This document shows, one piece after another, positions 1-58,489 of a stretch of 58,489 nt of DNA. The stretch covers positions 1 to 58,489 of the forward strand of contig JAPLEZ010000073.1 in NCBI GenBank assembly GCA_026390935.1, in the 5' to 3' direction. Numbering within the stretch: position 1 is the stretch's first letter; every line of letters begins with the position of its first letter. This stretch comes from Bacteroidota bacterium (GTDB lineage: Bacteria; Bacteroidota; Bacteroidia; Flavobacteriales_C; GCA-002722245). The position numbers and the translations under genes are program-made. Under the pieces are notes generated by a model. It did not search any database. It was not told the DNA's origin and saw only the letters and a program-made list of their open reading frames with translations.

Positions 1-814
1 TAATAGGAATATACTGACGTGCTCCAGCTTGATTCACTGTATTGATTCCACCTCCTGCTGCCATTTGGCGAGCATATTGAAGAGGGATTTTTCTAACTCC
101 TTGAATCAATAGAATAGTCACTGCTATGATCAAGAACCAAACAATCAATTCAAGAATAAATACAAACATACGACCGGTAGCAGCATCACTGATCACTTTA
201 TTTGAAAACTCACCAGCAATAGCTTCAGGGAAACGAGCCACGATACCAATCATAATTAATAATGATACTCCATTTCCAATACCTTTATCAGTAATTCTGT
301 CTCCTAACCACATTAAGAACATGGTAGCGGCAACCATTACTGCAACTGCAGGTAAAGTAAAATTAAAGAAATCAGATCCTTCCGGTCTTGCATCTAAAGG
401 CACGTAAGTGGCCAAGTAGCTAGGAGCCTGAAGAAGTGTAATTACGATAGTTAAAATTTTGGTGTAGGTCTGGATTTTCTTTCTTCCACTTTCACCATCT
501 CTCTGAATTTTTTGAATTTGAGGAACCGCAACGCCCAATAACTGCATCACGATAGAAGCAGAAATATAAGGCATTACCCCCAAAGCCATAATGGACGCTC
601 TTGTAAACGCTCCACCTGTAAAACCATTAATCAATCCGACCAATCCTGTACCATCGCTCGGATGGGCAGCTTTTAAAGCCTCAGAATCTACTCCGGGAAT
701 AATAATATAAGAACCAATTCTATAAATGAGAATTAAACCAAGAGTAGTGATGATCTTAGCTCTAAGATCATCAATGCTCCAAATATTCTTTATGGTTTGT
801 ATAAATCTTTTCAT
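1..814 (-). CDS. secY: Preprotein translocase subunit SecY (N-terminal part, cut by window edge)
   Basis: SecY is the channel subunit of the SecYEG translocon in the inner membrane. The 271 visible residues begin MKRFIQTIKNIWSI and show the family's hydrophobic segments, the PGVD stretch of the first periplasmic loop and a motif like LGVMPYISASIVMQLL in TM2. About 40% of a normal 440-residue protein lies off the left edge. The ATG overlaps the rplO stop by one base (TAATG), which supports both the start and translational coupling. The place after rplO is the usual one in the spc operon. Confidence 0.95.
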   Translation of the reverse strand, partial: MKRFIQTIKNIWSIDDLRAKIITTLGLILIYRIGSYIIIPGVDSEALKAAHPSDGTGLVGLINGFTGGAFTRASIMALGVMPYISASIVMQLLGVAVPQIQKIQRDGESGRKKIQTYTKILTIVITLLQAPSYLATYVPLDARPEGSDFFNFTLPAVAVMVAATMFLMWLGDRITDKGIGNGVSLLIMIGIVARFPEAIAGEFSNKVISDAATGRMFVFILELIVWFLIIAVTILLIQGVRKIPLQYARQMAAGGGINTVNQAGARQYIPI

Positions 815-1266
815 TATTTCAATGTAGTGATAGAACCACCTTTAGCTTCAATAGCTGCTTGAGCAGTTTTAGAAAAACCATGAGCAGAAACTTTCAATTT
901 TGCTTTCAATTCTCCTCTTCCCAATACTTTAACTAATTTTTTAACTGAAGAGATAACACCGTTCTCCAACAATACATCCAAAGTAATTTCAGAAGCACCT
1001 GTTTTAGTGGCGATATCCTGCAACACATCTAAATTGATGGCTTTGTATTCCACACGGTTAGGATTTGTAAATCCGAACTTAGGGATACGACGTTGCAAAG
1101 GTTGCTGACCACCTTCAAAACCAGGTTTTGAATCGTAACCAGTTCTTGCTTTAGCACCTTTGTGTCCTTTTGTGGAAGTTCCACCTAAACCGGATCCTTC
1201 TCCTCTACCGATTCTTTTTTTTGATTTAACCGAACCTTTGGCTGGTCTTAATTCTGACAATTTCAT
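814..1266 (-). CDS. rplO: 50S ribosomal protein L15
   Basis: L15, 150 residues, binds 23S rRNA late in large-subunit assembly. It has the basic, glycine-rich N-terminus (KRIGRGEGSGLGGTSTKGHKG) typical of the family and a globular C-terminal domain that carries the AHGFSKTAQ stretch. It lies 11 bases after rpmD and overlaps secY by one base, so it belongs to the same transcript. Confidence 0.97.
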   Translation of the reverse strand: MKLSELRPAKGSVKSKKRIGRGEGSGLGGTSTKGHKGAKARTGYDSKPGFEGGQQPLQRRIPKFGFTNPNRVEYKAINLDVLQDIATKTGASEITLDVLLENGVISSVKKLVKVLGRGELKAKLKVSAHGFSKTAQAAIEAKGGSITTLK

Positions 1267-1277
1267 ATGATAATTTC

Positions 1278-1451
1278 TTAATCTACTTTAACTAAATGCT
1301 TTACTTTTTCAACCATTCCTAGTATTTGAGGAGTAGCTTCATGCTCAACTGTTTGGTTGAGTTTTGTAAAACCCAATGCTCTAAGGGTTAACTTTTGATT
1401 TTTCGGGCGGTCGATACCACTCTTAATCTGTTTGATCTTAATCTTTGCCAT
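1278..1451 (-). CDS. rpmD: 50S ribosomal protein L30
   Basis: This 57-residue ORF fills the gap between rplO and rpsE. Its product starts MAKIKIKQIKSGIDRPKNQK and contains LRALGFTKLNQTV, the L30 core, and ends HLVKVD. Length matches the short bacterial L30 (about 58-60). The ATG is 20 bases after the rpsE stop, and the stop is 11 bases before rplO. It is easily missed because of its size. Confidence 0.95.
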   Translation of the reverse strand: MAKIKIKQIKSGIDRPKNQKLTLRALGFTKLNQTVEHEATPQILGMVEKVKHLVKVD

Positions 1452-1471
1452 CACTTATCAATTTATGGTGA

Positions 1472-1990
1472 TTAACCGTTAAATACTTGTTCTAATGTTA
1501 TACCTCTCAAGTTAGCAATTGATCTTGGATCTCTTAATTGCTCAAGAGCTTTGATAGTTGCCTTAACCACGTTGTGAGGATTTGAAGAACCTTTTGATTT
1601 AGCCAAAACGTCTTTTACACCAACACTTTCCAATACCGCACGCATTGCACCACCTGCGATAACTCCAGTACCATGGGCAGCAGGTTTCATGAACACTTGT
1701 GATCCACCGAATCTAGCTGTCATTTCGTGAGGAATAGTTCCTTTGCGAATTGGCACTTTAATAAGGTTTTTCTTAGCGTCATCAATACCTTTAGAGATAG
1801 CGTCAGCTACTTCATTGGCTTTTCCTAAACCGTAACCAACAACACCATTTTCATTTCCTACCACAACGATAGCTGAAAAGCTGAAAGTTCTACCACCTTT
1901 AGTAACCTTAGTTACCCTTTGAATGCTAACAAGACGATCTTTCAATTCAATTTCAGATGATCTTACTTGTTTTGCGTTTGATTTTTGCAT
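1472..1990 (-). CDS. rpsE: 30S ribosomal protein S5
   Basis: S5, 172 residues, is a small-subunit protein involved in decoding fidelity and mRNA unwinding. The N-terminal double-stranded-RNA-binding half includes [21 protein letters not shown] and [12 protein letters not shown], and the C-terminal half has [22 protein letters not shown], both very typical. It sits between rplR and rpmD with 12- and 20-base gaps. Confidence 0.97.
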
Positions 1991-2002
1991 AACTCTATTT
2001 AA

Positions 2003-2353
2003 TTAAAAATTTAAACCACCTTCTCTTGCCGCTTCAGCCAAAGATTTTACTCTTCCATGATAGAGGTAACCGTTTCTATCAAATTTAACTGCTGTAATTC
2101 CAGCTGCTTTAGCTTTTTCAGCAATTTTAGAACCTACTTTTTTAGCTTGTTCTACTCCACTAACTTCACCAACACCATCTTCCAAGGAAGAAGCGAAAGC
2201 TACAGTTACACCTTTAAGGTCATCAATTAGCTGAGCATAAATCTCTTTATTGCTTCTGTAAACCGTTAATCTTGGTCGGTCAGCAGTACCAGAAACAATC
2301 TTTCTGATTTTGTACTTAATGCTCTTTCTTCTTAATTCTTTCGTATTCGACAT
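2003..2353 (-). CDS. rplR: 50S ribosomal protein L18
   Basis: L18, 116 residues, binds 5S rRNA with L5 and L25. It shows the family pattern of a basic N-terminus, [20 protein letters not shown], and the C-terminal end [24 protein letters not shown]. Length is normal. It is spaced 12 bases from each neighbour in the spc block. Confidence 0.97.
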
Positions 2354-2365
2354 AACTCTATGTTT

Positions 2366-2917
2366 TTATTTACCTGCAGATTTACCTGCTTTTCTTCTTA
2401 ATTCTTCACCTACGAACTTGATACCTTTTCCTTTATATGGCTCAGGTTTTCTCAATGATCTTATTTTTGAAGCTACCTGTCCCAACAATTGTTTGTCGCA
2501 AGAAGTCAAAGTAATTTTCGGGTTTTGACCTTTCAAAGTTTCAGTTTTCAATTCCACTTCTTTAGGCAATTGGAAAACAACGTTGTGAGAGTAACCCAAG
2601 CTTAACTCAAGGATTTGTCCTTTGTTAGCAGCTCTGTAACCTACCCCAACCAACTCTTGCTCTGTAGTATATCCTTTAGATACGCCTTCCACCATGTTGT
2701 TGATCAAAGCTCTATATAATCCGTGCATTGAGCGGGATTGTTTCTGATCGTCTTTTCTTGTAACAGTCAGTTGTTTACCTTCTAGCACAGGAGTAATGCG
2801 CTCATCAATTGTTTCTGATAGCTCTCCTAGTTTACCTTTAACGGTAACAACATTTTTATTTACTGTAACGGTTACCCCATCAGGGATGATCACCGGTGCG
2901 TTTCCTATTCTTGACAT
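2366..2917 (-). CDS. rplF: 50S ribosomal protein L6
   Basis: L6, 183 residues, lies near the factor-binding site of the large subunit. The start is the ATG giving MSRIGNAPVIIPDGV; an earlier in-frame start would run into rpsH and adds a non-family sequence. Two repeated L6 folds are visible, and the C-terminal hallmark EPYKGKGIKFVGEELRRKAGK is present. The gap to rpsH is 11 bases. Confidence 0.97.
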   Translation of the reverse strand: MSRIGNAPVIIPDGVTVTVNKNVVTVKGKLGELSETIDERITPVLEGKQLTVTRKDDQKQSRSMHGLYRALINNMVEGVSKGYTTEQELVGVGYRAANKGQILELSLGYSHNVVFQLPKEVELKTETLKGQNPKITLTSCDKQLLGQVASKIRSLRKPEPYKGKGIKFVGEELRRKAGKSAGK

Positions 2918-2928
2918 TTCCTTAAATA

Positions 2929-3327
2929 TTAATATACGTAACACAAAACTTCACCACCTACTTTTTCTTTTTTTGCTTCTTTATCGGTCATAACACCTTT
3001 AGAAGTAGAAAGAATAGCTATTCCTAGTCCGTTCAATACGCGAGGTACTTTTACAGATGCGGTATATTTTCTTAATCCCGGACGGCTGATTCTGTCCATT
3101 GACTGGATAGCAGACATCTTAGTAGAAGGATCATACTTCAAAGCTATTTTGATTGTTCCCTGAGCATTATCATCTACAAATTTGTAGTTAAGGATATATC
3201 CTTTTTCAAACAAAATCTTAGTGATTTCTTTCTTCAGGTTAGAAGCAGGAACATCCACCACTCTATGTTTAGCTTGGATAGCGTTTCTTACTCTTGTTAA
3301 ATAATCTGCAATTGGATCAGTATTCAT
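2929..3327 (-). CDS. rpsH: 30S ribosomal protein S8
   Basis: S8, 132 residues, binds helix 21 of 16S rRNA and in many bacteria represses translation of the spc operon. It has the start DPIADYLTRVRNA and the C-terminal STSKGVMTDKEAKKEKVGGEVLCYVY, the family signature (TSKG-x-M-x-x-x-A-x-x-x-x-x-G-G-E). The 30-base gap to rpsN is among the longer ones in this block. Confidence 0.97.
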   Translation of the reverse strand: MNTDPIADYLTRVRNAIQAKHRVVDVPASNLKKEITKILFEKGYILNYKFVDDNAQGTIKIALKYDPSTKMSAIQSMDRISRPGLRKYTASVKVPRVLNGLGIAILSTSKGVMTDKEAKKEKVGGEVLCYVY

Positions 3328-3357
3328 ATCAATCTATTTCTTAATTCTACTTTATTA

Positions 3358-3627
3358 TTACCAGCTCGCTTTTTTAACTCCTGGGATCAAACCATTGTTG
3401 GCCATTTCTCTGAAGCAAATCCTTGAAATTCCAAATTGTCTCATGTACCCTCTTGGTCTTCCTGTTAATTTGCAACGGTTACGAACTCTGATCGGATTTG
3501 AGTTTCTTGGCAATTTTTGCAAACCTTCATGATCTCCTGCCGCTTTCAAAGCCGCTCTTTTCTTAGCGTATTTTTCAGATAACGCTATTCTTTTAACGTC
3601 TCTGGCCTTCATTGACTCCTTAGCCAT
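3358..3627 (-). CDS. rpsN: 30S ribosomal protein S14
   Basis: S14, 89 residues, of the longer form lacking the CxxC zinc ribbon. It starts [20 protein letters not shown], and the C-terminal half has [21 protein letters not shown], the conserved rRNA-binding part. It ends with KKASW, as most S14 proteins do. Three bases separate its start from the rplE stop. Confidence 0.97.
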
Positions 3628-3630
3628 ATC

Positions 3631-4185
3631 TTACTTTTTTAAATTTTTAAATGGTAAACCAAACTCTTTCAACAAAGCATATCCTTCTTCATTTGTTTCC
3701 GCAGTGGTAACAAAAGTGATGTCCATACCTAATATTTTATCAATCTTATCGATGTTGATCTCAGGGAAGATGATTTGTTCTTTAATCCCCAAAGTATAGT
3801 TACCTCTACCATCAAGATTTGAATTAATTCCTCTGAAGTCGCGTACCCTTGGCAATGCCACAGCTACTAATCTTTCCAAAAACTCATACATTTTATCACC
3901 TCTCAAAGTCACTTTAGACCCGATTGGTAATCCTTTTCTAAGTTTGAAGTTAGAGATATCCTTTTTAGAATATGCAGGAACTGCCTTCTGACCGGTAATC
4001 ATGGTCATTTGATTTACTGCATTTTCAATCAAGCGTTTATCAGCAACTGCATCACCAATACCTTGGTTCAAACAAATTTTTTCCAATTTAGGAACTTGCA
4101 TAACTGACTTATACTTGAACTCCTTCTGAAGAGCAGGAACAATTTGTTCCTTGTATCTCTTTTTTAATCCTGGTACGTATTCCAT
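3631..4185 (-). CDS. rplE: 50S ribosomal protein L5
   Basis: L5, 184 residues, binds 5S rRNA and contacts the P-site tRNA. It has [18 protein letters not shown] at the N-terminus, [21 protein letters not shown] and the [19 protein letters not shown] signature. Its ATG overlaps the last base of rplX, which suggests translational coupling. Confidence 0.97.
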
Positions 4186-4496
4186 TAGTCTAAAATCTTA
4201 TCGGTTTTTTTTGCAAATCGTTGTACTTTACCATCCACCACTTTTCTTCCAACGCGGGTAGCAGTTTTACCATCTACCAACATCACATTAGAAATGTTGA
4301 TTGGAGCTTCCATAGAAAGAATTCCTCCTTGTGGGTTTTTAGCAGATGGTTTAGTGTGTTTTTTAACCAAGTTGATACCTTCAACGATCACTTTGTTTTC
4401 TTTCACCAAAACTTCCTTAACCACAGCACTTTTTCCTCTTTCATCTCCGGCGATAACTTTTACAGTATCACCCTTTTTAATCTTCAATTTTGCCAT
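4185..4496 (-). CDS. rplX: 50S ribosomal protein L24
   Basis: L24, 103 residues, an assembly-initiator protein. The KOW motif region ([18 protein letters not shown]) is near the N-terminus, followed by [21 protein letters not shown], the family hallmark. It overlaps rplE by one base and follows rplN with a 10-base gap. Confidence 0.97.
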
Positions 4497-4506
4497 AACT
4501 CTATTA

Positions 4507-4875
4507 TTAAAGCACCTCTGGCGCTAATGATACAATTTTCATAAAATCTTTCTCACGCAATTCTCTTGCAACAGGACCAAAAATCCTTGTCCCTCTCATC
4601 TCACCTGCCTCATTTAAAAGAACTACAGCGTTATCATCGAAACGTATATATGAACCGTCAGCTCTTCTAACTTCTTTGGTTGTTCTAACAACAACTGCTT
4701 TAGAAACAGATCCTTTTTTTGCATTCCCTGAAGGCATTGCGTGTTTCACAGAAACAACGATCTGATCTCCGATAGATGCGTATCTTTTACCTGTTCCGCC
4801 TAATACACGGATGCAAAGAACTTCTTTCGCACCGCTGTTATCAGCAACTTTTAATCTTGACTCCTGTTGTACCAT
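4507..4875 (-). CDS. rplN: 50S ribosomal protein L14
   Basis: L14, 122 residues (the usual 122), sits at the subunit interface. It starts [19 protein letters not shown] and has [19 protein letters not shown] and [20 protein letters not shown], all nearly invariant in the family. It lies between rpsQ and rplX, as expected. Confidence 0.98.
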
Positions 4876-4895
4876 TGTTCAAATATTTTTATCGA

Positions 4896-5156
4896 TTACT
4901 TAGCTTTCTCTACTATTTCAACCAATCTCCATCTTTTGCTTTTGCTTAATGGACGGGTTTCCATAATTTTTACAGTATCACCCTCGTTGCATTCGTTTTT
5001 CTCATCATGAGCAACAAATTTCTTTGATTGCTTAACGAACTTACCGTATTTAGGATGTTTGAGTTTGCTCTCAATAGTAACTACAATGGATTTATCCATT
5101 TTAGTACTTGTTACAACTCCTACTCTTTCTTTTCTTAAGTTTCTAGTTTCTTCCAT
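4896..5156 (-). CDS. rpsQ: 30S ribosomal protein S17
   Basis: S17, 86 residues, a primary 16S rRNA-binding protein with an OB fold. It shows [20 protein letters not shown] at the N-terminus and [20 protein letters not shown] near the end, both diagnostic. The gaps to rplN and rpmC are 20 and 18 bases. Confidence 0.97.
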
Positions 5157-5174
5157 TTTTCAATTCTTTGACTA

Positions 5175-5363
5175 CTATTTTTGTCTTGCTCTCAATTCGG
5201 TATTCAATCTAGCTATTGTTCTTCTTGTAGATTTGATTACAAGAGGAGCTTCCAAAGGAGAAATAGCATGATTGATTTTGTATTTTTCGAGATTTGATTT
5301 TTCTCCCGCAATACGCTCTTTCACTTCCTCAGTGGTCATTTGTTTTATTACAGACGCCTTCAT
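5175..5363 (-). CDS. rpmC: 50S ribosomal protein L29
   Basis: L29, 62 residues, a two-helix protein near the polypeptide exit tunnel. It has the internal ISPLEAPLVIKSTRRTIARL, matching the L29 pattern N-P-x-x-I-r-x-x-R-r-x-I-A-R. It lies only two bases after the rplP stop. Confidence 0.95.
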   Translation of the reverse strand: MKASVIKQMTTEEVKERIAGEKSNLEKYKINHAISPLEAPLVIKSTRRTIARLNTELRARQK

Positions 5364-5365
5364 AA

Positions 5366-5785
5366 TTATTCAGTATAATCTCTTTTTACAATAAACTTAG
5401 TTGTGATCGGTAATTTTTGAGCAGCCAATCTTAAAGCTTCTTTAGCAGTTGCCAAAGGTACACCTTCCGCCTCAAAAATAATTTTACCTGGTTTAACCAC
5501 GGCAACCCATAGTTCAGGAGCTCCCTTACCTTTACCCATCCTTACCTCTGCAGGTTTTTTGGTTACTGGTTTGTCAGGAAAGATTCTGATCCACAACTGA
5601 CCTTCTCTTTTCATATGACGAGTCACAGCAACACGCGCAGCTTCTAACTGACGGCTAGTGATCCAGGTCTCTTCTAATGCTTTAATTCCGAATGATCCGA
5701 AAGCCAATTGATTGCCTCTTTGAGCGAGACCTTTCATTTTGCCTTTGTGCATCTTTCTGTATTTTGTTCTTTTTGGCTGTAACAT
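5366..5785 (-). CDS. rplP: 50S ribosomal protein L16
   Basis: L16, 139 residues, helps organise the A site and the peptidyl-transferase centre. It starts [15 protein letters not shown], has [20 protein letters not shown] in the middle and [19 protein letters not shown], the family signature. It lies between rpsC and rpmC. Confidence 0.98.
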
Positions 5786-5815
5786 TGCTATCTCTTTTTA
5801 AGATATTGACTCTTC

Positions 5816-6520
5816 TTATTTCTCGTTTCTTTTACTTCTGCTTTTGAACTTTCCTTTGCTCTTAACACCGCCTACTGTTGGTGAAAGATCAGGTTTTCCG
5901 TAGATTTCTCCTTTGCAAATCCAAACTTTGATACCAATCAAACCGTAAGTTGTATGCGCTTCACTGATTGCGTAATCAATATCAGCACGAAAAGTATGTA
6001 ATGGAATTCTTCCTTCCTTTTTATGTTCATTTCTTGCCATTTCAGCTCCGTTCAAACGACCAGAAGCCAAAATTTTGATTCCTTCAGCTCCCATTCTCAT
6101 AGTAGAAGCGATAGCCATCTTCATTGCTCTTCTGAAAGAAATTCTTCCTTCAATCTGACGGCAAATACTGTCACCTACCAACTTAGCATCCAATTCAGGT
6201 CTTTTAATTTCAAAGATATTGATTTGAACTTCCTTACTAGTGATTTTTTTCAACTCTTCCTTCAGTTTATCAACCTCTTGTCCACCTTTACCGATGATGA
6301 TTCCCGGACGTGCAGTATGTATAGTAATGCTGATCAACTTTAAAGTTCTTTCAATAACTATTTTAGAAACAGACGCTTTCACTAAGCGAGCTCTAACATA
6401 ATTTCTGATTTTGTGATCTTCAGCCAATTTGTCTGAATAATCATTTCCACCATACCAATTAGAATCCCATCCTCTGATAATTCCTAATCTGTTCCCTATA
6501 GGGTTTGCCTTATTTCCCAT
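5816..6520 (-). CDS. rpsC: 30S ribosomal protein S3
   Basis: S3, 234 residues, forms part of the mRNA entry channel. I chose the ATG giving [13 protein letters not shown]; two codons upstream there is only a TTG. The N-terminal KH domain contains [18 protein letters not shown], and the C-terminal domain has [10 protein letters not shown]-like [13 protein letters not shown]. The basic tail ends KSRSKRNEK. Nine bases separate it from rplV. Confidence 0.97.
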
Positions 6521-6529
6521 GTTCAATAA

Positions 6530-6931
6530 TTATTTTGCAATTTCAATTTTATCAATAAACAATGTCACGTGATTTGATCTTTTTCTCACACGGTGAGCTC
6601 TTCCTTGAGGAGCTGGTTGAACTCTTTTAAGCATTCTTCCAGAATCCACATGTATAGAAGATATTTTCAATTCACCTTCATTAATAGTAGCTCCAGTTTT
6701 TGCTTCATAATTACTCATTGCTGATTTAAGCAATAAAGCCAATTTAGTAGCCGCTTCTTTAGGAGTATATTGTAATACACCTTGAGCCTTACTTACTTCC
6801 ATTCCTCTAACAAGATCAGCAACCAATCTCATTTTTCTAGGTGAAGTCGGGCAGTTGTTCAACTTTGCAAAATAAGTTGCCTTTTTTGCTTCCTTCGCTG
6901 CGTCTGCCGTTATTTTTTTTCTTTGTCCCAT
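6530..6931 (-). CDS. rplV: 50S ribosomal protein L22
   Basis: L22, 133 residues, lines the nascent-peptide exit tunnel with a long beta hairpin. Conserved parts include NCPTSPRKMRLVADLVRGM near the N-terminus and RVQPAPQGRAHRVRKRSNHV for the hairpin and C-terminus. The N-terminus carries about 20 extra charged residues compared with E. coli. Confidence 0.97.
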   Translation of the reverse strand: MGQRKKITADAAKEAKKATYFAKLNNCPTSPRKMRLVADLVRGMEVSKAQGVLQYTPKEAATKLALLLKSAMSNYEAKTGATINEGELKISSIHVDSGRMLKRVQPAPQGRAHRVRKRSNHVTLFIDKIEIAK

Positions 6932-6953
6932 GACTTAACTTATAATCAGTTTC

Positions 6954-7223
6954 TTACTTCTTTTTGTTTCCACCGTGTCCTCTGAAGTTTCTGGTTGGAG
7001 AAAACTCACCGAGTTTATGACCTACCATGTTTTCAGTAACATATACCGGAATGAACTTATTTCCATTGTGAACCGCAATAGTTACTCCAACGAAATCAGG
7101 AGTAATCATAGATGCTCTTGACCAGGTTTTGATAACATTTTTGTTGTTCCCTTTTTCTGCCGCCGCTACTCTTCTGTTCAATTTGTATGCAACAAAAGGA
7201 GGTTTTTTTAATGATCTCGCCAT
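6954..7223 (-). CDS. rpsS: 30S ribosomal protein S19
   Basis: S19, 89 residues, sits in the head of the small subunit beside S13. It starts [11 protein letters not shown] and carries [19 protein letters not shown], the S19 signature, and ends with lysines. It is six bases from rplB. Confidence 0.97.
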
Positions 7224-7229
7224 ACTAGC

Positions 7230-8054
7230 TTATTTTTTTCTTCTTTCGAGTATATATTTATTTGATGCTTTCTTTTTTGATCTTGTTTTGTATCCTTTAG
7301 CTGGAAGACCTTTTCTTGATCTTGGATGTCCACCTGAAGATCTACCTTCACCACCACCCATAGGGTGATCCACTGGATTCATAACAACACCTCTTACTCT
7401 TGGACGGATACCCAACCATCTTGATCTACCCGCTTTACCAGATACTACCAACTGATGATCAGAGTTAGATACAGAACCAATCGTTGCAAGGCAAGTCACT
7501 AAAATCTGACGAGTTTCTCCTGAAGGCATTTTCAATACTGCGAATCTTCCTTCTCTAGCTAAAAGCTGAGCAGAAGCTCCAGCACCTCTTGCAAATTTAC
7601 CTCCTTGACCAGGATTCAATTCCACATTGTGGATAATTGTACCTAAAGGCACTTCAGAAAGCAACAAAGCGTTACCAACCTCAACCGGAGACCCTTTTCC
7701 TGATTGTAATGTTTGTCCAACAGCTAAACCGTCTGGAGCAATAATATATCTTTTCTCGCCGTCAACGTAGTTCAACAAAGCGATACGTGCAGTTCTATTT
7801 GGATCGTACTCAATAGACATTACTTTAGCAGGGATGCCAAACTTCTCTCTTTTGAAGTCAACGATTCTGTATTTTTGTTTGTGACCACCACCTGTGTATC
7901 TCATGGTCATTCTACCGGAATTGTTTCTTCCTCCGCTTCTGGTGTTCTTAGCGATCAAGCTCTTCTCAGGCGTAGATTTAGTGATTTCCGAGTAAGTCGG
8001 AAGCACTTGATGACGCTGAATCGGAGTAACCGGTTTAAGTTTTATTAAGCCCAT
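7230..8054 (-). CDS. rplB: 50S ribosomal protein L2
   Basis: L2, 274 residues, a primary 23S rRNA protein needed for subunit association and peptidyl transfer. It has the C-terminal [19 protein letters not shown] motif with the conserved histidine, [19 protein letters not shown], and the basic C-terminal tail ILERRKK. Length is normal (273-277). Confidence 0.98.
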
Positions 8055-8060
8055 AACCTA

Positions 8061-8351
8061 TTAAATGTTGTTGTATAAATCAATAACTTGTCCTTCTGCC
8101 AAAGTCACTATCGCTTTTTTGTTGATAGGTGTTGAACCTGTCATCATTCCTTTTTTAGTGTACTTTTGTTTTATTTTTCTTGGAGTTCTAAGCGTGTTAA
8201 TTGCTTCAACTTTCACATTGTACATTTTCTCAATGTCCTTTCTGATCTCCACTTTATTAGCTTTATCGTCAACGATAAAACCGTACTTATTCAATTTCTC
8301 CTGTATAGAAGACATCTTCTCAGTAACAATTGGTTTCTTAATTACACTCAT
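8061..8351 (-). CDS. rplW: 50S ribosomal protein L23
   Basis: L23, 96 residues, is at the tunnel exit and docks trigger factor and SRP. It has the family start (KPIVTEKMSSIQEKLNKYGF), VDDKANKVEIRKDIEKMYNV, and a conserved VEAINTL stretch. Spacings of six and five bases place it firmly in the S10 transcript. Confidence 0.97.
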   Translation of the reverse strand: MSVIKKPIVTEKMSSIQEKLNKYGFIVDDKANKVEIRKDIEKMYNVKVEAINTLRTPRKIKQKYTKKGMMTGSTPINKKAIVTLAEGQVIDLYNNI

Positions 8352-8356
8352 GACTC

Positions 8357-8983
8357 TTAGCTTAAAGTATTTTCTAATTCTTTAACTGAACTCTCTACAA
8401 ACACCACTTTATTAGTGTTCAAAATATCGTAGGTATTTAACTCGCCTACAGAAAGAACTTTCACACCCTCTAAATTTCGGGAGGACAAATATATGTTTTT
8501 ATTCGGCTCGGCTAACACCAACAGCACTTTTTTGTTGGTTAGGTCTAAGTTCTTCAATAAAGAAGTAAATGATTTTGTTTTAGCTGTAGCGAAGTTAAAA
8601 TCCTCAAGAACAGACACATTGGCGTTTTTCGCTTGATCAGTTAGAACTGATTTTCTAGCCAATTCTTTTACTTTTTTATTCAGTTTAAAAGCATAAGCGT
8701 GAGGTCTTGGACCGAAAACTGTACCTCCACCTTTCAATAAAGGACTTCTTACAGATCCGAAACGAGCGCCACCGCTACCTTTTTGCTTTCTGATTTTACG
8801 AGTACTACCTCTCACTTCGCCTCTTTCCTTAGCTTTGTGCGTACCTTGTCTTTTGTTAGCTAAATGTTGCTTAACATCAAGATAAACTGCATGCTCATTA
8901 GGTTCAATCGCGAAAACCGACTCAGGCAATGTTATTTTTTTGCCGGTAGCTTTACCTTCGATATTTAAAACTGATAATTCCAT
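8357..8983 (-). CDS. rplD: 50S ribosomal protein L4
   Basis: L4, 208 residues, has an extended loop that reaches the exit tunnel. That loop is seen as RGEVRGSTRKIRKQKGSGGA followed by RSPLLKGGGTVFGPRPHAY. In enterobacteria L4 also represses its own operon; no such leader can be recognised here. The start overlaps the rplC stop by one base. Confidence 0.97.
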   Translation of the reverse strand: MELSVLNIEGKATGKKITLPESVFAIEPNEHAVYLDVKQHLANKRQGTHKAKERGEVRGSTRKIRKQKGSGGARFGSVRSPLLKGGGTVFGPRPHAYAFKLNKKVKELARKSVLTDQAKNANVSVLEDFNFATAKTKSFTSLLKNLDLTNKKVLLVLAEPNKNIYLSSRNLEGVKVLSVGELNTYDILNTNKVVFVESSVKELENTLS

Positions 8984-9594
8984 TATTTCTCAATTATTAC
9001 GTAAGATCCTTTTGCACCAGGAACTGATCCTGACAGAACCAAAATATTTCTTTCTTTCAATACTTTAAGCACGATAAGGTTGTTCACTTTTACTTTATCA
9101 CCACCCATTCTTCCGGCCATTCTCATGCCTTTGAATACTCTTGAAGGAGTAGAACAAGCACCTAATGAACCTGGCGCTCTACCTCTATTGTGTTGACCGT
9201 GAGTTTGACCACCCACACCAGCAAAGTTGTGACGTTTAACAACCCCTTGGAAACCTTTTCCTTTTGAAGTACCAGAGATAGAGATTGCATCTCCTTCCGC
9301 GAACACATCAATAGTAACAGCCTCACCCAATTGAGCGTTGATGTCTTTAAACTCAACCAATTTTTTCTTAGGAGTAGTGTTTGCATTTTTGAAATGACCC
9401 AACAAAGCTTTGTTTGTTAATCTTTCTTTTTTCTCTGCATAACCCAATTGAACAGCAGCATAGCCGTCTTTTTCAACTGTTTTCACCTGAGTGACAACAC
9501 AAGGACCTACTTCTACGATGGTACATGGAACATTTTTTCCATTTGCATCGAAAATGCTGGTCATTCCTATTTTTTTTCCTATCAATCCTGACAT
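8983..9594 (-). CDS. rplC: 50S ribosomal protein L3
   Basis: L3, 203 residues, is one of the two assembly initiators of the large subunit. It starts [15 protein letters not shown] and has [20 protein letters not shown] and [13 protein letters not shown], both signatures of L3. It is 51 bases downstream of rpsJ, the longest gap inside the block, which could hold an extra promoter, although I see no clear one. Confidence 0.97.
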
Positions 9595-9645
9595 GGCCTA
9601 TTTATTTAAAATTCTTTTATTCTTTACTTTAAAAAGTGCTATCCA

Positions 9646-9951
9646 CTAAACTTTGATCTCTACTTCCACACCACTTGGAAGTTCAAGTTTCATCAAAGCG
9701 TCAACTGTTTTAGAAGTAGAGCTGTAGATATCTAATAATCTTTTATAAGAAGACAATTCGAACTGCTCTCTCGCTTTTTTGTTAACGTGTGGAGATCTCA
9801 ACACTGTAAAAATTCTTTTGTGTGTAGGGAGTGGAATTGGACCACTAACAACAGCTCCAGTAGCTTTTACCGTTTTTACGATTTTCTCAGCAGACTTGTC
9901 TACCAAGTTGTGATCGTAAGACTTTAATTTTATTCTGATTCTTTGGCTCAT
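9646..9951 (-). CDS. rpsJ: 30S ribosomal protein S10
   Basis: S10, 101 residues. It starts [20 protein letters not shown] and contains [20 protein letters not shown], the S10 signature. S10 also pairs with NusB in antitermination. It follows fusA by 21 bases, with no tuf gene between them, so the str and S10 blocks are joined. Confidence 0.98.
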
Positions 9952-9972
9952 TTGTTTAACTATATCTAATTA

Positions 9973-12078
9973 CTATACAGATGCTTCTTTTTTACCTTTT
10001 GCTTTCGCTACAATTTCTTCAGTTACACTAGAAGGTGTTTGCTCATAATGTGAGAACTCCATAGTTGAAGTAGCTCTACCTGAAGTGATCGTACGAAGAT
10101 CAGTTACATATCCGAACATTGAAGAAAGAGGTACAGTAGCGCTGATTACTTTAGCACCTGCTCTTTCGTCCATTCCTAATATCTGACCTCTTCTTTTGTT
10201 CAAGTCACCAATTACGTCACCCATATTAACTTCAGGAGTTAAAACTTCCAATTTCATGATAGGCTCCAACAAGATTGGTTTTGCTTTTGGCAAAGCTTCT
10301 CTGTAGGCAACTTTCGCGCAAATCTCAAATGACAATGCATCGGAGTCAACTGCGTGGAAAGATCCGTCTAACAAAGTAACTTTCAATGCATCGATTGGAT
10401 ATCCAGCCAATACACCGTTTACCATAGAAGCTTCAAATCCTTTTTGAACTGAAGGAACAAACTCTCTTGGAATGTTACCACCTTTAACAGCGTTAACGAA
10501 TTCCAGTCCAACTTTACCAGCTTCAGCAGGCTCAATTTTAACCACGATATCAGCAAATTTACCTCTACCACCTGATTGTTTTTTGTATACCTCTCTGTGC
10601 TCAATTGCATTTGTAATAGCTTCACGGAAAGTAACCTGAGGAGCACCTTGGTTCACCTCAACTTTAAATTCACGTTTCAAACGATCCACCAAGATTTCAA
10701 GGTGAAGCTCACCCATACCGCTGATGATAGTTTGACCTGATTCCTGATCCGTTTTAACACGGAAAGTAGGATCCTCTTCAGCCAATTTACCCAAAGCCAT
10801 ACCTAATTTATCAACATCGGCTTGAGTTTTAGGCTCAATTGCGATACCAATAACCGGCTCAGGAAATTTCATTGCTTCCAATACAATAGGGAATTTTTCA
10901 TCACATAAAGTATCTCCTGTACGGATATCTTTAAATCCAACTCCAGCACCTATGTCTCCAGCCTCAATACAGTCAACAGCATTTTGCTTGTTCGCATGCA
11001 TTTGGAACAAACGAGAAATACGTTCTTTGTTACCTGTACGAGTATTAAAAATATATGAACCAGCATCTAAGCGTCCGGCATAAGCACGGAAGAAACACAA
11101 ACGACCTACGAAAGGATCCGTTGCAATTTTAAACGCCAAAGCAGTAAATGGTTCTTTAACATCTGGTTTACGAGTTACCTCTAAACCTGTATCAGGATTG
11201 ATACCTTTCAATTCCGGTTTGTCTAACGGACTTGGCATCAACTCCATTACTAAGTCCAACATCGTTTGCACACCTTTGTTTTTGAAAGATGAACCGCAAA
11301 CCATAGGAACAATTTTATTTGCTACGCAAGCTTTACGAAGGGCAGCCAATACTTCAGCTTCAGTGATGGTTTCAGGAGCTTCAAAGAATTTCTCCATGAT
11401 TTTATCATCAAACTCAGCAACAGCTTCCAACATTTTTTCTCTCCACAAAGTAGCTTCTTCCAACATATCAGCTGGGATAGGTACTACTTCATAAGTCATT
11501 CCTTTATCGTGCTCATTCCAGATCATTCCACGGAAGTTGATCAAGTCAACTACACCTTTGAAAGTCTCTTCAGCACCGATAGGTAATTGCAAAGGAACTG
11601 CATTACCTTTTAACATTTCTCTTGTTTGTGCAACAACTTTTAAGAAGTCGGCACCCTGACGGTCCATTTTATTTACGAACCCAATACGAGTTACATTATA
11701 ATTATCGGCCAAACGCCAGTTGGTTTCTGATTGCGGCTCAACACCGTCAACTGCAGAAAACAAGAATACCAAACCATCCAATACACGAAGGGAACGGTTT
11801 ACCTCAACGGTAAAGTCAACGTGACCTGGAGTATCAATGATATTGATTTTGTAATTGTTGTCTCTGTATTTCCAGAAACAAGTAGTAGCTGCAGACGTGA
11901 TTGTGATTCCGCGCTCCTGCTCCTGAACCATCCAGTCCATTGTAGCAGCACCGTCGTGAACTTCACCAATCTTGTGGTTAACACCAGTATAGTACAAAAT
12001 ACGCTCTGTAGTCGTAGTTTTACCAGCGTCAATGTGGGCAGCAATCCCAATGTTTCTTGTATATTTTAAATCCGCCAT
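9973..12078 (-). CDS. fusA: Elongation factor G
   Basis: EF-G, 701 residues, is the GTPase that drives translocation. The G domain shows [19 protein letters not shown] (P-loop), [14 protein letters not shown] (switch I), DTPGHVDFT (G3) and [10 protein letters not shown] (G4). Domains II-V follow, with [18 protein letters not shown] in domain III and [19 protein letters not shown] in domain V. Length is the usual one for a canonical EF-G. The tuf gene that follows fusA in enterobacteria is missing here. Confidence 0.98.
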
Positions 12079-12089
12079 TATCTTAACTA

Positions 12090-12557
12090 TTAAAATCTAA
12101 AGTGAGAAAAAGCTTTGTTCGCCTCAGCCATTCTGTGTACATCTTCTTTCTTTTTGAAAGCAGCACCTTCTTCTTTTGAAGCAGCAAGAATTTCACCGGC
12201 TAATTTCTCAGCCATAGATTTCTCATTTCTTTTTCTTGAATAACCAATCAACCATTTCATGGCCAAAGAAGCTTTTCTTGAATCTCTAACAGGAGTTGGA
12301 ATTTGGAAAGTTGCTCCACCTACTCTTCGGCTTTTCACCTCAACGTTAGGAGTAACATTGTCTAATGCTTTCTTGAAAGTCTCCAAACCATCAGTTTCGG
12401 TTTTTTTACCAACTATATCCATAGCCCCGTAAAAAACTTCCAAAGCTGTAGATTTTTTACCATCGTACATCATGTTGTTTACAAACTTGCTTACCAATGA
12501 ATCACTAAATTTAGGATCCGGTAATATGAGTCTCTTCTTTGCTTTAGCCTTTCTCAT
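12090..12557 (-). CDS. rpsG: 30S ribosomal protein S7
   Basis: S7, 155 residues, organises the 3' major domain of 16S rRNA. It contains [19 protein letters not shown] and [18 protein letters not shown], both family hallmarks, and ends with [11 protein letters not shown]7 represses the str operon in E. coli; whether that holds here is unknown. The gaps to fusA and rpsL are 11 and 6 bases. Confidence 0.97.
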
Positions 12558-12563
12558 TGCCTA

Positions 12564-12938
12564 TTATTTCTTAGGTTTTTTTGTTCCGTATTTTGATCTT
12601 CTTTGATTTCTTCCGTCAACACCCGCAGTATCCAGAGCTCCTCTTACGATGTGGTATTTAACACCTGGTAAATCTTTTACCCTTCCTCCTCTTACAAGAA
12701 CAATCGAGTGCTCTTGCAAATTGTGACCTTCGCCCGGAATATAGGCATTCACCTCATTTCCGTTAGTCAACCTAACCCTTGCTACCTTTCTCATTGCTGA
12801 GTTTGGTTTTTTTGGTGTTGTGGTGTAAACCCTAACGCAAACGCCTCTTCTTTGAGGGCAAGAGATAAGTGCTGCTGACTTATTTCTCTTGGCTTGACTG
12901 GTTCTTCCAGTGCGTATTAACTGCTGAATTGTTGGCAT
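12564..12938 (-). CDS. rpsL: 30S ribosomal protein S12
   Basis: S12, 124 residues, monitors codon-anticodon pairing in the decoding centre. It has [19 protein letters not shown] and [20 protein letters not shown]. The lysines where streptomycin-resistance changes usually arise (in PKKPNSA and in RVKDLPG) are in their wild-type form. As the first gene of the ribosomal block it lies just behind the promoter at 12994-13023. Confidence 0.98.
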
Positions 12939-12972
12939 ATTACTTTATTTCTTTTACTATCAAAAAATATCT

Positions 12973-12990
12973 TCCCAATAAAATTTGGGA
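12973..12990 (-). promoter_or_regulatory. Leader stem-loop at the 5' end of the ribosomal mRNA
   Basis: TCCCAA and TTGGGA form a six-base-pair stem around a six-base AT loop. It lies a few bases after the -7 box, so it would be at or very near the 5' end of the transcript. It could stabilise the mRNA or be a protein target; neither can be decided from the sequence. Confidence 0.4.
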
Positions 12991-12993
12991 GGG

Positions 12994-13023
12994 CAAAGCT
13001 ACTAGAATAATTCGAAATATCAA
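12994..13023 (-). promoter_or_regulatory. Promoter of the str-S10-spc ribosomal operon
   Basis: Read on the minus strand there is TTG, exactly 19 bases, then TAGCTTTG. This matches the Bacteroidota housekeeping promoter (TTG at -33, TAnnTTTG at -7). It points at rpsL, with about 55 bases from the -7 box to the ATG. The match and position are seen; activity is inferred. Confidence 0.7.
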
Positions 13024-13134
13024 TGTCTTAGTGAAATTATTTTTAGTTTTTTTTCACTTTTAATGCATTTTTATTCTTTTCCTTTGATTTGCAAGGGAAT
13101 GCGAATTGAAATTATTTCATATTGCCGCAATTGC

Positions 13135-13142
13135 TACTTTTG
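13135..13142 (+). promoter_or_regulatory. Possible -7 box for the UvrD/PcrA gene
   Basis: TACTTTTG fits TAnnTTTG. The -33 half is not convincing. Its place would put transcription start near 13149, just before the GTG at 13160, and so argues against the earlier TTG start at 13106. Confidence 0.35.
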
Positions 13143-13159
13143 TATTTCAACTCAAAACA

Positions 13160-15415
13160 GTGCAGGATTATCTCCAACATTTAAACCCCAGTCAGAAAGA
13201 AGCTGTATTGGGAACAGAAGGCCCTTCCATGGTTCTGGCAGGTGCAGGATCGGGCAAAACCCGTGTGCTTACATATAGAATAGCCCATCTCATACAAAAT
13301 GAAGTGAGCCCTTTTAATATACTGGCCCTTACTTTCACCAATAAAGCCGCCAAGGAAATGCGGGAAAGGATTGAAAAAATCCTCGGACCCGAAGCAAGAA
13401 ATACCTGGATGGGTACCTTCCACTCCGTTTTTGCCAAAATTTTACGGATTGAACATCAAAGGATCAACTTCCCTTCCAACTTTACTATATATGATACTTC
13501 GGATTCAAAAAATTTGATCAAAGCCATTGTTAAAGAACTGGAGTTGGATGATAAGATTTATAAACCCAGCGTCATTCTTCACAGGATTTCTTCAGCCAAA
13601 AACAATTTGATTTCTGCGGAGAAATATTCCAATGACGAACAAATTCGTCAGGAAGACAAAATGACCGCCAAACCAAGAATGGCGGAGATATACACGCTAT
13701 ATCAAAACAGAATGATGAAATCATCAGCAATGGATTTTGATGATTTACTTTTTAAAACCAATGTGCTATTAAAGGATCAGCCTGATGTACTTCTAAAATA
13801 CCAACATATGTTTAAATACATTTTGGTGGATGAGTACCAGGATACCAACTTCTCCCAATACGTCATTATAAAAAGATTGGCTGCAGCGCATCGCAATATA
13901 TGTGTAGTGGGCGACGATGCGCAAAGCATCTACTCTTTTAGAGGAGCTGATATTGGCAATATTTTATCTTTCCAGAAAGATTATCCAGAAGCGCAAACTT
14001 ACAAGCTGGAGCAAAATTACAGAAGCTCCAAAAATATTGTCAATGCTGCCAATATCATCATTGCCAATAATAAAGACCAAATCCATAAAACAGTTTGGAC
14101 TAGCAACAGCGACGGTGAAAAAATAAAAGTAGTGAAAACCGCTACAGATATTGAAGAAGGAAGTTTTGTAGCAAAAAGTATTTTCAGCGAAAAAATGAAT
14201 TCGCAAGCCCAAAACATTGAATTTGCGATATTATACAGAACCAACGCCCAGTCGAGATCTATCGAAGAATCTTTGCGAAAAAACGATATCGCATATAAAA
14301 TATATGGAGGCCTTTCCTTTTACCAGAGAAAAGAAATTAAAGAGTTGGTGGCTTACTACAGATTAGTGCTGAATCCCCACGACGAAGAAGCCTTGAAAAG
14401 AGTAATTAATTTTCCTGGAAGAGGCATCGGAAAAACAACTATCGATCGAGTAATTATTGCCGCAAACACCAATGGAGTGAGCATGTGGGACATCATCAGT
14501 TCCCCCAATAAATTTCCCGGCATCGGTGATGCAACGCAAACCAAATTGTCGGCTTTTGTTGATATGATCAATGGCTTCCATAAAGTCATTCGCAAATTCA
14601 CTGCTTACGAGCTCGGACAGCAAATTGCATCCGCATCGGGAATTTCAAAAGAATATTTTTCAGATAAAACGCCAGAAGGTATCAGTCGCTACGAAAACAT
14701 CCAGGAATTGCTCAACGGACTCAAGCATTTCAGCGCTTTGCAGGAAGACGAGCGTTTGGAAGAACCAACACATACACTGGATAGATTCATGTCGGATATT
14801 GCGCTATTAACGGATGCCGACAATGAAAAAGACGAAGACAAAAACAAAGTAACATTGATGACAATTCACGCAGCAAAAGGCTTGGAATTCAATCATGTTT
14901 ATATTGTAGGGATGGAAGAAAACCTTTTCCCTTCGCAGCTTTCCGTTCATTCCCGCACCGAGCTAGAAGAAGAAAGAAGGTTGTTTTATGTGGCCCTCAC
15001 GCGAGCAAAAAAAACCGTTCATTTGAGCTACGCGCAAAACCGCTTCCGCTATGGAAATTTAACTTACGCAGAAGCCAGTCGGTTTATTGATGAACTTGGT
15101 GAAGATGTGATTGAAAAAACTGGAAGCCGACCTATTCAAAGAAACATTTCAACAAATACCGAATTCGTTCAGCCACGTCCGGTAGTGAAAAGTTCTTTCG
15201 TAAAACTGGACTCCGTTGTAAAAGCCAAAAGCACTGCAAACTCAAACAGCGCTGACATCTTAGAAGGAGTTGACGTAGAACATTTACGGTTTGGAAAGGG
15301 AAAAGTAGTATCAATTGAAGGCAACGATTCCAACCGCAAAGCCACCATCGATTTTGAAAAACATGGAAAAAAACAACTTCTACTGAAATTTGCTCAACTA
15401 AAAGTAATAAATTAG
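13160..15415 (+). CDS. UvrD/PcrA-type ATP-dependent DNA helicase (superfamily 1A)
   Basis: A 3'-5' helicase for nucleotide excision repair and removal of blocked complexes. The GTG start gives 751 residues beginning with the Q-motif region LNPSQKEAV. Walker A AGAGSGKT is at about 27-34, followed by TFTNKAAKEMRERI (motif Ia), LVDEYQDTN (II), VGDDAQSIYSFRGA (III), LEQNYRSS (IV), TIHAAKGLEF (V) and FYVALTRAKK (VI). The C-terminal tail has a VLHPKFG-like element (HLRFGKGKVVSIEG) seen in PcrA. An in-frame TTG at 13106 would add 18 hydrophobic residues unlike the family. It is divergent from rpsL. Confidence 0.93.
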   Translation: MQDYLQHLNPSQKEAVLGTEGPSMVLAGAGSGKTRVLTYRIAHLIQNEVSPFNILALTFTNKAAKEMRERIEKILGPEARNTWMGTFHSVFAKILRIEHQRINFPSNFTIYDTSDSKNLIKAIVKELELDDKIYKPSVILHRISSAKNNLISAEKYSNDEQIRQEDKMTAKPRMAEIYTLYQNRMMKSSAMDFDDLLFKTNVLLKDQPDVLLKYQHMFKYILVDEYQDTNFSQYVIIKRLAAAHRNICVVGDDAQSIYSFRGADIGNILSFQKDYPEAQTYKLEQNYRSSKNIVNAANIIIANNKDQIHKTVWTSNSDGEKIKVVKTATDIEEGSFVAKSIFSEKMNSQAQNIEFAILYRTNAQSRSIEESLRKNDIAYKIYGGLSFYQRKEIKELVAYYRLVLNPHDEEALKRVINFPGRGIGKTTIDRVIIAANTNGVSMWDIISSPNKFPGIGDATQTKLSAFVDMINGFHKVIRKFTAYELGQQIASASGISKEYFSDKTPEGISRYENIQELLNGLKHFSALQEDERLEEPTHTLDRFMSDIALLTDADNEKDEDKNKVTLMTIHAAKGLEFNHVYIVGMEENLFPSQLSVHSRTELEEERRLFYVALTRAKKTVHLSYAQNRFRYGNLTYAEASRFIDELGEDVIEKTGSRPIQRNISTNTEFVQPRPVVKSSFVKLDSVVKAKSTANSNSADILEGVDVEHLRFGKGKVVSIEGNDSNRKATIDFEKHGKKQLLLKFAQLKVIN

Positions 15416-15434
15416 CCCATTCAATTAAAAATTC

Positions 15435-16097
15435 ATGGAATACAATACACAAAGAGGAAATCTTACTATACCCGAGTATGGAAGGAATGTACAGAAGATG
15501 ATCAACTTCGCAATGACGGTAAACGACAGGGATTTACGCAACACTGTAGCACGATCTATAATAAAAGTAATGGGACAATTGAGTCCGCATTTGAGAGATG
15601 TAACCGATTTCAATCACAAATTGTGGGATCAGCTCATCATCATGTCGGATTTTAAATTGGAAGTAGATTCCCCATACGAATATCCCGATAAAGCAGTACT
15701 TTTTGAAAAACCGAAAAGACTCGCCTACCCTACCAAAGTCATCAAAAACAAACATTATGGTTATGTGATTGAAGATTTGATTGGCAAAGCCAGCGTGATG
15801 GAAGATCCGAAAGAAAAACATGCATTGACCTATACCATCGCCAACATGATGAAAAAGGCTTACATGAACTGGAACAAAGAATCTGTAAGCGATAAAATTA
15901 TCATAGAACAATTAGGACATTTCTCGGGAGGCAAATTGTCTCTTGACATCAATACCCGACTGGAAGTGATCAGTGAGCCAATCGCTCCGCAACAAAACCA
16001 AAAAAACAACAACCACAAAAAAAACAATTTCAAAAAAGGCGGCGGTGGTGGCCACTTTAGCAAAAGCAATAATAACTTTAAAAAGAGATTTAAATAA
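15435..16097 (+). CDS. DUF4290 family protein
   Basis: 220 residues. The body (EYGRNVQKMINFAMTVNDRD, then HLRDVTDFNHKLWDQLIIMS) is that of DUF4290, a Bacteroidota-specific family of unknown function that is commonly next to murA. The last 40 residues are a low-complexity Asn/Lys/Gly tail typical of an RNA-binding or disordered end. No signal peptide or membrane segment, so cytoplasmic. It starts 19 bases after the helicase and ends 9 bases before murA. Confidence 0.85.
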   Translation: MEYNTQRGNLTIPEYGRNVQKMINFAMTVNDRDLRNTVARSIIKVMGQLSPHLRDVTDFNHKLWDQLIIMSDFKLEVDSPYEYPDKAVLFEKPKRLAYPTKVIKNKHYGYVIEDLIGKASVMEDPKEKHALTYTIANMMKKAYMNWNKESVSDKIIIEQLGHFSGGKLSLDINTRLEVISEPIAPQQNQKNNNHKKNNFKKGGGGGHFSKSNNNFKKRFK

Positions 16098-16106
16098 GAG
16101 CATATA

Positions 16107-17414
16107 ATGGGAAAATTCATTATTCAAGGAGGCACAAAATTAAAAGGTGAGATCACTCCACAAGGTGCCAAAAACGAAGCTTTACAAGTACTCAACGCAG
16201 TATTATTAACTTCTGAAAAAGTACGCTTCAATAATGTCCCTGATATCGTTGACGTAAACAAACTCATCGATTTGCTAAAAAGCTTAGGTGTAAAGGTTGA
16301 CAAAATCAACGAAAGCACTTACGATTTCCAAGCCGATGAAGTCAATCTGGATTATTTAAAATCTCCTGAATTCATGAAGAAAGGCGCGGCATTGCGCGGA
16401 TCTATCATGATTGTTGGTCCGATGCTTGGTCGTTTCGGTAAAGGCTACATTCCAGCGCCAGGCGGTGATAAAATCGGAAGAAGAAGAGTAGACACTCACT
16501 TCGATGGTTTTCAAAGACTGGGCGCAAAATTTGAATATCAGGCGGCAAGTAAATTTTATAAAGTAGAAGGAAAAAACCTGAAAGGCGCATATATCTTGTT
16601 GGATGAAGCATCAGTAACCGGAACAGCCAACATTGTGATGGCAGCAGTTTTGGCGAAAGGAAGAACATCTATCTATTACGCAGCCTGCGAGCCTTATTTG
16701 CAGCAATTGTGCAAAATGCTCAACCGCATGGGCGCAAAAATTTCAGGAATAGGTTCCAACTTATTAATTATCGACGGCGTTGAATCACTAGGCGGAACAG
16801 AACATACTCTTCTTCCCGACATGATTGAAATAGGCAGTTTCATTGGCTTGGCAGCAATGACCAAATCGGAAATTCGAATTAAAAATGTGTCGTACCCCGA
16901 TTTAGGAATTATCCCTAGAACTTTCCAACGATTGGGAATTCAAATGGAATTGCAAGGCGATGATTTAATTATCCCATCACAAGAAAATTATACTGTAGAT
17001 ACTTTTATTGATGGATCTATATTGACTATTTCTGATGCGCCATGGCCAGGCTTCACGCCCGACTTATTAAGCATCGTTTTAGTAGTGGCAACTCAAGCGA
17101 AAGGTACAGTGTTGATTCATCAAAAAATGTTTGAAAGTCGTTTGTTTTTTACCGACAAATTGATTGATATGGGAGCGCAAATCATTTTATGTGATCCGCA
17201 CCGCGCAACAGTTATCGGCTTAAACCGTCAAACACGTTTACGTGGAATTGAAATGACATCGCCAGATATCCGCGCTGGAGTTTCATTATTGATAGCTGCC
17301 ATGTCGGCAGAAGGAAAAAGCACTATTCACAACATCGACCAGATTGATCGTGGTTATCAAAACATCGATAAACGCTTAAACGCTATTGGCGCTAAAATTG
17401 AAAGAATCGACTAA
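16107..17414 (+). CDS. murA: UDP-N-acetylglucosamine 1-carboxyvinyltransferase
   Basis: First committed step of peptidoglycan synthesis: transfer of enolpyruvate from PEP to UDP-GlcNAc. 435 residues, with the substrate-binding lysine in QGAKNEALQ near the N-terminus and SPDIRAGVSLLIAAM near the C-terminus. The active-site loop reads PGGDKIGRRRVDTH: residue 121 is Asp where most MurA enzymes have the Cys that fosfomycin alkylates. In other bacteria Asp at this place keeps activity and gives fosfomycin resistance. It overlaps the next gene by one base (TAATG). Confidence 0.95.
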   Translation: MGKFIIQGGTKLKGEITPQGAKNEALQVLNAVLLTSEKVRFNNVPDIVDVNKLIDLLKSLGVKVDKINESTYDFQADEVNLDYLKSPEFMKKGAALRGSIMIVGPMLGRFGKGYIPAPGGDKIGRRRVDTHFDGFQRLGAKFEYQAASKFYKVEGKNLKGAYILLDEASVTGTANIVMAAVLAKGRTSIYYAACEPYLQQLCKMLNRMGAKISGIGSNLLIIDGVESLGGTEHTLLPDMIEIGSFIGLAAMTKSEIRIKNVSYPDLGIIPRTFQRLGIQMELQGDDLIIPSQENYTVDTFIDGSILTISDAPWPGFTPDLLSIVLVVATQAKGTVLIHQKMFESRLFFTDKLIDMGAQIILCDPHRATVIGLNRQTRLRGIEMTSPDIRAGVSLLIAAMSAEGKSTIHNIDQIDRGYQNIDKRLNAIGAKIERID

Positions 17415-17944
17415 TGAAATCATTAATAATTCTTCTTTTTTCTTCTATCCTACTCTTCTCTTTCACTGGAACTACAAGTGTTGCAGGTAGAGTTGCTCCG
17501 GATATCACATTAATGAACCAAGCTGGAAAACCCATCAAACTTTCTTCCTTAAGAGGCAAATATGTTTTACTGGATTTTTGGGCATCGTGGTGTGGGCCGT
17601 GCAGAAGAGAAAATCCAAATCTGGTGAACACCTACAACGCTTATAAAAATCAGAAATTTATAGCCGAAGCTGGTTCAACAAAAAAAGTAAAAGGTTTTGA
17701 GATCTATCAGGTTTCTATTGATCAGAACAGCGATCTATGGAAAGCTGCCATTCAAAAAGACGGACTCACTTGGCCCAACCACGTGATTGATCCGCAAGGC
17801 TGGAACTCTCCTGCAGCGCGTTTGTATGGAGTGAATTCTATTCCTGCCAATTTTTTAATTGACCCCAAAGGAAATATCATCGCCACCAATTTGAGAGGAA
17901 ATGCCTTGAAAGTTGAACTAGACAAATTAGTAGCTGCTAAATAG
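17414..17944 (+). CDS. TlpA/ResA-like secreted thioredoxin
   Basis: 176 residues. A hydrophobic N-terminal signal (LIILLFSSILLFSF) precedes an AhpC/TSA-Redoxin type fold with the active site WASWCGPCRREN (Cys60 and Cys63). The cis-proline region is seen as GVNSIPANFLIDPKG. Proteins of this class reduce disulfides outside the cytoplasm, for example for cytochrome c maturation; the substrate here is unknown. Its start overlaps the murA stop. Confidence 0.88.
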   Translation: MKSLIILLFSSILLFSFTGTTSVAGRVAPDITLMNQAGKPIKLSSLRGKYVLLDFWASWCGPCRRENPNLVNTYNAYKNQKFIAEAGSTKKVKGFEIYQVSIDQNSDLWKAAIQKDGLTWPNHVIDPQGWNSPAARLYGVNSIPANFLIDPKGNIIATNLRGNALKVELDKLVAAK

Positions 17945-18014
17945 CTGTCAATTTGTCTAATTTTTCCCAATGGCATTATATCTGCAAAAGCGCGTGTGAC
18001 TAAATCAATATGAA

Positions 18015-18519
18015 ATGAATACCGAAGAAAAAGAAACTCAGGAAATCAACAACGAAAACCCTCAAGAAAACACAGAAGCCGCTACAGACAAGGCTCCTGA
18101 GACAGCTGAGGACAGAATATTTACGACTCTATTCAGAGTTCGACAATTTCAGAAAAAGAACAATTAAAGAAAAAAGTGAACTGTACAACAGTGCCACTTC
18201 TGACGTATTTAAGCTATTTCTGCCAGTTTTGGACGATTTTGACAGAGCTGCCAAGTCGGTAAAAGAAGCACAAGACATTAAAAGCTTGAAAGAAGGAGTT
18301 GAACTCATCCGTCATAAACTCATTCACACTTTAAAACAAAAAGGTTTGGAAGAGATGGATGCGAAAGGCAAAGAATTCAATGGCGATTTACACGAAGCCA
18401 TTACTGAAATCCCTGCTCCTAGCGACAAACTCAAAGGAAAAATAGTTGACGTTGTTGAAAAAGGATATACTCTCGACGGAAAAATTATCCGTTACGCAAA
18501 AGTAGTTGTAGGTAAATAA
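18015..18519 (+). pseudogene. grpE: GrpE nucleotide-exchange factor, interrupted by a frameshift
   Basis: GrpE releases ADP from DnaK. An ATG at 18015 opens a GrpE-like acidic N-terminus (MNTEEKETQEINNENPQ) that stays in frame to about 18112 and then stops at AAT TAA. The family core (EYLRLYSEFDNFRKRTIKEK, then VLDDFDRA and the C-terminal beta domain) starts at 18115 in another frame and runs to 18519. Joined, the product would be about 167 residues and lack most of the long coiled coil before the core. This looks like a deletion that is not a multiple of three, in the cell or in the assembly. It is 15 bases upstream of dnaJ. Confidence 0.85.
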
Positions 18520-18534
18520 GAGCGCTAAAAAATT

Positions 18535-19671
18535 ATGGCAAAGAGAGATTTTTACGAAGTATTGGGCGTAAGCAAAGGCGCATCAGAGGATGAAATAAAA
18601 AAGGCTTACCGCAAAATGGCATTGCAGTTCCACCCCGATAAAAATCCGGGCAACAAAGAAGCCGAAGAAAAATTTAAGGAAGCTGCAGCAGCCTACGATG
18701 TATTGAGCAACAAAGAAAAAAAACAACGTTACGATCAATTCGGTCATGCAGGAATGGGTGGTGCGGCAAGCGGCGGTGCCGGCGGATTTGGCGGCATGAA
18801 CATGGATGACATCTTCTCTCAATTTGGTGATATTTTCGGCGGAGGTTTTGGCGGCGGACAGCGTGGCGGACGCAGAGTTAATCGTGGTGCGAATATTCGC
18901 ATCAAAGTAACACTTACCTTGGAAGAAATCGGTACAGGCGTAGAAAAGAAAATCAAAGTAAATAAGCTCGTGGCTTGTGAAACATGCACAGGAACAGGCG
19001 CTGAAGCAGGTAGCGGACATGACACTTGCAACACTTGCAGAGGAAGCGGACACGTAACACGTGTGCAAAATACAATTCTCGGACAAATGCAGTCGACAGC
19101 TGTTTGTCCAACCTGCAGCGGCGAAGGAAAAACAATAAAAAACAAATGTAAAAAGTGCAGCGGCGAAGGGGTTGTTCGTGGCGAATCAGTTATTCCTATT
19201 AACATTCCCGCAGGTGTTCAGGAAGGAATGCAATTGCAGGTAAGTGGCATGGGTAATGCTGGAGCGCGTGGTGGAGTGAATGGCGATTTATTGGTGGTGA
19301 TTGAAGAAAAAGAACATGAAGTTCTTTCTCGCGACGGCAACGATTTGCACTATGATTTATTCGTCAACTTTGCTGATGCAGCGCTTGGCGGAGAGGCTAT
19401 TGTACCTGCACTCAACGGCAAAGTGAAAATCAAAATTGAACCGGGTACTCATGCCGGCAAAATATTGCGACTCAAACACAAAGGTTTGCCCAATGTGAGT
19501 TATCACGAAACTGGCGACTTGTTGGTAAACATTAATGTTTGGACACCTCAAAAGTTGAGTTCCGACGAGAAAAAACTGATGGAAAAATTACGCGAATCCG
19601 AAAACTTCATTCCTCATCCAGGTAAAAAAGACAAAGGATTTTTCGCCCGTATGAAAGAGATGTTTGAGTAG
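18535..19671 (+). CDS. dnaJ: Chaperone protein DnaJ
   Basis: Co-chaperone that stimulates the DnaK ATPase. 378 residues: J domain with HPD at 33-35, a Gly/Phe-rich linker (about 75-120), four CxxCxGxG zinc repeats ([32 protein letters not shown]) and the C-terminal substrate-binding domains. All parts are intact, unlike the upstream grpE. The pair is evidently one operon. Confidence 0.97.
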
Positions 19672-19686
19672 AAAATTAGATTTTCT
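19670..19686 (+). terminator. Possible weak terminator after dnaJ
   Basis: AGAAAAT-TAG-ATTTTCT is a perfect seven-base dyad overlapping the dnaJ stop and followed by ATTTTAATT. It is all AT apart from one pair, so the stem would be weak. Confidence 0.3.
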
Positions 19687-19711
19687 ATTTTAATTCGAAT
19701 TTCTATCTTTA
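19681..19711 (+). promoter_or_regulatory. Possible promoter of the T9SS type B protein gene
   Basis: TTTT, 19 bases, TATCTTTA. This is an imperfect copy of TTTG-N19-TAnnTTTG, 65 bases before the ATG at 19777. Confidence 0.4.
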
Positions 19712-19776
19712 TTGCATTAACCTATTAGTTCTTTAGGGGAGAATTAATAAAGACAATTTATATAAACACGTAAACA

Positions 19777-20634
19777 ATGAAAATTTTCTCTTTATTATTT
19801 TTGTCGCTTTTAAGCACTTCTCTCTTCTCCCAAAACCTGATTTCCAACGGCGACTTTGAACAAGGAAATATTAGTTTTAATTCCGATTACAAATATGGTG
19901 CTGCTTCGGGAAACCTAGGTGGACCGAGAAATTACAGAATTGACAGCGTAACATCTAAATGGTATGGAACGTGGGCTAGTTGTGCAGACCATAGCCCCCT
20001 TGGAAATAAAATGATGATCATTGATGCCGACACTACTTTGAACGCAAAAATATGGTGTCAGCACATCAACGCAATCTCACCTAACACAACTTACAAATTC
20101 TCCACGTATGTTGCCTCTGTTATTAATTTAGCTCCAGGCATTTTGCAGTTTTCGATCAATGGTTCTTTATTAGGCAGCCCGTTTAATGCTTCTGCAACTA
20201 CATGTGAATGGAATAATTTTTACGAGGTATGGAATTCTGGTGATGCTACCTCTGCTGATGTTTGCATTGTTAATCAAAACACAACATGGCAAGGCAATGA
20301 TTTATTGCTTGATGATATTTCCTTAATACCCGCAGGCCTATCAATGCCCAATGTATTTACTCCAAATTCCGATGGAAGCAATGACACCTACCACCCTTTC
20401 GTATTTGATGAAATTGACTCTTACTCTTTTATCATTGTAGACAGATGGGGCATCAAAGTGTACGAGCAAAAAGAAGAGCAATCCACCAAACAACCTGAAT
20501 GGAATGGAAAAATGCTTGGCACTGGTGCTGATTGCGCTGCTGGAACATACTACTGGGTGCTAAACTATGGTGTTAACACATTAAGCAACTCAGGCTCCCA
20601 CACCCTAACAGGCTACCTCACATTAATTAAATAG
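19777..20634 (+). CDS. Secreted protein with T9SS type B (gliding-motility-associated) C-terminal domain
   Basis: 285 residues. A signal peptide ends near LFSQN, then comes a region starting NLISNGDFEQG with aromatic- and beta-rich sequence like carbohydrate-binding jelly-roll modules (about 20-185). The C-terminal 90 residues (MPNVFTPNSDGSNDTYHPF, then SFIIVDRWGIKVYEQ and ending GYLTLIK) are the CHU_C/type B sorting domain that directs export by the type IX system. The target is outside the cell; the ligand is unknown. Confidence 0.88.
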   Translation: MKIFSLLFLSLLSTSLFSQNLISNGDFEQGNISFNSDYKYGAASGNLGGPRNYRIDSVTSKWYGTWASCADHSPLGNKMMIIDADTTLNAKIWCQHINAISPNTTYKFSTYVASVINLAPGILQFSINGSLLGSPFNASATTCEWNNFYEVWNSGDATSADVCIVNQNTTWQGNDLLLDDISLIPAGLSMPNVFTPNSDGSNDTYHPFVFDEIDSYSFIIVDRWGIKVYEQKEEQSTKQPEWNGKMLGTGADCAAGTYYWVLNYGVNTLSNSGSHTLTGYLTLIK

Positions 20635-20647
20635 CACATACTGCTTC

Positions 20648-21568
20648 ATGCTCAAGGTTGATAATATTGATAAATTTTACGGTGATTATCAGGCCTTAAG
20701 TAATGTTAGCATTTTCATTCCTGAAAAATGTATTTATGGATTGCTGGGTCCTAATGGTGCTGGCAAAACTTCATTGTTGCGCATCATCAACCAAATTACC
20801 GCGCCCGACACCGGAACCATCACTTTACACGGTCAGCCTTTAGAGCGAAAACACTGCGATATTATAGGATATCTGCCTGAAGAACGTGGATTGTATCGTA
20901 AAATGAAAGTTGGCGAGCAAGCCATGTACCTAGCGCAATTGAAAGGCTTGGATAAGTTTGAAGCAAAAAAAAGATTATTACATTGGTTTGATAAATTTGA
21001 AATCACCTCTTGGTGGGATCGCAAGGTTGAAGATCTTTCCAAAGGAATGCAGCAAAAAATTCAGTTTATTGTTACCGTCATCCACGAACCCAAATTACTC
21101 ATCCTTGATGAGCCGTTCAGTGGTTTTGACCCAATCAATGCCGAGTTGATAAAAAATGAAATTCTGCAATTGAGAAAGTCAGGTGCCACCATTATTTTTT
21201 CTACACACAATATGAAATCGGTGGAAGAAATGTGCGACAAAATTGCACTCATCCATCGTTCAAAAAAAATACTGGAAGGAAAGGTTGAAACCATAAAAAA
21301 TAAATACCGAGCTGATTTGTATGAAATAGTATTTGAAGGCAATATGATTTCTTTCACAACAGCATTGTGGGCAGGATATACGCTAGTGAAGCATGAGGGT
21401 GAAAAAAATAATTTCAAGGCTATTATCAAGTGCGACAATAACCAATCCATTAATGATTTGCTGAATGCAATTTTACCGTCAGTAAAAATTAAAAGTGTGA
21501 TTGAAGTGTTGCCAAGTATGCACGATATTTTTATTCAAAAAGTAAAAGAGATCAATGAGCAAAATTAA
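20648..21568 (+). CDS. ABC transporter ATP-binding protein (NatA-like)
   Basis: 306 residues. Walker A GPNGAGKT at 34-41, the Q-loop near NQITAPDTG, signature LSKGMQQKIQ, Walker B LLILDEPFSGFDP and the H-loop STHNM are all present. The C-terminal 80 residues are of the DUF4162 type found in exporters with an ABC-2 membrane partner. Its end overlaps the permease start by 14 bases, so the two form one transporter. Substrate unknown; sodium export in NatAB is only one possibility. Confidence 0.92.
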   Translation: MLKVDNIDKFYGDYQALSNVSIFIPEKCIYGLLGPNGAGKTSLLRIINQITAPDTGTITLHGQPLERKHCDIIGYLPEERGLYRKMKVGEQAMYLAQLKGLDKFEAKKRLLHWFDKFEITSWWDRKVEDLSKGMQQKIQFIVTVIHEPKLLILDEPFSGFDPINAELIKNEILQLRKSGATIIFSTHNMKSVEEMCDKIALIHRSKKILEGKVETIKNKYRADLYEIVFEGNMISFTTALWAGYTLVKHEGEKNNFKAIIKCDNNQSINDLLNAILPSVKIKSVIEVLPSMHDIFIQKVKEINEQN

Positions 21569-22892
21569 ACTGATAATAGCCAGAGAGTACTGGACAAGGG
21601 TGCGTAAACCCTCGTTTATTATCATGTCCATTCTTGGTCCTTTGTTCATCGCTGCTACTTTTATTATTCCCTTGTTGATTAAAGCCAACAACTTTAAAAC
21701 GGTATATGTGCAAGTGGTGGATTACAGTCATGTTTACCACAAGTACATCAGAGTATACAACACCAAACATTTGGTTTACTTGAATGAATACGCCGATCAA
21801 GACATTGACAAGGTGATAGAAAAGTTCAAGAATTCAGAAGATACCGTGGTAGCATGGCTTCAACCCGATTTCATGAAATCGCCTAGCATTAAGGTTTATC
21901 ACAAAGATCATCCGGGGCTCAACACGATGACAAAACTGAAAAACGATTTTCAGGATATGCGTCTTAAAGCTACTGTGATGCAAGGAGAAAACATCAATCT
22001 GGCTGATCTCGACAAAAGATTGAGCACAGTCATCGTTGAATATTTGGATGAAGGAGTTGAGTTAAAAGTTAAAATATTTATTGGTGTTGCGGCAGGAATC
22101 CTAATGTATGTGCTCATTATGCTATATGGCGTTCAAGTGATGCGAGGCATCATGGAAGAAAAAACAAGTCGAATTGTTGAAGTGATAATTTCCTCAGTAA
22201 AACCCTTACAACTCTTGTACGGAAAAATCATTGGTATTGCATTAACGGGGTTAACGCAGTTCGTGATCCTGATTTCCTTGCTGCTTATTTTAATCAGCTC
22301 GTCCAAAACCCTTTTCATGGAAAGTGTGGTGGAAAAAGCAAACGTGCAAATCACTGCATTACAATCGCAAGGACAAGTTACAATGACTGATCCTGATGAA
22401 GAACAAAAGCAAACGGTGACTGATAAAGAATTGGATCAATACCTTGCCGACTTGAAAACACTAGCGCCTAAAATGCTTTTATTCTTCCCATTATTCTTTA
22501 TGGGTGGCTACCTCCTCTACTCCTCATTTTACGCGGCTATTGGCGCTGCAGTCGACTCTGAAACAGAAACACAACAATTCGTGCTTCCGGTCACGATTCC
22601 CATTATTGTTGGAATATTAATTGCCACCAATATTTTTGAAAATCCAAATGGAGATTTGGCTTTTTGGACCAGTATAATTCCGTTAACATCACCGATTGTA
22701 ATGCTGGCGCGACTTCCATTTATGGATCTCAGCACCCAATGGTGGGAAGTTCTTTTGTCCCTTTTAATATTGTACGCAACATTTGTATTCACCACGAAAC
22801 TTGCTGCTAAAATTTACCGTACAGGAATACTGATGTACGGCCAAAAGGCCAGTTACCGCTCCATTATGAAATGGCTGCGCTATAAAAACTGA
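21555..22892 (+). CDS. ABC-2 type transporter permease (NatB-like)
   Basis: 445 residues. One N-terminal membrane segment (SFIIMSILGPLFIAATFIIP), a large extracytoplasmic domain to about residue 175, and five to six C-terminal segments. The conserved piece MRGIMEEKTSRIVEVIISSV is the ABC2_membrane_3 signature. It pairs with the ATPase just upstream. A low-complexity charged insert (about 265-300) lies between two membrane spans. Confidence 0.9.
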   Translation: MSKIKLIIAREYWTRVRKPSFIIMSILGPLFIAATFIIPLLIKANNFKTVYVQVVDYSHVYHKYIRVYNTKHLVYLNEYADQDIDKVIEKFKNSEDTVVAWLQPDFMKSPSIKVYHKDHPGLNTMTKLKNDFQDMRLKATVMQGENINLADLDKRLSTVIVEYLDEGVELKVKIFIGVAAGILMYVLIMLYGVQVMRGIMEEKTSRIVEVIISSVKPLQLLYGKIIGIALTGLTQFVILISLLLILISSSKTLFMESVVEKANVQITALQSQGQVTMTDPDEEQKQTVTDKELDQYLADLKTLAPKMLLFFPLFFMGGYLLYSSFYAAIGAAVDSETETQQFVLPVTIPIIVGILIATNIFENPNGDLAFWTSIIPLTSPIVMLARLPFMDLSTQWWEVLLSLLILYATFVFTTKLAAKIYRTGILMYGQKASYRSIMKWLRYKN

Positions 22893-22896
22893 TGAA

Positions 22897-23829
22897 ATGA
22901 AAAAAATTGCAGTCATAGATTTAGGCACCAATACCTTTAACCTCCTGATTGCTGAAGTCCCTGAAAGCGGCAAACATCACATTATTTACAGCACTCAGGT
23001 TCCTGCAAAAATTGGCGAAAAAGCCATCAACGAAAACAAAATTATTCCTGCCGCCTTCGATCGCGGCGTGCAATGCCTAAAAGACATGAAGGGCATCATC
23101 GGCGAATATGATGTGGATGATATTTTTGCCTTCGGCACCTCTGCATTGCGCGGTGCAAGCAACGGAAAAGAATTTGCTGAAACAGTAAAAAAAGAAACAG
23201 GAATCAACATACATATTATTGACGGACATCGTGAAGCAGAATTGATTTACAATGGCGTGCAATTGGCCTTTCCTTGTGATGAAAAATTAAGATTGGTGCT
23301 GGATGTTGGCGGCGGCAGCAATGAATTCATTATAGCCAATAAAAACAAAGTCTTCTGGAGTCACAGCTTTAATCTCGGCGTAGCTAGGTTGTTGTACAAA
23401 TTCCAACCGTCGAATCCAATGAAAGCGGAAGAAATACAAACGCTGGAAAATTACTTGGAGCAAGAACTAGCGCCACTATGGGAAGCGCTGAAAAAATTTC
23501 CTGCCACCGATTTAATTGGTTGTGCCGGCTGTTTCAGCTCTTTTCATGAAATGATTTGCGCGCAAAACAATATTGAACTCAACGACAAAAGCACCTGGGA
23601 GACAATTCCACTGGATGGGTTTCAAAAAATTCACAACCTCCTCCTCCCTTCTTCGTACGAAGAGCGAATGGAAATGGAAGGATTGGTCTTCATGCGCGCA
23701 GACATGATTGTGATTGGAACAATTCTTGTAAATCTTGTTATTAAGAAAGCACACGTTCAAAATTTGTATTTATCTAAATATGCATTAAAAGAAGGAGTGC
23801 TGAATGAAATAGCGAATAATAAATTATGA
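22897..23829 (+). CDS. Ppx/GppA family phosphatase (exopolyphosphatase-like)
   Basis: 310 residues with the ASKHA ATPase fold: phosphate-1 motif AVIDLGTNTFNLLIAEV at the start and phosphate-2 motif LVLDVGGGSNEFI near residue 130. Only the two catalytic lobes are present, as in short Ppx2-type enzymes, without the HD-like C-terminal part of E. coli Ppx. It cuts polyphosphate or (p)ppGpp in the family; which one cannot be told here. It starts four bases after the ABC permease. Confidence 0.9.
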   Translation: MKKIAVIDLGTNTFNLLIAEVPESGKHHIIYSTQVPAKIGEKAINENKIIPAAFDRGVQCLKDMKGIIGEYDVDDIFAFGTSALRGASNGKEFAETVKKETGINIHIIDGHREAELIYNGVQLAFPCDEKLRLVLDVGGGSNEFIIANKNKVFWSHSFNLGVARLLYKFQPSNPMKAEEIQTLENYLEQELAPLWEALKKFPATDLIGCAGCFSSFHEMICAQNNIELNDKSTWETIPLDGFQKIHNLLLPSSYEERMEMEGLVFMRADMIVIGTILVNLVIKKAHVQNLYLSKYALKEGVLNEIANNKL

Positions 23830-23836
23830 GTTATGA

Positions 23837-23861
23837 ATGTTGAATTATGAATATTCAACAT
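23837..23861 (+). repeat. Small dyad in an intergenic ATTCAACATTC-type repeat
   Basis: ATGTTGAAT (23837-23845) and ATTCAACAT (23853-23861) flank a seven-base spacer and are followed by further copies of the motif CAAAATTCAACATTCAAAATT up to about 23885. It lies between the Ppx gene and the sigma-54 regulator. Confidence 0.6.
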
Positions 23862-23890
23862 CCAAAATTCAACATTCAAAATTAAACCTT

Positions 23891-25063
23891 ATGGCAAAAA
23901 TCTTAATCATCGACGACGAAAAACCAATCAGAAGTACATTAAAAGAAATTTTAGAGTACGAAAAATTTCAAATTGATGAAGCCGCAGATGGCGCTGCTGG
24001 TTTGGAAATGGTTAAGAATGGAAAATATGACGTAGTGTTATGCGACATTAAAATGCCAAAAATGGATGGCATGGAAGTGCTGGATAACATCATGAAACTC
24101 ACCGACGAACCCGCAGTAATCATGATATCTGGTCACGGCACCATAGATGTTGCCGTAGACGCGCTTAAAAAAGGCGCCTTTGATTATATTGCAAAACCTT
24201 TGGATTTAAACCGTTTGCTTATCACCATAAGAAATGCATTGGACAGAACTGAGTTGGTGAAAGAAACCAAAGTGCTCAAGAAAAAACTCAGCAAAGGAAA
24301 AACCAGCGAAATCATTGGCGAATCAGAAACAATAAAAAAAGTATTGGAAATGATTGCCAAAGTTGCACCCACCGACGCTCGTGTGTTGGTTACAGGAGGC
24401 AACGGTTCGGGCAAAGAATTGATCGCACGACAAATTCACGAAAAAAGCAATCGAGCCGATGCTCCGCTTGTAGAAGTTAACTGCGCAGCAATTCCATCTG
24501 AACTCATAGAAAGCGAATTGTTCGGACATGAAAAAGGAGCCTTCACTTCTGCTATCAAACAACGCATCGGGAAATTTGAGCAAGCCATTGGCGGCACACT
24601 TTTTTTGGATGAAATTGGCGACATGAGTTTATCGGCTCAAGCAAAAGTTTTGCGCGCTTTGCAAGAAAACAAAATCACAAGAGTTGGCGGCGAAAAAGAA
24701 CTCAGCGTGGATGTGCGCATCATTGCTGCAACCAACAAAGACCTGAAAAAAGAAATTGAAGCAGGGAATTTCCGAGAAGATTTATACCACCGATTGAGCG
24801 TCATCCTAATTCAAAATCCTTCACTCAACGATAGAAAAGAAGATATTCCATTGCTCGCTGAATATTTTGTAAAAGCCATTTGTGAAGAATATGGAACTGC
24901 AACAAAAAGCATTGCAAAAGACGCCATGAAAGAATTGCAAAAAATAAACTGGACTGGAAATATTCGTGAATTCAGAAACGTGATGGAAAGATTAATCATA
25001 TTGTGCGGCCCATCAATTACCGCCGCAGATGTTGTTAGTTTTGCTCAACCACTAAGCAAGTAA
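23891..25063 (+). CDS. Sigma-54 AAA response regulator without a recognisable DNA-binding domain
   Basis: 390 residues from ATG 23891; an upstream in-frame start would lie in the intergenic repeat. The N-terminal receiver domain has Asp52 in LCDIKMPKMDG as the phospho-acceptor. The AAA+ domain has Walker A TGGNGSGKE, the sigma-54 contact loop GAFTSA (about 216; usually GAFTGA), Walker B GGTLFLDEIGDM and arginine-finger region FREDLYHRLSVI. The chain ends soon after NIREFRNVMERLIIL at AQPLSK, so the Fis-type helix-turn-helix of NtrC relatives is absent. It leads a series of tightly packed unknown genes. Confidence 0.93.
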   Translation: MAKILIIDDEKPIRSTLKEILEYEKFQIDEAADGAAGLEMVKNGKYDVVLCDIKMPKMDGMEVLDNIMKLTDEPAVIMISGHGTIDVAVDALKKGAFDYIAKPLDLNRLLITIRNALDRTELVKETKVLKKKLSKGKTSEIIGESETIKKVLEMIAKVAPTDARVLVTGGNGSGKELIARQIHEKSNRADAPLVEVNCAAIPSELIESELFGHEKGAFTSAIKQRIGKFEQAIGGTLFLDEIGDMSLSAQAKVLRALQENKITRVGGEKELSVDVRIIAATNKDLKKEIEAGNFREDLYHRLSVILIQNPSLNDRKEDIPLLAEYFVKAICEEYGTATKSIAKDAMKELQKINWTGNIREFRNVMERLIILCGPSITAADVVSFAQPLSK

Positions 25064-25070
25064 ACGCTGT

Positions 25071-25562
25071 ATGTTAACACCAGAAATAAAAGAATTTATA
25101 TTTTCCGACCTGGATAAAAATTACAATTTTATCCACGTCACCGATAAATTTGCGGCTGTTGGCATTTTTAAACGCGGATTCAATTTTACCAATCCTCTGT
25201 ACAAAACGGCCGACATGGTCATGGAAAATCACGATTGGATGGAATTCTGGTGGCAGCAAAGAAAATTCTACGGCGATCAGATTGTTCTCATCAGCATTTC
25301 CAAATTGCTTTTTGAATATTGCGCCACCATCTGCAAATATGAGTTTGATGGAAAAATAAATTCATTTCAACTTCTGAACACAAAAAAAATTCTCCATTTT
25401 ATTGAAGGTGAAGCGCAACTGAATCTGGCTAAAAATTTCATCAAAGGTTATGTTGATCTGGAAGAAAATCAAATTTATAAAAGTGAGCACTTCGATCCCA
25501 ATTTTTTCAAGCAGACAGAAGTCAACATAAAAAAATACAAAGAATTCATCAATAAAAATTAA
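25071..25562 (+). CDS. Uncharacterised 163-residue protein
   Basis: No family recognised. The protein is rich in aromatic residues and lysine, with no signal peptide and no clear membrane helix, so probably cytoplasmic. A tryptophan-rich patch (HDWMEFWWQQRKFYGD) lies near residue 45-60. The start is eight bases after the sigma-54 regulator stop and the stop is five bases before the next gene, which suggests a shared transcript. Confidence 0.75.
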   Translation: MLTPEIKEFIFSDLDKNYNFIHVTDKFAAVGIFKRGFNFTNPLYKTADMVMENHDWMEFWWQQRKFYGDQIVLISISKLLFEYCATICKYEFDGKINSFQLLNTKKILHFIEGEAQLNLAKNFIKGYVDLEENQIYKSEHFDPNFFKQTEVNIKKYKEFINKN

Positions 25563-25567
25563 CTGCA

Positions 25568-25861
25568 ATGTCCATTTCCAAACGATGTCCGAAATGCCAT
25601 ACCTGGAACAACGACAGGGATTATTGTGAGCAATGCAATCAGCTATTGAATCATGAAACAGCGCGAAAAATTGAAGTAGAACAGCAAGAACAGCAGCACC
25701 TCAACCGCGAAAAAGATTCGGTAGATATTTTCCTTCATAACATGCGGCATTCTCGCTACATCATTATAAGAGCAGTGTTTTATTTGTTTTACTCCGTATG
25801 GTTTGTTTTCACAGCCATCGTATCACTTGGCGTAGCAATTGTTGCCGCCGGACCAGGATAA
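25568..25861 (+). CDS. Small zinc-ribbon protein with a membrane segment
   Basis: 97 residues. The N-terminus carries a CPKC...CEQC zinc ribbon (residues about 7-22), followed by a Gln/Glu-rich stretch and one or two hydrophobic C-terminal spans (IIIRAVFYLFYSVWFVFTAI, then VSLGVAIVAAGPG). It is a likely inner-membrane protein with a cytoplasmic metal-binding head. Function unknown. One base separates its stop from the next ATG. Confidence 0.75.
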   Translation: MSISKRCPKCHTWNNDRDYCEQCNQLLNHETARKIEVEQQEQQHLNREKDSVDIFLHNMRHSRYIIIRAVFYLFYSVWFVFTAIVSLGVAIVAAGPG

Positions 25862-25862
25862 C

Positions 25863-26228
25863 ATGAGCAAAAAAATATATTTATATATCGCCATCTTATC
25901 TGTTTTATACAGCTTTCAACTGCTTTGTAAATTTCAAAACATTTCAACACCGCAATGGTTCTCCTCCTATTTTGCCGATTTGCTTTGCCTACCTCTACTG
26001 CTGCTATGCACTTTAGTAGTGATGAAAAAAATAAAAAAAATTGAAGTACTGAGCTGGCAAATGATTCTCTTTACCCTTGTTTATGTAAGCGTGGTTTTTG
26101 AATTTATTCTACCACTCTATTCCAATAGATACACTGCCGATAAAATAGATTTGATCATGTACACAGCGGGAAGCATTTTGTTTTACGTTCTTCAAAAACA
26201 TATACTGACTAATACCCAATTAAATTAA
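25863..26228 (+). CDS. Uncharacterised four-helix membrane protein
   Basis: 121 residues starting MSKKIYLYIAILSVLYS. Four hydrophobic segments can be seen (about 4-23, 42-62, 72-94 and 98-116). An in-frame start 24 bases upstream exists but overlaps the zinc-ribbon gene; the ATG one base after that gene's stop is preferred. No family recognised. It is probably the third member of an operon with the two genes before it. Confidence 0.7.
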   Translation: MSKKIYLYIAILSVLYSFQLLCKFQNISTPQWFSSYFADLLCLPLLLLCTLVVMKKIKKIEVLSWQMILFTLVYVSVVFEFILPLYSNRYTADKIDLIMYTAGSILFYVLQKHILTNTQLN

Positions 26229-26296
26229 CCGTCTTTTATTAACAACTTTCCCTCGTCCCTTTTGTCTTTTGCCTTTTTACTTTTTACTTTTCACGC

Positions 26297-27595
26297 ATGG
26301 CATTAAATGTAGTTTTTATCGGCTTTTTTATCATTGCATTTGTAATAGCATTGGTAAGATTCTTTTTCATTGGAGAACATGACATTTTCAATGCTATAGT
26401 TGATTCCATCTTTAACAATACCGAACTCGGATTTAAAATTTCCTTTGGATTAGCAGGGGCTTTAACGCTGTGGATGGGCATTATGAAAATTGGAGAAAAT
26501 GGTGGAGCCATTAAAATCATCACCCGAATTTTCAGTCCGTTTTTCTCGAAATTATTTCCCGAAATTCCCAAAGATCATCCTGCTAGCGGATCCATCATGA
26601 TGAATTTTTCAGCCAACATGCTTGGCTTAGACAATGCCGCAACTCCCATGGGAATAAAGGCCATGAAGGAATTGCAGGAACTGAATGCCGATAAAGAAAC
26701 AGCCAGCAGATCGATGTTGATGTTTACCGTTATCAATGCAGGGGGCATGACCTTAATACCTGTTTCTATTTTAGCAGCAAGAGCTTCTATTTTTTCAGAG
26801 CAAGGCAAAGCCTATCCTGGAGCAGTAGTTGACGCGTCATCTACCAGCGTATTCATTCCCATTCTCATCGCTACTTTTTTCTCTTGTATTTCTTCCATCA
26901 TTATTGTTGCCTTAATGCAAAAGATCAAACTTTTTGACAAAGTGATTTTAGCATATTTACTCGGCGGTTTGTTGATGGTTGGAGGATTCACCTATTACAT
27001 GACCCAATTGGATAAGGACCAAATGGAATTCCAATCGAAAGTATTTGCCAACACTTTCATTTTTGCCATTATTATTTTCTTCGTTGTTTTAGGATTGAGA
27101 AACAAAAGCAATGTTTATGAATCGTTTATTGACGGGGCCAAAGGAGGATTTCAAACAGCCGTTGGCATCATCCCGTATTTAATAGGACTACTCGTTGCCA
27201 TTGGTGTTTTCAGAACCTGCGGAGCTCTTGATTTTATTACAGAAGGAATTGAAAAGGTCGTTCTCTTTTTCAATGGAGACACAGGTTTTGTTGAAGCCAT
27301 GCCCACCGCTTTAATGAAACCTTTAAGTGGTGGCGGTGCTAGAGGATTGATGGTAGAAACCATGAAGAACAACACATTTGTCATTGCAGAAAACGGGCAC
27401 CTCAGAGAATCATTTTCATCTTTTGTCGTTTCAACCATTCAGGGCGGTACTGAAACCACCTTTTACACTTTAGCGGTTTACTATGGTGCTGTGGGTATTA
27501 AAAACACAAGATATGCGCTGGGTTGTGGATTGTTTGCCGATTTGATTGGAACTATAGTTGCGATCGTTGCAGCTTATATTTTCTACCCCGGTTAG
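26297..27595 (+). CDS. SpmA-SpmB fused nucleoside-recognition membrane protein
   Basis: 432 residues with about ten membrane segments. Two Gate (nucleoside-recognition) domains are joined: the first contains MMNFSANMLGLDNAATPMGI and MTLIPVSILAARA (SpmA-like), the second AVGIIPYLIGLLVAIGVFR and KPLSGGGARGLMVE (SpmB-like). Bacillus has them as two spore-maturation genes; the fused form is usual in Bacteroidota, which do not make spores, so the substrate is unknown. It is preceded by a 68-base pyrimidine-rich gap. Confidence 0.9.
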   Translation: MALNVVFIGFFIIAFVIALVRFFFIGEHDIFNAIVDSIFNNTELGFKISFGLAGALTLWMGIMKIGENGGAIKIITRIFSPFFSKLFPEIPKDHPASGSIMMNFSANMLGLDNAATPMGIKAMKELQELNADKETASRSMLMFTVINAGGMTLIPVSILAARASIFSEQGKAYPGAVVDASSTSVFIPILIATFFSCISSIIIVALMQKIKLFDKVILAYLLGGLLMVGGFTYYMTQLDKDQMEFQSKVFANTFIFAIIIFFVVLGLRNKSNVYESFIDGAKGGFQTAVGIIPYLIGLLVAIGVFRTCGALDFITEGIEKVVLFFNGDTGFVEAMPTALMKPLSGGGARGLMVETMKNNTFVIAENGHLRESFSSFVVSTIQGGTETTFYTLAVYYGAVGIKNTRYALGCGLFADLIGTIVAIVAAYIFYPG

Positions 27596-27605
27596 GCGCT
27601 TAGCC

Positions 27606-29846
27606 TCAATTTTTCACCATCTTATATTCCGAAGAAATACCGTCGGTATTAATTTTCACGAGGTAAATTCCCGCATGAAGAGAAGAAGTGTTTATAGTAA
27701 GAAATCCTCCGCTATTGTTTGTCAATTCCCTAAGTACCTGCTTACCCAAAACATCAAAAACTGATATTGAAGCAGAGCCATTGAAATAAGGCAGACTAAC
27801 ATTGAGCTCGTCACTGAACGGATTTGGATACACTAAAGCATTCTGACTTTTCTTTTTCACCACTTTCACTCCATTACCGCCAGCACAAGTATTGACGTTA
27901 GAATTTACGCAATAGGTTAAATCTTTTATCTCCGACACTCCGTTTGTATTTACAAAATAAGTAGAATCTTTATTTAATCCAGTACGATCCAATTTAACAT
28001 CGAAAGTTCCTGCTGGAACATTCTTGAACTCATAATAACCATTTTCATCAGTTTTTACTTTCATTACAGATTTGGACGGTGGTATTTTATCAAGGATAAT
28101 GTCGAGTCCTGGAATAGGGTCATTGGTTTTATTTGCTCCATCATCATACACATAACCGCTGATAGTTACAGCACCCTGCTCAATAGTTTGCAGTTGTATC
28201 ACATCTACATTCACTGTTGTAAAAACATTGGAATCGGGCGTGAAAACCCATGAATTTTCCCATTCAAAAACTCCTCCATAATAAGTAGGAATCAAGTTCG
28301 GGTATTTTATGGAATCGGGAATTACCTGCAGCACATAATTTCTACGAGTAAAATCAATTACGCTATAGCCTCCGTTGTAATCAATGGCTTCATCGGCTAT
28401 AATATCAAACATGTAGTTATTGGATGAATCGGCCCATAAAATAATTCTACCTGCACGAACTGTGTCAGCGCCATAAGTAATTGTCCCATTAATGTAGGCT
28501 TGTGGCGTTCCCTCATAAACATATTCATCGGCGCCATAACAGGGATTTGAATAATGAGGATCACCTTCAAAATCAACCGGGAGTTCTGCATACAAATCCA
28601 AAGGACTATACAACAAAGGATCATTTCCACTCACTAAAATCAACAAAGTAGAATCCGAATCCACAAACTTAGGCATCACGGGAGAAGCAACCGAATTGGA
28701 ATCCCATCCAGTTTGAGCAATCCAATCAGTTAAATTAGAGACATTATAACTAAATGGCGCTGCGTAGTAGGTGTAATAATAATTGTTGTCGATAATACCT
28801 TGAATGCTATCAGCTAAAATTACCTGACCGTAAGAATTCATGAACATGTTATTCCTAACATATATGGAAGAATCGTTGGACAATGAAACCGTTGCTTCAA
28901 AATTATCCATCGTTTTTGATACTACAGAATTGTGATATACTCTTGCACCGTTGACATTGGAAAGTTGCAATCCATTGTAGTCACAAGCAATACGATTATT
29001 GTATACCCAAATTTGTTCAGTTGCAGTAAGATCCTTGCAGTTTTCAATTTGCACAGAACCTTTATCGATTTTGTTTGCGCTCACGTCGATATAGGTATTG
29101 GTATTACAATCGGCAATGTAAACACCTATGCCCGAATAGGGATTAAATACAATTTCATTGTACCCTACAAATATTTCTGAAGCAGAACGTACACTCACGG
29201 CTATTTCATTTTGATATTCAAAATAATTGCTGGTCACCGAAATTTTTCCTGTTTGTAATCCAGCAGATGAACTTGAAAAATCAAGAGCCACATTTCCACC
29301 CGAAAAATAATTGTAGTGAATGGAAATGTTGCTGTCTACAGTGTTTTGTCCGGTCATAATAAAAGTACCTGAAGCATAAGTATATGGAGCGATGAAATTG
29401 TTGTTTTGAAACTTAATGTTTTTGTTGTTGTTGGTTAGCAAAACCTGACGATAATAAACCATACTTCCATTGGAGTACAAAGTCAAATCCCGAAAAACAA
29501 CATTCGATGCATGATCAAATTTCACAATGTAATTATCGGATTCATCACCGGCAGCATAATAAATCACCACATCCCAACAATAGCCTGATTCCGATTCAAA
29601 AAATACGGAATCAGCTGCACTCGATTTGGGAAAATTGGAAATAACAAACTGCTCATTGTAGTACCCCGCTCGGATATCAAAATAAACTTTGCCCGAAATA
29701 CCTTTGGAGTTAAGAGAATCAACAGCTTCTGAAACAGTGATAAAATCAGGACTATCTCCACCAATTGTATACGTACCCGATGTTAACGGCGACGCAAACG
29801 ATATATAACTGCAGAAAACAAAAAGAGAAAGTAAAATTTTATTCAT
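27606..29846 (-). CDS. Secreted beta-helix protein with T9SS type A sorting domain
   Basis: 746 residues. Signal peptide (ILLSLFVFCSYISFASPL), then a parallel beta-helix region with repeated short turns rich in Asn, Tyr and Val (about 30-400). At about 555-640 there is a carboxypeptidase-regulatory or SdrD B-like domain (SGYVYDDGANKTNDPIPGLD, then DENGYYEFKNVPAGTFDVKL). The last 75 residues are the type A Por-secretion domain (NALVYPNPFSDELNVSLPYF, ending SEYKMVKN). A polysaccharide or adhesive role is likely; none is proven. It converges on SpmAB with 10 bases between the stops. Confidence 0.85.
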   Translation of the reverse strand: MNKILLSLFVFCSYISFASPLTSGTYTIGGDSPDFITVSEAVDSLNSKGISGKVYFDIRAGYYNEQFVISNFPKSSAADSVFFESESGYCWDVVIYYAAGDESDNYIVKFDHASNVVFRDLTLYSNGSMVYYRQVLLTNNNKNIKFQNNNFIAPYTYASGTFIMTGQNTVDSNISIHYNYFSGGNVALDFSSSSAGLQTGKISVTSNYFEYQNEIAVSVRSASEIFVGYNEIVFNPYSGIGVYIADCNTNTYIDVSANKIDKGSVQIENCKDLTATEQIWVYNNRIACDYNGLQLSNVNGARVYHNSVVSKTMDNFEATVSLSNDSSIYVRNNMFMNSYGQVILADSIQGIIDNNYYYTYYAAPFSYNVSNLTDWIAQTGWDSNSVASPVMPKFVDSDSTLLILVSGNDPLLYSPLDLYAELPVDFEGDPHYSNPCYGADEYVYEGTPQAYINGTITYGADTVRAGRIILWADSSNNYMFDIIADEAIDYNGGYSVIDFTRRNYVLQVIPDSIKYPNLIPTYYGGVFEWENSWVFTPDSNVFTTVNVDVIQLQTIEQGAVTISGYVYDDGANKTNDPIPGLDIILDKIPPSKSVMKVKTDENGYYEFKNVPAGTFDVKLDRTGLNKDSTYFVNTNGVSEIKDLTYCVNSNVNTCAGGNGVKVVKKKSQNALVYPNPFSDELNVSLPYFNGSASISVFDVLGKQVLRELTNNSGGFLTINTSSLHAGIYLVKINTDGISSEYKMVKN

Positions 29847-30071
29847 GATCCACCACCTTAAAATTATTGCTAAATATAAGCACTTAATTCGGGAAAAGTC
29901 ACCTTGCTTGGGATTCTAATCCTTTGCAAAAGATGTCCATCCTTGTCCAATTTTATATTTTAGGTATGTCAGCCAATTACAAGCTATTTCTCCACTCGCT
30001 GCGGCACTATTTGCAATTGAAATTTGCATAACTTAGGCCTTATGTGTAAGTTTCCATTGTTATTTAAAGAG

Positions 30072-33000
30072 ATGCACAATACACCAAGAAATATTTTTGA
30101 AATCACGGCAATTAATAGCAAGTTCTTCTTGCTTTATGCAATAGCTATTTGTTTTAGCTTTTCCTTAAGCGCTCAAAAACTCCCATTTACAAATTACACT
30201 ACCGAAAACGGACTCTCCGCGTCTCAGGTTTTATGCGTTTTTCAGGACGACGACAATACTCTTTGGCTAGGAACAAATAATGGCGGAATCAATAAATTCA
30301 ATGGCGTTAATTTCAAAATCATTGGAAAAAAAGAAGGCCTACCCGATCAAACCATTTTTGATATAAAAAAATATGGTGAAAGTTATTATATCGCCACCAA
30401 CAGCGGATTAGCAGTACTCACAAACGATAGCGTTAAGGTGTTTGGAAAAGAACAAGGACTGAATCACGCCAGGGTTTTCAAAACATTTAAAGATTCAAAA
30501 AACAATATATGGGTAGCCACACAGGAAGGAACACAGCTTTTGGTTCACAATTCACTGGCACAAATCAAAGACAGTATCGTAGGTAAAAAAGCAGTTTACA
30601 ATATATACGAAGACAGTAAAGGAAACATCTGGTTTTGTACTTTATTTGATGGATTAATCAAATTTGACGGACAAGACTATACTCCTTTTTCACTGGACAG
30701 TATTGCTATATATAATGGTGTTTTTTCCATTTTAGAAGTAGGCGAGAACACTTATTGGTTCGCAGGAAGAAAAGGCTTGCATCAATTAAAAAACAATGAA
30801 ATCACAAAAATTGATAATCCCTCTTTCGACATTGATATCCAATTTTACCATATCAGCAAAGACTCCCGTCAAAATATCTGGTTGGGCAGTAATGACGGTG
30901 CTTTTGTATACAGAAAAAATAAATTTGAACATTTCACCATGGACAATGGTTTGGTGGACAATGTTATTTGGCAAATTAAAGAAGACAATGAAAAATCATT
31001 GTGGTTCATTTCAAATGTGAATGGCATTTCCAGCTTGTCCAGTGAAGAATTTATGAATTATGATACTGGAAAACAATTTAACAGTAACAACATCAATTCT
31101 ATTGTTCCTCTTGAAAATGGACTTTTTTGCATAGGCACCTCCAATGGCTTCAGCTTATACAAACCTGAAGAAAACTCATTCACAAAAGTTGACTTAACTA
31201 AGATTAAACGGGAATATTTCGGCAATGAAGTTCTGTCGGGTACTTATGACAAAATAAATAAAATCCTTTGGCTTGGAACCAACAATGGACTAATGAAGTT
31301 TGAAAATGATAAATATGTTGCCACCTATTATCATGAAGACAATGTCAACAAATCAACAAAATGCCGAGCAGTTTTACTAGACAACAACAATAAATTATGG
31401 ATAGGCACTGCATCAGGAATATGCCATCTGGAAAACAATCTAGTTGTTAGATGGAATGATCCCAACAATCCCCCACTCGATGTATTTACTATTTTTCAAG
31501 ATCAGAACAACACACTGTATTTCGGGTTGGAAGAAGGCCTCATGATTAAGGATAAAAACACAGTGAAGATTTTCAAAAAAAAAGAAGGCTTTACGAACAC
31601 CCGTGTTAGATGCATTGCGCAAGACATTCACAAAGATTTATGGTTTGCTGCCAACGAAGGTATCTTCCAATACAAAAACAAAGTTTTTAAACGTATTGCA
31701 ATTGAAAATCATTCAGAACTAGATGCCTTTTATTCCTTTACTTTTGATCACCAAAATAACCTTTGGGCGGGACTACCGAATGGAGTTTTGAAAATTACCT
31801 TAAACGGCAACAAAACAAAGTCCATCTTCTTTTCAAAAGACGATGGTTTTTTAGGAAAAGAATGTAATAACAACGCTATATATGTCGACAAACTAAATCA
31901 TATTTGGTTTGGTAGCAGCCATGGACTCACCATTTTCCGTCCGGAATTTTATATAGACTACAAACTAAAACCCAAACTCAATTTAAAAATAAAAGTGCTC
32001 GGCAATGAAGACCTTCTTGCTGAATACTCCGATGGAATTGATGCGCATGGCCTTCCTATCAACCTCGAATTACCGCCCAGCTTAAATCATCTTACGTTTG
32101 AGTTTAGCGCCATCAGCTTGAAGGAGCAAAAGAATTTACGTTATAGTTTTATTCTTCACGGAAATGACAAAACATGGTCGCTGGATCAAAATGTAAATTC
32201 AACTATATACTCACAATTGCCTCCTGGTGATTATACTTTTGAAGTCAAAATTGGCGACAACCATAAACTGGAGAAACAAGCTTCTATAAAATTTTCATTC
32301 ACCATCAAAAAACCTTTTTACAAAACCACCTGGTTCTTGGCGCTATGTTTAATTATTATTGGCACGTGGATATATTCATACACTCGAATCAGAAAAGTTT
32401 TATCGGTAGTGCGCGGACAAAAAAACATCATCGAAGAACAAAAAAATGTCTCTATTCAAAAGAACAAAGAAATATTAGGAAGCATCACCTACGCCAAAAG
32501 AATTCAGCAGGCCATGTTGCCAAAAGCTACACAAGTTGATGAGTATTTGCAAAACTACTTTATCGTTTATCTTCCAAAAGATATCGTATCGGGAGATTTT
32601 TATTTCACCGAAAGAAAAGGGAACAAAACGTATTTCTCTGCTGCCGATTGCACTGGCCACGGTGTTCCAGGAGCATTGATGAGCGTGCTTTGCAGCAACT
32701 TACTATCAAGAGCCATCAAAGACATGGACATTAGCAGTCCGGCTGAAATTCTCGATATGGTTACTGTTTTATTGCTCCAACGATTTCAAGATTCAGGAGA
32801 AAATGTGAAAGACGGAATGGATCTCGCGTTGTGTTCTATCGACAGTGAAACGCTGACTCTGGAATATTCCGGAGCAAACAATCCGCTCTTAGTTTTAAGA
32901 AAAGGAGAACCCATTATGATCAAAGCCGACTTCCAACCAATTGGATCATTTGTTCACCGACAATCTTTTACCAACCACACCATTCAACTGGAAAAAGGAG

Positions 33001-33212
33001 ATATTATTTATGTCACTACCGATGGTTATTCCGATCAGTTTGGTGGTCCAAGCGGAAAAAAACTGAAAAGCAAAGCCTTCCGTGAATTGCTAATTTCCAT
33101 TTGTGATAAAGACATGTCAACACAAAAAAGATTGGTGGAAGAATACTTCATTCAATGGAAAGGGAATTTGGATCAGGTGGATGATGTGTGTGTGTTTGGG
33201 GTGCAGGTTTAG
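30072..33212 (+). CDS. Beta-propeller / Y_Y_Y / SpoIIE phosphatase signalling protein
   Basis: About 1046 residues. Signal peptide ending near SLSAQ, then about twelve propeller repeats of the Reg_prop type (LWLGTNNGG, IWVATQEG, IWFCTLFDG, IWLGSNDG, LWIGTASG, IWFGSSHG and others), then a Y_Y_Y domain (YSFILHGNDKTWS, then LPPGDYTFEV). One membrane helix (WFLALCLIIIGTWIYSY) and a coiled coil lead to a cytoplasmic PP2C/SpoIIE domain with the metal-binding DCTGHGVPGALMS. So an outside sensor is coupled to a serine phosphatase in place of the histidine kinase found in hybrid systems. Starts at TTG 30024 or ATG 30042 are also possible; 30072 gives the best signal peptide. Confidence 0.9.
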   Translation: MHNTPRNIFEITAINSKFFLLYAIAICFSFSLSAQKLPFTNYTTENGLSASQVLCVFQDDDNTLWLGTNNGGINKFNGVNFKIIGKKEGLPDQTIFDIKKYGESYYIATNSGLAVLTNDSVKVFGKEQGLNHARVFKTFKDSKNNIWVATQEGTQLLVHNSLAQIKDSIVGKKAVYNIYEDSKGNIWFCTLFDGLIKFDGQDYTPFSLDSIAIYNGVFSILEVGENTYWFAGRKGLHQLKNNEITKIDNPSFDIDIQFYHISKDSRQNIWLGSNDGAFVYRKNKFEHFTMDNGLVDNVIWQIKEDNEKSLWFISNVNGISSLSSEEFMNYDTGKQFNSNNINSIVPLENGLFCIGTSNGFSLYKPEENSFTKVDLTKIKREYFGNEVLSGTYDKINKILWLGTNNGLMKFENDKYVATYYHEDNVNKSTKCRAVLLDNNNKLWIGTASGICHLENNLVVRWNDPNNPPLDVFTIFQDQNNTLYFGLEEGLMIKDKNTVKIFKKKEGFTNTRVRCIAQDIHKDLWFAANEGIFQYKNKVFKRIAIENHSELDAFYSFTFDHQNNLWAGLPNGVLKITLNGNKTKSIFFSKDDGFLGKECNNNAIYVDKLNHIWFGSSHGLTIFRPEFYIDYKLKPKLNLKIKVLGNEDLLAEYSDGIDAHGLPINLELPPSLNHLTFEFSAISLKEQKNLRYSFILHGNDKTWSLDQNVNSTIYSQLPPGDYTFEVKIGDNHKLEKQASIKFSFTIKKPFYKTTWFLALCLIIIGTWIYSYTRIRKVLSVVRGQKNIIEEQKNVSIQKNKEILGSITYAKRIQQAMLPKATQVDEYLQNYFIVYLPKDIVSGDFYFTERKGNKTYFSAADCTGHGVPGALMSVLCSNLLSRAIKDMDISSPAEILDMVTVLLLQRFQDSGENVKDGMDLALCSIDSETLTLEYSGANNPLLVLRKGEPIMIKADFQPIGSFVHRQSFTNHTIQLEKGDIIYVTTDGYSDQFGGPSGKKLKSKAFRELLISICDKDMSTQKRLVEEYFIQWKGNLDQVDDVCVFGVQV

Positions 33213-33233
33213 TTTAACAATATTCATTATTAA

Positions 33234-33386
33234 CACTTGCGTGCGCTCCGCGAAGTTTTCAACTTCGCGGAATCTTTTCTTAAAGATTATATCTTTTCAC
33301 ATAAGTATTAAAGGAAGCTGAAAAGCTTCAATATAAAGATTCCGCTAAGTTACGCTGCGCTAAACTTACCGGAGCACGTGAGTTAG
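33234..33386 (+). repeat. REP-like composite inverted repeat, family with CCGCGAAGTT ends
   Basis: The perfect hairpin CCGCGAAGTT-TTC-AACTTCGCGG (33248-33270) lies at the left end; GGAATCTTT (33269-33277) pairs with AAAGATTCC (33335-33343); a small GAAGCTGAAAAGCTTC dyad is in the middle; and the right end (GGAGCACGTGAGT) is the imperfect complement of the left end (ACTTGCGTGCGCTCC). It is between the phosphatase gene and its terminator. Confidence 0.75.
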
Positions 33387-33420
33387 TTAGCGACCATTTA
33401 CTGCAGTAAGCAACAAAAAA

Positions 33421-33442
33421 AGTCCCGTAATTCTACGGGACT
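33421..33442 (+). terminator. Bidirectional rho-independent terminator
   Basis: AGTCCCGTA-ATTC-TACGGGACT is a perfect nine-base-pair stem with an A run on the left and TTTTTC on the right. It lies between the convergent phosphatase (plus) and SET (minus) genes and fits both directions. Confidence 0.88.
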
Positions 33443-33465
33443 TTTTCTTTCTCTTATAATGAAGC

Positions 33466-34095
33466 TTATTTTCTAGCGAGCACTTTTTCTTTTACCTGAT
33501 CTTTACTTTTTTTTTGATAACGCAAATTTCTGATAGAAGGGAATTTTGTAGCATCTACAAAAAAAGCATCTAACTCTTTTCTTGTTTTTTCTTCTACTAA
33601 GTGCATCAATGGCTGATTCACTTGAAAAAGCAATTTCAATGCGTCTTTAATTTCCTCATCCCATTTTTGGTAGTAAGTATCCAAATCATTTGGTTTGATT
33701 GTTCCTCTGCAGTTTGCAGCTCCGCAACCACATTGAAACTCATCTCCTAAATTGAAAATTCCATATTCATCTGTCACTTCTTCTCCAGCTTGAATATCAC
33801 GAATTGCGATTTCAAATCCGTAGCCAGTGCTGATAGTATTTCTGTTACAGTTGTGGTTTACATATTTTGCAAAATCCCAGCTAAGGATTCTGATTCCTCT
33901 CTCATCGATGTAAGAAAATTTCTCGATTACTTCTTGCATAGCAACAGAGTGTTTGCTGTATTCAGCGTCTGCTACTTCTATTTCAAGACTGTCTTTTGCG
34001 TAAACGATAGTTCCCTTTGGAATCAATTTATTAGCAAAAACGCCGTACCCTATTTGTTCGCTTACGTGTCTTACGTCAGTATCTGGATGAATCAT
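33466..34095 (-). CDS. SET-domain protein (putative protein lysine methyltransferase)
   Basis: 209 residues. SET motifs are in order: GYGVFA (Gly16, Gly18) in the SAM-binding start, YVNHNCNRN (80-86; the family has NHSCxPN), GEEVTDEYG (104-112) with the catalytic-type Tyr111, and a post-SET zinc motif CGCGAANCRG (Cys122, Cys124, Cys129). The C-terminal 75 residues are helical and charged with no known fold. Members transfer methyl from SAM to lysine; the target here is unknown. No signal peptide, no nearby partner gene. Confidence 0.88.
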   Translation of the reverse strand: MIHPDTDVRHVSEQIGYGVFANKLIPKGTIVYAKDSLEIEVADAEYSKHSVAMQEVIEKFSYIDERGIRILSWDFAKYVNHNCNRNTISTGYGFEIAIRDIQAGEEVTDEYGIFNLGDEFQCGCGAANCRGTIKPNDLDTYYQKWDEEIKDALKLLFQVNQPLMHLVEEKTRKELDAFFVDATKFPSIRNLRYQKKSKDQVKEKVLARK

Positions 34096-34250
34096 GCAAA
34101 AATTATGGTTAAGATTAATATTGGAAATAAAGTTTCACTTATTCCTCGATAAATGAAAATTGTGAAGGGACTATTTTTATTTTATTTATGAACATATTAA
34201 CAATGCCCGATAAATATGGGGAAAGCATAGGTTCAAAGTTTAATGATTAA

Positions 34251-34326
34251 AGTTCAATGTTTAAAGTTCAAGGTTCAAAGTTAGCCATACTTCTAACTTT
34301 GAACCTTGAACTTTAAACATTGAACT
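34251..34326 (+). repeat. Perfect 34-bp inverted repeat after alaS
   Basis: The arms are 34251-34284 and 34293-34326 with the eight-base spacer CCATACTT. The left arm begins AGTTCAATGTTTAAAGTTCA and the right arm is its exact reverse complement. It overlaps the alaS stop codon at its right edge, so it probably also ends alaS transcription. The arm sequence is shared with 43324-43355. Confidence 0.9.
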
Positions 34327-36931
34327 ATTTCAAATACGCTTTCGCTTTACTCAACGCGCTTGAAATCCCATTTAAATTAGTTCCTCCAGCATTGGCGTAA
34401 AAAGCTTGTCCGCCACCGCCACCTTGAATTTCTTTGGCCAATTCACGAACAATATTTGAAGCATTCAAAGATTTATTTTTAACCAATTCTTCATTGATCA
34501 CCACACTTAAATTAGGCTTACCTCCTACTTCAGCTGCAAGCACCATAAACAAGTTAGGAACTTCCGACTTCAACTGAAAACACAAGTCTTTCAGCGCATC
34601 GGCAGAATCTAAATCAATTTTTTCAGCCAAGAAACTAACACCATTAATTTGCTCTACTTTTCCAAGTAATCCCGACTTAATTCCTTTTGCTTTTTCATTT
34701 AACAAAGAAGAAATTTCCTTGGCCAAACGAGCGTTGTCATCCAATACTTGTTGCAATGCTTTTTTAATGTCCTTCGGATTTTTCATCACCTCTTTTACTT
34801 CCTGTAAAAGTTGTAACTGCTCATTGATATAGGCATCCGCCTTTTCTCCGGTAATGGCTTCAATCCTACGAATTCCGGCAGCAACAGCACTTTCGGAAAG
34901 AACAATTACTTTCCCGATTGCGCTGGTAGAATGCACGTGGCATCCACCACACAATTCCACTGAATCGCCAAACTGAACCATTCGCACTTTATCACCATAT
35001 TTTTCACCAAACAAAGCCATTGCTCCGCGTTTTTTTGCTTCATCAATGGCGATAGCTCTTTCTTCTTGCAAAGGAATATTGGCGCGAATATTAGCATTTA
35101 CAATTTCCTGAATTTCCATCATTTCTGATTCGCTCACTTTTTGAAAATGAGAGAAGTCGAAACGTAAATTATTTTCATTAACCAACGATCCCTTTTGCTC
35201 CACGTGCGTTCCCAAAACCTTGCGCAATGCATGATGCAACAAATGTGTAGCCGAGTGATTCGCCTCTGTAGAAGCACGTTTATTTTTGTTCACCACCGCC
35301 TTCACTTCTGCTTTAACATCGCCTGGTAACTTATCTAAGAAATGAAGAAAAACACCATTTTCTTTTTTACAATCCAGCACTGAATATTTTTCACCAGCCA
35401 CTTCCAAGTAACCACGGTCACCAACCTGTCCGCCACCTTCCGCATAAAACGGAGTGCTTTCCAATTCCACTTGCACCAATTCTTTTCCTTTGGCTTTTAC
35501 TTTACGGTAGCGCAAAATTTTAGAAGCAACTTCCAGTTTATCGTAACCTACGAATTTTCCTTCTCCGCTATTCACCGCAACCCAATCATCGGTTTCAACA
35601 ACTGATGCCGCACGGGAACGGTCTTTTTGTTTGTCGAGTTCGGATTGAAAACCCTTCATATCTACCGACAAACCCTTTTCACGAGCAAGCAAATCCGTTA
35701 AATCCACAGGGAATCCGAAGGTATCAAAGAGTTCAAAAGCAAAAGCGCCATCAATCACTTTAGTTGATTCACCTTTAACTTTCGCTTCAAATTTCACGAT
35801 TCCTTTTTCCAAAGTTTTCAAGAAGTTTAATTCTTCTTCTTTAATTACCTTCTCAATAAAGTCTTTTTGTTTTACCAGCTCAGGGAAGAATTTCCCCATT
35901 TCGTCCGCCAGCACTTGCACCAACTGATAAATGAAAGCATCATTCATTCCCAATTTACTGTATCCGTATCGAACAGCACGACGCAAGATTCTGCGGATCA
36001 CATAACCAGCGCCAGTGTTCGACGGCATTTGTCCGTCGGCAATAGCAAATGACACCGCACGAATATGATCAGAAATCACACGAATAGCGATATCCGTAGT
36101 TTCTGTTTCCCCATATTTCTTACCGGTTAATCCTTCAATTCTTTTTATCGTTGGTGTACAAACATCTGTATCATAATTAGATGATTTTCCTTGCATCACT
36201 CGCACCAAACGCTCGAAGCCCATTCCTGTGTCAACGTGCTGTGCTGGTAATTTTTCCAAACTACCATCAGCCTTGCGATTGAATTCCATGAACACGTTGT
36301 TCCAAATTTCTATCACCTGTGGATCGTCGTTATTTACTAATCCAGCGCCTGATACTTTTTTTCTTTCGGCGTCGGACCTACCATCGTAATGAATTTCGGA
36401 ACATGGTCCGCACGGACCTTGATCGCCCATTTCCCAAAAATTATCTTTTTTATTTCCGTTGAGAATTCTGTCTTCTGCGATGTATTTTTTCCACTCATCG
36501 TAAGCCTCCTGATCAAAACCAAGATTGCTGTCTTTGTCGCCTTCAAAAACAGTAACATATAAACGATCCTTATCAATTTTATAAACATCGGTTAGCAATT
36601 CCCAGGCCCACTGAATGGCATCTTTTTTAAAGTAATCGCCAAACGACCAGTTGCCCAGCATTTCAAACATGGTGTGGTGATAGGTATCTACCCCGACTTC
36701 TTCTAAGTCGTTGTGTTTTCCTGATACCCTCAAACACTTTTGTGTATTGGCGATACGCGGATGTTTCACCGGCGCGTTGCCCAGGAAAATATCTTTAAAT
36801 TGGTTCATCCCCGCGTTGGTAAACATGAGGGTGGGATCGTTTTTTACAACCATTGGAGCAGAAGGAACAACTTGGTGTCCCTTAGTTTCAAAAAACTTTA
36901 AAAACTGCTCGCGTATTTCAGCAGACTTCAT
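34325..36931 (-). CDS. alaS: Alanine-tRNA ligase
   Basis: Class II synthetase that charges tRNA-Ala. 868 residues from the ATG giving [20 protein letters not shown]; two codons upstream there is only a TTG. The catalytic domain has [17 protein letters not shown], the editing domain has the zinc ligands in [11 protein letters not shown] and [13 protein letters not shown], and the C-terminal C-Ala part ends with a Gly-rich [14 protein letters not shown]. It is divergent from the M23 peptidase gene. Confidence 0.97.
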
Positions 36932-37077
36932 ATGCAAATATTTTATTTTCTATGGCCATATGTTATGCCTATACTATCTTCATCTCTTTTTAAGAACTTT
37001 GCAGATAGGCATTTCATATACAATATTTTTAGTTCCGGATTTGCCGACAGTGGCTAAAACCCCATATTTACCAAGGC

Positions 37078-37108
37078 TTGCAACAACAATAAAATTTCCC
37101 TATCTTCA
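37078..37108 (+). promoter_or_regulatory. Possible promoter of the M23 peptidase-MerR operon
   Basis: TTG, 20 bases, TATCTTCA; close to the TTG-N19-TAnnTTTG consensus and 37 bases before the ATG at 37145. Confidence 0.45.
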
Positions 37109-37144
37109 CGACGCCTTGCGTAAAGTGCAAAGCTAATCAATCTT

Positions 37145-38095
37145 ATGTCTAAAGAGAAATTTGGAGTAGGTCAATCGATTAAATACGCGAAAAGAAAACC
37201 GCGTAAGGCCCTCCTCTTTGTATCCATATTGGTACTTATGTCATTTGCTGTCAATTTGCTTTTATTGCCCTACCTCGAAAAATACGTTTCAAAAAATAAA
37301 TCTCGGGAAATAGAAAAACTGAAATACGAATATGCCTTGATGAATATTCGTATGGAACGCATGAACAAAGAAATTGAAGATTTAAATCAGAAAGACGACA
37401 GTTTATATTCTGGTGTTTTTGGGTTGGAGCCCTTATCTAAAGAAGTACGAATGGCCGGCACAGGCGGACATGACATGAATGCCGATTTAAATGGTTATGA
37501 ATATTCTTACCTCCTAAAAACCACCAACACCAAGCTAAAAGCGCTTCAGGCAAAAATTCAGATCCAACAGGAGTCGTATAAAAGAATCGACAAAAAAGTA
37601 AAAATGGTGAGCACCAAAATATCTTCCATTCCAGCGATACAACCTATTATAAATAAGCGATTGCAAACTGTTTCATCGGGTTATGGCATGCGTTTGCACC
37701 CTATACATGATGAAGTTAAAATGCATTGGGGCATGGACTTTTCGGCACCGCGAGGCACAAAAATTTGCGCCACTGGTGATGGAGTTGTTGAATTTGCTGG
37801 AGATAGGCACGATGGCTACGGAAAAAACGTGATCATCAATCATGGCTTTGGTTATACAACACTTTACGGCCATATGAGTAAAATCGCTGTGAAAAGAGGT
37901 CAGAAAGTAAAACGAAAAGACTACATCGGAGACGTTGGAAACACAGGACAATCCACCGACAATCACTTGCATTATGAGGTGATGAAAAAAGGAGAAAAGA
38001 TTGATCCGGCAAACTTTTTCTTTGAAGACTTGAATTATACGCAATACCGTCAGATGATGGAAATATCATCGAGAATAACGAGGGCTTTGGATTAA
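37145..38095 (+). CDS. Membrane-anchored M23 family metallopeptidase
   Basis: 316 residues: short cytoplasmic start, one membrane helix (about 23-43), a coiled coil (about 50-90), and a C-terminal peptidase domain (about 180-290). The zinc ligands are complete: SGYGMRLHP and HWGMDFSAPRG for the first two, and HLHYEV for the third. Such enzymes cut peptidoglycan crosslinks or activate amidases, acting in the periplasm. The gene is divergent from alaS and followed by a MerR gene, a common Bacteroidota order. Confidence 0.92.
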   Translation: MSKEKFGVGQSIKYAKRKPRKALLFVSILVLMSFAVNLLLLPYLEKYVSKNKSREIEKLKYEYALMNIRMERMNKEIEDLNQKDDSLYSGVFGLEPLSKEVRMAGTGGHDMNADLNGYEYSYLLKTTNTKLKALQAKIQIQQESYKRIDKKVKMVSTKISSIPAIQPIINKRLQTVSSGYGMRLHPIHDEVKMHWGMDFSAPRGTKICATGDGVVEFAGDRHDGYGKNVIINHGFGYTTLYGHMSKIAVKRGQKVKRKDYIGDVGNTGQSTDNHLHYEVMKKGEKIDPANFFFEDLNYTQYRQMMEISSRITRALD

Positions 38096-38126
38096 TTTTC
38101 TATTTTTATCACTCAAATTTTTCATC

Positions 38127-38462
38127 GTGCCTTATAAGGAAAAAGAAACATCGAAACTCTATTACACCATCGGCGAGGTGGCTGAAATGTTTGAAGTAAA
38201 CACTTCACTCATTCGCTTTTGGGAAAAGGAATTCGAAATTCTGAAACCTAAAAAAAGCAAAAAAGGCAATCGCTTATTCACCAATGACGACGTGGAAACC
38301 CTAAAGTTGATCCATCATTTGGTGAAAGATCGTGGATTCACATTGAACGGTGCCAAGGAAAAGCTAAAAAAGCACAAGCTGGAAACCAAGAAAGAAGTGG
38401 AAATGATCAAGTCGCTGGATAAAGTGAAAAAGTTTTTACTGGCCTTGAAAAAAGAGTTGTAG
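38127..38462 (+). CDS. MerR family transcriptional regulator
   Basis: 111 residues from GTG 38127. It has the winged helix-turn-helix YYTIGEVAEMFEVNTSLIRF and the wing FTNDDVETLKLIHHLV, but after the short dimerisation helix there is no effector domain, so it probably does not sense a ligand by itself. It follows the M23 gene by 31 bases and ends one base before the next ATG. Confidence 0.88.
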   Translation: MPYKEKETSKLYYTIGEVAEMFEVNTSLIRFWEKEFEILKPKKSKKGNRLFTNDDVETLKLIHHLVKDRGFTLNGAKEKLKKHKLETKKEVEMIKSLDKVKKFLLALKKEL

Positions 38463-38463
38463 C

Positions 38464-38832
38464 ATGAAAAAGAAGGTGCTCGTAGTTGAAGATGAAGAAA
38501 TGCAAGCGAAGCTCATCGTGAACACCCTCCTCAAAGAAGATTGCGAAGTGTTTTTATGTGAAGAAGGAAACTATGCGGTATCCATTCTTACCCTGAATAA
38601 ATTCGACATTATTTTTCTTGATTTAAATATTCCTAAAGTAAGTGGATTGCTCCTTTTACAAATTATTCGCAGCGACAGCGAACAAATAAATTTCAACACA
38701 CCAGTAGTCATTTGCACCGCATCTTCGGATCAAAATGACAAAGCGCAATCTCTTCAATATAAAGCAAACGAATATCTAGTAAAGCCAATTTTACCAGAAA
38801 AAATAAGAGAGACGGTTGCTAAATATATTTAA
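38464..38832 (+). CDS. Stand-alone response regulator receiver domain
   Basis: 122 residues, one CheY-like domain. It has the acidic pair EDEE near the start, phospho-acceptor Asp in IIFLDLNIPKVSG, a Thr/Ser in VVICTASSD and the conserved Lys in YLVKPILP. There is no output domain. Its stop overlaps the stop of the convergent leucine-rich-repeat gene by four bases. Its kinase is not in the window. Confidence 0.9.
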   Translation: MKKKVLVVEDEEMQAKLIVNTLLKEDCEVFLCEEGNYAVSILTLNKFDIIFLDLNIPKVSGLLLLQIIRSDSEQINFNTPVVICTASSDQNDKAQSLQYKANEYLVKPILPEKIRETVAKYI

Positions 38833-41213
38833 TTAAATACCTTTTGCTTCAATTGCAAAAAGGTAATTTTCTCAGGGTTAAAGTACTTCGCCTTCAAAGG
38901 TTTTCCTTTAAAATATTTTACTAATCTTTTTGAAGAAACATAACCATAGGAGCCATTTTCAAACACAATAATTAAAGCTTTGTTTTTCGCGCTATCAATG
39001 GAAACTTCCTCATCACGATAAGTGATCATTGAATTATTTTCTTTGTTACACAAAAACACTTGCTCCGTTTTCATTTTAAAGGGTGCTTCCTTTAATTTGG
39101 CTATCAATCCTGCCCCAACATAAATAGGATTTACTTGGTCCCAATTAGCAATTCCAAAACGGGGCATTACAAAAAAACGGACGAACTGCTGATACAACTT
39201 ACTTTTTTCGTTCCAATCTTTTACTTTCATTTCGTATTCCTTCATTTCTTCATTAAAAGCTTGCTGGTGCATTTTTTTATAAACTTCTTCATTTCTATAG
39301 TATTGCGCAACAGCTGTATCATATTGCACTTTCATTATTCGGAATTTTTCAAGCATTTGTTTTTCAATGTGGTCAATTTTTTTCCATTTCTTGGCCTTCA
39401 CCTTTTCAAGACCTCTTATTGCGCTAAGAAGTTGATTGATATTTTTAAATTTCGCGTTAGGATTGAGTTCATCACGAAAAATAGGCTCAGCAACAAATTG
39501 AATTTTTGAAGACGAACCAATTAAAGTAATTACTACTTCATCAGAGCCTTTTTTATCGAAATCAATTTCCTGTATATCGAAATCCTTCATCTTCTGCTTG
39601 AGTGAGTAGTACTCTTCCTCATTTTTTAATTTCCAATCCAAAAGATTTATCGCTTCTAGTTCATCCATTGTTTTAAACCTATCAGCAGGTACTTTTTCAC
39701 GATCATTGACATGTGAAAAATATATCGCCCAATAATCTTTGCGCACTGCATAATTCACATATACCATTTCAAGTTTTACTTGATAATTAAACTGCGGCTC
39801 CTTTGGAGGCAAGAACTTCTCTTCGTACTTTTTATACACAGGAGCCCTAAAGGGCATTTGAGAAGAAGCAGACGGGTTAATCCTTCGCACATCATCGCTA
39901 CCGATGTTTACCCACAATTCATTTTTCTCATCCAAAGAATAAAGCTGATACGCTTGATCAATATTTGTGGTTTGATACTCTGCAATCACCGGCGCAACGG
40001 GATTTGAAATCAATGCTACTCCATCTTTGTAAGGACGAAATTCAAACATTTGTAACGACTGCATATAATTATGAGTACCATCTTCATAGTAGCTCATTGG
40101 AATTCCCGATGCGACGAAATCAAGAGGGTCTTTGAATTCTCTGTATTGAATGTCCACTATTCCACGAACAGGAGACCCATCCGGATACAAAAAAGCATTT
40201 TTAGGAATCACGAAACGCATGCTTTCATTAACAGCCAATATTGAAGAAGAGTCTCCATTCGCAGCAAACTCTAAAGGCTTAATACAATATTCTTCAATGG
40301 GTGGACTAATGAATTTCTTTTGTGCGTCGTAAATAACATTGCCGTCTTGCACTTTTCTTTTCAACCTGTTTACCACTGCGTTTTCTAAGGAGTTTCCCTT
40401 GATGTTTAAAAATCTCAACTTTACAACTGACGGAATAACGATTGAAGTCAAATTTGTGTTCACCAAGTATAAATTTCTCAAATACTTTAAACGAGAAATA
40501 CTTTTAGGTACTTGCGAAAGAGTAACATTAAAAATTCCAAATGTTTGAATTTTGGGATTGTACTTTACAATAGAATCAATATTGAGGACTATTCCACTCA
40601 TCATAATTGAAGCGAGTCCGCGCAAATTTGATAGCTGTAGCTCTTGATTACCGCTTCTGTTAATCAGCTCAAATTTACTTAGACTAGGAAAGCTTGACAA
40701 GAAAACATTTAAAGTACTAAACGAATTACCGTCAACCAGCAGTTCTTCCACTTTTAAAAAATTTCGGGAAGAAGAAAATGTGATAGTAGAATTTACAACT
40801 TTCAATACTTTTAGTTTTTTTAGCAAAGGCAAATAGGCAGGAATGCCCTTTTCATTGTGCACAATAAATTCCTTTAATCGTTTCAATTTAATTAGCTCTT
40901 CAGAAGTCTCACTGCCATTAAAAATAGGGGTGTTTGAAATATTTAAACTCTCCAAAGCACCGATTTGAGAGAGTGCTTTCGGAAAAACAGAGAGTGGATT
41001 ATCTTCAAGATTCAGCTTCGTTAATCCAGGAATATCTTTTAATTTCAATGGAAGTTCAGTGAATTGATTCTTTGACAAATCCAAACTAACAATAGTTCTA
41101 CCGTCGAAGATAGAATCAGGCAAAACACTAATGTTTTTTCCAGAAAAATCCATACTCTGACTAAAACAGGAGAATGGAGCAATGAACAGGAAGCAAAATA
41201 ATATTCTTGTCAT
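38829..41213 (-). CDS. Secreted leucine-rich-repeat protein
   Basis: About 794 residues from the ATG giving MTRILFCFLFIAPFSCFSQS, a clean signal peptide. A longer TTG start (41258) would add 15 residues. About nine leucine-rich repeats (VSLDLSKNQFTELPLKLKDI, LTKLNLEDNPLSVFPKAL and others) occupy 20-275. A second domain (IPKNAFLYPDGSPVRGIVDI to about 420) resembles a beta-sandwich domain often seen in Bacteroidota surface proteins. The end (after about 600) has a helical, Lys/Glu-rich part. Function unknown; probably surface or periplasmic. Confidence 0.78.
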   Translation of the reverse strand: MTRILFCFLFIAPFSCFSQSMDFSGKNISVLPDSIFDGRTIVSLDLSKNQFTELPLKLKDIPGLTKLNLEDNPLSVFPKALSQIGALESLNISNTPIFNGSETSEELIKLKRLKEFIVHNEKGIPAYLPLLKKLKVLKVVNSTITFSSSRNFLKVEELLVDGNSFSTLNVFLSSFPSLSKFELINRSGNQELQLSNLRGLASIMMSGIVLNIDSIVKYNPKIQTFGIFNVTLSQVPKSISRLKYLRNLYLVNTNLTSIVIPSVVKLRFLNIKGNSLENAVVNRLKRKVQDGNVIYDAQKKFISPPIEEYCIKPLEFAANGDSSSILAVNESMRFVIPKNAFLYPDGSPVRGIVDIQYREFKDPLDFVASGIPMSYYEDGTHNYMQSLQMFEFRPYKDGVALISNPVAPVIAEYQTTNIDQAYQLYSLDEKNELWVNIGSDDVRRINPSASSQMPFRAPVYKKYEEKFLPPKEPQFNYQVKLEMVYVNYAVRKDYWAIYFSHVNDREKVPADRFKTMDELEAINLLDWKLKNEEEYYSLKQKMKDFDIQEIDFDKKGSDEVVITLIGSSSKIQFVAEPIFRDELNPNAKFKNINQLLSAIRGLEKVKAKKWKKIDHIEKQMLEKFRIMKVQYDTAVAQYYRNEEVYKKMHQQAFNEEMKEYEMKVKDWNEKSKLYQQFVRFFVMPRFGIANWDQVNPIYVGAGLIAKLKEAPFKMKTEQVFLCNKENNSMITYRDEEVSIDSAKNKALIIVFENGSYGYVSSKRLVKYFKGKPLKAKYFNPEKITFLQLKQKVFN

Positions 41214-41267
41214 AGGAAAGGTTTTATGGAATAATGCAAAAAAAAGGAAACGTTTCAAATTACCGAT

Positions 41268-42230
41268 CTATTTTCTTTTCTGAAGATAATTTTTCACGTA
41301 ATCCTCCACCCCATCTTCCAAAGAAGTAAACTCCTTAGTATATCCGGCAGCTTTTAATTTAGCCATGTTGGCTTGCGTGTAGTATTGGTATTTGTCTCGA
41401 ATATCAATTGGTGTATCAATAAACTCAATATTAGATGGAAGATTCATGGCCTTGAAAGTAGCGTTCGCTAAATCCACAAAGGCTCGAGCTTTACCTGTTC
41501 CCAAATTGTAAATACCGGAATGCTTTCTGCTCTCCATCAAAAACACAATCACATCGGCAACATCTTTCACATAAATGAAATCGCGTAATTGTCCGCCGTC
41601 TTTATAATCCGCACGATGAGAACGGAACAACTTCACTTTTCCTACAGCTTTGATTTGGTTGAACGAATGAAAAACTACCGAAGCCATGCGGCCCTTATGA
41701 TATTCATTTGGACCGTAAACATTAAAAAATTTCAAGCCTGCCCAAAAGAAAGGTTTTTTCTCTTGTTGCAAAGCCCATATATCAAAATCGTTTTTTGAAT
41801 CCCCATAAGGGTTCAAAGGTTTTAAATTCGGAATTACTTCGTGGTTGTCATCATAACCCAACTCTCCGCCACCATATGTTGCAGCAGATGAAGCATAAAT
41901 TAAAGGCAAGGCATGTTGAACGCAAAGTTCCCACACTTTTTTGCTGTAGTTTAAATTCAATTCATCAAAAATATCTTTGTTGAATTCGGTAGTATCGGTG
42001 CGTGCGCCCAAATGAATGACAAATTGGGTGAAACGCTGATTTTTTTCTAGCCAAGTAAAGAAATCCTTACGATCTACTTTTTCGGTAAAGACAAGATGCT
42101 CATAATTGGATTGCTTAGCAGGATAAGATTGGAAATCATCCACCAACACTATATCCTTATACCCCAGCTCATTGAGCTTGCCTACCACCACGCTACTTAT
42201 AAATCCTGCTGCTCCAGTTACTATTATCAT
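41268..42230 (-). CDS. hldD: ADP-L-glycero-D-manno-heptose 6-epimerase
   Basis: Short-chain dehydrogenase fold that epimerises ADP-heptose for lipopolysaccharide core synthesis. 320 residues from the ATG giving MIIVTGAAGFISS, which starts the first beta strand; an upstream ATG at 42278 adds a non-family stretch. The NAD motif reads GAAGFISS, with Ser where the third glycine is usual. The catalytic YxxxK is in NPYGDSKNDFD. Conserved YGPNEYHKGRMASV and YQYYTQANMAKL complete the HldD pattern. Confidence 0.92.
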   Translation of the reverse strand: MIIVTGAAGFISSVVVGKLNELGYKDIVLVDDFQSYPAKQSNYEHLVFTEKVDRKDFFTWLEKNQRFTQFVIHLGARTDTTEFNKDIFDELNLNYSKKVWELCVQHALPLIYASSAATYGGGELGYDDNHEVIPNLKPLNPYGDSKNDFDIWALQQEKKPFFWAGLKFFNVYGPNEYHKGRMASVVFHSFNQIKAVGKVKLFRSHRADYKDGGQLRDFIYVKDVADVIVFLMESRKHSGIYNLGTGKARAFVDLANATFKAMNLPSNIEFIDTPIDIRDKYQYYTQANMAKLKAAGYTKEFTSLEDGVEDYVKNYLQKRK

Positions 42231-42256
42231 GAGAATATTTTTTCGTAAAAATAGCA

Positions 42257-42279
42257 AATGTTCTTTTGCAAAGAACATT
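42257..42279 (+). promoter_or_regulatory. Perfect 10-bp dyad, candidate operator
   Basis: AATGTTCTTT-TGC-AAAGAACATT. It lies between divergent hldD and the pterin genes, covering the -33 region of the promoter at 42284. Such a dyad is a typical binding site for a dimeric repressor or activator; the protein is unknown. Confidence 0.5.
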
Positions 42280-42283
42280 CACT

Positions 42284-42291
42284 TATATTTG
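42284..42291 (+). promoter_or_regulatory. -7 box of the pterin gene pair
   Basis: TATATTTG is a perfect TAnnTTTG, 20 bases before the ATG at 42312. The -33 region is covered by the dyad at 42257-42279. Confidence 0.55.
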
Positions 42292-42311
42292 TGCACCTAA
42301 AATTTTAAAAA

Positions 42312-42722
42312 ATGATTTACCTCACCCGACGCGAACGCTTCAATGCAGCGCACAAGCTATACAGAGACGACTGGAGCGCCGAAAAAAACGAAGAAGTTTT
42401 TGGCAAGTGTGCCAACCACAACTGGCACGGACACAATTACGAAGTGTTTGTTACCGTGAAAGGGGAAATCAATCCTACCACAGGTTTTGTTGTGGATTTA
42501 AAACAATTGAGTATTGTTCTTCAAAACAAAATTGTAAACCCTTTGGATCACCGAAACATCAATTTAGATGTTCCTTTCATGAAAGGCAAAATGGCGTCTA
42601 CAGAAGTGTTAGCCATTGAGATCTGGAAAGAAATTAAAACAGAAGTTGAAGCCCTGGGCTGTCAACTCCATTCTGTAAAAGTGCAAGAAACAGAAAACAA
42701 TTCAGTAGAATATTACGGATAA
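42312..42722 (+). CDS. 6-pyruvoyl-tetrahydropterin synthase / QueD family enzyme, PTPS-like
   Basis: 136 residues. Zinc and catalytic motifs are in [14 protein letters not shown]: Cys33 lies six residues before His39-Gly-His41 (CX5HGH), the spacing found in eukaryotic PTPS, whereas most QueD have CX3[28 protein letters not shown] and [14 protein letters not shown] also follow the animal PTPS pattern closely. The likely reaction is conversion of dihydroneopterin triphosphate to 6-pyruvoyl-tetrahydropterin; 6-carboxy-tetrahydropterin formation for queuosine is the alternative. Its stop overlaps the folE start by one base. Confidence 0.88.
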
Positions 42723-43321
42723 TGGGAAACTATAAAAAAACCGAAGAATTCAATGAGGAATCCACCCGTAAAATGGCGGAATACAACAGAGAAATTCTAA
42801 AAATAATTGGTGAAAACCCCGATCGTGAGGGACTGTTAAAAACACCCGAAAGAGTTGCCAAATCGATGCAATACCTCACTAAAGGATATTGCGAAAATCC
42901 GGATGAAATCATGATGTCGGCCATCTTCAATGAAGACCACAACGAAATGATTATTGTAAAAGACATTGAATTGTATTCATTGTGCGAGCACCATATTTTA
43001 CCCTTTTTCGGAAAGGCACACATCGCCTATATCCCATCAGGAAAAATTGTGGGCTTAAGTAAAATCCCAAGAGTAGTGGATGCGTACTCTCGCAGATTAC
43101 AAGTGCAAGAAAGATTAACAACTGACATATTAGAGTGTATTCAAAGAACTTTAAATCCGATTGGAGTAGCCGTAGTTATTGAAGCTCAGCACATGTGCAT
43201 GCAAATGCGTGGAGTGCAAAAACAAAACAGTGTTACTACCACTTCCTCATTCAAAGGAGCATTTGAAAAACAAGAAACCAGAAATGAATTCATCAAATTA
43301 ATATCTTCCAAATTACATTAA
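42722..43321 (+). CDS. folE: GTP cyclohydrolase I
   Basis: Makes dihydroneopterin triphosphate from GTP, the first step of folate, tetrahydropterin and queuosine paths. 199 residues with the zinc site [19 protein letters not shown] and [15 protein letters not shown], and [20 protein letters not shown]. Translationally coupled to the PTPS-like gene, which uses its product. Confidence 0.96.
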
Positions 43322-43323
43322 AT

Positions 43324-43355
43324 AACTTTGAACATTAAACTTTAAACATTGAACT
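43324..43355 (+). repeat. Single arm of the TTCAATGTTTAAAGTT repeat family
   Basis: Read on the minus strand this is AAGTTCAATGTTTAAAGTTT plus AATGTTCAAAGT, closely matching the arms of the inverted repeat at 34251-34326. It fills most of the 41-base gap between folE and fabD. Confidence 0.65.
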
Positions 43356-43362
43356 TATTTAT

Positions 43363-44238
43363 ATGAACGCATACGTTTATCCAGGTCAAGGCTCACAATT
43401 CCCGGGAATGGGAAAAGAATTGTACAACAGCAATCCTGAAGCAAAAAAATTATTTGATAAAGCCAATGAAATATTGGGCTTCAACATTACCGAAATCATG
43501 TTCAACGGAACTGATGAAGATTTAAAACAAACTAAAGTAACACAACCTGCGGTTTTCCTTCATTCTGTCGCACTCACTCTCACTCTTCCTCAATTCAAAC
43601 CTGATATGGTAGCCGGACATTCCTTAGGAGAATTTTCTGCGCTGGTAGCCAACAAAACCATTTCATTTGAAGATGGATTAAGATTGGTTTCTATTCGTGC
43701 TCAGGCAATGCAAAAAGCCTGTGAAATCAACCCTTCTACAATGGCGGCAATTTTAGGACTAGAAGACGCTGTGGTAGAAGAAATTTGCAAAAGCATTGAT
43801 GGCGTAGTGGTAGCAGCGAATTATAATTGTCCGGGACAATTGGTGATCTCCGGCGAAAACAAAGCAGTTGAAGCTGCATGTGCTAAATTGACTGAAGCTG
43901 GCGCTAAGCGAGCTTTATTACTTCCTGTTGGAGGCGCATTCCACTCTCCATTGATGGAACCAGCACGCGTAGAATTGGCTGCAGCGATAGAAAACACAAC
44001 TTTCAACACACCTATTTGTCCGGTTTACCAAAATGTAAATGCACAGGCAATTACAGATCCAAATACTATCAAACAAAACTTAGTAACGCAATTGACTGCT
44101 CCGGTGCGCTGGACACAAACGGTGATCAACATGATAGCTGGTGGCGCAACTAAATTTACTGAAATCGGTCCGGGTAAAACATTGCAGGGCTTGGTGAAAA
44201 AAGTGGATAGAGCAATGCCGACGGAAGGGATTGCTTAA
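43363..44238 (+). CDS. fabD: Malonyl CoA-acyl carrier protein transacylase
   Basis: Loads malonyl onto ACP for fatty-acid synthesis. 291 residues with YPGQGSQFPGMGKELY at the start, the nucleophile in AGHSLGEFSALVA, and the catalytic His in GGAFHSPLMEPA. The end GATKFTEIGPGKTLQGLVKK is typical. Complete and of normal length. Confidence 0.97.
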   Translation: MNAYVYPGQGSQFPGMGKELYNSNPEAKKLFDKANEILGFNITEIMFNGTDEDLKQTKVTQPAVFLHSVALTLTLPQFKPDMVAGHSLGEFSALVANKTISFEDGLRLVSIRAQAMQKACEINPSTMAAILGLEDAVVEEICKSIDGVVVAANYNCPGQLVISGENKAVEAACAKLTEAGAKRALLLPVGGAFHSPLMEPARVELAAAIENTTFNTPICPVYQNVNAQAITDPNTIKQNLVTQLTAPVRWTQTVINMIAGGATKFTEIGPGKTLQGLVKKVDRAMPTEGIA

Positions 44239-44249
44239 TTTCACTATTT

Positions 44250-44334
44250 GGTTCTTGTAGAGACGCAAAATTTTGCGTCTTTAATTTTATCGTACTTTGT
44301 GAGAGACGGAAAATCTTCCGTCTCTACAAGAATC
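44250..44334 (+). repeat. REP-like element, GTAGAGACGC family (copy 1)
   Basis: Outer arms GTTCTTGTAGAGACG and CGTCTCTACAAGAATC are complementary apart from the first base. Inside are two palindromes, AGACGCAAAATTTTGCGTCT and GAGACGGAAAATCTTCCGTC (plus TC). It fills the gap between the convergent fabD and FemAB-like genes and could act as a terminator in both directions. Confidence 0.85.
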
Positions 44335-44359
44335 ACTTCCTGAAAATGCTATTATCAGA

Positions 44360-45589
44360 TTAACTTGCCACAGGAACCGGCACCTCTTCCTTAAAAGGAT
44401 TTCTCAATTCAAAAGAACTAGGTTGTATCAGTTTGAAAATTGGTTTCAGCAATTTGTTACTCAAGGTATTTCTGTGGCGCATGAAAATTTTCATATTCAC
44501 CGGAACTGCGCCAATCGACGATTTAATTTCACTGGCCGTTCTTCCGTAGCACAATTCGGTGCATTGCTGTTCAATGGCAATTTCAACAAAATCAAACAAC
44601 ATTCGGTGATATACACAGTACTCTTTGCTCACCTCATAATCCAATCCAACATAGTTGGCATCCAACACACCGTTGCTTACAAACAAAGCAGCAAAACCAA
44701 CCATTTCTTCCTCTAAGTAATAGGCACGGAAAATAAATTTTTCCTTCAAATTGACTTTCATATTGTAGAAGCCTGAAGCATCAAAATGTCCGAACTTAAA
44801 ATCGGCTTTTTCATGCACCGCATCAAACAACACTTTAATTACTTCTTCCTGCGATTTAATGTCGGCAGCATCCAGCTCTTTCACTTGCAGGATCGATGAT
44901 TTTTTCAAAACATCTTTATACCTTTTTCTATATTTTTTAGTGATGTCGTCAACGTAATTGTTGATGTTTTTCCAAGAAGGAGAAATCTTCAGCACCAAGT
45001 TAGGATCAATCTCAAAATCTCTGTAATCGTATTTTTTTATGACCGCCAATTGATTGTAACTCTTTTCCCAAAACTCTTTCAAGATCACTGAAGAAACTTG
45101 TCCGAGCACTTTCTCCGCCCTTCGCAAACGATACAAACCATTCATCAAAGCATTGTAAGCCACTTCGGGATCCATGCTGGGAATCATAGCAAATCCGTTT
45201 TCACCCGAGGAAAAAACATTGCCACAAACCAAAAATTTTAAATTTTTTCCACCCAGCAATTCTTTGCCAAAATTTAAATGAGTGCATTCCAAATTCCTGA
45301 TGCTGTTGGCTAATTTTAAATTCAAAACCTGAACGTAAGCAATAGCAACGGGATTTTTATCTTGGTAAAAGATGATGTAGCGACATGAAATATTTTGCTG
45401 AGAAAGCTCAATGGCTTTCAAATACTCATAACTCAAATACAGGTTATTGCTGGTAGATTGAACTTGCTGCCAATGTTTTTCTGACACCTGAAAAATGGAA
45501 TCGTGAATGGACATTGGAAAATCAACAGGAGTGCGGCGCAAACAGAAATTCGCTTTTTTATCGCTGAAGTATTCTTTAAGGTTTTTCAT
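44360..45589 (-). CDS. FemAB/GNAT-like peptidoglycan-type acyltransferase homolog
   Basis: 409 residues, no signal peptide. The pattern fits the DUF482/FemAB_like group with a double GNAT fold: an N-terminal part with SYEYLKAIELS and, in the second half, KYRKRYKDVLKK and RAYYLEEEMVGFAALFVSNG, then VYHRMLFDFVEIAIEQ. Relatives add amino acids to peptidoglycan or lipids; the substrate here is unknown. It is separated from the upstream OmpA gene by a terminator and a repeat. Confidence 0.7.
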   Translation of the reverse strand: MKNLKEYFSDKKANFCLRRTPVDFPMSIHDSIFQVSEKHWQQVQSTSNNLYLSYEYLKAIELSQQNISCRYIIFYQDKNPVAIAYVQVLNLKLANSIRNLECTHLNFGKELLGGKNLKFLVCGNVFSSGENGFAMIPSMDPEVAYNALMNGLYRLRRAEKVLGQVSSVILKEFWEKSYNQLAVIKKYDYRDFEIDPNLVLKISPSWKNINNYVDDITKKYRKRYKDVLKKSSILQVKELDAADIKSQEEVIKVLFDAVHEKADFKFGHFDASGFYNMKVNLKEKFIFRAYYLEEEMVGFAALFVSNGVLDANYVGLDYEVSKEYCVYHRMLFDFVEIAIEQQCTELCYGRTASEIKSSIGAVPVNMKIFMRHRNTLSNKLLKPIFKLIQPSSFELRNPFKEEVPVPVAS

Positions 45590-45640
45590 GAGCGGAAAGA
45601 TAGTTATTCATGAACTTAACCATTTCATAAAAAAACAAAA

Positions 45641-45664
45641 AAAGGAGACCTTGCGATCTCCTTT
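45641..45664 (-). terminator. Rho-independent terminator after the OmpA gene
   Basis: On the minus strand AAAGGAGA pairs with TCTCCTTT around an eight-base loop and is followed by TTTTTTTGTTTTTTT. A repeat element lies between it and the OmpA stop. Confidence 0.75.
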
Positions 45665-45680
45665 ATATTCTTTGTGGCGT

Positions 45681-45769
45681 AGATCCTGAAACAAGTTCAG
45701 GATGACAAATGTGAACCACTTTCTTCACATCATGCTCGGTAATGTCATCCTGAACTTGTTTCAGGATCT
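45681..45769 (+). repeat. REP-like element, AGATCCTGAAACAAGTTCAG family (copy 1)
   Basis: Arms AGATCCTGAAACAAGTTCAG plus GATGAC and GTCATCCTGAACTTGTTTCA plus GGATCT are exact complements (26 bases). The core carries ACAAATGTGAACCA on the left and GCTCGGTAAT on the right. The same design is found at 57804-57896 in opposite orientation. Confidence 0.88.
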
Positions 45770-45795
45770 ATACTTTAAATAATAATTCTGAAATT

Positions 45796-46668
45796 TTATT
45801 TAATCAAATTCATGATTGCACTTAAGTCAGGAACCAAAATAATTTCTGTTCTTCTGTTTTTAGATCGGCCTTCTGGCGTGTCGTTGCTAGCAATTGGGTG
45901 AAACTCGCCTTTTCCAGCAGCTGTTAATCGCTCCACTTGCACTTTATTTTGAATCATCAATCTCACCACACTTGCTGCGCGATAGGTACTTAAATCCCAG
46001 TTGTCGCGATACACAGCCGATTTAATAGGCACATTATCAGTATGACCTTCTACCAATATTTCAAAACTAGAGTGACCGTTCAACACAGCAGATAATTTCT
46101 CCAAAGCCTCAACACCACGCGCTTGCACATCTGCTTTTCCTGATTCAAACAAGAGTTTGTCTAAAAGAGAAACATACAATTTTCCGTTTTTCATTTCCAC
46201 CGTCAATTCCGATGGCGAGAAATCCACCAAAGCCCTTTTGATAGAGGAAAACAAATTATCCAACATCGCCTGATGCTCTTTCAACAAGCCTTCTAGTTGA
46301 TCCACCTTCTTTTGTTTTTCTTCCAGCTCAGTTTGCTTTTTAGTTAAATCGGCATTCAACTGAGTGAGCTGCGCACCCGAAGATTTTTCTAAATTTTCAT
46401 ACAACTTCTTCAACTCCGCATGCTCCTTCATTTCCTTGGCCAGTTTTTGCTTTTCATTGCGCAATACTTTTCCTAAACCGGCTGTATCCTGCATCAGTTG
46501 TTTGGATTGAGCGCACAAAGAATCTCGTTCGTGCAAAGCACCTTCATAACGAGAAGTATACAACATCTTAGCAAACTTTCCATCCTCCTTTGCTTTTGAA
46601 TCGCAAACTCTGTGAGGGGCGCAGGAAGCTGCTGCAATAATCAGAAATAAATAAATTAACTTTTTCAT
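45796..46668 (-). CDS. OmpA family lipoprotein with coiled coil
   Basis: 290 residues. Lipoprotein signal with lipobox AAASC, a long coiled coil (about 45-135; many Lys, Glu and Gln), and a C-terminal OmpA domain that binds peptidoglycan: FEILVEGHTDNVPIKS, WDLSTYRAASVVRLM and NRRTEIIL. The likely role is linking outer membrane and cell wall. Confidence 0.92.
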   Translation of the reverse strand: MKKLIYLFLIIAAASCAPHRVCDSKAKEDGKFAKMLYTSRYEGALHERDSLCAQSKQLMQDTAGLGKVLRNEKQKLAKEMKEHAELKKLYENLEKSSGAQLTQLNADLTKKQTELEEKQKKVDQLEGLLKEHQAMLDNLFSSIKRALVDFSPSELTVEMKNGKLYVSLLDKLLFESGKADVQARGVEALEKLSAVLNGHSSFEILVEGHTDNVPIKSAVYRDNWDLSTYRAASVVRLMIQNKVQVERLTAAGKGEFHPIASNDTPEGRSKNRRTEIILVPDLSAIMNLIK

Positions 46669-46684
46669 AGGTACAGATTTTCAT

Positions 46685-46692
46685 CAAAAATA
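46685..46692 (-). promoter_or_regulatory. Possible -7 box for the OmpA gene
   Basis: TATTTTTG on the minus strand fits TAnnTTTG and lies 16 bases before the ATG. The -33 half is imperfect. Confidence 0.45.
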
Positions 46693-46796
46693 TAACGCAA
46701 GGTGATGTAAAAACACTGCTTTAACATTTACTTATTCCCTGAAGCATTGTTGAAAAGTCGCCTACTTCAATTAGTTTTTCTCATTACCTTCGCCAC

Positions 46797-47468
46797 ATGG
46801 CTCAACTTAAATGTATCATCTTCGATTGCGACGGAGTTTTGGTAGACACTGAAACCACTTCATTTAGGGTATTTGGAGAAGTGCTGCGCGACCTGGGTTA
46901 CGAGGCGCCCATCGCGCAAATGCTCATCGATTTTTCTGGAACTTCTTTAGGCGCTTGTATCGCCTACGTTGAAAAATTATTCAACATGAAATTGCCCGAA
47001 AACTTTGTGGACACTTTTAGAGCCCGATCTTTTGAAGCTTTTAAAAAAGAGGTGACGCCAATTCCCGGGATTCACGATTTACTGAAAGATTTTCCACTTC
47101 CCTTTTGCGTTGCTTCCAGCTCTTTGAAAGAAAAAATAATTCTCAATTTAACCGTGACCAATTTGATTCAACACTTTGAAGGAAAGATATACAGCGCCTA
47201 CGATATTCAGGAATGGAAACCTGATCCTGGCGTGTTCTTGTATGCTGCCAAAGGAATGGGATTCACTCCCGATGAATGCTTGGTGATTGAAGACAGTGTT
47301 TCGGGCCTCACCGCAGCAAGCAGAGGAGGATTCAAAGCCATTGCCTACGCCGAAAAAGAGCATCATGTTAAGCTCGTTGAACGCATGAATGTGCCAATCA
47401 TTCGCGACATTAAAGAAGTGAAATCTTATATAAAATCTTTATCTTCTGTGCATGGAAACTCAATTTGA
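46797..47468 (+). CDS. HAD superfamily phosphatase (beta-phosphoglucomutase-like)
   Basis: 223 residues. Motif I IIFDCDGVLVDTE (Asp10, Asp12), motif II CVASSS, motif III Lys in QEWKPDPGVFLYAA and motif IV VIEDSVSGLTAA are all present, with a helical cap at about 15-90. The substrate cannot be told. Its end overlaps the next gene by 17 bases. TACCTTCG lies five bases before the ATG, so if it is a -7 box the mRNA is nearly leaderless. Confidence 0.9.
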   Translation: MAQLKCIIFDCDGVLVDTETTSFRVFGEVLRDLGYEAPIAQMLIDFSGTSLGACIAYVEKLFNMKLPENFVDTFRARSFEAFKKEVTPIPGIHDLLKDFPLPFCVASSSLKEKIILNLTVTNLIQHFEGKIYSAYDIQEWKPDPGVFLYAAKGMGFTPDECLVIEDSVSGLTAASRGGFKAIAYAEKEHHVKLVERMNVPIIRDIKEVKSYIKSLSSVHGNSI

Positions 47469-47946
47469 AAAAACACCAAGTAGCAAAAAGGTCATTCAAT
47501 TTCAGGATTGTGATCCTTATGGTCACCTGAACAACGGTCGCTATTTTGATTATTTTTTAAATGCCCGTGAAGATCATTTGGTGAATTTTTACGATTTGGA
47601 CATCTTCCACATAGCGCGCCAAAAAGGTGTTGCATGGTTTGTCGGAAAACATGAAATAGTATACCGTCGCCCAGCTGAACTGCGCGAAGAAATCATCATC
47701 AGTTCAGAAGTGATCAATGTTGCTGATAAATCTTTGATTGTAGAATTCATCATGTACGACAAAGACAAAAAACACATCAAAGCCGTATTGAGAAGTACTT
47801 TCGTGCATTTGGATTTAAAAACAATGAAAGCCAAACCGCACGATGAAGAACTATCCACTTTACTAAACAATGTATTGGTCGCTCGCGAACTCAACGACAT
47901 TTTTCAGCGCGCACTTGAATTGGAGTCGGCTTTAAAAAGCGTGTAA
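47452..47946 (+). CDS. Acyl-CoA thioesterase (hot-dog fold)
   Basis: 164 residues with the 4-hydroxybenzoyl-CoA thioesterase signature QFQDCDPYGHLNNGRYFDYF, in which the Asp is the catalytic type residue, and a Tyr/Arg-rich second half. It is translationally coupled to the HAD gene and six bases before the SGNH hydrolase. The acyl group is unknown. Confidence 0.88.
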   Translation: METQFEKTPSSKKVIQFQDCDPYGHLNNGRYFDYFLNAREDHLVNFYDLDIFHIARQKGVAWFVGKHEIVYRRPAELREEIIISSEVINVADKSLIVEFIMYDKDKKHIKAVLRSTFVHLDLKTMKAKPHDEELSTLLNNVLVARELNDIFQRALELESALKSV

Positions 47947-47952
47947 AGCAAG

Positions 47953-49041
47953 ATGGCTGCGAGTCAGAAAAAATTCAAAACGCTAACTGTTGCCCTCAGT
48001 ATTTTTCTGGCATTGATTCTTGGCGAAGTGGCGCTCCGAATTTTTCTTCCCCAAGAAAATGAATTCAGAATGTGGACACCCAACTTGGATTTCACTTTTG
48101 AACCCGATTCCACTGCAATAAATGGTGTGCATGGCAATTCACATTTTACCATTAACAACGAAGGATTGCGAGGAAGTGCATCGGCCAAAATTTTAGCGAT
48201 TGGAGGAAGCACTACCATTGAAATGCTTTTGGACAACGATGAAACCTGGACTCATTTTATTAACGCAGAAAACGCAGGAAAAAACGGACTCAATTCTTTT
48301 CACCACATTGATCAGATGAAGGTTTTGCTACAGCAATTTCCCAACACAAAAACCATTATAATTTTGATGGGCATTAACGATTTGCAATTGCAATTGGTGC
48401 GAGGAGAATACACAGCGGGCGACTCCACAGAAAGGTACAACAAAGCATTTCCAGTAATACCTCGAAAATATTTTCCGTGGTATCAAAGAACAGGATATTG
48501 GAGATTATGCGGAATAATTAAACGCAGCATTTTTCCCAATCCTCCTAAGGAAATGACGCTGGATAAATATGGAAGAGTTTTTATCAAGCACCGAAAATTC
48601 AGAAGCGCTTGTCAACAAAAAATTGATACTTTGCCTAACTGGAATAATGCTTTAAATGGCTACAAAAACAACATCAATGCTTTGATTGATTTAGCCAAAG
48701 AAAATCAAGTTGCATTGATTTTCGCCACCCAACCTGTACTATGGAGTAGCAATAACACCAAGCATCAGGAAGAAATGATGTGGTTGGGCGGCATCGGGAA
48801 TTTTCAGGAAAATGGCGGACAATATTATACTGCGAAAGTACTCGACGAAAGCATGAAACTATTCAATCAAACACTCATTAAAACCGCTAGTGAACGAGGA
48901 GTAAAAGTGATTGATCTCTACTCCTTTTTACCTAAAGACGAAAGTATTTTTTACGACGATTGTCATTTTACAGAGTTGGGAGCTAAAAGAGTTGCGGAGG
49001 TGATTCTTGTAGAGACGCAAAATTTTGCGTCTTCAAAATAA
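47953..49041 (+). CDS. SGNH/GDSL-family hydrolase, C-terminus encoded by a repeat
   Basis: 362 residues with an N-terminal signal or anchor (VALSIFLALILGEVALRIFL). Block I ILAIGGSTTIE (Ser), block III ILMGINDLQ (Asn) and block V DDCHFTELGAKRV (Asp, His) give the catalytic set; relatives remove acetyl or other acyl groups from cell-surface polymers. The last dozen residues (ILVETQNFASSK) and the stop come from the inverted repeat at 49002-49085, so the native C-terminus has been replaced or extended. Confidence 0.88.
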   Translation: MAASQKKFKTLTVALSIFLALILGEVALRIFLPQENEFRMWTPNLDFTFEPDSTAINGVHGNSHFTINNEGLRGSASAKILAIGGSTTIEMLLDNDETWTHFINAENAGKNGLNSFHHIDQMKVLLQQFPNTKTIIILMGINDLQLQLVRGEYTAGDSTERYNKAFPVIPRKYFPWYQRTGYWRLCGIIKRSIFPNPPKEMTLDKYGRVFIKHRKFRSACQQKIDTLPNWNNALNGYKNNINALIDLAKENQVALIFATQPVLWSSNNTKHQEEMMWLGGIGNFQENGGQYYTAKVLDESMKLFNQTLIKTASERGVKVIDLYSFLPKDESIFYDDCHFTELGAKRVAEVILVETQNFASSK

Positions 49042-49085
49042 TTTAATTTTCTGAGACGCAAAATTTTGCGTCTCTACAAGAATCA
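49002..49085 (+). repeat. REP-like element, GTAGAGACGC family (copy 2)
   Basis: GATTCTTGTAGAGACGCAAA starts the left arm; CGTCTCTACAAGAATC ends the right arm. Two copies of GACGCAAAATTTTGCGTC are inside. The left half codes the end of the SGNH hydrolase and the right end touches the stop codon of the convergent dehydrogenase gene. Confidence 0.9.
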
Positions 49086-51056
49086 ATAACCCGCCAACTC
49101 CTTCAATTTATTCACCAACCTTGATTCCGCCAAAAACTGTTTTTCCAGCAAAGCATTAAATGGTACCGGTGTATCCAAACTCGCCACGCGAACCACTGGC
49201 GCATCCAAATATTCAAAACAGTTTTCAGTGATGAGCGCGCTGATTTCGGCGCCAATACCACCCAACAGCGTGTCTTCATGCAACACCAAAACCTTTCCTG
49301 TTTTTTTAGCGCTTTGGTAAATCGCTTCTGTATCTAAAGGAAGTAAAGTTCTTAAATCTAAAATATCGGCAGAAATGCCAGTTGACTCAACTGCCTTTAG
49401 CGCCCAATGCACGCCCATTCCGTAGGTAATGATGGAAATTTTTTCTCCTTCATTGACCAAGGCTGCTTTGCCTATAGGCAGCGTGAAATAACCGTCGGGT
49501 ACTTGTTGCGACACACTTCTATACATCGCCTTGTGCTCAAAATACAACACAGGATTAGGATCGTCAATGGCAGCCAACAACAAGCCTTTAGCATCATATG
49601 GAAAAGCAGGATATACTATTTTCAAACCAGGAACATGGAAGAACCATGCTTCGTTGCTCTGACTGTGAAATGGTCCGGCAGCAACGCCTCCACCTGTAGG
49701 CATGCGTATTACCACGTCGGCATTTTGTCCCCAGCGGTAATTGCTCTTGGCTAAATTATTTACAATTTGATTGAAACCACAAGTGACAAAATCGGCGAAT
49801 TGCATTTCCACTACCGACTTCCACCCTTTGATGCTCATGCCCATGGCAGCGCCAACAATGGCTGATTCGCACAAAGGCGTATTACGTATTTTATCTTTGC
49901 CGAATTCCTCGAGCATTCCTTCTGTTACTTTGAATGCTCCACCGTACTCAGCAATATCCTGTCCCATTAAAACAAGATTATCGTGTTTGCGGAGTGCTAG
50001 TCGGAGTGCATCACTCACTGCATCAATGTATCGGATTTCCTTGCTTTGTCCGGAAGGTTGAATTTCTTCATTTTGAGTTGATGCATAAATATCAGCAAAC
50101 TCAGCAATCTTATCAGGAATGATTTCCTCTTCCTCCATCACCTCCTCAATTGCCGAAGCAATCTGCTCTTTTATTTCTTTATGTATCGCTTCTTTTTGAG
50201 CTTCAGTGATCACATTTTCTTTCAGTAAAAAAGCTTCATAATTGGCGATAGGATCTTTTTTTGCCCATTCCTCAAATAAGTGTTGCGGAATGTATTTGGT
50301 GCCCGAAGCTTCTTCATGTCCGCGCATCCTAAAAGTGCGACAATCCACTAAAAAAGGCTGAGGATTTTTGCGCACTTTTTCGGCCACTTGCATAAAAGTA
50401 TTGTAAACTTCCAATATGTTATTTCCTTCAATACTTATTGCTTCAATGCCGTATCCGTGAGCTTTATCTACAAAACTTGAATTTAAAAACTGCTCTTTTG
50501 AAGGCGTAGACAAAGCGTAACCATTGTTTTCTACTACGAAGATCACAGGCAATTGCCACACCGCTGCAACATTTAATGCTTCATGAAATTCGCCCTGACT
50601 AGCACCGCCATCACCTGTAAAAACCAGTGTAGCTTTTTTTTCTTTGTTGAGTTTGCAAGCCAATGCTACACCGTCGGCCAGCGACAATTGTGGTCCCAAA
50701 TGCGATATCATTCCAACGATATGGTATTCGTTGGTTCCAAAGTGAAATGAACGCTCGCGCCCTTTGCTAAAGCCAGTAGCCTTGCCTTGAAACTGAGCAA
50801 ACAATCTATTGAAAGGAATATTGCGACCGGTAAACACACCCAAATTTCGGTGCATTGGAAAAATGTATTCATCCTCGTTTAATGCTTTGGTAGAACCCAC
50901 TGAAATGGCTTCCTGACCGATACCGGAAAACCATTTGGAAATTCTTCCCTGACGCAGAAGAACCAACATCTTTTCCTCAAACAAACGAGGAGTTAGCAAA
51001 CGACGGTATAGGTCTAATAACAGCTCATCAGACAAACCTTGCTTTTTAAATTCCAT
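49083..51056 (-). CDS. Fused E1 alpha/beta 2-oxoacid dehydrogenase (branched-chain type)
   Basis: 657 residues. The first half (about 1-310) is the E1 alpha chain with the thiamine diphosphate motif GDGGASQGEFHEALNVAA...NNGYA. The second half (about 340-657) is E1 beta (LMGQDIAEYGGAFKVTEGML, TPLCESAIVGAAMGM, VLHEDTLLGGIGAEI). Branched-chain keto acids are the likely substrates, with E2 and E3 elsewhere. Joining of the two chains is known in this phylum. The stop overlaps the repeat at 49002-49085. Confidence 0.92.
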   Translation of the reverse strand: MEFKKQGLSDELLLDLYRRLLTPRLFEEKMLVLLRQGRISKWFSGIGQEAISVGSTKALNEDEYIFPMHRNLGVFTGRNIPFNRLFAQFQGKATGFSKGRERSFHFGTNEYHIVGMISHLGPQLSLADGVALACKLNKEKKATLVFTGDGGASQGEFHEALNVAAVWQLPVIFVVENNGYALSTPSKEQFLNSSFVDKAHGYGIEAISIEGNNILEVYNTFMQVAEKVRKNPQPFLVDCRTFRMRGHEEASGTKYIPQHLFEEWAKKDPIANYEAFLLKENVITEAQKEAIHKEIKEQIASAIEEVMEEEEIIPDKIAEFADIYASTQNEEIQPSGQSKEIRYIDAVSDALRLALRKHDNLVLMGQDIAEYGGAFKVTEGMLEEFGKDKIRNTPLCESAIVGAAMGMSIKGWKSVVEMQFADFVTCGFNQIVNNLAKSNYRWGQNADVVIRMPTGGGVAAGPFHSQSNEAWFFHVPGLKIVYPAFPYDAKGLLLAAIDDPNPVLYFEHKAMYRSVSQQVPDGYFTLPIGKAALVNEGEKISIITYGMGVHWALKAVESTGISADILDLRTLLPLDTEAIYQSAKKTGKVLVLHEDTLLGGIGAEISALITENCFEYLDAPVVRVASLDTPVPFNALLEKQFLAESRLVNKLKELAGY

Positions 51057-51256
51057 TAGTGCTGAGTTGAATCGACTACTGCTGATACTGCTGAGTCAGC
51101 AGCCATGCCCATGCTTTCCAATTCTTTTTCAAACTGATCATCAATCTTCAACACTTCACTATCCACTTTTTTAGCGTGCTCGTCCATTTCTTCAGCTGAA
51201 GGACCACAAGCAAAAAATGATGTTGTTAATAGGGCTGTAAATAATATAGTTCTCAT
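51056..51256 (-). CDS. Small putative lipoprotein
   Basis: 66 residues from the ATG giving MRTILFTALLTTSFFACGPS; an earlier start would overlap the upstream gene. The Cys17 after SFFA fits a lipobox. The rest is acidic and helical (EEMDEHAKKVDSEVLKIDD). No family recognised. Its stop overlaps the start of the dehydrogenase gene. Confidence 0.65.
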   Translation of the reverse strand: MRTILFTALLTTSFFACGPSAEEMDEHAKKVDSEVLKIDDQFEKELESMGMAADSAVSAVVDSTQH

Positions 51257-51263
51257 AGGATTA

Positions 51264-52193
51264 TTAATTTTTTTGCGCGATGGCCTGACCAATTACTTTA
51301 AATTCACCTTCGAGTGAACGGGCCCAAATACGACCAGCTTTATCCACTCCATAGCGGTTGTGATTTTGTTCAAAGAACCAATCAAAGCCCAATTTGTTGG
51401 AAGGTAATTTTTTTCCAACCACACTTACTTTGTTATTAATAGTGACAAAAATTTCGTTGTTTGCATCCACTTTGTAAATCAAACTATCCGAAGCAATAAA
51501 TACATTAAACATCACTTTTCGTCCGCCATTCACATCGGCAACTGCCTTCTTCTGTTTACTTTCTGCCTTTGAAATTTCCTTTGTCACAGCTAGCTGATCA
51601 GCCTTTTTCGGAGGAGCATGTAAAGTTTTTGCTTCTTCCCAACCCTCAGTAAGTGCTTTTTTTCGTTTGCTGAAAATCAAAGCCTGCGCAGGACTTTGCT
51701 CATTCGAGCTTTCTTCCAAAGCAGTAATGGACTCTTCTAATGATGCCCCCATTTTATACAATACAAATCCGGCATTTTTATCAGCTTCCAAATTTTCATT
51801 GGCACTGGGAGATCCTCCCGACAATTTATGTTTTGCCAAATGATGACTAATCTCTCTCGCCAAAATACTGATGCCCGTCCAATTGGTATCATTTAGTGAT
51901 TGCTCTTGTAGTTTCTCAATAAAATCGGGATTGTATTCCAGCAATCTTTCGTTATTAGCGATATATGCTTTTGCTTTTTCAACGTCTCCAGGCACAAAGG
52001 TAAAATCAGGCATTAATTCCGATTCTCTTACTACGTTCAATACGGTTTTATAGGCCACTATATCTAAAGAAAGACTGGAGTCACCAACAATTGTTGGTTC
52101 AACCACCACATTTTGAACAACTTCTTTTGGTTCCTCGGTGCAAGAAAAAAGCACCACAGAAGACAGAAGTGCGAAGAAAGTTAATTTTACCAT
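51264..52193 (-). CDS. Lipoprotein with a degenerate M48-like metallopeptidase motif
   Basis: 309 residues, lipobox LLSSVVLFSC with Cys18. Around residue 112 the sequence ISILAREISHHLAKHKL follows the pattern of AHEIGHHL in M48-type peptidases, but the first zinc His of HExxH is Arg113. The third ligand region NLEADKNAGFVLYKMGAS (Glu136, Asp138) is kept. The protein may therefore be a non-catalytic relative. The C-terminal part has a beta-rich repeat (VDANNEIFVTINNKVSVVGK). Confidence 0.65.
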   Translation of the reverse strand: MVKLTFFALLSSVVLFSCTEEPKEVVQNVVVEPTIVGDSSLSLDIVAYKTVLNVVRESELMPDFTFVPGDVEKAKAYIANNERLLEYNPDFIEKLQEQSLNDTNWTGISILAREISHHLAKHKLSGGSPSANENLEADKNAGFVLYKMGASLEESITALEESSNEQSPAQALIFSKRKKALTEGWEEAKTLHAPPKKADQLAVTKEISKAESKQKKAVADVNGGRKVMFNVFIASDSLIYKVDANNEIFVTINNKVSVVGKKLPSNKLGFDWFFEQNHNRYGVDKAGRIWARSLEGEFKVIGQAIAQKN

Positions 52194-52270
52194 AGATGTG
52201 ATAAAAATATGTATTTCATCTTAAAAAGAAAAACATTGTAAAAACTGTAGTATATTCATTGTTTGATTTT

Positions 52271-52828
52271 ATGAAAACGCCAAGAATAGAACAAGGAAAA
52301 GTTATTGTTGCCGAACCTTTTTTACATGATCCCTACTTCAAGAGATCGGTAGTGCTTTTCGTTGAACATTCTAAGCAAGGCACCATGGGCTTTGTGATCA
52401 ATTCCCCTTCAAACATTAGAGTTAGCGATGCCATTAAAGATTTTCCAAAAGTAGATTTACCCGTGTTTTTAGGCGGTCCCGTGGATACCGATATTATATT
52501 TTATGTCCACACCTTGGAGAAGGAAATTCCAAATAGCACTAAAATCAGAAGTGGGATTTATTGGGGAGGTGATTTTGCGAAAGTTCAGGCTTTAGCGAAG
52601 GAAAACAAACTCAACAACAGCAACATTCGGTTTTTTATGGGCTATGCTGGTTGGGGACCATCGCAGATTCGCGATGAAATGAAAAAAAACTCGTGGTTTT
52701 GCTTCCCCGGAAAAAAAGAATACGTGTTCTATAAGTCGCCTAAGAAACTTTGGGGGAAAATTTTGGCCGACAATAAATCGCCCTTTTCTGTTTTGAGCAA
52801 TTTCGCTGACACACCATCTTTGAATTAG
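52271..52828 (+). CDS. YqgE/AlgH family protein
   Basis: 185 residues from ATG 52271; a TTG 12 bases upstream is less likely. The family signature is clear: KVIVAEPFLHDPYFKRSVVL, GTMGFVINSPS, FLGGPVDTDIIFYVHT and FFMGYAGWGPSQIRDEMKKN. Function in the family is not settled. Its stop overlaps the convergent NrtS-like gene by four bases. Confidence 0.92.
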   Translation: MKTPRIEQGKVIVAEPFLHDPYFKRSVVLFVEHSKQGTMGFVINSPSNIRVSDAIKDFPKVDLPVFLGGPVDTDIIFYVHTLEKEIPNSTKIRSGIYWGGDFAKVQALAKENKLNNSNIRFFMGYAGWGPSQIRDEMKKNSWFCFPGKKEYVFYKSPKKLWGKILADNKSPFSVLSNFADTPSLN

Positions 52829-53031
52829 CTCAAAACACCACTGTCGATTAAGGCCTTTCGTGAAGAATAAAACGATACCGAAAAAGGAATAAGATAAGTG
52901 ATGAACACTTTCACCCCCACCGACATTGAAAAATCCCCAAAGAAAATCTCATCGTAATTGTTGATTAAATTCAACAAAGTCCCAATTATAGCGCTGACTT
53001 TAAGCGCATTAAAAATAATTTTCTTCTTCAT
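52825..53031 (-). CDS. NrtS-like small membrane protein
   Basis: 68 residues, two membrane segments. The pattern ALKVSAIIGTLLNLINNYD followed by KVFITYLIPFSVSFYSS resembles NrtS, a small nitrate/nitrite transporter described in cyanobacteria. There are no nitrate-assimilation genes beside it. The identity rests on this short pattern; a transport role here is inferred. Confidence 0.6.
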   Translation of the reverse strand: MKKKIIFNALKVSAIIGTLLNLINNYDEIFFGDFSMSVGVKVFITYLIPFSVSFYSSRKALIDSGVLS

Positions 53032-53154
53032 CAGGTATAGATAAAATTAATATTCAAAGGCTTAGTCATTCATTTTTACAAATACTTACACTTTTCAAAA
53101 AATAAAAGAACGAATACTTTATCTTATAAAAAATGCCTTTTCGCAAACTCAAAG

Positions 53155-53185
53155 TTGACCCCCACTTTTAAAATACTTATTTTCG
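53155..53185 (+). promoter_or_regulatory. Possible promoter of the PKD adhesin-PorP operon
   Basis: TTG (53155-53157), 20 bases, TATTTTCG (53178-53185), 24 bases before the ATG at 53210. Confidence 0.45.
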
Positions 53186-53209
53186 TGAGGCACTAAGTAT
53201 AAAGCATTA

Positions 53210-56200
53210 ATGACCTATTTTAAACGCAAGAACTTCCTTTTTTTAATTGTGCTTTGTCAGCTCTTTGCGATTACCTTATGCGCTCAGCCCATTGCCGATT
53301 TTACTGCCGACAAGTCCAAAGGCTGCGCTCCCGTTTTGATTAAATTCACCAACACTTCTACACAGGGTCCCATCAGTTATAGCTGGGATTTTGGCAATGG
53401 AAGCACTTCTACTGAGCAAGATCCATCAATTCTATTTTCCTTGCCGGGCTTATACACCGTAAAACTCACTTCCACCAACGTGCTAGGCAGCACTTCAAAA
53501 ACAATTACAATTCCGGTGTACGCATCGCCCAGCGCCGACTTTCAGGCCAACAAAACAGATTTATGTGGCTACTCCCCTATTCATTTCACTGACCTTTCGG
53601 TGCCGCAATCTACAGGCATTATCAAATGGTTTTGGAGTTTTGGAGATGGTTTGTTTTCTACACAGCAAAATCCTGTGCACAACTACAGCAAAGAAGGGAA
53701 ATTCAACGTTTATCTTCAAATTGAAGATGCCAATGAATGCACCAATACTTACGTACTCAACAACTACATTAACATCAATCAGCCAAAGGCAGATTTCGCT
53801 GCCGACACCTTTGTTTGCGAACTTCCGGCGGCAGTTCAATTCACCAACAAATCAACAGGAAGCAATTTAAATTACAGTTGGAATTTTGGCGATGGATCCA
53901 ACTCCACGTTGAAATCGCCAAAGCACACGTACGCAAAATTTGATACCGTGCAGGTGAGCATGATAGTGAACAGCACGGGCTCCACTTGCTCTGATACTTT
54001 AAAAAAAACAATACGCATCACCGATTATAAAACCAATTTCAATTATACTGTAAGTTGCAACGGGCAGAAGGATTTCACCATCAACTTTAACAATACAGGC
54101 AATCCGGTGGGCACCATCAACACTTGGGATTTTGGAGATGGCGATACCGCAATGCGTGTAAATCCTACTCACAAATTTGCTACGAAGGGCACCTACAATC
54201 TCCGTCTCATCAGCAGATTCAACAACACCTGCATTGATACGGTGACTCAGGTTTATACCAGTCCGACAGCGAAATTCACTTTTTCACCGCTCAGCTGCAA
54301 GGCCCCATTCTCCGTTAATTTCGTGAATCAATCCACGGGATCGAATGCCACTTCACTATGGAATTTTTCCAACGGACAGAGTTCAGCTCAGCTCAATCCC
54401 ACTCAAACGTACATTGTTCCTCCTGCAGTTGCAACAGCTATTTTAACGCAAAGCAACGTTTGGGGCTGCGCACACAGCGATACAGTAAAACTAAATTTCC
54501 CCATTCCGATAGCAGGATTTAAAGTAGACACCCCGTTTAGCGGTTGCGCACCATTGACAGTCACGTTGAAAGACAACAGCACTACATATGGATCGCCCAT
54601 CATAAAATGGAATTGGAATTTTGGTGATTCAACATCGGGCGTGGCCAACACCTCTACTTTAAAAAGTCCGACTCACACTTATAACAATACCGGTTTTTAC
54701 ACAGTGACTTTAACCGTTGAAAATGCCAACGGCTGCACATCCAGTGTTACGGTGAACAAAGCAGTGAAAACAGGAGAAAAACCGAGCCTCGTCGACTTTG
54801 TCACTGACGCCGATACTTTTTGTTTTCATACCACACATCAATACACCGACAAAACCAAATACAGCAATCCTTCTACAAAGCCCAATTACTGGTGCTGGAG
54901 CATGTATCAAAACGGCAGTGACTTATTGGGAGTAAATGGAAAACTTCCTGCAACTTGTCCGGATTCAGGCTACTATTATGCTATTGAAGATTATGTTGCC
55001 ATTCAAAATCCGCAACACAAATATGAAAAATACGACAAACATCAAATCACCAATGTTAATGATACTTTGTGGGCCGATAACGCTCAAGCAAAAACTGGCA
55101 CCTACTACGTAAATATGATAGTTGGTAACAACGGTTGCTATGCCGAAGTGAAAAAGAAAGTCTTTATTAAATCCAACATGTCCATGCCCAACTACATTTT
55201 CCCTAACGGCGAAGTAAGTTTAGGAGCATGCAAACCACCATTTTCATTGGGTTTATTCAACGGCTCAACGAACTGGGATAAATTCAACTATTTCAATGTG
55301 GTGAAACGTGGCACTAGTGACACCATAATTAAATTAAAGGCCAACGATACTTCCTTTATCAATATTACACACTCAGGAATTTACGACATCAACATCAGCA
55401 CCACCAATACCGCTCAAAATTGCACCGATGTATTATCAAGAGTAATTACAGTAGATTCAATGATCCCCAAAAAAATCGTTCAGTCAACGGCCTGTATGAA
55501 CGAACCAATTACATTAATCAATTTAACAAAAAGCACCTTAGGCAACATTTACGATTACGACTGGGATTTTGGAGACAACAGCAGTTTAGGTGGGCCTTAT
55601 GCCGACACCACCAGCAAAGCATATGCTGACACAGGTTCTTTTATCATTCATGCCTACGCTTCAGCACGTGTTCCATACAACTACTTAAGCGCCAACATCA
55701 CTAGCTATCAGGAATGTCAGAACGATCAAAAAGACACCATTCGCATTGAAGGGATAAAATTGAATTTCGGAAGTGCAAAAAACAACTATTGCAAAGGTGA
55801 TGTGATTCAGTTTACAGATTCTTCGGCTTCTACAAAAGCAATTACTTCTCGCTGGTGGAAATTTGGCGATGGTAATACGTCTACAGCAGTTAATCCTACT
55901 CATTCCTACTACACCAGCGGATCATATCCTGTACAACTAATTATGCAAAACAGCTATGGCTGCAAAGATTCCATCAGCAAACAAAACTACATTACCATCA
56001 CCAAACCAAGCGCGGCATTTACCACCAACAAAACCATTGGATGCATTGGTGACACCATCAAATTCATCAACCAATCATCGCCATCGGGCAGCCTCACTTA
56101 CAAATGGAATTTTGGTGGAACTGATACTTCCTCCGCAACGCATCCTTCTTTCATCTTTAACAAAACAGGAGTGTTCGATATTAATTTATTTGTTTCAAAT

Positions 56201-57781
56201 CAATTTGGATGCAAGGACACCAATACACAATTGAAGCTAACAGATATTGCAGCACTGCCGGTGGTAAACTTTTCTGCTGATACCATGGTCGCCAATTGCT
56301 CTCCTTTTTTGGTTTCCTTTTATGATTCATCCAAAACAAATATTCAAAGTTGGACTTGGGATTTCGGCGAAGGAGCATTTAGCAACGAAAAAAACGCAGT
56401 AAACAATTATACCCATCCGGGAAAATTTGACGTAAAACTCACTGCCACCAATGCAAACGGTTGTTCAAATTCGATTACAAAAACAAAATTCATTACCATT
56501 AAGGGACCTTATGGTTCCTATGTATTGCATCCCGATTCGGGTTGTGTGCCTATCAAAGTATTGCTAGATCAGGATTTCACCGGCACTAATTTTTACGTGT
56601 GGAATTTTGGCGATGGTAACATTCAATCTTTCAATTATGCAATAAAACGGGATTCGGTTTACCATGATTACACCACTAAAGGTTTATACAATCCTGAAGT
56701 ACAGTTGCTGGATTCCAACAATTGCACAGCAACGCTAAAAGGTCAGAAAGTATACGCCGAAAAAGTAATCAGTGATTTTTCAATGAGCGATACCATAATG
56801 TGCTCTTTAGGAAACATGCAATTATCCAATTTAACCAGTGCTCAGTTCCCGCTCACACACAACTGGAATTTTGGCGACAACAATTCAAGTGTGAGCGCCA
56901 ACCCGCTGCACGCCTATCTGGCACAAGGAAATTACACCATCACCCTCAGTAGCAAAAGTAGCATTGGTTGCAGCGACACCATCAGCAAAAATGTGCAAGT
57001 GTTTAAGAGTCCGAAAATAAAAATAGATACCCTTACCCAATTGTTTTGCATTCCATTTAAAGCCGAATTAAAAGCGATAAATACCGACCCGACGGTACAA
57101 ATTAACAAATGGTTTTGGGAACACAATTCAGTAAAACAAGATTCCACTTTTGCATCCTACCAAATTACCAGCACAGGCACTCAGGACTTTCATTTGAAAA
57201 TTATTTACGGAGAAACGCAATGCTCCATAGACTCGCTAATTGCGCTCAATGCGTACAATCCTCCAAAAGCCGATTTTAATTTAGAGCCAGAAAACCCATC
57301 GGTCAACAGCACTGTTTTCTTTACAGACAATTCAGAAAACACTTCGGGATGGAAATGGACTTTGGGCGATGGCAGCACTACCGACAAGCCCAACACGGCA
57401 AAAAATTATGCTAAAAAAGGAGAATACAAAATTACGCTGTATGCCTCCAACAATGGAAATTGCGTGGATTCCATCAGCAAAACAATATCCGTTTCAGTAA
57501 GTGATTTCGTAAAAATAGTTTCGGGATTTACACCAAATGGCGATGGCAAAAATGATTTCGTGAAAATATTAAATGCAGGAGAAATGAAACTCATCGACTT
57601 AACCATTTACAATCGATGGGGCGAATTGATTTTTCAAACAACAGATATTGAACAGGGCTGGGATGGCACTTACAAAGGCAGTTTGCAAAACGAAGGAACT
57701 TTTGTGTATTACATCAATGCCATCAATAAAAAAACAAGTGCAGAGGTTTTTCAAAAAGGAAATATTACGTTGATTAGATGA
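53210..57781 (+). CDS. Large PKD-repeat surface protein with T9SS type B sorting domain
   Basis: 1523 residues. Signal peptide ending near LCAQP, then about thirteen PKD domains, each with a W-x-F-G-D-G type motif (YSWDFGNGS, WFWSFGDGL, YSWNFGDGS, NTWDFGDGD, RWWKFGDGN, WTWDFGEGA, HNWNFGDNN and others) and a closing P-x-H-x-Y. Some are degenerate (WCWSMYQNGS). The last 90 residues (VSGFTPNGDGKNDFVKILNA, YNRWGELIFQT, ending GNITLIR) are the type B domain. A cell-surface adhesin used in gliding or attachment is the likely role. Its stop overlaps the PorP/SprF start (ATGA). Confidence 0.93.
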   Translation: MTYFKRKNFLFLIVLCQLFAITLCAQPIADFTADKSKGCAPVLIKFTNTSTQGPISYSWDFGNGSTSTEQDPSILFSLPGLYTVKLTSTNVLGSTSKTITIPVYASPSADFQANKTDLCGYSPIHFTDLSVPQSTGIIKWFWSFGDGLFSTQQNPVHNYSKEGKFNVYLQIEDANECTNTYVLNNYININQPKADFAADTFVCELPAAVQFTNKSTGSNLNYSWNFGDGSNSTLKSPKHTYAKFDTVQVSMIVNSTGSTCSDTLKKTIRITDYKTNFNYTVSCNGQKDFTINFNNTGNPVGTINTWDFGDGDTAMRVNPTHKFATKGTYNLRLISRFNNTCIDTVTQVYTSPTAKFTFSPLSCKAPFSVNFVNQSTGSNATSLWNFSNGQSSAQLNPTQTYIVPPAVATAILTQSNVWGCAHSDTVKLNFPIPIAGFKVDTPFSGCAPLTVTLKDNSTTYGSPIIKWNWNFGDSTSGVANTSTLKSPTHTYNNTGFYTVTLTVENANGCTSSVTVNKAVKTGEKPSLVDFVTDADTFCFHTTHQYTDKTKYSNPSTKPNYWCWSMYQNGSDLLGVNGKLPATCPDSGYYYAIEDYVAIQNPQHKYEKYDKHQITNVNDTLWADNAQAKTGTYYVNMIVGNNGCYAEVKKKVFIKSNMSMPNYIFPNGEVSLGACKPPFSLGLFNGSTNWDKFNYFNVVKRGTSDTIIKLKANDTSFINITHSGIYDINISTTNTAQNCTDVLSRVITVDSMIPKKIVQSTACMNEPITLINLTKSTLGNIYDYDWDFGDNSSLGGPYADTTSKAYADTGSFIIHAYASARVPYNYLSANITSYQECQNDQKDTIRIEGIKLNFGSAKNNYCKGDVIQFTDSSASTKAITSRWWKFGDGNTSTAVNPTHSYYTSGSYPVQLIMQNSYGCKDSISKQNYITITKPSAAFTTNKTIGCIGDTIKFINQSSPSGSLTYKWNFGGTDTSSATHPSFIFNKTGVFDINLFVSNQFGCKDTNTQLKLTDIAALPVVNFSADTMVANCSPFLVSFYDSSKTNIQSWTWDFGEGAFSNEKNAVNNYTHPGKFDVKLTATNANGCSNSITKTKFITIKGPYGSYVLHPDSGCVPIKVLLDQDFTGTNFYVWNFGDGNIQSFNYAIKRDSVYHDYTTKGLYNPEVQLLDSNNCTATLKGQKVYAEKVISDFSMSDTIMCSLGNMQLSNLTSAQFPLTHNWNFGDNNSSVSANPLHAYLAQGNYTITLSSKSSIGCSDTISKNVQVFKSPKIKIDTLTQLFCIPFKAELKAINTDPTVQINKWFWEHNSVKQDSTFASYQITSTGTQDFHLKIIYGETQCSIDSLIALNAYNPPKADFNLEPENPSVNSTVFFTDNSENTSGWKWTLGDGSTTDKPNTAKNYAKKGEYKITLYASNNGNCVDSISKTISVSVSDFVKIVSGFTPNGDGKNDFVKILNAGEMKLIDLTIYNRWGELIFQTTDIEQGWDGTYKGSLQNEGTFVYYINAINKKTSAEVFQKGNITLIR

Positions 57782-58489
57782 GGGTGAAACAAAAATATTA
57801 TATACAGATCCTGAAACAAGTTCAGGATGACATTAGCGGGCATACCCTGAAAAGTATGGTTCACATTTGTCATCCTGAACTTGTTTCAGGATCTGTGATA
57901 TTGTCTTTCCTTTTTTTCTTTTTTGTTTCTACCACACAAGGACAAGACGTTCATTTCTCCCAATTCACCAACGCACCCTTATCGCTTAATCCAGGATTAA
58001 CAGGTGATATCAACGGTGAATTCCGCTTGGGATATTTGTACCGAAATCAATGGAATTCGGTAGCATCACCTTTTGTTACCTCTTCCTTTTACAGCGACAA
58101 AAAATTTCTGGAAGAAAAATTAAACGGAAATTTTGTGGGTGGAGGAATCGCTTTAATTTCCGACAATACCGCTTCGGGCGCTTTATCAACGCAGCATTTA
58201 GGTTTAAATGTGTCCTACCATCATTTTTTAAATAAAACACAAACGCAAAAAGTATTCGGAGGAATTCAAATCGGCATGTTTCAAAAAACAGTCAATCCGA
58301 ATATTTTGGTTTATGAAAATCAGTTTAATTATGTGGAAGCTGATTTTACTGGTGCAGCCAACGGAGAAAATCTCAGCACTATGAGTGTGCTGCGTCCCGA
58401 CATTCAAATTGGTGCGGGGTATTGGTACACCGCAAAAAAGTATTACATCAACAGCGGAATTTCGGTGGCACACATCAATATGCCTGATC
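57778..58489 (+). CDS. PorP/SprF family type IX secretion membrane protein (cut by window edge)
   Basis: 237 codons are visible and the frame is open to the edge. After a hydrophobic segment (VILSFLFFFFVSTTQGQ) comes VHFSQFTNAPLSLNPGLTGD and LGYLYRNQWNSV, the PorP/SprF signature. Members are outer-membrane partners of type B substrates such as SprB, and here the gene follows such a substrate with a four-base overlap. Residues 10-40 are encoded by the repeat at 57804-57896; without it the start would read MRVKQKYYIVILSFLFFFFV, a normal signal peptide. A second in-frame ATG lies at 57856 inside the repeat. Confidence 0.9.
   Translation, partial: MRVKQKYYIQILKQVQDDISGHTLKSMVHICHPELVSGSVILSFLFFFFVSTTQGQDVHFSQFTNAPLSLNPGLTGDINGEFRLGYLYRNQWNSVASPFVTSSFYSDKKFLEEKLNGNFVGGGIALISDNTASGALSTQHLGLNVSYHHFLNKTQTQKVFGGIQIGMFQKTVNPNILVYENQFNYVEADFTGAANGENLSTMSVLRPDIQIGAGYWYTAKKYYINSGISVAHINMPD
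57804..57896 (+). repeat. REP-like element, AGATCCTGAAACAAGTTCAG family (copy 2), inside a gene
   Basis: Two exactly complementary 28-base arms (57804-57831, starting ACAGATCCTGAAACAAGTTC, and 57869-57896) flank a 37-base core. Read in reverse, the core shares ACAAATGTGAACCA and GCTAAT-type ends with copy 1 at 45681. The total is 93 bases, 31 codons, so the host frame stays open and codes QILKQVQDD...ICHPELVSGS. Confidence 0.92.

Follow-up and report, generated by a model that had tools for sequence, protein, structure and literature searches.

A 20-nucleotide deletion, probably accidental, breaks the reading frame of the only grpE in a Bacteroidota draft genome

How can the start codon and the conserved core of a grpE gene come to lie in different reading frames, directly upstream of an intact dnaJ, and does the cell still make GrpE from such a gene? 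The question is raised by contig JAPLEZ010000073.1 of an uncultured Bacteroidota bacterium, analysed here over a stretch of 58,489 nucleotides (the window), in which the frame change is present in the given sequence. The reading favored here, with a probability of about 0.88, is an accidental deletion of 20 nt that is either very recent or an artefact, rather than a new route to GrpE.

The broken gene and its surroundings

The locus comprises the following features, the last of which lies elsewhere in the same genome:

17946 to 17985, forward strand: intact upstream element TGTC-N4-TGTC-N13-TGGCAY-N5-yTGC, sigma54-like (-24/-12), conserved and common to dnaK
18015 to 18167, forward strand: 5' fragment of grpE, an ATG-started ORF of 50 aa with the acidic N-terminus, followed by 17 codons out of frame before the stop
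18114 to 18120, forward strand: junction, 20 nt short of all four same-genus genomes, where the gap slides along a short AATA repeat
18118 to 18519, forward strand: core of grpE, 133 codons plus the stop, read in the +1 frame and identical in amino-acid sequence to the relative G002
18535 to 19671, forward strand: intact dnaJ, 378 aa
L031, 1419 to 1448: dnaK copy of TGTC-N4-TGTC-N13-TGGCA, followed by the sigma54-like -12 part as at grpE

As the original prediction had it, the N-terminus and the core are out of frame with each other. The frame started by the ATG encodes only the acidic N-terminus, which shares 29 of 33 residues with G002 up to the junction, and ends at a stop at 18165-18167. 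The core is carried by the next frame, open from 18019 to 18519; between 18019 and 18164 neither frame contains a stop. This second frame matches the GrpE profile PF01025 at 142.4 bits (cut-off 25.8), and no single frame runs from a start codon through the N-tail, long helix, bundle and beta domain of a GrpE. The neighboring dnaJ, also predicted to be intact, is complete for the three Pfam domains of DnaJ (the J, CXXCXGXG and C-terminal domains), and the genome contains one full-length copy of the DnaK gene.

The TGTC-N4-TGTC-N13-TGGCA pattern occurs at exactly two sites genome-wide, upstream of grpE-dnaJ and of dnaK, compared with none for the reversed-pattern control. Upstream of grpE the element is kept in all five genus members, and upstream of dnaK in G002 and G004; among the other families of the class, the frequency of the pattern is about that of the control. 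Control of grpE by sigma54 in Bacteroidota has already been published (PMC12316311). The genome has one rpoN (PF04552, 180 bits; G000:C82:64478-64951), consistent with the sigma54-like element.

Size, position and age of the lesion

How much of the gene is gone? Comparison with related genomes, which the original prediction had called for, is informative in this respect. The genus sample consists of five genomes, this one included, and the other four all have an intact, single-frame grpE that is longer at the junction; aligned to them, the grpE of the window lacks exactly 20 nt, or about seven residues, one heptad of the long helix. The lost residues correspond approximately to residues 53-59 of E. 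coli GrpE (by alignment, counted by hand). The frame change had been placed at about 18112-18115, in good agreement with the junction at 18114-18120, but the proposed absence of about 25 residues does not hold, since in all four same-genus genes just 7-8 residues separate the breakage point from YLRLYSEFDNF. The description of a GrpE that lacks its coiled coil is overstated: about one heptad is missing.

Against both relatives tested, the optimal gap fits equally well after each position from 18114 to 18119, and up to 18120 against G002, an ambiguity due to the AATA that flanks the gap. G002 and G004 have a 5-nt match (AAATA) at an offset of 20. Across 19 kb of G002, a 20-nt deletion would come with microhomology of at least 4 nt at 2.1% of positions, and inside the G002 grpE at 6.0%; this rarity points to slippage. 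Two observations run against the favored reading: G002 and G004 also have a longer match, of 6 nt at an offset of 21, so that the 20-nt loss bypasses the longest repeat available, and one more base near the junction, an A-to-G, separates the window from its relatives and requires one change beyond the deletion.

The core bears no trace of decay. Its 133 codons differ from those of G002 by 29 synonymous and no nonsynonymous changes, and with G004 as outgroup 11 synonymous and no nonsynonymous codon changes fall on the lineage of the window. The neutral expectation is about 74 changes (316 sites multiplied by half of a dS of 0.47, by hand arithmetic). If the lesion abolished function, this arithmetic would date any loss of function to roughly the last 4% of the branch. 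A decayed pseudogene under relaxed selection was thus rejected on these counts, a very recent loss being still compatible with them: an unchanged core protein alongside 29 synonymous differences leaves the choice between a very young loss and an artefact.

Other routes to a working GrpE

Could the species live with this allele? That it obtains a functional GrpE, shortened by one heptad, through a frame shift at the break or from a CTG start, seems most improbable on the evidence taken together. GrpE was originally described as normally essential, and this holds in M. smegmatis, where it is required for growth (PMC4109909).

In the first of these alternatives, a working GrpE, one heptad shorter, would be made by +1 ribosomal frameshifting, or by transcript slippage, near 18114. 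The full amino-acid constraint on the core, the overlap of the two open frames and the retention of the promoter-like element are all compatible with it. However, the shift is not conserved. None of the four same-genus genes needs it, and the survey of grpE was extended to 110 Bacteroidota loci, 107 of them distinct (30 of 39 places, and 80 kept of 374). Among the 106 other distinct loci, 105 are intact, with an in-frame ATG at least 44 codons upstream of SEFDNF; in these, where the start can be counted, the most upstream such ATG lies 44 to 108 codons from the motif. The remaining locus, L044, has no in-frame ATG and is cut by the contig end. A frame break like that of the window is absent from all 106, and none of the 105 uncut loci requires a shift. 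Within the same family, the G007 genome (95% complete) yielded no match to grpE; for G009 (77% complete) there are two. By title and abstract, a frameshifted grpE is described in none of the published matches listed.

Neither a conserved shift nor a recoding signal was found: judged by eye, the junction shows neither a stop nor a repeat typical of known +1 sites. In G002 and G004, too, the +1 frame across the N-terminus is open as far as the break, and there it has no function. The absence of the shift from every uncut relative examined contradicts a programmed shift, and frameshifting is accordingly very unlikely, in line with the original prediction that programmed shifting was unlikely.

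Alternatively, an N-terminally truncated GrpE might start at a non-standard CTG (18097 or 18106) or at TTG18229, the internal start that had been suggested as a second possibility. In its favor, the two CTG codons are in frame, 7 and 4 codons upstream of the tyrosine that opens YLRLY. The core frame has no ATG, GTG or TTG ahead of TTG18229, however, and that codon is itself within the core: a protein started there would retain only positions 71-165 of the GrpE profile and lose positions 1-70, including the helix with FDNFRKRT. Moreover, removal of the 42-residue N-tail from the GrpE of M. tuberculosis led to a block in substrate release (PMC10803776). This effect and the requirement in M. smegmatis make a long-lived truncated GrpE unlikely, and an internal start is as poorly supported a route as frameshifting.

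Least probable of all is a slow decay of this copy permitted by another intact grpE or by an exchange factor that replaces GrpE, as the core shows no decay, the genome (with an estimated completeness of 100%, yet in 155 contigs) has one profile match, and a DNA search with the G002 grpE found no other match above 36.5 bits.

An accidental deletion, artefactual or recent

The favored reading is then an accidental 20-nt deletion. A replication-slippage type of loss between two AATA copies would have removed part of the helix-coding region of the single grpE, either in the cell or during library amplification, leaving start codon and core out of frame. If the event is real, it would be very recent in the lineage, and GrpE would presumably be broken or barely expressed.

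Is the assembly itself prone to such errors? Non-overlapping ORFs of the window of at least 100 aa and at least 60% identity were screened for frameshifts against 59 kb of G002. Among 41 genes (36,372 nt), grpE was the sole frameshift, alongside 17 in-frame gaps; a candidate at 36711-37136 proved to be a chance match on an antisense ORF. The same comparison on contig C69 covered 23 genes (28.7 kb) with no confirmed frameshift, two candidates being dismissed as start-region effects. In all, grpE is the only frameshift in 64 genes (about 65 kb) compared with G002, and by this clean same-frame screen of both contigs the assembly is not generally prone to frameshifts. What is left is either a one-off artefact at this locus or a genuine deletion of recent date.

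An artefact of library preparation, sequencing or assembly is given a little under an even chance, and a real recent loss in the lineage of this uncultured bacterium somewhat less than that, so that the two are about evenly split. The otherwise clean 65 kb and a junction resembling biological slippage argue against a plain assembly error. Conversely, a fixed real loss would be surprising in view of the growth requirement in M. smegmatis. In practice, a grpE without a start in a draft genome should be treated as a lesion for read-level checking, and not as a GrpE of unusual type. Were the present allele real, nature would have tested to what extent a cell can do without the long helix of GrpE.

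Slippage deletions between short direct repeats are a general class of mutation, and the lesion seen here looks like an ordinary accidental deletion. As in that class, the 20-nt loss is flanked by a repeat of 4-5 nt; differently from it, the event may have taken place outside a cell. Compared with the GrpE family (PF01025), the core (142 bits), the grpE-dnaJ order shared with relatives and the single copy are all alike, whereas the start and core differ in frame and about seven residues of the long helix are gone.
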